Assembly: GCA_022566515.1 (NCBI GenBank)
Contig: JADFIT010000014.1
Coordinates: 1 to 38,105 of the forward strand
Direction: 5' to 3'
Length of the DNA: 38,105 nt
DNA from: Gemmatimonadota bacterium
Lineage (GTDB): Bacteria; Gemmatimonadota; Gemmatimonadetes; Gemmatimonadales; GWC2-71-9
The position numbers were made by a program, and so were the translations under genes. Under the pieces are notes generated by a model, which did not search any database, had not been told where the DNA came from, and was given only the letters and a program-made list of their open reading frames with translations. Below, in pieces: positions 1-38,105 of this stretch (positions are counted from its first letter, which is position 1; each line of letters starts with the position of its first letter).

Positions 1-534
1 CTGCGCGAGTTGGTGCAGCGATGCGAGCGCGGCGAAGTGGGGCACGTTGTGGTGGTGAAGCTCGACAGACTGACCAGGCGCACGCGCGACCTGCTGGCCC
101 TGGTCGATGACCTCTTCCTCGCCCGCCACATCGAGCTGCACTCCGTCAGCGAGTCGCTCGACACCTCGACGCCGCACGGTCGTTTCGTCTTGACGTTATT
201 CGGCGGCTTGGCGCAGATGGAGCGGGAGCTGATCGGCGAACGCACCCGGAGTGCCCTGGCCTTCAAGCGCGAGAACGGGCAGCCAACTTCACACCCGCCC
301 TTGGGGTTCAGGGCAAACGGCTCCCGCGAGACCATGGTGCCGGTACCCCGAGAGCTGGTGATTGTGCGGAGGATTCTCCGGGCCTGGCGACTGGGTCAGA
401 GCTACCGAACGATCGCAGGCAAGCTCACTGCGGACGGTGTTCCCACCAAGCAGGGCGGCCACTGGCATCACTCGACTATCGCCAAGGTGGTGAGACGGCG
501 GGAATACTACGAGACGACTCTGGGGCCATTCTAG
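1..534 (+). CDS. Serine recombinase (resolvase/invertase family), 5'-truncated by window edge
   Basis: The frame is open from base 1, so the N-terminus with the catalytic serine lies outside the window. The visible part starts inside the resolvase catalytic domain. VVVKLDRLTRRTRDLL, a segment with SVSESLDTSTPHGRF, and GGLAQMERELIGERT are the conserved second half of that domain and the start of helix E. A recombinase (PF07508-like) segment follows, with PRELVIVRRILRAWRLGQSYRTIA-type helices and the GVPTKQGGHWHHSTIAKVVRRREYYE pattern used for DNA binding. It ends there, with no zinc ribbon or long coiled coil, so this is a short member of the large-serine-recombinase/resolvase group. Such enzymes cut and rejoin DNA at att or res sites. 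The gene fragments just downstream suggest it belongs to, or scars, a mobile element. The family call is secure; the substrate site is unknown. Confidence 0.9.
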   Translation: MRELVQRCERGEVGHVVVVKLDRLTRRTRDLLALVDDLFLARHIELHSVSESLDTSTPHGRFVLTLFGGLAQMERELIGERTRSALAFKRENGQPTSHPPLGFRANGSRETMVPVPRELVIVRRILRAWRLGQSYRTIAGKLTADGVPTKQGGHWHHSTIAKVVRRREYYETTLGPF

Positions 535-623
535 GAGCTGGGTGGCGACGCCCCACCGGGCGTGTCCACTCCTCTTTGCGCGCTGCCGCCGCGCGCCTTG
601 GGATATTGGACTCCCCGCAGCGA

Positions 624-903
624 CTAGCGTCTCTCCGACTTCACCAACTCGTACATCCGCACATGCTCCACATCGTCCGCATCACGCCACAGGCCCAGCA
701 CATAGTCCGTGCCGATGTCCATTGGGGTGAACCCAGAGGGCAACGTGACAACACCCAGCCAGACACCGTCTGCGTCGAACACGCTCCACGACGGGTCGGC
801 GGCGGAGTCATTCAACTCCAATACCCAAAGATGGCGGTTTGCATCGACTTTGATTTGGTCGCCGAACGCCGGTTTGGTCTCCGGAATCGGGAGGTCGCGA
901 AAC
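624..903 (-). pseudogene. C-terminal remnant of a six-bladed beta-propeller protein
   Basis: On the minus strand a frame with no upstream start reads EFRDLPIPETKPAFGDQI, then KVDANRHLWVLELND, SWSVFDADGVWLGVVTLP and DIGTDYVLGLWRDADDVEHV, ending in TAG at 624. The repeated pattern (PAFG-x-I-VDA-NLWV, FD-DG-WLG-V-LP, DYVLG-WRD-VEHVR) is the closing blade of the NHL-like six-bladed propeller proteins that are numerous in some GC-rich bacteria. Only about 90 residues remain of a normal 350-400. Homology stops abruptly near 903, exactly where a plus-strand Cys-motif fragment begins, so the 5' part was lost by recombination. The first ATG in frame is at 821. I treat it as a dead fragment. Confidence 0.6.
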
Positions 904-1091
904 TCCGGTGCAAGGCTTGTGGATCCTTCATCCCGGGTGTGTCCAAGCTCAGGCTGAGCGACGTCCTGGCGGTCATCCGGGAGTTACGGGCCGTTCTCCC
1001 GGCGCAGCTCGAGCACGAGGGGTTGCCGCCGATCACGGTTCAGGTGGTGGCGGGGGGCCCGATCATACCCTACAGGCCCGACGAACAATGA
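903..1091 (+). pseudogene. Truncated second copy of the RCKACGSFIPGVSKL small-protein module
   Basis: This plus-strand fragment reads LRCKACGSFIPGVSKLRLSD, then VLAVIRE, then a short divergent tail ending IIPYRPDEQ and TGA at 1089-1091. It repeats the C-terminal module of the gene at 5608-5976: over 81 bases (903-983 versus 5803-5883) the DNA is roughly 84% identical by eye, with most differences at third positions. The homologous stretch begins at the exact base where the minus-strand propeller remnant stops. The protein is therefore headless, although the frame happens to stay open upstream. The tails of the two copies differ after VIRE. The family is unknown to me. The CxxC pair could bind metal, but no second pair is visible. 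Confidence 0.5.
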
Positions 1092-1712
1092 CACAGGACG
1101 AGTTGACGACAGGACGCCCCGCCCTTCAGGAAGCACCCATTTCATCCACCCAAACCTGGAGACTACCCGTGTTTGAAAACATCAGCGAACTCGATACTTA
1201 CGAAGGCTTCTCTTGGGGTGGGCGATCCCAGGAGCGCACCGACCTATTGGATGCCATCTACCTTGGGATCGCACAATGGGTATGCGACTCGCAAGCGGCA
1301 GCGCGGGCTCCTGGCGATCATGGTTCAGCAAGATGCGTGGGACTCCCCTGCGAAGAATGCGAAGCCCTAGCCATTGCGCTACTCGCAGGGTCGCTCGGTG
1401 CGCTTCTTAGCCACTTCGGTCATGCAGCCTATCACGCCGGTCGTGGCGGTATCCGCTGCGAAGACGCGGCCATCCGCGTACTCCGCGCTGTAGGCCAGCC
1501 AATCGAGGATAGGTTGGGTGCGGAACAGCTTCTCCGTGACATCCACCGTCTTCCACCCGAAGAAACGTAAATGACCGACGTAGCTTGCGCCGGCGCATGA
1601 AAGAGGCCCGAACGCCGCTAGGACGCTCGGGGAGGCCTGCAGGAACGAAGCCCTTCGTAAATGAGCGGACGGGGGATTATGTTTTAACTAACCTTTGACC
1701 GAGCGTTTCAGA
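1092..1712. other. Gene-poor stretch with competing short frames and a palindrome
   Basis: No gene here is well supported. A plus frame opens at ATG 1088, overlapping the preceding TGA as ATGA, and runs to 1570 (160 codons). Its second half has weak third-position GC and no recognisable motif. Between about 1275 and 1370 another plus frame shows better codon bias and ends QQDAWDSPAKNAKP. From 1379 leftward the minus strand looks more coding (separate entry). TGCGCCGGCGCA at 1586-1597 is a perfect 12-bp palindrome. The sequence CGTAAATGA followed by C/G-CG occurs near 1567 and again near 1656 as a short direct repeat. This pattern fits recombined gene ends better than one functional gene. Confidence 0.35.
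1379..1615 (-). pseudogene. Possible C-terminal gene remnant of unknown family
   Basis: Reading the minus strand, a frame without its own start gives SYVGHLRFFGWKTVDVTEKL, FRTQPILDWLAYSAEYADGR and VFAADTATTGVIGCMTEVAK, ending in TAG at 1379-1381. Its third codon positions are about 80% G or C, like the real genes around it, whereas the competing plus frame over the same bases is near 55%. I do not recognise the family. The 5' limit is not defined. The call rests on codon bias and a protein-like composition only, so it may be wrong. Confidence 0.3.
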
Positions 1713-4169
1713 ATGAGCAGATTGAGCCCCCATCTAGTCTCGGCTATCGCGGTCGCATTTCTTGCGGTAGACGCCGCAGCACAGGATCCCCTCCCTACCG
1801 ACGCGCGCTATCGGATGCCGCCCAGCAATCTCGCCGCCATCGTCGACGCGCCCCCCACACCGGGCATCAGCCTGTCGCCCCGCCGCAAGTGGATGCTTCT
1901 CATGCACCGGCCGAGCCTTCCTCCGATCGCCCAACTGGCCGAACCGGAACTGCGATTGGCGGGTTTGCGAATCAAGCCGGCCACAAACGGCCCCAGCCGC
2001 GTTACCGGGTACACCGGCCTGACACTCAAGGAAGTCGAGGGCTCGGCCGAACGCAGCATAACTGGGCTCCCCGAGGACGCGCGAATCACGGACGTCCGCT
2101 GGGCGCCCAACGGTGCTCATATCGCGTTTCTCGTGACTGGCCGGGGCGGAATCGAGCTGTGGGTGGCGAACGTGGAGAGCGGCCGGGCGTGGCGTCTCAT
2201 CGAGGATCACATCAACGATACGTATGGCGTGTCACACCTCTGGCTCTCCGATAGCCGCCGGCTCGTGGCAAAGGTGATTCCCGCGAGACGCGGCGATGCG
2301 CCTGCCGACGATCCTGTACCAACCGGCCCGGTCATCCAACAGAACCTCGGCGTCGCAGCGCCGGCGCGGACCTATCAAGACTTGTTGAAGAACAGCCACG
2401 ACGAGGGTTTGTTCGACTATTACTTCACTTCGCAGCTTGTCGTGATCGACTTCAATGACACACGACACAACCTCAATGAGCCGGGAGTCTTCGCGAGCAT
2501 CTCCGCGTCTCCGAACGGTGAGTACCTCCTGGTACAGCAACTACACCGACCCTACTCCTATCAGGTGCCCGCATCACGTTTCCCGCGGCGGATCGAAGTG
2601 TGGAACCTCGACGGCCAGCCTGTACACCTGGTGGCCGACGTTCCGTTGGCTGACAACATACCCGTGGCGTTTGGCTCGGTGAGGACGGGGCCACGGTCGG
2701 TCGCGTGGCGCGCGGACGTTCCTGCCACCCTCGCTTGGACCGAGGCGCGCGACGGCGGTGACGCTGCAGCCGAGGCCGAGGTACGTGACGAGCTGTTCAC
2801 GTTGGAGGCGCCGTTTACCGGGGAGCCGGTCTCGTTGGCCGAACTGGACCAGCGATACGCGGGGGTCATGTGGGGTGATGGGGAAAGAGCGATCCTCTAC
2901 AGCTCATGGTGGAGAACGCGCAACCGAAAGGGCGTCCTGATCCAGCCTGACAACCCCACGGCGGAACAGCGCGTCCTGTTCGACTTCTCGTTCCAAGATC
3001 GTTACAACAATCCCGGCTTCCCTCTCGCCAAACAGACGCGGTGGGGAACCCGCGTGCTCCGCACCTCGGATAACGGCCGGTTCATTTACTTGTCGGGTCC
3101 GGGCGGATCTGAAGAGGGGGATCGCCCCTTCCTCGACAAAATGGACCTGACCACCGGTGACACGGAGCGACTGTTCCGGTCGTCAGCGCCGTATTACGAG
3201 TTTCCGTTTGACATCATCGACGACGAAAAGATGACGGTGTTGACGAGCCGCGAGTCCAAAACCGAGTTTCCTAACTTCTTCATCAGAACGATTTCGACCG
3301 GAGAGCTCCACCAGATCACCGAATTCCCGCACCCCTACCCCGCCATGCTCGAGGTAAGCAAGGAACTCATCAAGTACGAGCGAGATGACGGCGTCAGCCT
3401 CTCCGGCACGCTGTACCTGCCGCCCGGATACGAACCGGAGGACGGTCCATTGCCGACATTGTTCTGGGCGTACCCCACCGAGTACAAGAGCGCCGCCACC
3501 GCCGGACAGGTGCAGACGTCGCCGTACCGGTTCACGTACGTTGGACGGTCTTCACCAATCATGTGGGTGCTCGATGGGTACGCCGTTTTCGACAATCCGC
3601 AGCTTCCGATCATCGGCGAAGGTGACGAGGAGCCGAACGACACGTATGTCGAGCAGTTGGTGTCGGGAGCCCAAGCTGCCGTCAGCGTGTTGGTGGCACG
3701 TGGCGTGACGGATCCCAACCGAACGGCAATCGGCGGGCACTCATACGGCGCATTCATGACAGGGAATCTGCTGGCACATTCCGATCTGTTCCGCGCTGGC
3801 ATAGCCCGGAGCGGCGCGTACAACCGGACGTTGACACCGTTCGGGTTCCAGGCGGAAGAACGGAAGTTCTGGGAGGCACCAGAGGTCTATTTCGCGATGT
3901 CGCCGTTCATGCACGCGAATAAGATCGATGAGCCGTTGTTGATGACGCACGGCGAGATGGACAACAACTCGGGCACGTTCCCAATGCAGAGCGAGCGGAT
4001 GTACGCCGCGATGAAGGGGCTTGGCGGCACGGTACGCTTGGTGATGCTGCCCTATGAGAGCCACGGCTACCAGGCCCGCGAATCGGTGATGCACGTGATC
4101 TGGGAAATGACAGAATGGCTGGATCGCTATGTGAAGAACGCCAAGCCCAGAACTGGGATCATTCAGTGA
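1713..4169 (+). CDS. Secreted S9 serine peptidase, glutamyl endopeptidase-like
   Basis: This 818-aa protein has a signal peptide ending near AVDAAAQ (residues 1-25), a beta-propeller region up to about residue 540, and a C-terminal alpha/beta-hydrolase domain. The catalytic triad is visible: Ser677 in GGHSYGAFM, Asp750 in HGEMDNNSGT and His784 in PYESHGYQARES. The segments PIIGEGDEEPND, IARSGAYNRTLTPFGFQ and MSPFMHANKI closely match the plant chloroplast glutamyl endopeptidase branch (S9D) rather than classical prolyl oligopeptidase or DPP-IV. By family it should cleave peptides after acidic residues. Export suggests it works in the periplasm or outside the cell. An upstream TTG at 1695 is in frame, but ATG 1713 gives the cleaner signal peptide. 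It stands alone, with a hairpin after the stop. Confidence 0.92.
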   Translation: MSRLSPHLVSAIAVAFLAVDAAAQDPLPTDARYRMPPSNLAAIVDAPPTPGISLSPRRKWMLLMHRPSLPPIAQLAEPELRLAGLRIKPATNGPSRVTGYTGLTLKEVEGSAERSITGLPEDARITDVRWAPNGAHIAFLVTGRGGIELWVANVESGRAWRLIEDHINDTYGVSHLWLSDSRRLVAKVIPARRGDAPADDPVPTGPVIQQNLGVAAPARTYQDLLKNSHDEGLFDYYFTSQLVVIDFNDTRHNLNEPGVFASISASPNGEYLLVQQLHRPYSYQVPASRFPRRIEVWNLDGQPVHLVADVPLADNIPVAFGSVRTGPRSVAWRADVPATLAWTEARDGGDAAAEAEVRDELFTLEAPFTGEPVSLAELDQRYAGVMWGDGERAILYSSWWRTRNRKGVLIQPDNPTAEQRVLFDFSFQDRYNNPGFPLAKQTRWGTRVLRTSDNGRFIYLSGPGGSEEGDRPFLDKMDLTTGDTERLFRSSAPYYEFPFDIIDDEKMTVLTSRESKTEFPNFFIRTISTGELHQITEFPHPYPAMLEVSKELIKYERDDGVSLSGTLYLPPGYEPEDGPLPTLFWAYPTEYKSAATAGQVQTSPYRFTYVGRSSPIMWVLDGYAVFDNPQLPIIGEGDEEPNDTYVEQLVSGAQAAVSVLVARGVTDPNRTAIGGHSYGAFMTGNLLAHSDLFRAGIARSGAYNRTLTPFGFQAEERKFWEAPEVYFAMSPFMHANKIDEPLLMTHGEMDNNSGTFPMQSERMYAAMKGLGGTVRLVMLPYESHGYQARESVMHVIWEMTEWLDRYVKNAKPRTGIIQ

Positions 4170-4183
4170 CCTCGTTGCCGATA

Positions 4184-4209
4184 CGAGTCCCGGCTCAGGC
4201 CGGGACTCG
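4184..4209 (+). terminator. Hairpin downstream of the S9 peptidase
   Basis: An 11-bp perfect stem (CGAGTCCCGGC pairing with GCCGGGACTCG) with the 4-base loop TCAG starts 15 bases after the stop codon. No U-run follows, so it is either an intrinsic terminator of the weak type or an mRNA-stabilising hairpin. Confidence 0.45.
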
Positions 4210-4243
4210 GTAACTGAGACGCAGCGCCAGGAATTCCACGGCC

Positions 4244-4287
4244 AAAAAGAAACGCGGGCGGTCCGGGTTACGTGACCTTCCGCGTTT
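4244..4287 (-). terminator. Probable Rho-independent terminator behind the M19 remnant
   Basis: Read on the minus strand, AAACGCGG pairs with CCGCGTTT across a roughly 22-base loop and is followed by CTTTTT. It lies 37 bases past the stop of the dipeptidase remnant at 4324, in the right orientation for it. The loop is long, so strength is uncertain. Confidence 0.45.
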
Positions 4288-4323
4288 TGCAGTTCTAGAG
4301 CCAGGTGCTCGGTGGCAAGGTAC

Positions 4324-4614
4324 TCAATGGACGCGCCAACCCTGCGCTTGAATCTCCTCCGCAACGCGCTGCACTTCATCTAAGACCCTGAGCAAGTTCC
4401 CGCTCCAGAGCTTGCCGACTTCCTCCTCTGTATCCCCTCTTCTCACCAGTTCCAACGTCACGTTGAACGTCTCCGACGCATCGTTCCAACCCTCCACGCC
4501 GCCGCCACCGTCAAAATCCGAGTTGATGCCGACATACTCGAGACCAATGAGGTTCACCAGGTAATCGATGTGATCGACGAAATCGGCTACGTCCACGGGC
4601 CGGCGCCACTGCAT
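4324..4614 (-). pseudogene. C-terminal remnant of a membrane dipeptidase (peptidase M19)
   Basis: About 96 residues remain. DVADFVDHIDYLVNLIGLEY, VGINSDFDGGGGVEGWNDAS and a stretch containing TEEEVGKLWSGNLLRV are the diagnostic C-terminal part of M19 (renal dipeptidase-like) enzymes, which are usually around 400 residues. The HID and SDFDG elements belong to the active-site region, but the N-terminal metal ligands are absent, and nothing similar is seen upstream on the minus strand between 4615 and 4780. An ATG at 4614 could allow translation, but the product would lack the barrel. It is a 5'-truncated relic that still has a plausible terminator behind it. Confidence 0.75.
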
Positions 4615-4780
4615 TAACCTCGGATGCTATTTTGGACGAACCCACGGCCGCACGCGCGCCTACTCCGGTGGAGACAGCGCTGCGGTCAATACCGCCGATT
4701 GAGCCTCGCCCAACACTTCACTCTCGACGGTCGGCCCACCGTAGCAGCCCGCTCGGCGAACGTCGCTCTACCCCGATGAG

Positions 4781-5482
4781 CTAGAACGGATTCGTCGCGA
4801 AAACGGAGAACTCGGGGATGAACCCACGGCTGTCCACCTTGAGGGCGCCCACGATTGCATCGGCTATCTCCTCGGGCCGCAGCTTCTTGGCGGAAGCCTG
4901 TTGCTCACGGCCAGCCTTTGATGCGAATTGGGTCATCACTTCGCTGGGGTTGACTAGCATGACACGCACGTCGTGCCGTCGTAGCTCGTCGCGCCAGCAC
5001 TCGGTCATGCCCCTCAGGGCGAACTTGGACGAGCCGTACGCCGTACTCCCCCGCCCACCCCTGAGACCCGACGTGGATGATATGTTGATCAGCTCGCCGC
5101 TTCCCTGCTTGACGAACTGTCGCGCCGCCTCACGCGCCATCAGGAAAGCCCCGAACACGTTGGTGCGAAAGACACCCTCCAACTCTGCCAGCTCCATGTC
5201 GACCAGCGGCTTGAAGATCCCATAACCCGCGTTGTTGACGAGGATGTCTAAGCGGCCGTGCTTCTCGATCACGGCGGCCACGGTCCGCACAGCGTCGGCT
5301 TCGCGGCCAACGTCGCCGGCGATGAAGTCCACGCCCATCTCCTCGGCGGCGGCGCGCAGCGCATCCTCGCGCCGTCCGGTGATGGTGACATTACTCCCTT
5401 CGGCTTTCAGTGCCTCGGAGATGCCACGGCCGATGCCTTCGCCGCCACCGGTAACTAGCGCGATCGCGTCCTTGAGTTCCAT
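4781..5482 (-). CDS. Short-chain dehydrogenase/reductase (FabG-like SDR)
   Basis: This 233-aa classical SDR has the cofactor-binding TGGGEGIG near residues 11-18, the structural NNAG motif in DILVNNAGYG, the catalytic serine in INISSTSG, and the catalytic pair in YGSSK (YxxxK). TGRR at the end of the second strand (Arg after the glycine-rich loop) suggests NADP(H) preference. It would oxidise or reduce a small alcohol/ketone in the cytoplasm; the substrate cannot be read from sequence. ATG 5482 is preferred over ATG 5494 because GGGAGA lies seven bases upstream of it. It is flanked by a dead dipeptidase and by the divergent Cys-motif gene, so context gives no pathway. Confidence 0.9.
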   Translation of the reverse strand: MELKDAIALVTGGGEGIGRGISEALKAEGSNVTITGRREDALRAAAEEMGVDFIAGDVGREADAVRTVAAVIEKHGRLDILVNNAGYGIFKPLVDMELAELEGVFRTNVFGAFLMAREAARQFVKQGSGELINISSTSGLRGGRGSTAYGSSKFALRGMTECWRDELRRHDVRVMLVNPSEVMTQFASKAGREQQASAKKLRPEEIADAIVGALKVDSRGFIPEFSVFATNPF

Positions 5483-5607
5483 CGTGTCTCCCACGGTATC
5501 GTTGGGCAGAGAAATATGGCCGATGTGCGCGCTCGTGGTCGCTCCGCCACGTTCGGGCGTCGTGACTCGTCATTATAAGGGGAGCGTTTTGCCCGCTCGA
5601 GGCGGCG

Positions 5608-5976
5608 GTGGGCCTTTCCTTAATTCCACAGCCTCATGGCGGTGCCCTGCTTTCGGGTGGGAAAACAGGCACGCGCGGGCCGAATCAGAACGCCAGGCAG
5701 CGGGCGGCGGCGGTTCGGGCCGGGCTGGTCTCCGAGTCGGAAGGAGCGGCGAAGGACCTGTCGGCGCTCCTCGAGACGGCGCGGGAGAGCGACGGGGATC
5801 GGCTCCGGTGCAAGGCGTGCGGCTCGTTCATTCCGGGCGTGTCCAAGCTCAAGCTCGGGGACATCCTGGCAGTGATCCGGGAGCACGAGGTGGCCGCGTA
5901 CCTCGAGAGTGACGCCGACCTACTACGCGAGTACCTGGGCGAACAGCGGGGTGGCTTGAAGGTCGTGAAGGCGTGA
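5608..5976 (+). CDS. Small protein with RCKACGSFIPGVSKLKLGD module, unknown family
   Basis: The reading frame can start at GTG 5608 (122 aa); no ribosome-binding site decides this. The credible part runs from about GTRGPNQNARQRAAAVRAGL through an Ala/Arg/Glu-rich helix to RLRCKACGSFIPGVSKLKLG, DILAVIREHEVAAYLESDAD and a basic end, GGLKVVKA. One CxxC pair sits in the module, which could be half of a metal site or a dimer-forming zinc hook; this is inference. The module recurs, truncated, at 903-1091 beside a serine recombinase. A strong hairpin follows the stop at once. This suggests cargo or an accessory gene of a mobile element. I do not recognise the family. Confidence 0.55.
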   Translation: MGLSLIPQPHGGALLSGGKTGTRGPNQNARQRAAAVRAGLVSESEGAAKDLSALLETARESDGDRLRCKACGSFIPGVSKLKLGDILAVIREHEVAAYLESDADLLREYLGEQRGGLKVVKA

Positions 5977-6000
5977 AAGTTCCTTACGTTAAGGAACTTT
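5976..6000 (+). terminator. Perfect 11-bp inverted repeat after the Cys-motif gene
   Basis: AAAGTTCCTTA and TAAGGAACTTT are exact reverse complements around a CGT loop. The repeat begins on the last base of the stop codon. It could serve as a terminator in either direction, or as the end structure of an element, since it is followed directly by short direct repeats. Confidence 0.5.
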
Positions 6001-6001
6001 G

Positions 6002-6022
6002 GTCCCACGATATGTCCCACGA
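6002..6022. repeat. Two direct copies of GTCCCACGA, 12-base period
   Basis: GTCCCACGA occurs at 6002-6010 and again at 6014-6022, just after the perfect hairpin. Such a short direct repeat could be a protein-binding site or half of a recombination core. No function can be shown from this sequence alone. Confidence 0.4.
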
Positions 6023-6161
6023 CAGGGGGTAAGTGAAGGAGACTTAGGGGTTGTTTGGATAGGCCTTAGGCAGGGGCGCACAAACTAACTGCAAGTTATC
6101 TTCCGTTGGCCCAATGGTCGACCGTGCGGGGAGGGGGAGACCTTACCGAATTGAGGAATCG

Positions 6162-7217
6162 ATGACAGTCAGTCTCAAATCCCTGATCGAGGAGTGGGAA
6201 GGCATCGGTGTGGTGATGCGGTACGATAGACAGACCGGCACCTGGATCTTCATCGCACTGCACGACGATACGCTGGGTCCACCGACAGGTGGGACCCGCA
6301 TGAAGGTCTATCCGAGCCCCGCCTTGGCGTTGCGAGATGCGATGCGCCTAGGCGCGGGCATGACGCGCAAGTGGGCGGCAGTGGACTTGCACTATGGGGG
6401 AGGGAAGGCGGTCTTGGCCGTGCCACGCATTCTCCAGGGGGAAGAGCGCGTGGGGCTGCTCACTCGATACGGGAGACTGATAGAGTCGTTGCGGGGCACG
6501 TTTGGCACGGGGGTAGACATGGGGACGACCCCGGATGACATGCTCGTCATCAGCCAGGTGACGTCTTACGTTCATGGCGTCGACAGGGAGACCGGACAGA
6601 CGATCGATCCAGGACCCTTCACCGCCCGCGGTGTGTTTGCGGGAATTCGTGCGGCGGTCAAGTTCGCGTACGGGAGTGAAGACATGCGCGACAGGGTGGT
6701 GCACGTCCAAGGGCTGGGTGATGTTGGGGGACCGTTGGCGCGGATGCTCAAGGAAGGTGGTGCCCACTTGGTCCTCAGCGACCTCGACACGCGGCGGGCC
6801 GAGTCACTGGCTGAGGAACTGGGCGACACCGAGGCGTTCGAACCCCACACGGCATATGCGGCGCCTTGTGATGTCTATGCCCCGTGTGCGGTGGGCGCCA
6901 CTCTCAACGCCGAGTCGATTCCGGAACTGAAGTGTCGTGTGGTCGTGGGATCGGCCAACAACCAGTTGCAGGAGCCCGAGGACGCCGGCCGGCTGTTCGA
7001 GCGCGGAATCTTGTACGCGCCCGATTACATCGTGAATGCCGGCGGTGCCATAGCGTTGGGTCTACGCAGCCGGGGCGTTACGTCCCAGTCGGAAATCCAC
7101 GAGCGGGTCGATGCTATCGGGGCCTCACTCGCCGAGATCCTGATCGAGGCGAGTGCGGCGAACGAATCGCCGGTGTACACGGCCGAACGGGTCGTGGAGA
7201 GAAGGTTGAAGCGGTAG
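6162..7217 (+). CDS. Leucine dehydrogenase-type (Glu/Leu/Phe/Val) amino acid dehydrogenase
   Basis: This 351-aa enzyme is close to the usual leucine/valine dehydrogenase length. It catalyses reversible NAD-dependent oxidative deamination of a hydrophobic amino acid to its 2-oxo acid. The substrate-binding lysine is Lys70 in GMTRKWAA and the catalytic lysine is Lys82 in YGGGKAVL. GGTRM at 43-47 and FGTGVDMGTTPDDM near 114-127 are family signatures. The nucleotide-binding motif GLGDVG is at 184-189, and VVGSANNQL and YAPDYIVNAGG are the conserved cofactor and substrate edge. ATG 6162 is chosen over ATG 6114 because GAGG lies just upstream. Leu versus Phe or Val preference is not settled by eye. 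It stands alone, ending at a hairpin shared with the converging gene. Confidence 0.92.
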   Translation: MTVSLKSLIEEWEGIGVVMRYDRQTGTWIFIALHDDTLGPPTGGTRMKVYPSPALALRDAMRLGAGMTRKWAAVDLHYGGGKAVLAVPRILQGEERVGLLTRYGRLIESLRGTFGTGVDMGTTPDDMLVISQVTSYVHGVDRETGQTIDPGPFTARGVFAGIRAAVKFAYGSEDMRDRVVHVQGLGDVGGPLARMLKEGGAHLVLSDLDTRRAESLAEELGDTEAFEPHTAYAAPCDVYAPCAVGATLNAESIPELKCRVVVGSANNQLQEPEDAGRLFERGILYAPDYIVNAGGAIALGLRSRGVTSQSEIHERVDAIGASLAEILIEASAANESPVYTAERVVERRLKR

Positions 7218-7254
7218 ATGTGAGTGTCGCAGGTCGGCGGGAATTTCAAGACAA

Positions 7255-7291
7255 GGAAAAGAGGACATCCAGATTGGACGTCCCCTTTTCC
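7255..7291. terminator. Bidirectional hairpin between converging genes
   Basis: GGAAAAGAGGACATCC and GGACGTCCCCTTTTCC pair along 16 positions with two A:C mismatches and a five-base loop. It sits between the stop at 7217 (plus) and the stop at 7312 (minus), and the A/T-rich ends of the stem give U-runs on both strands, as in overlapping bidirectional terminators. Confidence 0.55.
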
Positions 7292-7311
7292 GTTCGGTTC
7301 CAGGGTGGAGT

Positions 7312-10300
7312 TTAGAATCCCGGTTGGAAGCTGAACTGCCAGAAGGGGCCCTTTCGCCCGATCTCATTACCTAGCTGATCGAACACAGGCCGTTGGAAAG
7401 CTTTCACGTAATCGATCTCGGCGAGCAGGAACCCGAAGAGGTTGATCCTGAAGCCTACGCCGGTACTGAACAGTGGATCGCGATCGCCGCCGAGGAAGAA
7501 GGCCTTGGTGCGGTCGGACCGGGAATCCCATGCGATGCCGGCGTCTCCGAATACGGCGAATTCGACCGGGAACGCGCCGTACATTCCGGGACCCAATCCC
7601 AGCACCCCCAGCAGCGGGAACCGCAGCTCCATGCTGGCGACGATGAACTTCGATCCGAAGAGCCGGTCGATGGTATCGCAAGACCCCTGTAACGGGCATT
7701 CATCGAAGTTGAACGAGTTGAAGTCATAGCCGCGTATTAGGCTTGGGGACCCAATGTACAGCGGGTTGAGCACCGTGTCGTCGGCGTCCCTTCCATACCG
7801 ACCGAAGTGCGTGACGCGACCTGCCAGAGTGAAGGGGTGCTTCACCATCACGTATTTCCGGACATCCACAAGCACGCCCATGTAATTCAACGACCCCAGC
7901 GTTGGCGACACTTCGAGTCGGTAGCGTTGGCCCATGATAGGGCTCGTGGCACCGAAGAAGGAGTTGTCGTACACCAGGGCCGCGCTGCTGGTCATGAGGT
8001 TGAGCGTGCGTCCAAAAGGTATCGTCCGACTATTCTTGGTCTGTTGTCCGGTCAACCGGTCAGTTCTTATCTCTTTGATCTCGCGCTCGAACGTGATGTT
8101 TTGAATGCCGGCGCTGAACTCGACACGGCGAGTCCGATCAAACGGGTACGACACGACGCCGGTGACCTGCCGGTTGAACTGGCGAATCAAGTCGCGCGTC
8201 TCTACGAACGTTCGTCCGCCGTCTTCGAAGCTCCCAAACAATCCTCCGAAAACCTGCGGCACTTGTCCTACCACGAGTCCCCAGTTCCAGCGGTAGCGTT
8301 TGTTCGTGTACCCAACGAGTGCCGCAATGTCCTTGAGCCCGCCGTTGATCTGGAACATGGTGGCGAGATTGTGGCGGCCGAGCATGTCGCTCCAAAACGC
8401 GGATGCTCCACCGCCGATAAACGTACCAAACCGGTCGGTGCCTGCGGTCAGGTAGGGTTGCGAAATGAAGTCCAAAGAGAGGCCCGGCTTGTAAGGCGTT
8501 TCTGCAAACTCGCTTGGATCGGCAAGTCCGTATTCCGTGTCGTCGAGGAACGATACGATCTCACCACGTTCCCGGTTGTTCGGTGGCAGCACGCCTGCAC
8601 CGGAAAGCCCACCAATATCCTCTTCCTCGTCTACCAAGGTGCTCGTGCCGAGTTGCTGGAGAACCGCTGTAACCAGCTCTCCTCGGAGCACGTCTGGATC
8701 GTCGACTCGATAGAGGTTGTAATTACCGTTCTCAAAGGCGGTGAAGACGATCCTGTTGGACGATAAGGCGGAGGAGAGAGCCGGGCTGAGATCCGTGATG
8801 CCGCTCACGCCGGTGTAGAGGTTTGTGATCTGGTACAGCAAGCCCGTGGCCAACTCGAGGCGGAAGACGTTGCTGATGCCCTTGCGGTCGGCGATGAAAT
8901 ACAGACTCTCCCCGTTGCTAGACCATTGTGGGTTGATATTCTTGGCGCTGGGGAAACTCGGCGCGGGCTCGATCCGGCCGCTTTCGGGATAGTAGAACGC
9001 CAGCCGGTAGTTCCCCATCCGTAATTCACTGAGGTCGGAAGAGAACCGGTCTGTGACGAACGCGATTCGGTTTCCTATTGGTGACCACGACGGTTGCAGG
9101 TCGGCGTACGGGTCGTCGGTCACACGCTGCAGGTTGTCCGTCTCCAGATCATAGATGAACAGATCGGAGAGACCGCCGACGATGGCGGAGAACGCCACAT
9201 ATCTCCCGTCCGGGGACCATGTTGGGTTGATGACTTCGCCGAGGTCCTCGAAAACGACTTCTCGGATTTTCTTCCCCTGCGCATCGATGATCGAAATAGT
9301 CGGTTGTCCCTTTGACACGGCACCAAAAACGAATTGGCTGCCGTCCGGACTCCACGCCCCTGCGGAGTTGAGGAACTGGAGGCTTTCATAATGACCGTCC
9401 AAGGCCGTCTTGACGATCTTCCGCTTGATCTTTCCGGTTGAGGCATCCGCCAAGAACATCTCGATCGCGAAGAGGTCCTTTTCCGACAGGAATACCACTT
9501 GCTCGCCATCGGGACTCAGCGCCGGCGCGGTGTTGATCCTACCTGAATTTTCTTTGGTGAGGATCGCTGTGCCGAAATCAGAAGCGACACCGGTTCCTTC
9601 GCGTACCGGGTCGTAGGCTCGGCGGATCGACTCGTGCCATTCGCTGACCAAAGAATCAACCGGGATTCTCAATACCATCCTTAGCGCCGCTTCGGCGCTG
9701 CCGGTGCGGCCCGCTGCGTTGAGCACCCGCCCCACGACATCGTCGCCCCAGCGGCCGGCCACATACGCCCAGAACGCCTGGCCGAAGCGATACGGGAAGT
9801 AGCTGGGATCGTAGAGTTGACTAATGCTGGGCAGCCGGTCGTTCGCCAAGGCATCGCGAATCCACATGGCTGTGTGTGGGTCCACCGGACCGACCGAGAG
9901 GTACTCGGCCATGCCTTCGATGAACCAAAGCGGCAACCGCAGCGCCGTCGGGATGGTCGCCTCGCTGAGTGCCTTGCCTTGACCCGTCATGTCGAACTGA
10001 AACGCGTGGACCATCTCGTGACCCAGCACGTGGTCGGTCTCAGCCAACGGACCAGCGAACGGCAGCACCATGCGCCGCTTGAAGACCTCGGTCACACCCC
10101 CAGTGGATTCGCCAGGAGCGCCGCCAATGGCGTTGGTCTGCCTGAAATGCGGATGGCTGGCGTAATAAATGATCGTCTGCCGACCGCGGAGCTTATGGTT
10201 CAAGAGGCGCGAAAGCCGCGCATACCAGCGCTCGGCAAGGATGCCGGCCTGTTGCACCGCCTCGCGTTCCTCGGGATAGAAATGGATGTTGAAATGTTCC

Positions 10301-10446
10301 GTCTGGAGAACCTCGAAATCGAAGCTCTCGTATTGAACCTGGTTGCGACCGAAATACTGCGCGCTGGCAGTTTGCACGCCGGGTCCGCTGAAGGCCGTGA
10401 GAAGGCCGAAAAAAGCCGTCAAACCAATGCGGGATCTGCAATCCAT
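7312..10446 (-). CDS. Exported peptidase MA-like / PD40 beta-propeller / outer-membrane barrel protein
   Basis: This 1044-aa protein starts with a signal peptide (cleavage near QTASAQ, residue 30). Residues about 45-280 form a gluzincin-type domain with the zinc motif HEMVH (143-147) and a downstream glutamate in WFIEGMAEY (174-182), as in the peptidase MA-like group. A TolB/PD40 propeller follows, with repeated pieces such as SPDGEQVVFLSE, WSPDGRYVAFSA, WSPIGNRIAFVTD and WSSNGESLYFIAD. The last 350 residues alternate aromatic and polar strands (for example YRWNWGLVVGQV and RYRLEVSPTLGSLNYMG) and end in a terminal Phe, as in BamA/Omp85-type barrels. It is likely anchored in the outer membrane. 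Whether it is proteolytic is untested. It is monocistronic here. Confidence 0.85.
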   Translation of the reverse strand: MDCRSRIGLTAFFGLLTAFSGPGVQTASAQYFGRNQVQYESFDFEVLQTEHFNIHFYPEEREAVQQAGILAERWYARLSRLLNHKLRGRQTIIYYASHPHFRQTNAIGGAPGESTGGVTEVFKRRMVLPFAGPLAETDHVLGHEMVHAFQFDMTGQGKALSEATIPTALRLPLWFIEGMAEYLSVGPVDPHTAMWIRDALANDRLPSISQLYDPSYFPYRFGQAFWAYVAGRWGDDVVGRVLNAAGRTGSAEAALRMVLRIPVDSLVSEWHESIRRAYDPVREGTGVASDFGTAILTKENSGRINTAPALSPDGEQVVFLSEKDLFAIEMFLADASTGKIKRKIVKTALDGHYESLQFLNSAGAWSPDGSQFVFGAVSKGQPTISIIDAQGKKIREVVFEDLGEVINPTWSPDGRYVAFSAIVGGLSDLFIYDLETDNLQRVTDDPYADLQPSWSPIGNRIAFVTDRFSSDLSELRMGNYRLAFYYPESGRIEPAPSFPSAKNINPQWSSNGESLYFIADRKGISNVFRLELATGLLYQITNLYTGVSGITDLSPALSSALSSNRIVFTAFENGNYNLYRVDDPDVLRGELVTAVLQQLGTSTLVDEEEDIGGLSGAGVLPPNNRERGEIVSFLDDTEYGLADPSEFAETPYKPGLSLDFISQPYLTAGTDRFGTFIGGGASAFWSDMLGRHNLATMFQINGGLKDIAALVGYTNKRYRWNWGLVVGQVPQVFGGLFGSFEDGGRTFVETRDLIRQFNRQVTGVVSYPFDRTRRVEFSAGIQNITFEREIKEIRTDRLTGQQTKNSRTIPFGRTLNLMTSSAALVYDNSFFGATSPIMGQRYRLEVSPTLGSLNYMGVLVDVRKYVMVKHPFTLAGRVTHFGRYGRDADDTVLNPLYIGSPSLIRGYDFNSFNFDECPLQGSCDTIDRLFGSKFIVASMELRFPLLGVLGLGPGMYGAFPVEFAVFGDAGIAWDSRSDRTKAFFLGGDRDPLFSTGVGFRINLFGFLLAEIDYVKAFQRPVFDQLGNEIGRKGPFWQFSFQPGF

Positions 10447-10923
10447 AAGAGCGATCCTTTAGAACAAGAGTTGCCCAGGCACAGGCCGCTGCTGAGACGG
10501 GAATATCCCTCTGCCTGATGCCTTGTGTAACCTCAAACTGACAGCACCGGTTCCGCCCTGTTTTCGGCCGATTCGAGTGCGACAGTCGTTTCCTCCGCAA
10601 ACCCAATCAAGCAAGTTCTGAACCACAAAGACATCAGTAGACAAAATCGCTAGGTGGGTCACCGTAAGTCTATGGTTCTAGGTAGTTTACGGGCCGTGCG
10701 AAGTGAGAAAAAAGCTGTCACCGCCCGGGGAAAATTCAGTGCCGCCGTCTCACTGGGTGGACGCTCGTTGGGGAGGTCCGTTAACCCAGCTGATTTGGGG
10801 TGCTTCAAGAAGCGGCGGCTGCTGTCGAACACCCTTCGAATTTGTGGTGAATCCCCGGGCAGCGCCAGTAATCTTCCTCACAATTCTTGCGATCAAGGCG
10901 CAACGACCGAACCAAGCGAAGAG
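10447..10923. other. About 475-bp intergenic region without a supported gene
   Basis: It separates the start of the envelope-protein gene (10446, minus) from the terminator of the next minus-strand gene. It must carry the promoter for the 1044-aa gene, but I could not pick a convincing -35/-10 pair. Plus-strand frames crossing it have poor codon bias and resemble no family. I see no tRNA-like fold. Confidence 0.5.
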
Positions 10924-10956
10924 AAAAAAAGGCCGGACCGCAACGCGATCCGGCCT
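10924..10956 (-). terminator. Rho-independent terminator
   Basis: On the minus strand AGGCCGGA pairs with TCCGGCCT around an 11-base loop and is followed directly by a run of seven T. It lies 19 bases past the stop of the gene ending at 10976 and points the right way. It is the clearest intrinsic terminator in the window. Confidence 0.88.
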
Positions 10957-10975
10957 CACTGTACTGGAGTTGTGC

Positions 10976-11467
10976 CTACCCGACCGGCTCGAATTGTCCG
11001 GCCGCCACCCGAATTTCGTTCCACGGGAGCTTGGCCCGTCGGTTGTGACGCCGCACCGCATCTCTCGCGGCGGTGACTCCGGCAACGACGCCGCGAACGA
11101 AGTCGTTGGGAATCGTATCTTGCCCGACATCGAGCGCTACTGACGCCACGAAATCGTTGAGATAACACCGACGTTCTGACGGGCTGCCATCCGCCATCGC
11201 GAACACGCGATTGTGCTCGAGGTGCAGATCCAGACGCACCGCGTTGCGATATACGAACAGTTCCGCGGCGATCTCACCTTCGCCAATACCGTCGGGGAAC
11301 GACAACTCACTCGAGAACTTCACATCCGTCCCCACTGCGTAGGTAACGGTTGGCTTGACGGAGGTAATGCGCTGGAGCAGACTCACCACTGCCGGGACGA
11401 GACTCTCCAAGCGACCGTCGATTTCGACGACGGATAGTGTCGCATTTGAATCTTGACATCCAGTCAT
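10976..11467 (-). CDS. Conserved-looking small protein of unknown function
   Basis: From ATG 11467 this encodes 163 aa beginning MTGCQDSNATLSVVEIDGRL. The start is favoured over the longer frame from 11593 because AGGGAGGGAACA directly precedes it. There is no signal peptide or membrane segment. The middle has alternating strands (KPTVTYAVGTDVKFSSELSF, AAELFVYRNAVRLDLHLEHN), then a helical part with Asp/Ala-rich segments and a basic stretch AVRRHNRRAKLPWNEIR near the end. The order suggests a compact alpha/beta domain. I recognise no family and assign no role. It is a single-gene unit with its own terminator; good codon bias and the terminator support it being real. Confidence 0.7.
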   Translation of the reverse strand: MTGCQDSNATLSVVEIDGRLESLVPAVVSLLQRITSVKPTVTYAVGTDVKFSSELSFPDGIGEGEIAAELFVYRNAVRLDLHLEHNRVFAMADGSPSERRCYLNDFVASVALDVGQDTIPNDFVRGVVAGVTAARDAVRRHNRRAKLPWNEIRVAAGQFEPVG

Positions 11468-11873
11468 TGTTCCCTCCCCTGCTGCTGGCCGAGGCCAGGC
11501 GTTGGTTTCCCCACCCACACTAATACTAGCAGCCAAAACCGTGCCGTGGTTCCCAATCAATGGGAGATGATAACGTAACCTCTTTGTTCCCATCCGGTTG
11601 TACGGGTATCAACACATCTTGGACGGTTCCCATTAGTACTGCTTGATGCGTTGAATTGCAATTCCAGTTGGACACTGACCGTCGCTATTCACGACAGGCT
11701 GCCAACATCACACATTTTAGGTGATACTTGTCAGAACGGCTGTGATGCCCGTCGCTTTGGCAGCCATCTACATTTTGGCAACCGTCTACTCAGAGTATCG
11801 GCAGCCTCTGTCGTGTCTTTACCGCCGTGGGCGATGTTGCCCTCACAGTTCAACAATTCGCAAGAGGTCGCTC
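11468..11873. other. Divergent intergenic region, about 400 bp
   Basis: It lies between two divergently transcribed genes and should hold both promoters. It contains a small inverted repeat (TCCCA-ATCAA-TGGGA) near 11550-11566. The frame of the downstream peptidase is open back to 11721, but the residues it would add are not family-like, so I leave them out. No RNA gene is evident. Confidence 0.45.
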
Positions 11874-12971
11874 GTGCAACCCTGTCATCGGTCGTCTCGT
11901 GCCACGTTCTCGGTCGTGAGAATCGCTGGGCTCATCGCGCTTAACACTGTGGCTGCCGCTCCAACAGCTTCGGCGCGCCAGGCGGAAGGGCTCACGGCGA
12001 TCCCCGGCATCAGAGTCGGGCACTTCACACTCTCCGAGCGACCCACCGGCTGCACTGTGGTGCTGGTGGAGAGGGGTGCCGTTGGAGGAGTGGATGTGCG
12101 GGGGGCTGCTCCGGGAACCCGGGAGACCGACTTGCTCGCGCCGATGAACACCGTTCAGCAGGTCCATGCGGTGGTGTTGTCCGGAGGGAGCGCCTTCGGT
12201 CTGGCGGCCGCTGACGGCGTCATGCGGTATCTCGAGGCGCGCCAGATCGGATTCGACGTGGGGGTGGCACGGGTTCCGATTGTGCCTGCGGCCATCCTGT
12301 TCGACTTGGATGTGGGGGGAAGGCCCGATGTGCGCCCCACGGCGGAGTGCGGCTACCGAGCGGCCGAAGCTGCCACGACCGGGCCCGTCGCAGAGGGCAA
12401 CGTCGGGGCCGGTGCGGGGGCCACGGTTGGAAAGCTGTTGGGTGGTGGCAGGGCCATGAAGGCGGGGATCGGGTCTGCGGCAAGGGAGCTGGCGAGCGGC
12501 TTGATAGTGGCGGCGCTGGTGGCAGTGAACGCGATCGGCGACGTGATCGATCCCAGTAGCGGCGAGGTTGTCGCAGGTGCCCGCACGGAAGACGGGCAGG
12601 GGTTGGTGGACGTGCGGAACGTAATTCGCGGTGGATTTACCAGTAGCGGTGGATTTCCCAGTAACAATGAGAGTGGCCGGAACACCACGCTGGCAGTTGT
12701 GGCGACCAACGCCCTGTTGGACAAGGCTCAAATCAACAAGGTCGCGCAGATGGCTCATGATGGTCTGGCGCGGGCCATCTTCCCTGCACACACGCCGTGG
12801 GACGGAGACGTGATCTTCTCCCTGGCAACCGGAGACTATGAGGGCGAGGGCGGGGTGCTCCTGATCGGCGCCCTGGCAGCGGATCTGGTTGCCGAGGCCG
12901 TCGTTCGTGCCGTGCGTGCCGCCGAAGGGATTCCCGGCTACCCGGCGGTTCGCGACCTCACTAGCCGCTGA
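11874..12971 (+). CDS. P1 family (S58) peptidase, DmpA-like L-aminopeptidase/D-esterase, exported
   Basis: S58 enzymes are made as one chain that cuts itself before a Ser/Thr, which becomes the N-terminal nucleophile. Here the processing site is in SGRNTTLAVVATNA, with the likely nucleophile Thr271. Other family marks are LTAIPGIRVGHFT, VVLVERGAVGGVDVRGAAPG and VVLSGGSAFGLAAADGVMRY, with VAEGNVGAGAGATVGK following. GTG 11874 is chosen because AAGAGG lies seven bases upstream and it gives a basic start, a hydrophobic core and an ASA cleavage site. GTG 11916 is the alternative. The length of 365 aa fits the family. A tandem duplication lies a few residues before the processing site. The symporter gene follows after three bases, so the two are probably co-transcribed: peptide hydrolysis plus solute uptake is an inference. 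Confidence 0.88.
   Translation: MQPCHRSSRATFSVVRIAGLIALNTVAAAPTASARQAEGLTAIPGIRVGHFTLSERPTGCTVVLVERGAVGGVDVRGAAPGTRETDLLAPMNTVQQVHAVVLSGGSAFGLAAADGVMRYLEARQIGFDVGVARVPIVPAAILFDLDVGGRPDVRPTAECGYRAAEAATTGPVAEGNVGAGAGATVGKLLGGGRAMKAGIGSAARELASGLIVAALVAVNAIGDVIDPSSGEVVAGARTEDGQGLVDVRNVIRGGFTSSGGFPSNNESGRNTTLAVVATNALLDKAQINKVAQMAHDGLARAIFPAHTPWDGDVIFSLATGDYEGEGGVLLIGALAADLVAEAVVRAVRAAEGIPGYPAVRDLTSR
12628..12663 (+). repeat. 18-bp tandem duplication inside the P1 peptidase gene
   Basis: The unit GCGGTGGATTTACCAGTA is followed at once by GCGGTGGATTTCCCAGTA, one mismatch in 18. It adds six residues (GGFTSS then GGFPSN) in frame, about seven residues before the self-cleavage site. Confidence 0.9.
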
Positions 12972-12974
12972 TCG

Positions 12975-14414
12975 ATGAACCTCCATTTGGTCGTTCTCAT
13001 CGCCTACTCGGTGGTGTTGATAGCGGGTGGTCTGTGGGTAGGACGTTTGGTGCGGGGCAGCGCCGACTTCTTCGTCGCCGGTCGGTCACTGGGCCCCGGT
13101 CTCCTGTTCGCGACCGTCATGGCCGCCAATATCGGTGCCGGCTCTACGGTCGGTGCCGCCAGCCTGGGATATCAGTACGGCTTGAGTGCGTGGTGGTGGG
13201 TTGGGTCGGCCGCGATCGGGACGTTGGTCCTCGCGTTTTTTGTGGGCCCACGCATACATCGCTTGGCTGCGAAACACGGGTTCTACACGGTTGGGGATTT
13301 CCTCGAGCACCGGTACGGCACCGCCGTGCGCGGAGTGATGACGGCGCTGTTGTGGATGGCCACACCGGCCATTCTCGCCGGCCAGCTGATAGCGCTTTCG
13401 GTGGTGCTGGAGGTCGTCGTCGGATTCCCCCGTGTTCCGGCATTGCTGCTGGGTGGGCTCGTTACCACCACGTATTTCACGGCAGGGGGGCTACGGGGGG
13501 CGGCATGGATAAACTTGGCGCAATTGGTGGTGTTGATCATCGGCTTCGCGGCGGCACTGGTTATGGCTCTCCACTTGGTGGGAGGGTGGTCGGGGATGGC
13601 CGTGGGGATGGCCGCCGTGGAGCCATCGGTAGGCGACGACTACTTCAACTTCTGGCACGGCGGCGATGCGGGTTGGACGCTGTTGGCCTTGGTCGCACCG
13701 AATTTCATCGTGTCCCCTGGATTGTTGCAGAAGGTCTACGGGGCCCGTGACACCAGATCGATAAGACTCGGCGTCGGCCTGTGCGGCCTGGCACTTCTGG
13801 TGTTCGCTTTTGCACCGGTCGTCTTGGGGATGGTGGCACGGATGCACCATCCCGACCTGATCAACCCGGACCACGCCCTTCCGATGCTGTTGCGCTCGGA
13901 CCTGCCCGTGTGGGTGGGGGCTGTGGGGCTCGGAGCGCTGTTCGTGGCCGATATCAGCTCGGCGGACGCCATTCTGTTCATGCTGGCGACATCGATGTCA
14001 CAGGACCTCTACCGTCGGTTCATCAACCCTCAGGCATCCGACCGGCGGGTGTTGTTCGTGGCGCGAGTGGCGGCGGTCTTGGGTGGAGTGGTGGCTGTGG
14101 GCATGGCGATCGTCTCCACGTCGGTGGTGGCTTCGCTGCGCATCTTCTATTCGCTCGTCGGCCTCAGCTTCTTCGTGCCGGTCGTTGCCGGGCTGTATAG
14201 GAGACGGGGCGGAGCGCCTGAAGTGTTCGCATCCATCGCGGCCGGGATAGCGACGGACCTGACAGTGCGCTTGGCGACGGATGGCGCCGGTTTCGGTGTG
14301 GTGACACCTAACCTGGCAGGCCTCATTGCCGCCGGGGCCGGCTTCACGTGCGTCGCAGTCGCCCGCTCCCTTCGAGGCAGGGCGACGGCAGCCAAGACGG
14401 ACGAAACGCGGTAA
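12975..14414 (+). CDS. Sodium:solute symporter family (SSS) transporter
   Basis: This 479-aa integral membrane protein has about 13 hydrophobic segments, the normal number for the SSS/SLC5 fold. DFFVAGRSLGPGLLFATVMA, then NIGAGSTVGAASLGYQYGLS, is the conserved first and second helix pair of the family. GFYTVGDFLEHRYG and FTAGGLRGAAWINLAQLVVL are further family marks, and AAILF-type residues with SSADAILFMLATSMSQDLYR mark helix 8, where sodium is coordinated in characterised members. It imports an unknown organic solute driven by sodium. It starts three bases after the stop of the P1 peptidase gene, so the pair is almost certainly one transcript. moaA follows nine bases on. Confidence 0.92.
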   Translation: MNLHLVVLIAYSVVLIAGGLWVGRLVRGSADFFVAGRSLGPGLLFATVMAANIGAGSTVGAASLGYQYGLSAWWWVGSAAIGTLVLAFFVGPRIHRLAAKHGFYTVGDFLEHRYGTAVRGVMTALLWMATPAILAGQLIALSVVLEVVVGFPRVPALLLGGLVTTTYFTAGGLRGAAWINLAQLVVLIIGFAAALVMALHLVGGWSGMAVGMAAVEPSVGDDYFNFWHGGDAGWTLLALVAPNFIVSPGLLQKVYGARDTRSIRLGVGLCGLALLVFAFAPVVLGMVARMHHPDLINPDHALPMLLRSDLPVWVGAVGLGALFVADISSADAILFMLATSMSQDLYRRFINPQASDRRVLFVARVAAVLGGVVAVGMAIVSTSVVASLRIFYSLVGLSFFVPVVAGLYRRRGGAPEVFASIAAGIATDLTVRLATDGAGFGVVTPNLAGLIAAGAGFTCVAVARSLRGRATAAKTDETR

Positions 14415-14423
14415 GTTTGATCC

Positions 14424-15464
14424 ATGCCAACCAACGGACCGGTACTGGACACATTTGAACGCCCGCTCAGGAGCCTGCGGGTGTCAGTCACCGATCGGTG
14501 CAATCTGCGCTGTCGGTACTGCATGCCCGAAGAGGAGTACGTCTGGCTGCCGCGGTCATCTATTCTGAGCTTTGAGGAAATAGCTCGCCTCGTGGAGGTT
14601 TTTTCGACGTTGGGCGTCGACAAGGTACGACTCACTGGCGGCGAGCCGTTGCTGCGTCATGACCTGTCCCATCTGATCGAACTGATCGCGGCGAACGAGC
14701 GGATTCGCGATATCGCGCTCACGACGAACGGCGTGCTACTCGCTCGCCAGGTGGATGCCCTGAAGGCGGCGGGCCTCAGTCGGGTTACGGTGAGCCTCGA
14801 CACGACTCGGCCGGATCGTTTCCAGGCGTTCAACCGCAGCGCCAAATTTGCGTCTGTGACCGAGGGAATCGCACGCGCGTGCTCGGTGGGGTTGGGGAAA
14901 CTGAAGATCAATTCGGTGGTGATTCGCGGATTCAACGATGACGAGCTGGTAGATCTCCTCGAGTTTGCCGGCGAGCATGGCGCGGAGTTGCGATACATCG
15001 AGTACATGGACGTCGGTGGGGCGACAGGCTGGTCCATGGACCAGGTCGTCTCGCGCGACGAGATCCTGGAGACGCTCTCGGCCTGCTACGGCGAGATCGC
15101 CCCTCTTATCGACCAGAATTCTGCCAGTGCCCCGGCCCAACGGTTTTCCCTCCCAGATGGTCGGACCTTCGGGATCGTGGCGTCTACTACGCTGCCGTTT
15201 TGCAGGTCGTGTGACCGCAGCCGCGTGACGGCAGACGGCATGTTCTATATGTGCCTTTATTCGGATACCGGCTTGGACTTGCGCGAGCTGGTGCGCTCGA
15301 GTGCCTCCGACGAGGAACTTGCAGCCCAGATCGCGAACGCGTGGCGGGGTCGCACCGATCGTGGAGCCGAAGAGCGAGCGTCGATGCGTGGCCGCGGTGC
15401 TTTGTACCAGGTCGAAGGCTTGAGGTCCGATCCGCACCGCGAGATGCACACGCGCGGTGGTTGA
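14424..15464 (+). CDS. moaA: GTP 3',8-cyclase MoaA (radical SAM)
   Basis: MoaA converts GTP to 3',8-cyclo-GTP, the first step of molybdopterin synthesis. At 346 aa it has the family length. The radical SAM cluster motif is C26-x3-C30-x2-C33 in TDRCNLRCRYCMPEEEY, and LTGGEPLLR follows. The C-terminal substrate-site cluster is C260-x2-C263-x13-C277 in FCRSCDRSRVTADG and FYMCLYS. The protein ends in Gly-Gly, the tail needed for catalysis in studied MoaA proteins. It starts nine bases after the symporter gene. No other molybdenum-cofactor gene is nearby, so the rest of the pathway must be elsewhere. Confidence 0.96.
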   Translation: MPTNGPVLDTFERPLRSLRVSVTDRCNLRCRYCMPEEEYVWLPRSSILSFEEIARLVEVFSTLGVDKVRLTGGEPLLRHDLSHLIELIAANERIRDIALTTNGVLLARQVDALKAAGLSRVTVSLDTTRPDRFQAFNRSAKFASVTEGIARACSVGLGKLKINSVVIRGFNDDELVDLLEFAGEHGAELRYIEYMDVGGATGWSMDQVVSRDEILETLSACYGEIAPLIDQNSASAPAQRFSLPDGRTFGIVASTTLPFCRSCDRSRVTADGMFYMCLYSDTGLDLRELVRSSASDEELAAQIANAWRGRTDRGAEERASMRGRGALYQVEGLRSDPHREMHTRGG

Positions 15465-15512
15465 GTGCAGTGGAGGCAGGAGAGGCAGAGGTTGCCGCCC
15501 TACCGCCCTTGG

Positions 15513-15776
15513 TTACTCCGGCTTCTTGGCCAGCAGTTCCTCTTCTCCGGCCCGCTTGCATTTCTTGCCTTGTCGGGGCCGTAGGGCCGGGTAGCCGACG
15601 GCACTGCAGGACGGACAGCGTTCGACCATCAGAGCCATGGGTGTGCCGCACACCCCACACTGCGGGTCGTCGGGATCTGAGCGTAGATCACGTGATTCGG
15701 GGAAAACGAATCCGCACCTGCAGCCCGCCGCCAAGGGCGGAATAGGGGCACGGCATTTGGGGCACGATCGGCTCAC
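15513..15776 (-). CDS. Small double zinc-ribbon protein
   Basis: From GTG 15776 (GGAGAG eight bases upstream) this encodes 87 aa. Two Cys clusters are evident: SCPKCRAP ... AGCRCGFVFP near the N-terminus and QCGVCGTPM ... ERCPSCSAVGYP in the second half, each able to hold one zinc. A charged, lysine-rich tail ends LLAKKPE. The frame is open further upstream to 15863, but that extension lacks protein character. Such proteins often bridge nucleic acid or protein partners. The function is unknown. It is divergent from the radical SAM gene and converges on moaA. Confidence 0.7.
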   Translation of the reverse strand: MSRSCPKCRAPIPPLAAGCRCGFVFPESRDLRSDPDDPQCGVCGTPMALMVERCPSCSAVGYPALRPRQGKKCKRAGEEELLAKKPE

Positions 15777-15946
15777 AGGGCACGCTCTCCAGTTATCAGA
15801 TTGTACTTGCCTATCAATCTTCCGCTCCCTAGCTTCACTTCGGCCAGTGTGGTATCCCAGCAAACCGCCGGCGTTTCAAACAGGACTACGCGGTTTCAAG
15901 AATCGCGTCCGCCTCACACACCGATCCTTCCATGCTCGGAGGCTCA

Positions 15947-16987
15947 ATGAACGTACCCATAAGTATGGTAGTTCGCATGCTGACGCAGGGGGCATGGAAC
16001 GCGGTTCGTAAGAGGCCTCTGACGGTGTCTTTCGAGGTGACGCATGCCTGTACGGCGAATTGCTGGCACTGCAACTGGGGTGGCCCTATCAAGGAAACCC
16101 GACTTGATCCAGAGGGGTATGCGAAAATCTGGCGTACCATGCGTGCACCGGTCGTGAACATATCGGGTGGGGAGCCTCTGGCCCGCGGTGATTTGGACGA
16201 CATCATCGCGGCATTGGCCAATCCGGGGCGATTGCCGTGGGTGGTGGTAGTCAGCAATGCCTCGCAGCTTACGCCGGAGCGGTTTCTGCGGTTGAAGCGG
16301 GCGGGTATGCACCAGCTCTCTCTCTCGATCGATTTCCCCGACAAAAGGCATGACGAGTTCCGCCGCATACCCGGACTATTCGAGCGTATGGACCGGGTGG
16401 TTCCCGAGTGCGTGAAGATCGGCGACGAGGGCGATGTCTCGATCAATTGCTGTATCACGGCGTGGAATTATCAGAGTCTTCCCGACGTAGTAAGACTGGC
16501 TGATCGCTGGGGCGTGCAGGTGAATTTTTCATCGTACTCGCTGTTGCGGGTGGACGAGCCGGGCGGCCTCGCCCAGCAGAAGGGCACCAAGGAGGGTCTG
16601 AGAAAGGCCATCGAGGAAGTGATCGATCTCAAGAAGCGGGGCAGCGCCGTTTTCACGTCCGAGCAATCGTTGTGGAAGTTCTATGACTTCCTGTGTTCCG
16701 GATATACCGGAGGGTGTAGAGCGGGCGAGCGGTTTCTCGTCGTCAATCCCGACGGCCGCCTCACTCCCTGCGCCATGGTAATGGCGTATTTCGACGACCA
16801 ACGCTCGATGTTGCGGGAATTCACATGCAAGAACAAGTGCGGCGCGTGTTATATCAGCACCCGTGCCCATGCGGAGAAGACCCCCGGCGAGATGTTTGCG
16901 GCCAACTTCTCCGTCTTGAAGGACATGTTACCGTGGAATGGGCGGTCGGTCAGCTCCAAACGGCCGGCCCTGAGCCGTCAAGCCTAG
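15947..16987 (+). CDS. Radical SAM enzyme with C-terminal extra-cluster (SPASM/twitch-like) cysteines
   Basis: This is a 346-aa protein. The radical SAM motif is C35-x3-C39-x2-C42 in THACTANCWHCNWGG, followed by NISGGEPLARGDL, the SAM-binding GGEP. A further cysteine-rich region (GGCRAGERF, RLTPCAM, EFTCKNKCGACYIS) probably binds one or two auxiliary iron-sulphur clusters, as in SPASM or twitch domains that modify peptides, sugars or lipids. The reaction cannot be read from sequence. ATG 15947 is chosen over ATG 15932 because GGAGG precedes it by four bases. Its stop overlaps by four bases the stop of a membrane protein on the other strand. No precursor peptide gene is visible beside it. Confidence 0.88.
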   Translation: MNVPISMVVRMLTQGAWNAVRKRPLTVSFEVTHACTANCWHCNWGGPIKETRLDPEGYAKIWRTMRAPVVNISGGEPLARGDLDDIIAALANPGRLPWVVVVSNASQLTPERFLRLKRAGMHQLSLSIDFPDKRHDEFRRIPGLFERMDRVVPECVKIGDEGDVSINCCITAWNYQSLPDVVRLADRWGVQVNFSSYSLLRVDEPGGLAQQKGTKEGLRKAIEEVIDLKKRGSAVFTSEQSLWKFYDFLCSGYTGGCRAGERFLVVNPDGRLTPCAMVMAYFDDQRSMLREFTCKNKCGACYISTRAHAEKTPGEMFAANFSVLKDMLPWNGRSVSSKRPALSRQA

Positions 16988-17691
16988 GAGTCTTCCGACA
17001 ATGCCGGTGAAGCAGGGTTGCTTGGCTTCAGAGCCCGATCTATCACTACGTCGCCGAGGATAGCCTGGCCCCGGGCGACACGCGCACCGATCGCCACCAT
17101 CGCGCCGAGGACGATCACCGCGATGATCAGGTAGGTGGGAATCGACAGGGCCGACCCCAGCCAGGCGTAGACGAAGAACCGGGGGAACCTGCCCACGGCG
17201 GTGGCCAGCATGAACCGCCTCAGCGGATAACGATGAAGGATTGCCAGTGAGCGAGCCACCCAGAAGGGGAGCGGCGTTGCGGCAAAGAGGATGATGGTCG
17301 TGATCGGCGCCCTGGCGAATCGGTCCACCCCCCAACCCACCCATCGGTTTTCCTTGAAACCGTCCAAGCGCTCCAAGCTGAGCACCCAAACGTAAATGTG
17401 CCAGTTCAGGAATTCCGTGTACATGTAAATCCCCGTGGCAACGCAGGTGACGGTGAAGGCAGGGGCGTACTTTCCGATCTCGACGATCAGGGGGTCGAAT
17501 GCCGTGGGCAGGATGGGGCTCAGAGGGCTGTTGGCCGGAATCCCGACGATGGCGAGCCACACCAGCGGTGCCGTGCTGGGGAACAACAGCGGAATCGGGA
17601 TCAGGACCAGAGCCGCCAATCCGGTGGCTCTCAGGAAGAGATCCCAGCGGCGGTCTCCACGAGGTTTGGTGAGGAAGTACCAGGCCTTCAA
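16984..17691 (-). CDS. Polytopic membrane protein, VTT/DedA-like
   Basis: This 235-aa protein has about five hydrophobic segments (residues near 20-50, 72-92, 127-148, 165-185 and 187-210). RRFMLATAVGRFPRFFVYAW resembles the C-terminal half of VTT/DedA (SNARE-associated) proteins, where an F-x-x-A-x-x-G-R-x-P-R pattern follows a re-entrant loop. The N-terminal half is less typical, so the assignment is moderate. Members are linked to lipid scrambling or recycling of carrier lipids. It is tail-to-tail with the radical SAM gene and divergent from pntAA, about 200 bases away. Confidence 0.6.
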   Translation of the reverse strand: MKAWYFLTKPRGDRRWDLFLRATGLAALVLIPIPLLFPSTAPLVWLAIVGIPANSPLSPILPTAFDPLIVEIGKYAPAFTVTCVATGIYMYTEFLNWHIYVWVLSLERLDGFKENRWVGWGVDRFARAPITTIILFAATPLPFWVARSLAILHRYPLRRFMLATAVGRFPRFFVYAWLGSALSIPTYLIIAVIVLGAMVAIGARVARGQAILGDVVIDRALKPSNPASPALSEDS

Positions 17692-17890
17692 TAAGTCTCC
17701 GATGGAACGGAATGGAGTTGCGGCAATCCACTACAACCGTTAACCAAGCTACCGCTTGAGAAGTTGCCGAGGCTAGGTCAGATTGCTTGCGGTCGAGCGC
17801 GGTATAGCTAACCGGATTGGTCGGTTTCCGCCAGACGCGGCCCGATCGGCGAATGCCGGGTTGAGATCTAAACCAGGAGATTCCATTCGA

Positions 17891-19063
17891 GTGAACATTG
17901 CCATTCCCAAAGAGACCACGGACGGGGAGCGCCGGGTAGCGCTCGTGCCGGACATGGCGAAGCGGCTTACCGGCAAGGGCATCACCGTACGCCTGGAACA
18001 GGGGGCGGGAGAGCAGGCTGGGTATCCCGACGATCGGTACGTCGAGGTTGGTGCCGAAGTAGTCAGTGACACGGCTTCGCTGTGGGGAGGTGCGGACGTG
18101 GTGCTCAAGATCCACATGCCCGGGGAGCCCGAGGGCACGGACGGGGGCGGGGGCCGCCATGAGGTGGACATGCTGCGGGAGGGAGCGGTACTGGTGGGGT
18201 TGCTCTATCCCCTCACGAACGGTGATGCGGTCAAGAGGATGGTTCGGCGCAAGGTGACTTCCTTCAGTTTGGACCAGTTGCCACGAATCACCCGTGCTCA
18301 GTCGATGGACGTGCTGTCCTCGATGTCTACGGTGGCCGGATACAAGGCCGTCCTGCTGGCGGCGGCGGCCGTCGGAAAGTTCTTCCCGATGCTCGTGACG
18401 GCGGCGGGGACCATTGCGCCGAGCAAGGCCCTGGTGCTGGGTGCGGGCGTCGCCGGTCTCCAGGCAATAGCAACCGCCAGGCGGCTGGGTGCTGTCGTTC
18501 AAGCCTTCGACGTCCGTCCGGCCGTCAAGGAGCAGGTGGAGAGTTTGGGGGCGAAGTTTCTGGAGATCGAGACCGTCGCAGAGGCGGAGACCGCCGGAGG
18601 TTACGCCAAGGAGTTGTCGGAGGAGCAGAGCCGGAGGAACCGCGAGGTGATTCACGGCGCGGCGGTCCGAGCCGATGTCGTGATCACCACCGCCTTGATC
18701 CCGGGCAAGCCGGCGCCGCTGCTGATTGGTGGGGAGACTGTTCGGGATATGAAGCCGGGGTCGGTCATCGTGGACCTGGCCGCCGAGGCGGGAGGAAACT
18801 GCGCGCTCACCAAGGCGGGAGAGGAAGTGACTGCACACGGCGTCACGATTCTCGGCCCTGTCAATCTTCCCTCCACGATGCCTCACGATGCGAGCCGAAT
18901 GTACTCCAAGAACATCACGACCTTTCTCGATCTGCTGCTCGAGGAAGGCAACCTGAAATTGGATTTCGAAGACGAGATCACATCCGCCACGTGCATTACG
19001 CACGAAGGGACTATTAGGCACGAAGGCACGCGGAGCGTGATTGAGGGAGGAAGTGGGTCATGA
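17891..19063 (+). CDS. pntAA: Proton-translocating NAD(P) transhydrogenase subunit alpha 1 (NAD-binding)
   Basis: This 390-aa soluble NAD(H)-binding subunit of the three-subunit transhydrogenase begins MNIAIPKETTDGERRVALVP, the family N-terminus. RITRAQSMDVLSSMSTVAGY, then LVLGAGVAGLQAIATARRLG (nucleotide-binding GAGVAG) and VQAFDVRPAVKEQVESLGAK, are signature blocks. GTG 17891 matches the family start and has AGGAGA upstream; the longer frame back to 17783 is not family-like. It works with PntAB and PntB to couple proton entry to hydride transfer from NADH to NADP. Its TGA overlaps the ATG of pntAB (ATGA), indicating translational coupling. Confidence 0.95.
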   Translation: MNIAIPKETTDGERRVALVPDMAKRLTGKGITVRLEQGAGEQAGYPDDRYVEVGAEVVSDTASLWGGADVVLKIHMPGEPEGTDGGGGRHEVDMLREGAVLVGLLYPLTNGDAVKRMVRRKVTSFSLDQLPRITRAQSMDVLSSMSTVAGYKAVLLAAAAVGKFFPMLVTAAGTIAPSKALVLGAGVAGLQAIATARRLGAVVQAFDVRPAVKEQVESLGAKFLEIETVAEAETAGGYAKELSEEQSRRNREVIHGAAVRADVVITTALIPGKPAPLLIGGETVRDMKPGSVIVDLAAEAGGNCALTKAGEEVTAHGVTILGPVNLPSTMPHDASRMYSKNITTFLDLLLEEGNLKLDFEDEITSATCITHEGTIRHEGTRSVIEGGSGS

Positions 19064-19356
19064 CCGAAGCATTAGTCGTAATGCTAGTGATATTCGTGTT
19101 GGCCATGTTCGTGGGATTTGAGGTGATCACCAAGGTCCCTCCCACATTGCATACGCCACTGATGTCGGGTGCGAACGCCATCTCCGGCATCGCGATCATC
19201 GGCGCGATTCTCGCAGTGGGTCGGGGCGGCACTGAATTGCCGACCATACTCGGATTCGTCGCCGTGGTGTTCGCGATGATCAATGTGATCGGCGGGTTCA
19301 TGGTCACCGATCGCATGCTGGCGATGTTCAAGCGCAAACCGGAGGAGCGAGAGTAA
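19060..19356 (+). CDS. pntAB: NAD(P) transhydrogenase subunit alpha 2 (membrane)
   Basis: This 98-aa membrane subunit has three or four hydrophobic helices. The block VGFEVITKVPPTLHTPLMSG, then ANAISGIAIIGAI, is the near-invariant loop of alpha-2 proteins that lines the proton path. It overlaps pntAA by four bases, and the final base of its stop is the first base of the pntB ATG, so the three subunits are coupled. Confidence 0.96.
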   Translation: MTEALVVMLVIFVLAMFVGFEVITKVPPTLHTPLMSGANAISGIAIIGAILAVGRGGTELPTILGFVAVVFAMINVIGGFMVTDRMLAMFKRKPEERE

Positions 19357-20750
19357 TGTCTCCTCTAGTCAAACTTCTCTATCTCTTAGCCGCAGTTCTC
19401 TTCATCCTAGGTCTCCGGGGTTTGAGTTCTCCGGCTACCGCCCGGGGAGGTAACAGGCTGGCGGCGATCGGCATGCTGATCGCCATCGTGGCCACGCTGG
19501 TTTTCGGCGAGATCTTGTCCTTCACCGGGATCGTCGCCGCGATGATCATCGGCTCCATCATCGGCGGCATTTTTGCCAAGACCGTCAAGATGACGGGGAT
19601 GCCGCAGATGGTTGCGTTGCTCAACGGCTTCGGTGGTGGCGCATCGGCGCTGGTGGCGTCGGCGGAATTCCTCCGCTACTCGGCCGGCAACGAGGCCCTC
19701 CCGCTGAGCACCAACATATCCATTCAACTGGGCGTGTTGATCGGTGCAGTGACGTTTTCCGGCAGCCTGATTGCGTTCGGCAAGCTTCAGGAACTGGTGA
19801 CAGGTCGCGCGGTGACGTATCCGCTGCAAAAGACGTTCAACGCGTTCATGTTCTTGGGGACAGTGGCGCTGATGGTGCTGTTGGTGGTGTCGCCCGGACA
19901 AGTGACGGTGTTCTACGCGCTCGTGGCCGTTGCCCTCGTCCTTGGTGTGCTCTCGGTCGTCCCGATCGGCGGGGCCGACATGCCGGTGGTGATCTCGCTG
20001 CTGAACTCGTATTCCGGTCTCGCCGCGGCCATGACCGGGTTCGCAATCAACAACCACGCACTGATCATCTCGGGTGCCTTGGTGGGGGCGGCGGGCCTCA
20101 TCCTCACCAATATCATGTGCAAGGCGATGAACCGGTCGCTTGCCAACGTGCTGTTTGGCGCGTTCGGCGCCAGCCCGCAGGTGATTACGGCGGGTGGTGG
20201 AGGGGCGGACGGGGACCGCACGGTGCGTCAGGTGACTGCCGAGGACGCGGCCACGATGTTGGCGTACGCCCGCAGCGTCATCGTGGTGCCGGGATACGGC
20301 TTGGCGGTGGCCCAGGCACAGCACGATGTCCGGAAGCTGGCGGATCTCATTGAGGAGCGTGGGGGCACGGTCAAGTATGGTATCCACCCCGTCGCTGGCC
20401 GTATGCCCGGACACATGAACGTGCTGCTCGCCGAGGCGAACGTGCCGTACGACCAGCTCAAGGACATGGAGGAGATCAACCCCGAGTTCGAACGGTGCGA
20501 CGTGGTGCTGGTCATCGGTGCCAACGACGTGGTGAATCCAGACGCCCGCACCAACCAGAGCAGTCCGCTCTACGGCATGCCGATCCTCGATGTCGACAAA
20601 GCCCATCACGTGATCGTGATGAAACGCAGTCTGAACCCGGGCTTCGCCGGCGTCGACAACCCGCTGTTCTATATGGAGAACACGTCGATGTTCTTCGGCA
20701 GCGCCAAAGACTCAGTGGTGAAGCTGATAGCGGCGATAAGGGAGGTGTGA
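19356..20750 (+). CDS. pntB: NAD(P) transhydrogenase subunit beta
   Basis: This 464-aa subunit has about nine membrane helices in the first 260 residues, then a soluble NADP(H)-binding Rossmann domain. Recognisable blocks are KMTGMPQMVALLNGFGGGAS in the membrane part and VVPGYGLAVAQAQHDVRKLA (GYGLAVAQ dinucleotide motif), with YGIHPVAGRMPGHMNVLLAE, EINPEFERCDVVLVIGANDV and MKRSLNPGFAGVDNPLF. It is the proton-pump partner of PntAA/AB and supplies NADPH. Its last 82 bases overlap, on the opposite strand, the 3' end of a kelch gene. Confidence 0.97.
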   Translation: MSPLVKLLYLLAAVLFILGLRGLSSPATARGGNRLAAIGMLIAIVATLVFGEILSFTGIVAAMIIGSIIGGIFAKTVKMTGMPQMVALLNGFGGGASALVASAEFLRYSAGNEALPLSTNISIQLGVLIGAVTFSGSLIAFGKLQELVTGRAVTYPLQKTFNAFMFLGTVALMVLLVVSPGQVTVFYALVAVALVLGVLSVVPIGGADMPVVISLLNSYSGLAAAMTGFAINNHALIISGALVGAAGLILTNIMCKAMNRSLANVLFGAFGASPQVITAGGGGADGDRTVRQVTAEDAATMLAYARSVIVVPGYGLAVAQAQHDVRKLADLIEERGGTVKYGIHPVAGRMPGHMNVLLAEANVPYDQLKDMEEINPEFERCDVVLVIGANDVVNPDARTNQSSPLYGMPILDVDKAHHVIVMKRSLNPGFAGVDNPLFYMENTSMFFGSAKDSVVKLIAAIREV

Positions 20751-21811
20751 GACGAGGGGAGAGGGGAGAGGGGAGAGGGCCGCCGCCTCCCAACCGCCTC
20801 CCCTACCATCGCAGTTACAACCTGGCTGGCAACGATCTGATCCCCCACCATCCCGCCGACGATCACCAGGCGATCGCCGGCCAACGCCATGCCCCTGTGG
20901 TCCATCGACGGTGTCGCCAGCGACGGTAGGCGCCGCCAGGTGCCGGTCTTGACGTTGAAACCGAAGACGTCGTCCCTGGGTCTGGAGGGGGTGCCGTCGT
21001 ATCCGATACCGTCGTAGTTGTACGGGTTGTCAGTGCCCCCGGCGAACAGCACCTCGTCACCGACGGCAACGGCGGCCGCTCGGTAGAGCGCGGGAGCGGG
21101 ATGCGTGGGTAGCCCCGTCCAGGTGATGCGTGCGGGATCCGTAGGGTCGATCTCACCGCGCCAGGAAGTCGGCTCGATCTCGTAGCGCGGTGTGCCGGCG
21201 TTGCGCCGGACGCCGTCGATGTACACGATGGTGTTTCCGGCGATCGCGCCCGTGTGGCCGAACACCGGCCGGCCGGGAATGGGTGTGGCTTGTCGCCACG
21301 TGTCACTAAAGGGGTCGTACACCTGTACGTTGGTCACGTTGTCTCGATCGTGCCAGCCGGAGATCAGGAAGATGAGCGAATCGGCCCAAACACCCGAGAC
21401 GGCGTCGTCAACGGGGATGGGCATCGGGGCCCCGCGGCTCCATCGGCCGGAGCGTGGATCGTATACGTCTACGTGGGGCAGGGACCGTTCGCTGCCGTCC
21501 TCTGCCACCGTGTAGCCGCCGAACACAAACACGCGTCCTCCCACCGCCTGGGCGGTGGCGGCGAGCCGGCCGGGTCCCGGCACCGGTTCGATTTCCTCCC
21601 ACGTCTGTCGGCCGATGGCCCACTCGAAGGCGCGATTCGTCACGCCGCTCCAGGCCTTTGTCGAATCCAGTCCCAGGAAGGAATACACCGTCGTCCGAGC
21701 ACCATCGGACCATGCGGCCACGGCGTTGTTCGTCACGGGGACCGGGAGCGGTGGGGCGGAGATCCAGATCTGGGCTAGAGCGTAGAGACACAGGTTGTTA
21801 AGGGTACGCAT
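20669..21811 (-). CDS. Kelch-repeat beta-propeller protein, abnormal 3' end
   Basis: About 380 aa from ATG 21811 (TTG 21823 is an alternative). Kelch blades are clear: RVFVFGGYTVAEDGSERSLP with HVDVYDPRSGRWSRG, SLIFLISGWHD with VQVYDPFSDTWRQA, VLFAGGTDNPYNYDG with VFGFNVKTGTWRRLP, and GDRLVIVGGMVGDQIVASQV. A weak hydrophobic start may be a signal peptide. After this last blade strand the frame runs through a GAGGGGA tandem repeat and into pntB antisense, giving a Ser/Pro-rich, unrelated tail of about 50 residues. The true end has probably been lost. The domain call is firm, the product's integrity is not. Substrate or partner is unknown. Confidence 0.75.
   Translation of the reverse strand: MRTLNNLCLYALAQIWISAPPLPVPVTNNAVAAWSDGARTTVYSFLGLDSTKAWSGVTNRAFEWAIGRQTWEEIEPVPGPGRLAATAQAVGGRVFVFGGYTVAEDGSERSLPHVDVYDPRSGRWSRGAPMPIPVDDAVSGVWADSLIFLISGWHDRDNVTNVQVYDPFSDTWRQATPIPGRPVFGHTGAIAGNTIVYIDGVRRNAGTPRYEIEPTSWRGEIDPTDPARITWTGLPTHPAPALYRAAAVAVGDEVLFAGGTDNPYNYDGIGYDGTPSRPRDDVFGFNVKTGTWRRLPSLATPSMDHRGMALAGDRLVIVGGMVGDQIVASQVVTAMVGEAVGRRRPSPLSPLPSSHTSLIAAISFTTESLALPKNIDVFSI
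20754..20779. repeat. 7-bp tandem repeat (GAGGGGA)3 plus partial unit
   Basis: Three exact GAGGGGA units and a GAGGG remnant begin four bases after the pntB stop codon. They lie inside the apparent 3' part of the kelch gene on the minus strand. Seven is not a multiple of three, so a change in copy number would alter where that frame ends. Confidence 0.9.
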
Positions 21812-21879
21812 ACCCACCGCCAACTACGTTACAATGCTTACAGCCTACACCCTTTCACCTAAATTGCCAGGAGGCAGAC

Positions 21880-22344
21880 ATGTCAGATGTTACCTACAGA
21901 TCTCGAGTCGAAATACGACGTCTGGGCGGCCCCACGCGCTCGGCCACGCTGCCCGCGGAGAGCGAGCCCGTCATTTTCGGTGTTCACGGGGCGATTGCGG
22001 AGCACTACGGTGTCGACATGACGACGATCGAGCCCCATGCGACGACCATCGACTACGTCGTTGCGGCGACAGGTGGTTGACTCACGGGCACATTTGCCGG
22101 CGCGCTGGGTGCGCGCGAGATAACCGTTGAGCCCGACGATCTCATCGCAGAGGTGGTTGGTGATGTTGAGAAGGACGGCGATGTGCTCGTCTTGCGGCGG
22201 GTGCATGTGAAATACAAACTGCGCGTGCCGAAAGAGGTGCGCGATACGGTGGCCCGGGTGCTGGAAATGCACGCAGACAAGTGTCCGGTAGCCAGGAGCA
22301 TCAAGGGAGCGATCGAGGTCACTACGGAGGTGGAATTCCAGTAA
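21880..22344 (+). CDS. OsmC-family selenoprotein candidate with in-frame TGA (Sec67)
   Basis: Read through the TGA at 22078-22080, the frame gives 154 residues covering a whole OsmC/Ohr-like domain, with AGGAGG in front of ATG 21880. OsmC proteins reduce peroxides with two cysteines. The first normally lies in a GG-C-LTGT context. Here VVAATGG, then TGA, then LTGTFAGALGAREITVEPDD places UGA exactly on it. The second cysteine is present at residue 135 in ADKCPVARSIKGAIEVTTEV. Third-position bias and family conservation continue unbroken on both sides of the TGA, with no frameshift, so decay is less likely than selenocysteine. A hairpin suited to SECIS lies 19 bases after the UGA. Selenocysteine forms of OsmC-like proteins are known in some bacteria. 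Proof needs selA/selB/selC/selD in the same genome. The alternative is a single nonsense mutation. Confidence 0.82.
22100..22116 (+). promoter_or_regulatory. Candidate bacterial SECIS hairpin
   Basis: GCGCGC pairs with GCGCGC around the loop TGGGT. The stem begins 19 bases and the loop 25 bases after the UGA. Bacterial SECIS elements are described as a short stem-loop within the coding sequence roughly 16-37 bases downstream of UGA, with a G among the first two loop bases; this hairpin meets those rules. A GC-rich stem can also arise by chance in this genome. Confidence 0.6.
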
Positions 22345-22349
22345 GAAGT

Positions 22350-22757
22350 CTACTCGTCAGCATCCACCGGCTTGCGCTTCTCTTTCGTCGCCGAGCGGCG
22401 TTTTTTTGTCGCCAGTCGTTGTTCGATCGAGCGCTTCGGTGGTCTGGTCTTCTTGCGGGGTTTGGGAACCCGAAGCGCGTCTCGTACGATTTGATTGATG
22501 CGGCGGATAGCCATCTCACGGTTTTGGAGTTGGCTGCGGCGTTCTGCAGCCGCGACGCGCAGCACGCCCGTCGTGTCGATGCGGTTTGCCAAGCGGTTCA
22601 TGAGACGCCGTCGCTGAGCGTGGGAGAGACTCGTGCTGTTGGCCACGTCCCACATTACGGTGACCTTGGTCGCGGTCCTGTTGACGTGTTGTCCGCCGGG
22701 TCCGCCGGAGCTGGATGCCCGAAAGCTCAACTCGTCTTGGGGAATTGTGAAGAGCAT
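22350..22757 (-). CDS. arfB: Alternative ribosome-rescue factor ArfB (ICT1/YaeJ-like peptidyl-tRNA hydrolase)
   Basis: A 135-aa release-factor-like protein starting MLFTIPQDELSFRASSSGGP. The catalytic GGQ is at residues 21-23 in SSGGPGGQHVNRTATKV, the motif that hydrolyses peptidyl-tRNA on stalled ribosomes. There is no codon-recognition domain, and the C-terminus is a basic tail (KKTRPPKRSIEQRLATKKRR) of the kind that enters the empty mRNA channel in ArfB. ATG 22757 fits the family start better than the frame opening at 22799. It ends five bases from the OsmC stop (convergent) and starts 19 bases from the patatin start (divergent). Confidence 0.92.
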   Translation of the reverse strand: MLFTIPQDELSFRASSSGGPGGQHVNRTATKVTVMWDVANSTSLSHAQRRRLMNRLANRIDTTGVLRVAAAERRSQLQNREMAIRRINQIVRDALRVPKPRKKTRPPKRSIEQRLATKKRRSATKEKRKPVDADE

Positions 22758-22776
22758 TTCTGGGAAGGTAGATTGA

Positions 22777-23922
22777 TTGCACGTGAAAACCACATCCAAC
22801 TCCGATCTCGCCCTCGTGTTGTCGGGCGGCGGTGCCAGGGCGGCATATCAGGTGGGTGTGCTTTGTGCCATCGGCGAGCGCAGACCCCATCTCGAGATCC
22901 CCATTCACACCGGCGTTTCGGCCGGTGCGATCAATACGGTCACGCTTGCCGCCCATCCGGGCAGCTTCGGCGCGGCAGTTCGGGCGGTCAGGAAGGAGTG
23001 GTCGCGCCTCACAGTGGAGGATGTGTACCGAGTGCGGGTGAGTGGCTTGGTACGGAGCGGGTTTCGCTGGGTGGGCCAGCGCTTCCTTCATCGCAAGGGG
23101 TCCACGGTTGTGCGAGGCCTGTTCGATATGGAACCGCTGAGGGCGTTTCTGGCACAAAGGGTGGATTTCGAGCGGATCGAATCCAATGTGGCTTCAGGCA
23201 AGCTCCGGGCGGTGACGCTGAGCGCGGCGTGCTATACGTCGGGCGAGACCGTCACATTCATACACGGCGCCCCAGACGTACCCACATGGAAGCGGTCACA
23301 GCGTCGCGGTGTCCGTGGGCAACTCACGGTCGATCATGTCATTGCGTCTGCAGCGATTCCCATCCTGTTTCCCGCCGTGCGTATCGGGAATGGGTTTTAC
23401 GGGGACGGATCGGTGCGGCAGGCGGCGCCTCTGGCGCCCGCGGTGCACCTTGGTGCGGACCGCATTCTGGCCATCAGCATGAGGGCGAAGTGGCAGGTCA
23501 AGCAGTCACGTCGTGAAGTAGTGACCCACTATCCCTCTGCCGCTCAAGTGATGGGGTTGCTGTTCCACTCCATCTTCTTGGACTCGCTGGACTCGGACGC
23601 CGAGCGTCTCGAACGAATCAACAATATTTTGAGGGGCGTGCCGGCCGGGACCCAACTGGTGGAGCAGCTACGGCCCATCAAGATACTCGTGCTCCGTCCC
23701 TCGCTCGACCTCGGCGCGTTGGCGCGTCCCCACTGGCGGCGCCTGCCGCCTATCATACGCTCGCTGGTGGAATCGATCGGCGGGCAGCGCGAGGGAGCAT
23801 CGGATTTCATCAGCTACTTGCTGTTCGATCCGGCCTACACGGTGCCGTTGATGGAATTGGGGTATGACGACGCAACCGAACGGTGGGATGAGATCGAGGA
23901 GTTCTTGGACGGCGAACCCTAG
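22777..23922 (+). CDS. Patatin-like phospholipase
   Basis: A 381-aa protein with the three patatin marks: the oxyanion loop VLSGGGARAAYQVGVL near residues 14-29, the nucleophile elbow GVSAG with Ser48, and the catalytic Asp210 in FYGDGSVRQAAPL. Ser-Asp dyad enzymes of this family hydrolyse acyl ester bonds of membrane lipids. There is no signal peptide, so action on the inner leaflet is likely. The C-terminal part (HSIFLDSLDSDAERLERINN and beyond) follows bacterial patatins of the RssA/YchK size class, with an added helical tail. TTG 22777 has GGAAGG nine bases upstream; GTG 22783 is the alternative. It is divergent from arfB with almost overlapping 5' ends. Confidence 0.9.
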   Translation: MHVKTTSNSDLALVLSGGGARAAYQVGVLCAIGERRPHLEIPIHTGVSAGAINTVTLAAHPGSFGAAVRAVRKEWSRLTVEDVYRVRVSGLVRSGFRWVGQRFLHRKGSTVVRGLFDMEPLRAFLAQRVDFERIESNVASGKLRAVTLSAACYTSGETVTFIHGAPDVPTWKRSQRRGVRGQLTVDHVIASAAIPILFPAVRIGNGFYGDGSVRQAAPLAPAVHLGADRILAISMRAKWQVKQSRREVVTHYPSAAQVMGLLFHSIFLDSLDSDAERLERINNILRGVPAGTQLVEQLRPIKILVLRPSLDLGALARPHWRRLPPIIRSLVESIGGQREGASDFISYLLFDPAYTVPLMELGYDDATERWDEIEEFLDGEP

Positions 23923-24045
23923 TTGGTAGGCCGGCTACCCGAGGTGGCCCGGGCGTCGCTCGTCAAATTTTCTCACGCCAGATACATCCATCATCTTGGT
24001 TTCACCCGCCGCCGCCTCGCATCGGCTTCATGATAAGGAGTAGCG

Positions 24046-25449
24046 ATGTCATCAGCCTCGTTGTTCGAAGCTCCGCTCGACCGCGCCCGGAAGCATGCCT
24101 TGGAATATCTCCACAGTCTCGAGGACTCGTCCGTCGCGGCAACGCTGACGTGGGAGGAACTCCGTCAACGTCTGTCTTACCCGTTGCAGGACGGTGGAAT
24201 GGACGCGTCCGAGGTCATCGACCAGCTCGTGGCGGACGTTGACGGCGGCCTGACCGGAAGCGCGGGCGGGCGGTTCTTTGCCTGGGTGATAGGTGGCTCG
24301 GTGCCGGCGGCGTTGGCGGCCGATTGGCTCACGTCTACCTGGGATCAGAACGCGGGGCTCTACGTGTGCTCTCCGGCTACCGCTGTCGTCGAGGAGATTG
24401 CGGGCGCGTGGCTCAAGGACCTGCTGGGGTTACCGGAAGCAGCAAGCTTCGCTCTGGTCACCGGGTGTCAGATGGCGCACGCGACTGCTCTCGCGGCAGC
24501 GCGCAACGCGCTGCTGGCCGACCGCGATTGGGATGTGGAGAAGCGCGGACTGTTCGGCGCACCTCCGCTGCGTGTCCTGTGTGGCGACCGCCACGGGACG
24601 GTGACACGCGCCGTTCGTCTGCTGGGGTTCGGAACCGATTGTCTGGTGGACCTGCCGGTTGACGATGACGGTCGCTTGAGGGGCGATGTCCTCAGGCAAG
24701 CGTTGGTCGAATCGGCCGGTGCGCCAACGGTGGTGCTACTGCAGGCCGGCAACATCGACACGGGGATCTTCGATCCGTTCGAGGAACTCATCACCATCGC
24801 GCACGAGCACAATGCGTGGGTGCACGTCGATGGTGCGTTTGGCATGTGGGTCGCGGCGAGTCCTTCGTACCGCCACCTCGTCGCGGGTGTAGAGCGGGCG
24901 GATTCCTGGGCGACCGACGGACACAAGTGGCTCAACGTGCCGTACGATTCCGGTTACGCGTTCGTAGCGAATCCCGAGGCCCATCGCGCGTCGATGAGCC
25001 AGCGCGCCGGTTATCTCACGCACAGCGACGCCGCCCGCGACCAGATGGATTGGAATCCCGAGCACTCGCGTCGCGCGCGCGGCGTGGCGACCTATGCGGC
25101 GATTCGCCAACTCGGCCGTCGCGGCATCGCCGATCTGGTAGACCGGTGCTGCGGCTATGCGGCAGACATCGTGACCGCTATCGGTGCACTACCCGGTGTG
25201 GAGGTCTTGTGCCAGCCGCTGATCAATCAGGGTGTCGTACGGTTCCTCGACACGCATCCGGGCGCGACCTTGGACGATCACAACAGGCGGACCGACGCTG
25301 TGATCGCGTCTCTAATCGAGGACGGGGAGGCATACTTCAGCGGCACGTCGTGGGGAGACATGCGTTGCATGCGCGTCTCCGTGAGCAGTTGGCAGACGAC
25401 TGAATCGGATGTCGAACGCACCATCCGCGCCGTGGAGCGCTGCATATGA
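24046..25449 (+). CDS. PLP-dependent group II decarboxylase family protein
   Basis: A 467-aa fold-type I PLP enzyme. The Schiff-base lysine is Lys294 in SWATDGHKWLNVPYDSGYAF, preceded by the cofactor aspartate in WVHVDGAFGMWVAAS. FVTG-type residues (FALVTGCQMAHATALAAARN) form the phosphate-binding turn. By family it decarboxylates an aromatic or acidic amino acid; the substrate is not deducible. ATG 24046 has AAGGAG seven bases upstream. The length is normal for the L-2,4-diaminobutyrate/tyrosine/glutamate decarboxylase group. It has no partner transporter, so its link to acid resistance or amine synthesis is open. Confidence 0.9.
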   Translation: MSSASLFEAPLDRARKHALEYLHSLEDSSVAATLTWEELRQRLSYPLQDGGMDASEVIDQLVADVDGGLTGSAGGRFFAWVIGGSVPAALAADWLTSTWDQNAGLYVCSPATAVVEEIAGAWLKDLLGLPEAASFALVTGCQMAHATALAAARNALLADRDWDVEKRGLFGAPPLRVLCGDRHGTVTRAVRLLGFGTDCLVDLPVDDDGRLRGDVLRQALVESAGAPTVVLLQAGNIDTGIFDPFEELITIAHEHNAWVHVDGAFGMWVAASPSYRHLVAGVERADSWATDGHKWLNVPYDSGYAFVANPEAHRASMSQRAGYLTHSDAARDQMDWNPEHSRRARGVATYAAIRQLGRRGIADLVDRCCGYAADIVTAIGALPGVEVLCQPLINQGVVRFLDTHPGATLDDHNRRTDAVIASLIEDGEAYFSGTSWGDMRCMRVSVSSWQTTESDVERTIRAVERCI

Positions 25450-25688
25450 GCAACGTCCTGGCCGTCGATCACCAGCTTGCTCCCCACAACGGTGACCGCG
25501 CCAGTTCTGACCCCGGTCAAGAAGTGTCTGGAAGCGCGGGCAATCGCCCGCTCGAGCAACACGACTCTGGCAGCTCGGAGGCCTTCATTGGCAGTCTCCA
25601 GTCTTGATGCCCATGGACGCGGGAACTACTCGCTAGAACCCGACCTACGCTCCGAGCCCGAACCGCCCATCACGTTGCGGCCCGACGC

Positions 25689-25973
25689 TCACGCGGAGTG
25701 CGTCGCGCGGGACTTCTTTCCAGCGGTCGGTTTGATGAGTGCGCTGATCACGGCTCCCAACAGCAGTCCAGCAACGGCTCCAGTAGCTGCGACGGGTCCC
25801 CTACCGATACAAGGACCTTCCGCGCAATTGAGACCCGAGTCGTCTCCGAGAGCAAATCCAACAGCAGGCACGTCAGCGGTAGGGAACCCGGGCGCTGGTC
25901 GGTGGTTAGTCGCTGTTCCTGGCGACGGTTCGAGCGAATCGTCCTTTAAGAATGGTGGGAACGGCGATTTCAC
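25689..25973 (-). CDS. Possible small membrane protein or C-terminal remnant
   Basis: The minus-strand frame ends with CAEGPCIGRGPVAATGAVAG and LLLGAVISALIKPTAGKKS. That is a pair of cysteines, then a Gly/Ala-rich hydrophobic helix with glycine-zipper spacing and a basic end, a layout often seen at the C-terminus of small secreted proteins. The N-terminal two thirds is Pro-rich with no signal peptide, so this may be the tail of a decayed gene rather than a complete one. No ribosome-binding site was seen. Confidence 0.3.
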   Translation of the reverse strand: MKSPFPPFLKDDSLEPSPGTATNHRPAPGFPTADVPAVGFALGDDSGLNCAEGPCIGRGPVAATGAVAGLLLGAVISALIKPTAGKKSRATHSA

Positions 25974-25994
25974 ATTTCAAATTGACGAACGCAA

Positions 25995-26026
25995 ATTGCA
26001 GATTTGAGAAAACGTCAATCTGCAAT
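25995..26026. terminator. AT-rich hairpin between converging genes
   Basis: ATTGCAGATT and AATCTGCAAT are exact reverse complements around a 12-base loop, in a short AT-rich patch. It lies 25 bases past the stop of the M14 gene on the minus strand and also lies downstream of the decarboxylase on the plus strand. It could terminate in either direction; U-runs are short. Confidence 0.4.
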
Positions 26027-26051
26027 CACCAATCTGAAATTGGCAATCGCC

Positions 26052-28700
26052 TCAGTGCCCCTGCCCGCCTGTCGCCACGTCGTCTGAATCTGTCCCGCCA
26101 CTCATCAGTGCGTTAAACACGAGCTTGAACGTGCCGTGCGTTTGCGCCCGGTGCTGCACCCGGAAGCCGATGAGCACGACCTTCCCCCGTCCGTGCCGCA
26201 CCGACACCATGGCCGCTTTCTTGGCGATCACATCCTCACCCAGGAGCCAGCCGCTCTGAAGGAGGTCGCGATCTACGAATGTCACGATCCGCTCGACGCG
26301 CTCGTTCCGGTCGCTGGGGACCACCTGGTAAACCTGGTTGTTGGCCAGGACCGTCGCCAACGCATTCCTGGGCATTCCGTACGCCAACGGATTCGTGTTG
26401 TCCACGGTCACCTTCAGCGTCGATCCCGGCGACCAAAATTCCGTTGACGACAGGCCGTCTACTACGTTGCGTATCGGCAAATCGAACTTCTCGATGGGGA
26501 GCGCACCCGCCTGGGCGAAGGTCAGCAGAGTGCCACCGTCTTCTACGAAGGCTTCCAGCGCGTCGACGCCTTCCTGCCCGAACCCGCTTCGGTATTCCGG
26601 TGGATAAGCGCTCGGCCCGCGGCCGCCGTCGCCGTTGCCTTGCTCGCCGGTCATCCGGGCCACACCGTCTGCCGGGAGGATGATCACGTCGTAGTCGTCG
26701 TTGAGGTCGCCGTCCTTGATCCTGTCGTCCATCAGGGTGTCGTACGGGAAGGCGAAGTCCTCGAGCATGAGGCGCGTCCACCCCTCGTCCATGTTGCCGC
26801 CGAAGTATCGCTGGTACAACCCGATCCTGGGTTTCGACAGTGCATGACTCCCGGCCGTCGCGTCCGTGTCGAGGGCGCCGAAGTCAACGCCCGTCTCGTG
26901 CGCGATCCGAGTCAGGAGGTCGTCGGGTGTGTTGTGGGCAACGAGGAAGTCTCCCGGTCGGAGGTCACCGCTTGCACGATCCACGCGGCGCACGTTGGCG
27001 TTTCTGTCGAGGAGCAGGTTCACCGCCTTGAAGCTGTCGTTCAGGCGCCCGTCGAGGACGTAGCCGAACCGACCCTGCGTCACCTGGCCGGCACGGTTGA
27101 TCACTGCCGAGATGGTCGTGAGTGCGATGGAGACTCCCTCGTCCACCGGGTCCACGCGGACGCCCATGAACTCTGCCATGTTGTCGGTGGACATGTCGTA
27201 AGGACGGATCGGTGTTCCGTCACGATTCCGGGTGTAGGAGTTGTCAGGATAGTAGGTCTGCCCCAGGAGCCAGCGAATGACCCCCCGCTTCGGTTGAGCC
27301 ATCGACACCACGTATGTGCCGGCGCCGTACACTCGTCCTTCGTGGGTGAAGTCGCGGGTGGCCCGCTGCACCTCGATCCCCTGGCCGAGGAGCTTGTTCA
27401 CCATCTTCGTTGCGGTGAGGGCGTCGTGTTGCTCCGCCGGGATCAGAAACGCCACCGGCGATCCTTCCGCCCCGCGCTCCGTTTGCCGTTTGGCCTTTAG
27501 GTACGCGTTCCGGAGGACGGTTGTCCTGTTGCGTGCCGCGATGTCCAACGCCGCGATGGCGGCTATCTTCTGCTGCTCGACGATATCGCGGACGCGCCAC
27601 CAGCCGCCGGGCCACGGATTGGGAAACGTGGTCTGGGCCTCGTATTCCGGCATGCCCCGTCGCGAGCCCTGCAACTGATCCGGGTGCAGGAAGAGAGGCG
27701 TCGCGAGCCGCGCGCTGGCGGACTCCGTGAGCATCCCCGCGATGTTGTGGAAGGGGGTGATCCAGTGAAAGCCGAAGTGTCCCCAGCCTGAGTAGATCGC
27801 GGCGTTCACAACGCCCGACTTGCCGGCTTCTTCCTCCTTGTAGGCTATGTGTGCGCCGTACCAGCTCATCTCCCGCCATACCAGCGGATCGGCCTCGGGG
27901 CGGATCGGCTCAGCGTACGGCGGCACGTAGAGTCTGGCTCCATAGGCTCCCATCTGATGGTGGTCGATATAGGCCTGGGGAATCCAATCACGGAACAGGA
28001 TCTTCGCCCCGTATTGCGACTCCACCGTGTTCGTCATGAACGCGTCCCGGTTGTTGTCGTGGCCGATGTAGGGGTGATACAGCCACGGCATGCCTGAGGC
28101 TTCGTACTCCGTCCCTACCCAGCGGTTGTACCAGTCGGTGACCATGATCTCGCCGTCGGGATTGAAGCAGGGGATCATGATGGCGATCGTGTTGTCGAGG
28201 ATGCGCGTGATTTCTTCGTCGGTACGGGTGACCAGATCGTAGATCAACTCCGCCGCCATCTGGCTCGCGCCCACCTCCGTCGAGTGGAGGCCCATCGACT
28301 GGACCACCACCGCCTTCCCCTGGGCGATGGCCCGCTCGATCTCGGCGTCCGGCACGCCCCGGGGGTCGCTCAAGGTCGCATTGATTTGCCTCAGCTCCTC
28401 GAGTCTCGCCAAGTTGGCCGGGGAGGAGATGAACAACACCAGGAAGGGATTTCCCCAGGTGGTCGGCCCCATGTTCACGACATGAAGCTTGGGGCTCTGC
28501 TCGCCAAGCAGGTTGTAATACTCGACCAGCTTATCCCAGCGGGCGAGCTTGCGATCGGCACCCATCTGAAAGCCGAAGAATTCTTCGGGGGAGGGGATCT
28601 GTTGCCCGTGAGCCAGGCCGGATCGGAGCCCCAGGCTTGGGAGGCCGATGGTGAGAGCGACCAGGACGAGAGCGAGTCGGATGGGGAGGCGGGTCTTCAT
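26052..28700 (-). CDS. Secreted M14 family zinc carboxypeptidase, long form
   Basis: An 882-aa protein with a signal peptide (residues 1-33, ending GLAHGQQ). The M14 zinc site is visible: His139 and Glu142 in MGLHSTEVGASQ, and the third ligand His247 or 248 in AYIDHHQMGAYG. CFNPDGEIM carries the conserved asparagine/aspartate of the substrate pocket. After the peptidase domain (about 40-400) a long C-terminal region includes a glutamine-amidotransferase-like alpha/beta segment (DYDVIILPADG, ALEAFVEDGGTLLTFAQAGA, GKVVLIGFRVQHRAQ). This architecture is frequent in bacteria that feed on protein. It would trim peptides in the periplasm or outside. 119 bases separate it from the DUF885 gene upstream, which is probably in the same transcription unit. 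Confidence 0.92.
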   Translation of the reverse strand: MKTRLPIRLALVLVALTIGLPSLGLRSGLAHGQQIPSPEEFFGFQMGADRKLARWDKLVEYYNLLGEQSPKLHVVNMGPTTWGNPFLVLFISSPANLARLEELRQINATLSDPRGVPDAEIERAIAQGKAVVVQSMGLHSTEVGASQMAAELIYDLVTRTDEEITRILDNTIAIMIPCFNPDGEIMVTDWYNRWVGTEYEASGMPWLYHPYIGHDNNRDAFMTNTVESQYGAKILFRDWIPQAYIDHHQMGAYGARLYVPPYAEPIRPEADPLVWREMSWYGAHIAYKEEEAGKSGVVNAAIYSGWGHFGFHWITPFHNIAGMLTESASARLATPLFLHPDQLQGSRRGMPEYEAQTTFPNPWPGGWWRVRDIVEQQKIAAIAALDIAARNRTTVLRNAYLKAKRQTERGAEGSPVAFLIPAEQHDALTATKMVNKLLGQGIEVQRATRDFTHEGRVYGAGTYVVSMAQPKRGVIRWLLGQTYYPDNSYTRNRDGTPIRPYDMSTDNMAEFMGVRVDPVDEGVSIALTTISAVINRAGQVTQGRFGYVLDGRLNDSFKAVNLLLDRNANVRRVDRASGDLRPGDFLVAHNTPDDLLTRIAHETGVDFGALDTDATAGSHALSKPRIGLYQRYFGGNMDEGWTRLMLEDFAFPYDTLMDDRIKDGDLNDDYDVIILPADGVARMTGEQGNGDGGRGPSAYPPEYRSGFGQEGVDALEAFVEDGGTLLTFAQAGALPIEKFDLPIRNVVDGLSSTEFWSPGSTLKVTVDNTNPLAYGMPRNALATVLANNQVYQVVPSDRNERVERIVTFVDRDLLQSGWLLGEDVIAKKAAMVSVRHGRGKVVLIGFRVQHRAQTHGTFKLVFNALMSGGTDSDDVATGGQGH

Positions 28701-28819
28701 GGGATATTCCTCAAAAGGGACAACCGGTTGAACTTGGCGGCTAAGCTACGGGATGGTAACACGCGGGGCGAGAGGTGGCGCCGGAAGCTAGGGTGGCGGA
28801 TTGCAGAGGGCTGATGGTT

Positions 28820-30472
28820 TCAACGAGCAGCAGCCATGCGGTCGATCTCGTCGGCTTGGCCGGTCAACTCCCAGCGAATGAGCGAGACGGGAATCACTCC
28901 AGCCGCGCTGAACTCGTCCATGAAGCCCTTCAGGGTGAACTCGTCGCCCAGTTGGCGGGCGCGTTCGGCCAAGAGCTTCTCGATTTCGATCTTGCCCATT
29001 ATGTAGCTCGTGCCATAACCCGGTTGTTGCAGGTAGAGATGCTGCTCGCCCCAAACCGTGTTGCCGTCTTCCGGTAGCCATCCGCGCGGCGTCCACTCCG
29101 AGGCGAACTGCACGGCCTCCTCCATCGTCCACTCGTTGGCGTGCATCATCAGACCGCCCAAGGCCCGGGCGGCGCGCTGAGCGAGGAGAATGTAGATGAG
29201 TTCCCGGGCGCGGGGGTTGGAGTCGAAAAGCCCGGCGTGCATCATCATCTCTTCCATGCCTGTGGCCAGTCCTTCCGAGCGGGCGTCGAAGATGTTGTAG
29301 AGCGACGGCACGCGCCTGATCGGGCTGGGGTGCGGCTCGAATTCCATCCTGGCCAGTTCGATCCAGTGATGGCTGTGGGTCCGCATCGTTACGGGGTCGC
29401 GGTAGCTCACCTCGGAGAAAAACCCACGGAGTCCGTCTGCGGGACTGAACCGCCCGATCTTGGCTCGCAGGGCGGGGTCCATGTAATCGCGGATCGACAC
29501 AATCTCCCTGTCTTTGAGAAACGCCATGTACTCGGTAACTGCCGCGTTGAAGCCGCGGTCGTATTCTTCGGCGCTGGCGATGCGCCTGAGGGGCGGGAGA
29601 TCTCGATTGCGGTGCTCTTCGAGCCTGAGCACTGCGTGGGCCCGGGCCAGCTCGCGACGCATGATCGTCACCTCTTCCTCCCAGGTATAGGGGACGAGGT
29701 GCACGTTGTTGAGATACCAGGTGTAGTTCTCGATTCCGACCCCCGACGGCCGGCTTTTGGACGGAGCCTCCCGTTCGAGCCAGGTGCGGAACTCGTCGGT
29801 GGCCTCACGGGCGCCTTGAATGTCGCGCTCCAGCTCGGCGCTGGAGCCCGCCACCCGTGTGGCCAGGGCGCTCAGGTCCGCGCTCTGCCTGTCCATGGAC
29901 CGGATTCCCATCATCCACAGATCTCTGGCGTCCTCGATCAGGTTGCCCTTGGCTTGCTCGAGCAGCGGCGGGATAGTTCTGATCCGTGCGCCGAGTTCGG
30001 CGGTGGCGTCCGGCGTGAGGGGGTACTCGTAGGCCCAGAGATCTATCCAGCCGTGGATGACCGGGCCTTCGTGGGCCGGTACGTCGCTCCGAGCGGGGAA
30101 GATCATGGTGTAGAAGGCAGGGTTGCGGGCCCACGGCCGGCGCACCCGGTGGTCGAAGTCGAGGCCGTTCATCTCGGCCCGTACCAGACGGTAGTCCACC
30201 TGCTGCGCCACCGGCCACCCGGTCGTGTCGATGGCACTGAGACGACGCTGATAGGTGGCCAACTCGCGGTACTGGTCTGCCATGGCTCGGCGGGAGTAGT
30301 CGGGGATGCCTTCGACTGGCCCGGGTTCCTCGAAGGCCCGCCAATCGTCGAACAGCGCAACGAGATCCGCGTAATCGGTACTGCGAAGGTCTTCGATTGG
30401 GCCACAGCCTGCTGCGAGGACGATGGCAGCGGTCAGGCAGATGGGCATTCGGCAAGCGAACGAGCTGGGCAT
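28820..30472 (-). CDS. DUF885 family lipoprotein
   Basis: A 550-aa protein with a lipobox VLAAGC (Cys23) after a hydrophobic start, so it is likely tethered to a membrane. NYTWYLNNVHLVPYTWEEEV, SEGLATGMEEMMMHAGLFDS and LQQPGYGTSYIMGKIEIEKL are DUF885 signatures; that family is a relative of M32-type zinc carboxypeptidases. Typical members have an HExxPGH-like metal motif. Here the corresponding stretch reads THSHHWIELARMEFEP and no HExxH is visible, so the activity may be altered or absent. It lies in a minus-strand run with the M14 carboxypeptidase downstream and the DinB-like gene upstream. Confidence 0.88.
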   Translation of the reverse strand: MPSSFACRMPICLTAAIVLAAGCGPIEDLRSTDYADLVALFDDWRAFEEPGPVEGIPDYSRRAMADQYRELATYQRRLSAIDTTGWPVAQQVDYRLVRAEMNGLDFDHRVRRPWARNPAFYTMIFPARSDVPAHEGPVIHGWIDLWAYEYPLTPDATAELGARIRTIPPLLEQAKGNLIEDARDLWMMGIRSMDRQSADLSALATRVAGSSAELERDIQGAREATDEFRTWLEREAPSKSRPSGVGIENYTWYLNNVHLVPYTWEEEVTIMRRELARAHAVLRLEEHRNRDLPPLRRIASAEEYDRGFNAAVTEYMAFLKDREIVSIRDYMDPALRAKIGRFSPADGLRGFFSEVSYRDPVTMRTHSHHWIELARMEFEPHPSPIRRVPSLYNIFDARSEGLATGMEEMMMHAGLFDSNPRARELIYILLAQRAARALGGLMMHANEWTMEEAVQFASEWTPRGWLPEDGNTVWGEQHLYLQQPGYGTSYIMGKIEIEKLLAERARQLGDEFTLKGFMDEFSAAGVIPVSLIRWELTGQADEIDRMAAAR

Positions 30473-30551
30473 TGGTTTAGCCTCCGGGAAGGAGTGGTCT
30501 ATGAGTCACCGCGTGCGCTGGCCGGCCTCGCCGGATGCGGACGGTCCGCGG

Positions 30552-31088
30552 TCACATTGACCAAGGGGGAACGATTCCATTCATTCGAGCATACGCAACA
30601 GACTGCCCCACGTGCTCGTTCATGTGCGCCAAGAGTTGGAATAGAACGGCCCAGCCTGCAATCTGACGGCCGTACAATCTCGTTGGGTGTGTCAACTCCT
30701 CTTCTGTCATCCCCGACACGTGCATGCGAACGTGCTCTACCGAGCGCTTTAGCAACCCCGTCACGCGTGCCTTTACGGTAATGCTCTCCAGGTTCGGGAC
30801 ATCGATATCCGCCGGAGCACCGATACCGAGGGCGGTCTCCGGGTAGTAGAAGTTGTAGCGAGCGATATGCATGTAGACCTGCCCGATCGACATGATCCCC
30901 TCGCCGGGACTCCAAGTATAGAGCTCTTCCGGCATGGCGTCGGCGAGCGACATGATCTTGCGCGTCGATCTCTCGAAGTGCTCTAGGAACTCGTTGCGGT
31001 AGTCCGTCGGCGTGCTTTGGGCCTGAACCGGCTGGGCACCCAACACCACGGCAACTCCGATCAGGTAAATTGATTTCGCTCGGTACAT
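30552..31088 (-). CDS. Secreted DinB-family (DfsB-like) four-helix protein
   Basis: A 178-aa protein with a signal peptide ending VQAQSTP (residue 24). DinB-like four-helix bundles hold a metal with three histidines; candidates are His in GQVYMHIARYN and two in LLAHMNEHVGQSVAYARMNG, which is the family's most conserved end. EHFERSTRKIMSLADAMPEE is the first helix. The family includes thiol transferases and many proteins of unknown role. Export makes a metal-dependent role outside the cytoplasm likely. It is 79 bases upstream of the DUF885 gene, so probably co-transcribed. Confidence 0.87.
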   Translation of the reverse strand: MYRAKSIYLIGVAVVLGAQPVQAQSTPTDYRNEFLEHFERSTRKIMSLADAMPEELYTWSPGEGIMSIGQVYMHIARYNFYYPETALGIGAPADIDVPNLESITVKARVTGLLKRSVEHVRMHVSGMTEEELTHPTRLYGRQIAGWAVLFQLLAHMNEHVGQSVAYARMNGIVPPWSM

Positions 31089-31209
31089 TGGCCCTTCCTC
31101 ATGTTGCCGTTAACCGTGGCACACCGGCGACCGTCGCTCCTCGCCACCGTTCCACAGATGATGAATCTAGAACCCCCCTCTCCCCTCCCTTACTCCCCCG
31201 CCAACTTCC

Positions 31210-33978
31210 TCAACACATAGGAAAGAATCCCACCGTGCCGGTAATACTCCAACTCCACATCCGTATCCAACCGCACGAGAACCTCAAAACTTTCCGTCCT
31301 TCCGTCCTTCCGTCCTTCCGTCTGTCCTTCCGTCTGACAGTTAAACGGCTACCAGGCTTGAGCCCTTCCGCGATGCCGGTTATGGAAAACCGCTCTTCGC
31401 CAGTGAGGCCGAGCGCGTCTGCGTTGACCCCATCCTCGAACTGCAACGGCAACACGCCCATCCCTATGAGGTTACTGCGGTGGATGCGCTCGTAACCTGC
31501 GGCTATCACGGCACGCACACCTTGCAGAGCGGTACCCTTGGCTGCCCAGTCACGGGAACTTCCGGTGCCATACTCGACGCCCGCGAGCACAACGAGAGGT
31601 GTGCCCTCTTCCATGTAGCGCATTGCCGCGTCGTAGATGCTGATGATCTCGCCGGACGGAAAGTGCTTTGTCCAGTTTCCTTCCTTACCATCCGCGAGTC
31701 GGTTTTTGATGCGGATGTTGCCGAACGTTCCCCGCATCATGACGTCGTGATGCCCGCGCCTGGATCCAAACGTGTTGAAGTCGATGGCTTTCACACCACG
31801 ATCGATGAGCCAACGGCCGGCCGGCCCGTCCTTAGGGATAGCCCCTGCTGGAGAAATGTGATCGGTGGTGACGGTGTCACCGAGGAACGCGAGCACGCGC
31901 GCCCCCTCGATGTCGCTGAGCGGGGCGGGTTCGTCGCCGAGGTTGGCGAAAAACGGCGGCTCGGCGACGTACGTTGACTCTGGGTCCCAAGCGTAGCGCC
32001 CACCTTCGGCCTCGGGGGTCGGCAGCTTCTTCCACGCATCCGTTCCCGTGAACACGTCGGCGTATTGCCGCTTGAACATCTCCGGTTTGAGCGACTTCGA
32101 TACCGCCTGTGCGATCTCTTCCGATGTCGGCCAGATGTCCTTCAAGAAGACGGGGTCACCGTTCTTGCCCACGCCCAGTGGCTCTTCCGTGAGGTCGATG
32201 TCGATGCGACCGGCAAGGGCGTAGGCGACCACCAGCATCGGCGACGCCAGATAGTTGGCGCGCACGTGGGGATGAATCCGAGCCTCGAAGTTCCGGTTGC
32301 CCGACAGCACGGCAGCTACCACAAGCTCGTGCTCGACGATCGCCCGGCCAATCGGCTCGGCGAGTGGGCCGCTGTTGCCTATGCACGTGGTGCAGCCGTA
32401 TCCCACGACGTGGAATCCCAGTGTCTCCAGGTCGCGCATCGTGCCGGATTCCTCGAGGTATTCCGTCACCACCTTCGAACCCGGAGCCATGCTGGTCTTC
32501 ACCCACGGCCTACGCTCCAGGCCGAGTTCGACCGCTTTCCGGGCGACGAGTCCGGCACCGATCATCACGCTGGGGTTCGACGTGTTGGTGCAACTCGTGA
32601 TCGCGGCGATGACCACCGTGCCGTCGGTGATCGTGAAGCGATCCCCTTCATACTCCACCTCGGCTTCGGCGCTGATGTCGAAATCCACCGCGGTGGATAT
32701 AGACGGACTCTGACCGCCCTCTGACGCCCAGTTCGAGCCGTTTTCCTCGGGGATGGCGCGCCCGGCTCCGCTGGGAATCAGATTGGGGAGCACGGTCTTG
32801 AAAGAATCCTTGAGTTCGTTGAGCGGCACACGATCTTGCGGACGTCGTGGGCCGGCAACGGACGGCACCACCGTGTTCAGATCCAACTCGATGACGCTCG
32901 TGTAGGTGGGATCCGGTGACTCTGCCGTACGGAAGAGGTGTTGCTCTTTGCAGTATCGCTCCACGCGCTCCACGACTTCAGGCGGACGTCCGGTGCGCTC
33001 GAGATAGTTCAATGTCTCGCGATCCACCGGGAAGAAACCCATGGTGGCCCCATACTCCGGCGACATGTTCGCGATCGTCGCCCGATCGGCCAACCCCAAG
33101 GCCTCGAGTCCGTCGCCAAAGAACTCCACGAACCGTCCCACCACGCCGTGCTTGCGCAACATCTGGGTCACGATCAGTACGAGATCGGTGGCCGTGGCGC
33201 CCTCCGGCAAGCGGCCGGTGAGTTTCATCCCCACCACCTCGGGCAGCTGCATGAAATACGGCTGCCCCAACATCACCGCCTCGGCCTCGATGCCGCCCAC
33301 GCCCCAACCCATCACGCCCACGCCGTTGATCATCGTGGTGTGGGAGTCGGTGCCCACCAGCGTATCCGGATATGCCATCGCTTCGCCGTTACGCCGCTCC
33401 AGCAGAACGACACTGGCGAGGTACTCTAGGTTCACCTGGTGGACGATGCCGGTGCCGGGCGGAACGACGGTGAAATTGTCGAATGCCTGCTGCGCCCACC
33501 TCAGCAGAGCGTAGCGCTCGGCGTTGCGTTCCATCTCCCGCTCGACGTTCAACTCGAACGCCCGGGATGTTCCAAAGAAATCCACTTGGACCGAGTGGTC
33601 GATGACGAGATCGGTTCGAACGAGCGGATTGATCTTGTCGGGGTCTCCACCCATCCGAACCATGGCGTCGCGCATGGCCGCAAGGTCCACCACCGCCGGC
33701 ACTCCGGTGAAGTCCTGGAGTACGACGCGCCCCGGCATGAACGGCACCTCGCGACTGCGGTCGGGCTGCGGCGTCCAACCCCCTACCAAGGCTACCTCGT
33801 CATCCGTGACGATGCCGTTGCCGTGCTGCCGGAGAACGTTTTCCAGCAGAATGCGAATCGAGTACGGCAACTCGTCCAGGTCGGTGATGCCGGCTTTGGC
33901 GAGTGCATCCAGGCGGTATATGGTGGCAGGACCTGTGGAGAGGTCGAGGGTGTCGCGCGAATCGAATGGGTTTGTCAT
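31210..33978 (-). CDS. acnA: Aconitate hydratase A with repeat-induced C-terminal frameshift
   Basis: AcnA interconverts citrate and isocitrate in the TCA cycle. The protein (922 aa in this frame) carries the 4Fe-4S cysteines C463 in [12 protein letters not shown] and C529/C532 in [33 protein letters not shown] and [20 protein letters not shown] are further signatures of the substrate site. Near residue 880 the frame passes through an 8-bp tandem repeat (31292-31336) and then reads an unrelated tail. The next frame carries the expected ending, [20 protein letters not shown], then [10 protein letters not shown], with TAA at 31190-31192. Deleting one 8-bp unit restores it exactly. The gene is otherwise intact and monocistronic. 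Confidence 0.93.
31292..31336. repeat. 8-bp tandem repeat (TTCCGTCC)3 plus variant units in the 3' end of acnA
   Basis: Three exact TTCCGTCC units (31292-31315) are followed by two variants, TTCCGTCTGTCC and TTCCGTCTG. Minus-strand copies read GGACGGAA. The unit length is not a multiple of three, so each gain or loss shifts the acnA frame. Confidence 0.93.
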
Positions 33979-34037
33979 GCGTTCTATTTCGTGGTTCAGT
34001 TGAAGTTCGCTCAGCGGGTGGTCTCAGGAAAATAGTA

Positions 34038-34059
34038 GGGTGCAGGCGTGACTGCACCC
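34038..34059. other. Hairpin in the acnA upstream region
   Basis: GGGTGCAG pairs with CTGCACCC around the loop GCGTGA, 60 bases ahead of the acnA start. It could be an operator or a 5'-UTR structure. There is no U-run for a terminator. The rest of the 270-bp gap shows nothing else clear. Confidence 0.35.
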
Positions 34060-34251
34060 CGACCGCAGATGGCACTGCTCTCCTCTCTCCCGCAGGGGAT
34101 TCCCGGCGGTGATGAGCTTCCTCTGCCTTAGTACATCGAGGCAGACGACCCGCCCGGGTACCAGTCCCCTGCGCTCTTCCTTAGCAACCCCGGCCTGGAA
34201 ACCGGCCCGCCCGCAGGTACCTTATCTCTGAAGAGGCTCCCGGCGGCGACC

Positions 34252-34632
34252 ATGGACGAGAAAAGACCATCCAAGCTGAGTTGGCCATCGGGCGTCTTCC
34301 GGCGGTACTTCGGGGACTCGGAGCCAGAGGATGCCAGCCGCCGCACGCTCGAGATCCGGGGCATGGTGCGTCACCAGAAGAAGAAACACCGCAAGGTGTT
34401 TTGGTGCAGCATCGGGGTCCTGACCGTGGCGGTTGCCGGCCTCGGCGCGACGCTCTTCGTCCAGGCAAAGCGCCTCGAGCAGCAGCGCGGGGCCGCGGCG
34501 GACTTGTTTTATGCGATGAAGGAGATGGAGCTGGAGGTGGGCCGATTGCAGCTCGCGGCGCCGGAACGGGAGGAGTCGCCACAGCATGTAGGTACCTGTA
34601 GTCGAACACCGCACACGGTCTGCATCATCTAG
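34252..34632 (+). pseudogene. Single-pass membrane protein, apparently 3'-truncated
   Basis: 126 aa. The first 48 residues are basic and soluble (KLSWPSGVFRRYFGDSE ... HQKKKHRK). A transmembrane helix spans 49-70 (VFWCSIGVLTVAVAGLGATL), then a coiled coil (KRLEQQRGAAADLFYAMKEM and ELEVGRLQLAAP). After about residue 105 the sequence changes to a short unrelated tail ending in a Cys/Thr-rich piece. A helix followed by LFYAMK-E-E-V-RL coiled coil is what one sees ahead of a larger periplasmic domain, for example in envelope proteins with a lytic-transglycosylase-like end, but that domain is absent here. Truncation is inferred. The frame stays open upstream to about 34133, without a better start. 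Confidence 0.5.
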
Positions 34633-34696
34633 CCCGCGCCCTGATAATGTGGCACTTGACATGCGTTTTGACTTGTAGACTGTCTCGGAATCTCTA

Positions 34697-35611
34697 ATGA
34701 TCGAATTCGTAGAGGTATCCAAGGATTTCAGGAATTTCCTCCCGCCGCGTACGACGCATGCGCTGGAAGGTCTTACCGTGACCATCGAGCGTGGTGAGGT
34801 CTTCGGCATTGCGGGACCCAACGGTGCCGGGAAGACGACGATGCTCGCACTTGCGTTGGGTTTCCTCGAGCCAACTCGAGGGACGGTTCGCATAGATGGC
34901 GAAAGGCCACGCCGGCATGTTGAGAAAGCCGGGGTGGCATACGTATCCGAGCTGGTCTCCATTCCCAACTGGTGGACGGTAACCGGAGCGCTCATGCGTT
35001 ACAGTGTACTCGCCGGCGTCGAACAGCGCGATCGGGCCCGTATGGTACGCGAAGCCATCGAACGGTTGGGCTTGGAGGAACATCGATCCAAACGCATCAA
35101 GCAGTTGTCCAAGGGGAATCTGCAACGCCTCGGTATAACCCAAGCCCTCTTGAGCGACAGCGACCTCGTCGTATTTGACGAGCCGACGCACGGTCTCGAT
35201 CCGCTCTGGACGCAGCGGTTTCGGGACATAGTAACCGATCTCAGGCGTGAGGACCGCGCCATCGTGATCGCCTCCCACAATCTCGACGAACTCGAGCGGC
35301 TGGCTGACAGGGTAGCTATCCTCGACCGTGGCTCACTGTCGCGCATAGCGGGTTCGCACCACGCGGTATCCGGCGAGATCCTGCGTTACCGGTTGGTGCT
35401 TGCCGGCGAGCACGAATCTGTCGCAGCAATGTTTCCCGGAGCGCAACGGATCGACAATGCCAGGCAGGTGGCGTACGATGTGAGCGGCGACATTGAGGAT
35501 CTCAATGCCCGGCTCGAGCGGTTTCTCGCCGAGGGTGGGAGGGTGCAAGCGTTCTTCCCGGCACAGAGCAGGCTGGAGGTGGCGTTCAGAGAGGCGGTGG
35601 GAGAGGAATGA
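34697..35611 (+). CDS. ABC transporter ATP-binding protein
   Basis: A 304-aa ATPase with Walker A GPNGAGKTT (40-48), signature LSKGNLQRLGITQ, Walker B DLVVFDEPTHGLDP and the switch histidine in IASHNLDELERLADRV. The C-terminal 90 residues are an extra domain as in the NosF/NatA/CcmA-like exporters of the ABC-2 group. It powers the permease encoded immediately downstream, with which it overlaps by four bases (ATGA). The substrate is unknown. ATG 34697 matches the family start; the ribosome-binding site is weak. Confidence 0.93.
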   Translation: MIEFVEVSKDFRNFLPPRTTHALEGLTVTIERGEVFGIAGPNGAGKTTMLALALGFLEPTRGTVRIDGERPRRHVEKAGVAYVSELVSIPNWWTVTGALMRYSVLAGVEQRDRARMVREAIERLGLEEHRSKRIKQLSKGNLQRLGITQALLSDSDLVVFDEPTHGLDPLWTQRFRDIVTDLRREDRAIVIASHNLDELERLADRVAILDRGSLSRIAGSHHAVSGEILRYRLVLAGEHESVAAMFPGAQRIDNARQVAYDVSGDIEDLNARLERFLAEGGRVQAFFPAQSRLEVAFREAVGEE

Positions 35612-36330
35612 CCGCGACGCTTCCGCAATACTTTCCGCGTCAGCTGAGGGATATGTTGCTCACCCGCGGCGCCGCCATGTTGGTGATTGCGGTGGTGTTC
35701 ACCCTACCGATCTTGATGGTGGCGCTGCGCATTTCGCAAAGCGGTGCAATCCCGCAAAGCGGTGCAGCGGCGCTGTTGGACGGCAGCCTGAGGGGCACGT
35801 CTCCGTTCCTAGTCATGGTCGCTACCTATGGTATTATCGGCGAGGACATACGGCGTGGCTACTTCCGTTTCCTGTTTGCCAAGCCCATCAGCCCAGTGTT
35901 GTACTACGCGCAAGCATTTCTGGCGGCACTAATAGCGTTCCTCGCCGCGCAGTTGATCGTTGTCGCCGTCTTCGCGCTCGTGGTGGAGCCCGCTTGGCCG
36001 GAAAGATGGTTGCTGGAGAGGACAGCCTTCTTCTTGTCGTTTGGTTCCGTCATCTTCGCCCTGTCGCGTGTCTTACCGATTGACTGGCTGATAGGGTGGC
36101 TGCTTTTCGGCGTCGGGTCGGAGGTTCGCGACTGGTACCCGGTCTCCGAGTCGTTGAGAGGTAAGATCTTCAACGTGATCTTTCCGCCGAGTCATCTGAT
36201 GGAATCCGGCCTCTTTCCGGTAGAGGGGATTGAATGGGGCCACGTCGCGTGGGTGGTCGGCTATGCGGCAATGTGCCTTGCGATAGGGCTGAGCTTGGTT
36301 CGCTTCATGCCGTTTGGCACCCAGCGCTGA
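35608..36330 (+). CDS. ABC-2 type transporter permease
   Basis: A 240-aa protein with six hydrophobic segments (about residues 20-45, 65-85, 100-130, 140-160, 170-182 and 212-232). GEDIRRGYFRFLFAKPISPV is the amphipathic coupling segment seen in ABC-2 permeases, where EDIRRGYFRFL-KPI contacts the ATPase. It pairs with the overlapping ATPase gene. An in-frame 18-bp repeat near its start duplicates the QSGA motif. There is no substrate clue from the neighbours. Confidence 0.85.
   Translation: MTATLPQYFPRQLRDMLLTRGAAMLVIAVVFTLPILMVALRISQSGAIPQSGAAALLDGSLRGTSPFLVMVATYGIIGEDIRRGYFRFLFAKPISPVLYYAQAFLAALIAFLAAQLIVVAVFALVVEPAWPERWLLERTAFFLSFGSVIFALSRVLPIDWLIGWLLFGVGSEVRDWYPVSESLRGKIFNVIFPPSHLMESGLFPVEGIEWGHVAWVVGYAAMCLAIGLSLVRFMPFGTQR
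35735..35766 (+). repeat. 18-bp-period direct repeat in the ABC permease gene
   Basis: CGCAAAGCGGTGCA occurs at 35735-35748 and again at 35753-35766, period 18. It encodes the paired QSGAIP/QSGAA in the first periplasmic loop. It keeps the frame. Confidence 0.88.
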
Positions 36331-36565
36331 AGTGCTGCCCCGGCGTCCGTGCGCATCCTCCGAGCCCTGGGCATACGTTCCCGGCGCACGATTCGGATAG
36401 CACTGTGGAGTGGGGAAGACCAGGGACTCCCGGGCTCCCGTGCGTGGGTGAGGAACCACGAAGATGACCACTGTGCATGCCTGAACCCTACTGCTATGTT
36501 TCTGCGGCGCTAAACCGATGGCCGGTGCCCTCGCATCGATCCCCCACCCCGTGAGGAGCAGGTAG
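36331..36565. other. Intergenic region ahead of the transketolase gene
   Basis: 235 bases without a supported gene. It must contain the transketolase promoter unless the gene is read from the ABC operon. No terminator for the ABC operon is clear. The last 15 bases hold the AGGAG ribosome-binding site used below. Confidence 0.4.
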
Positions 36566-38105
36566 GTGGCAGAGCCCATCACCATGACCAGCGTTTCGCT
36601 CGACGACCTTTGCATCAACACAATCCGTACCCTCTCCATGGACGCCGTCCAGGCGGCGAACTCCGGGCATCCGGGTGCGCCGATGGCTCTGGCGCCCCTG
36701 TGCTACGTCCTGTGGACGAGACACTTGCGGCACAATCCAGCCGACCCCGACTGGGCAGGGCGCGACCGTTTTGTCCTGTCGTGCGGCCACGCGTCGATGC
36801 TGCTGTACGGCCTGCTGCACTTGACCGGGTACGAGGTTTCCCTCGACGACATCAAGCGATTCAGGCAGCTCGGCAGCAACACGCCGGGACACCCGGAGTT
36901 CGGGAGGACGCCGGGCGTGGAGACCACCACGGGTCCCCTGGGGCAGGGGGTAGGGAACGCCGCCGGAATGGCTATGGCCTCTGCCCACCTGGCGGAGCTG
37001 TTCAACCGCCCCGGCCACGACGTCGCCGGCCACCGGACGTACTTCCTCGCGAGCGACGGCGACTTGATGGAGGGGATATCCCACGAGGTTGCGTCCCTCG
37101 CCGGGCATCTGCGGTTGGGGAACCTGATCGGGTTCTACGACGACAACCACATCACTATCGACGGCGAAACAAGCCTGACGTGCAGCGACGACGCCGTGGG
37201 CCGCTTCGAGTCGTACGGCTGGCACGTTCAGCGGTTGGAAGACGCCAACGACCTCGCAGCCATCGATAGGGCGATCGTCGCAGCAAAGGACGACCCCCGG
37301 CCGTCTCTGATCGTGGTGCGCACGCACATTGCCTACGGCAGTCCCAACAAGCAGGATACGGCAGCAGCCCACGGAGCCGCCCTCGGCGAAGAGGAGGTGG
37401 TGCTGACGAAGAAGAACCTCGACTGGCCCGAGACGGAGCCGTTCTTCGTGCCGGACGAGGCGGTTGCCGAATGGCGGAAGTGCCTGGAACGGGGTGCCGG
37501 GCTGCAAGCCGAGTGGGATGAGGGATTCGCGGCGTATGCCGGCGAGTATCCCCAGGAGGCTGCGGAGCTGCGCCGGCGGTTGGCAGGTAAGCTCCCCGAG
37601 GGCTGGGAGAGCGTGTTGCCCACATTTGAGGCCGGCACCCCGGGCAGCATGGCTACCCGCAAGGCGTCTGGAGCGGTTCTCAACGCGCTGGGGGCCGTTC
37701 TTCCGGAGTTGATCGGAGGATCGGCAGACCTCACCGGCTCAGTGATGACAAAGCTCGAGGACGGTGGCGACTTCGGCGCCGACAACTATGCCGGCCGGAA
37801 TCTGTATTTCGGCGTCCGGGAGCATGCGATGGCTGCGGTGTTGAGCGGCATGGCGCTGCATGGGGGTGTGCGGCCCTACGGCGGCACCTTCCTCATTTTC
37901 TCTGACTACATGCGACCGGCGATCCGGCTGGCGGCGATGATGGGTGTGTCGCCGATTTATCTGTTCAGTCACGACTCCATCGGGTTGGGGGAGGACGGTC
38001 CCACGCATCAACCGATCGGGACACTTGCGGCGCTGCGATCGATTCCCAACATGCGGGGCATTCGTCCTGCCGCTGCCAATCACGTGGTTGAAGCGTGGCG
38101 CGAGG
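36566..38105 (+). CDS. tkt: Transketolase, 3' end beyond the window
   Basis: 513 codons are present of about 660-690. Transketolase moves two-carbon units between sugar phosphates in the pentose phosphate and Calvin pathways, using thiamine diphosphate and Mg. Seen here: [38 protein letters not shown], the ThDP/Mg motif [20 protein letters not shown] with [24 protein letters not shown], and in the second domain the catalytic glutamate of [20 protein letters not shown] and [23 protein letters not shown] 36566 is chosen because AGGAG lies seven bases upstream; ATG 36584 is in frame. The C-terminal regulatory domain is cut off by the edge. Confidence 0.96.

Follow-up and report, generated by a model that had tools for sequence, protein, structure and literature searches.

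An OsmC-fold protein from a Gemmatimonadota bacterium with probable selenocysteine at its redox-active position, and evidence for a distinct selenoprotein subfamily

Results

An in-frame UGA interrupts a conserved OsmC-fold gene

We analysed a 38,105-nucleotide stretch of Gemmatimonadota DNA, called here the window, and conclude with roughly 95% confidence that it encodes an OsmC-fold selenoprotein in which UGA would be read as selenocysteine (Sec). The open reading frame of this gene, designated Sec-OsmC, contains one in-frame TGA, with 66 codons on its 5' side (Table 1). An initial reading of the same DNA, made from sequence alone (the first-pass annotation), had counted 88 further codons to the TAA; the frame does continue, with 87 sense codons, the figure of 88 being reached only if the TAA is included. 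The translated read-through protein matched the Pfam OsmC family (PF02566) with an E-value of 3.1e-14 and 53.6 bits against a gathering score of 27.5 bits, and the TGA falls at the peroxidatic-cysteine column of OsmC/Ohr proteins, where the first-pass annotation had put it. The second active-site cysteine, C135, was likewise found downstream of the TGA, as proposed. Default ORF listing gave a 66-aa stub and a separate 63-aa ORF starting at GTG 22153, the split that had been anticipated for automated calling.

Purifying selection was evident on both sides of the UGA, with pN/pS values of 0.19-0.43 before it and 0.23-0.55 after it. The locus shows what is expected of a bacterial selenoprotein gene, namely an in-frame UGA within a conserved ORF that aligns to Cys or UGA in homologues. 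The central proposal of the first-pass annotation, a UGA read as Sec at the redox-active site of an OsmC-fold protein and followed by a bacterial Sec insertion element (bSECIS), is strongly supported.

Table 1. Positions of the Sec-OsmC features in the window
Feature	Position	Strand	Basis
Shine-Dalgarno AGGAGG, 5 nt upstream of ATG	21869..21874	+	direct reading
Sec-OsmC CDS, 154 residues with U67, ATG 21880 to TAA 22342-22344	21880..22344	+	read-through, family conservation
Putative Sec codon UGA (U67), OsmC peroxidatic-Cys column	22078..22080	+	frame, alignment, Blastococcus TAG and tRNA-Sec anticodon CUA
bSECIS stem 5' arm GCGCGC	22100..22105	+	fold, conservation, synonymous-codon test
bSECIS apical loop UGGGU, G at loop position 2	22106..22110	+	fold; criteria from PMC13188914
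bSECIS stem 3' arm GCGCGC	22111..22116	+	fold, conservation, synonymous-codon test
C135, codon TGT, putative resolving Cys in CP motif, invariant in family	22282..22284	+	alignment

Relatives carry UGA, and rarely cysteine, at the same column

Searches for homologues used a query with C at the Sec column, so UGA was not favoured. The gene was present in 15 of 151 relatives, with one TGA in every match that spanned the column, and in 117 of 395 Gemmatimonadota genomes, where all 150 matches listed had one TGA each; the codon position itself was verified in the loci that were retrieved. Counting Cys against UGA at the U67 column, as the first-pass annotation had suggested, gave TGA in 77 of the best 80 named loci; L108, from Desulfuromonadales, has TGT, and the remaining two, both from Blastococcus species, have TAG. 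Relatives with neither UGA nor Cys, which would have spoken against the proposal, are not what this column holds: the relatives carry UGA.

Judging from the titles of their records and their labels in the tree, these loci come from about ten lineages of phylum rank: Gemmatimonadota, Acidobacteriota, Chloroflexota, Actinomycetota, Thermodesulfobacteriota, Myxococcota, Nitrospirota, Nitrospinota, Poribacteria and KSB1. The majority belong to metagenome-assembled genomes, some of them perhaps misbinned, and one 'Chloroflexi' locus (L105) clusters with Gemmatimonadota in the tree. Named strains with the TGA form include Haloechinothrix halophila and Geobacter argillaceus. The single Cys gene, L108, paired with the G. 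argillaceus UGA gene (support 96/94) inside the UGA clade, and because of this nesting it reads as a Sec-to-Cys replacement. Very long branches make the root of the tree and the placement of one sequence, L192, unreliable, and only the nesting of the Cys and Blastococcus rows was used.

A second paralogue type, with the motif U-M-L-G-T-L-N-G, was also observed (L034, L036, L039, L040, L041 and L149). UGA was present in all members read, most had a compensatory pair change in the hairpin described below, and several genomes held both types. In one assembly (G028), the sequence is broken at the Sec codon itself, with one contig ending at the codon that precedes the UGA and another beginning there (L037, L042).

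A natural codon swap in Blastococcus coincides with a tRNA-Sec anticodon switch

Blastococcus atacamensis and B. saxobsidens encode Sec-OsmC with TAG at the Sec column (L112 and L120, at about 6001-6450). The tRNA-Sec genes of both genomes (L157, L158; 65.8 bits) have the anticodon CUA. All eight further strong tRNA-Sec genes that we read, including that of the window genome, have UCA. In the tree, the Blastococcus TAG pair lies beside an acidimicrobial UGA gene, near the clade of the window protein. TAG replaces TGA in the OsmC gene precisely in the genomes whose tRNA-Sec anticodon has switched, which marks the column as a Sec position, and we consider this swap the strongest single piece of evidence for Sec at this site.

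Blastococcus has established UAG-encoded selenoproteins, namely FDH, UGSC-motif and AhpC proteins (PMC5330540), which have in common with Sec-OsmC a TAG Sec codon read by a CUA tRNA-Sec. The UAG-coded OsmC is absent from the Blastococcus UAG selenoproteins named in the consulted passages of that publication and would be an added member of the set.

The downstream hairpin is constrained beyond its coding role

The published bSECIS model calls for a loop of 3-9 nt, a stem of 4-16 bp, a G among the first two loop nucleotides, a spacing of 16-37 nt and a minimum free energy of -7.5 kcal/mol or lower (PMC13188914). The hairpin in the window has a 5-nt loop with G at position 2, a 6-bp stem, a spacing of 25 nt and a free energy of -13.1 kcal/mol, all within these limits. 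The six-bp GC stem and TGGGT loop that the first-pass annotation had placed 19 bases past the UGA, inside the SECIS window, were all found as described. Its suggestion to fold this RNA gave a divided answer: the fold has the properties of a bSECIS, but the window hairpin folded alone is of unexceptional stability for its composition (z of -1.3 and -0.8).

Comparison across the family was more informative than the single copy. All six pairs were kept in 93 of 106 distinct UGA genes, while synonymous-codon resampling of the same 106 genes (1000 trials) gave 4.8 genes with six pairs on average and never more than 14; these shuffle figures overstate significance because related genes are not independent, though the genes span about ten phyla. 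Counting the Sec codon, the third positions of codons 8, 9, 10, 12 and 13 were 71-96% identical, compared to 34-66% at the other tabulated codons. In six genes, a G-C pair was replaced by A-U through changes on both sides, with a silent third-position change compensating for an Ala-to-Val substitution. At the corresponding place, the Cys gene L108 has no stable hairpin (z of +0.5). Because the pairing is conserved over 106 distinct genes and exceeds what synonymous codons give, we take the hairpin to be beyond chance and conserved beyond the needs of the protein.

The genome encodes the Sec machinery

The assembly to which the window belongs (3.59 Mb, 241 contigs, 95% complete) was searched for selA, selB, selD and tRNA-Sec, the check that had been proposed, and all four were found. 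The tRNA-Sec scored 70.5 bits with the Rfam model, and its anticodon loop, CUUCAAA, gives a UCA anticodon; ARAGORN made no tRNA-Sec call in this genome. SelA and SelD were identified with E-values of 1.5e-123 and 9.7e-111. SelB is split into two contig-end pieces, its N-terminal part running off the end of contig C240 and its C-terminal part opening contig C198. SelD (L020, 1501-2427) has an in-frame TGA in the motif GAGU and is itself a UGA selenoprotein; as an unrelated enzyme using UGA for Sec in the same genome as Sec-OsmC, it serves as an internal positive control. Two further OsmC-fold genes in the genome lack an in-frame stop.

Use of Sec is common in Gemmatimonadota, with tRNA-Sec in 111 of 151 relatives. 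Co-occurrence does not discriminate here, since the tRNA-Sec baseline is 74%: matches were found in 11 of the 15 carriers of Sec-OsmC and in 100 of the 136 non-carriers. Among the four carriers without a tRNA-Sec match, three had SelA matches, full-length in two and short in the other, and the remaining genome is 61% complete. Two different strong tRNA-Sec genes occur in H. halophila (L152, 80.9 bits; L160, 79.7 bits).

Two other readings of the UGA were weighed against Sec. If it were a true stop codon or had arisen by nonsense mutation, the locus would be a 66-residue stub or a pseudogene, as standard gene calling, which terminates at this codon, would have it; TGA is also an ordinary stop in this genome, ending 9 of the 18 large window ORFs examined. 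However, the same in-frame TGA at one column in more than 100 genomes, the selection that persists beyond it, the hairpin constraint revealed by the synonymous-codon test and the Blastococcus TAG with its CUA tRNA-Sec make this reading extremely improbable, and conservation rules it out. An in-frame UGA inside a conserved protein would equally be expected if this lineage read UGA as Trp or Gly throughout its genome. That explanation is no more probable: TGA terminates Pfam-supported window genes such as PntB, MoaA and aconitase, the alternatives at the column among the relatives read are Cys or the Blastococcus TAG and never Trp or Gly, and the genome has the full Sec machinery. We ruled out reassignment because TGA serves here as a normal stop codon. 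The assignment of U67 as Sec is about as secure as sequence permits, and we hold it with high confidence.

The window protein likely belongs to a separate, near-obligate Sec subfamily

The literature counts one OsmC-like selenoprotein, with the motif UxxT (PMC1088965, PMC2398784, PMC9312934, PMC13188914), and the first-pass annotation took the window protein to be a new lineage record of this established family. That assumption was not supported by comparison with NCBIfam NF041052 (OsmC_like_Se, 'OsmC-related (seleno)protein'), to which the published UxxT family apparently corresponds on the basis of motif and name. The window protein scored 23 bits against a curated cut-off of 95, other members of its family scored 17-27 bits or had no match, and its motif is U-L-T-G-T (U-[LM]-x-G-T...CP in the family) rather than UxxT.

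Membership of the published family would fit the shared fold and Sec position, the single family counted in the literature and the weak alignment of NF041052 to the window protein. In addition to the scores and the motif, several observations argue against it. None of 298 Gemmatimonadota genomes reached the NF041052 cut-off, yet the window family occurs in 117 of 395. One Thermoflexus genome encodes both types, L074 of the window type and L192, an NF041052 member (146 bits) with the UxxT motif U-V-L-T. In the tree, L192 was placed outside the clade of the window protein, though its branch is very long. The OsmC-like selenoprotein of the Sargasso Sea/GOS data shares with the window family the OsmC fold, the Sec position and a downstream bacterial SECIS, but differs in its UxxT motif and is represented by 3-5 published sequences with Cys homologues, whereas the window family is almost without a Cys form. 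We therefore regard membership of the published family as unlikely, and a distinct, near-obligate Sec subfamily, separate from UxxT/NF041052, as very likely.

This subfamily has probably not been reported as such. The 2005 selenoprotein search required Cys homologues (PMC1088965), and the authors of the 2025 deep-Sep method state that it may miss families without them (PMC12013277). Since the window family almost lacks the Cys homologues needed by Cys/TGA-pair searches, it could plausibly have been overlooked, and there is a good chance that a large and taxonomically broad, near-obligate Sec OsmC family, spread over about ten phyla with UGA in nearly all members, UAG in Blastococcus and Cys once, has gone unrecognised. 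A Sec family nearly devoid of Cys forms is the blind spot named by the authors of Cys-dependent detection methods. Selenoprotein families are mostly regarded as rare Sec variants of proteins that commonly carry Cys (PMC1794560); if our reading is correct, the window family would join the few in bacteria for which Sec seems close to irreplaceable, and would offer a small, easily assayed protein with which to ask when Cys cannot replace Sec. Many genome annotations probably split the gene or cut it short, and it lies outside NCBI's existing selenoprotein model.

Structure points to peroxide reduction as the favoured function

The AlphaFold model of the window protein had a pLDDT of 95, and Foldseek placed it in the OsmC fold, with Ohr, OsmC and Ta0195 as the nearest structures (TM 0.80/0.88). 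Identity to solved OsmC/Ohr structures was 11-19%. In a profile alignment to OsmC 1ukk, U67 fell on the peroxidatic Cys and C135 on the resolving Cys, and both columns are invariant in the family. The catalytic roles of these two cysteines in Ohr and OsmC are established. The window protein thus has the fold and both active-site positions of the Ohr and OsmC peroxidases but would carry Sec where they have Cys, and it scored below both curated cut-offs (13.4 of 88.85 bits for TIGR03561 and 25.2 of 85.8 bits for TIGR03562). R20 and D58, also invariant in the family, are candidates for the catalytic Arg and Glu of Ohr, although their equivalence by placement is uncertain.

We propose that SelB, carrying Sec-tRNA(Sec), would bind the mRNA hairpin and that Sec would be inserted at the UGA; the individual elements are observed, as are their spacing and conservation, and the insertion itself is inferred. 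Given that U67 and C135 occupy the peroxidatic and resolving positions, two-step peroxide reduction would be the likeliest chemistry. In this scheme U67 may reduce a peroxide, probably an organic hydroperoxide, after which a U67-C135 selenenylsulfide would form and be re-reduced by a cellular dithiol. On fold and alignment, we somewhat favour a peroxidase function, and the fold and active-site positions make a role in peroxide defence a reasonable inference. Sec-OsmC could instead carry thiols, sulfide or selenium, or reduce another oxidant. The closest fold by TM-score, Ta0195 (2onf), is an uncharacterised OsmC relative and no proven Ohr, and the Ohr catalytic Glu is not clearly kept, with D58 near that place. 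The match of U67 and C135 to both active-site cysteines of 1ukk tells against such a role, which we consider possible but the less probable of the two.

Genomic context offered no support for the peroxidase reading. No conserved neighbour gene pointing to a partner or pathway was found among the relatives' loci, the neighbours in the window (PntB, Kelch, RF-1-domain and others) showed no functional link to Sec-OsmC, and a plasmid collection gave no match to it. An RF-1-domain gene (22350-22799, minus strand), possibly encoding an ArfB-like ribosome-rescue factor, is convergent with Sec-OsmC at a distance of 5 nt; because relatives share no widely conserved neighbour, this adjacency is probably due to chance.
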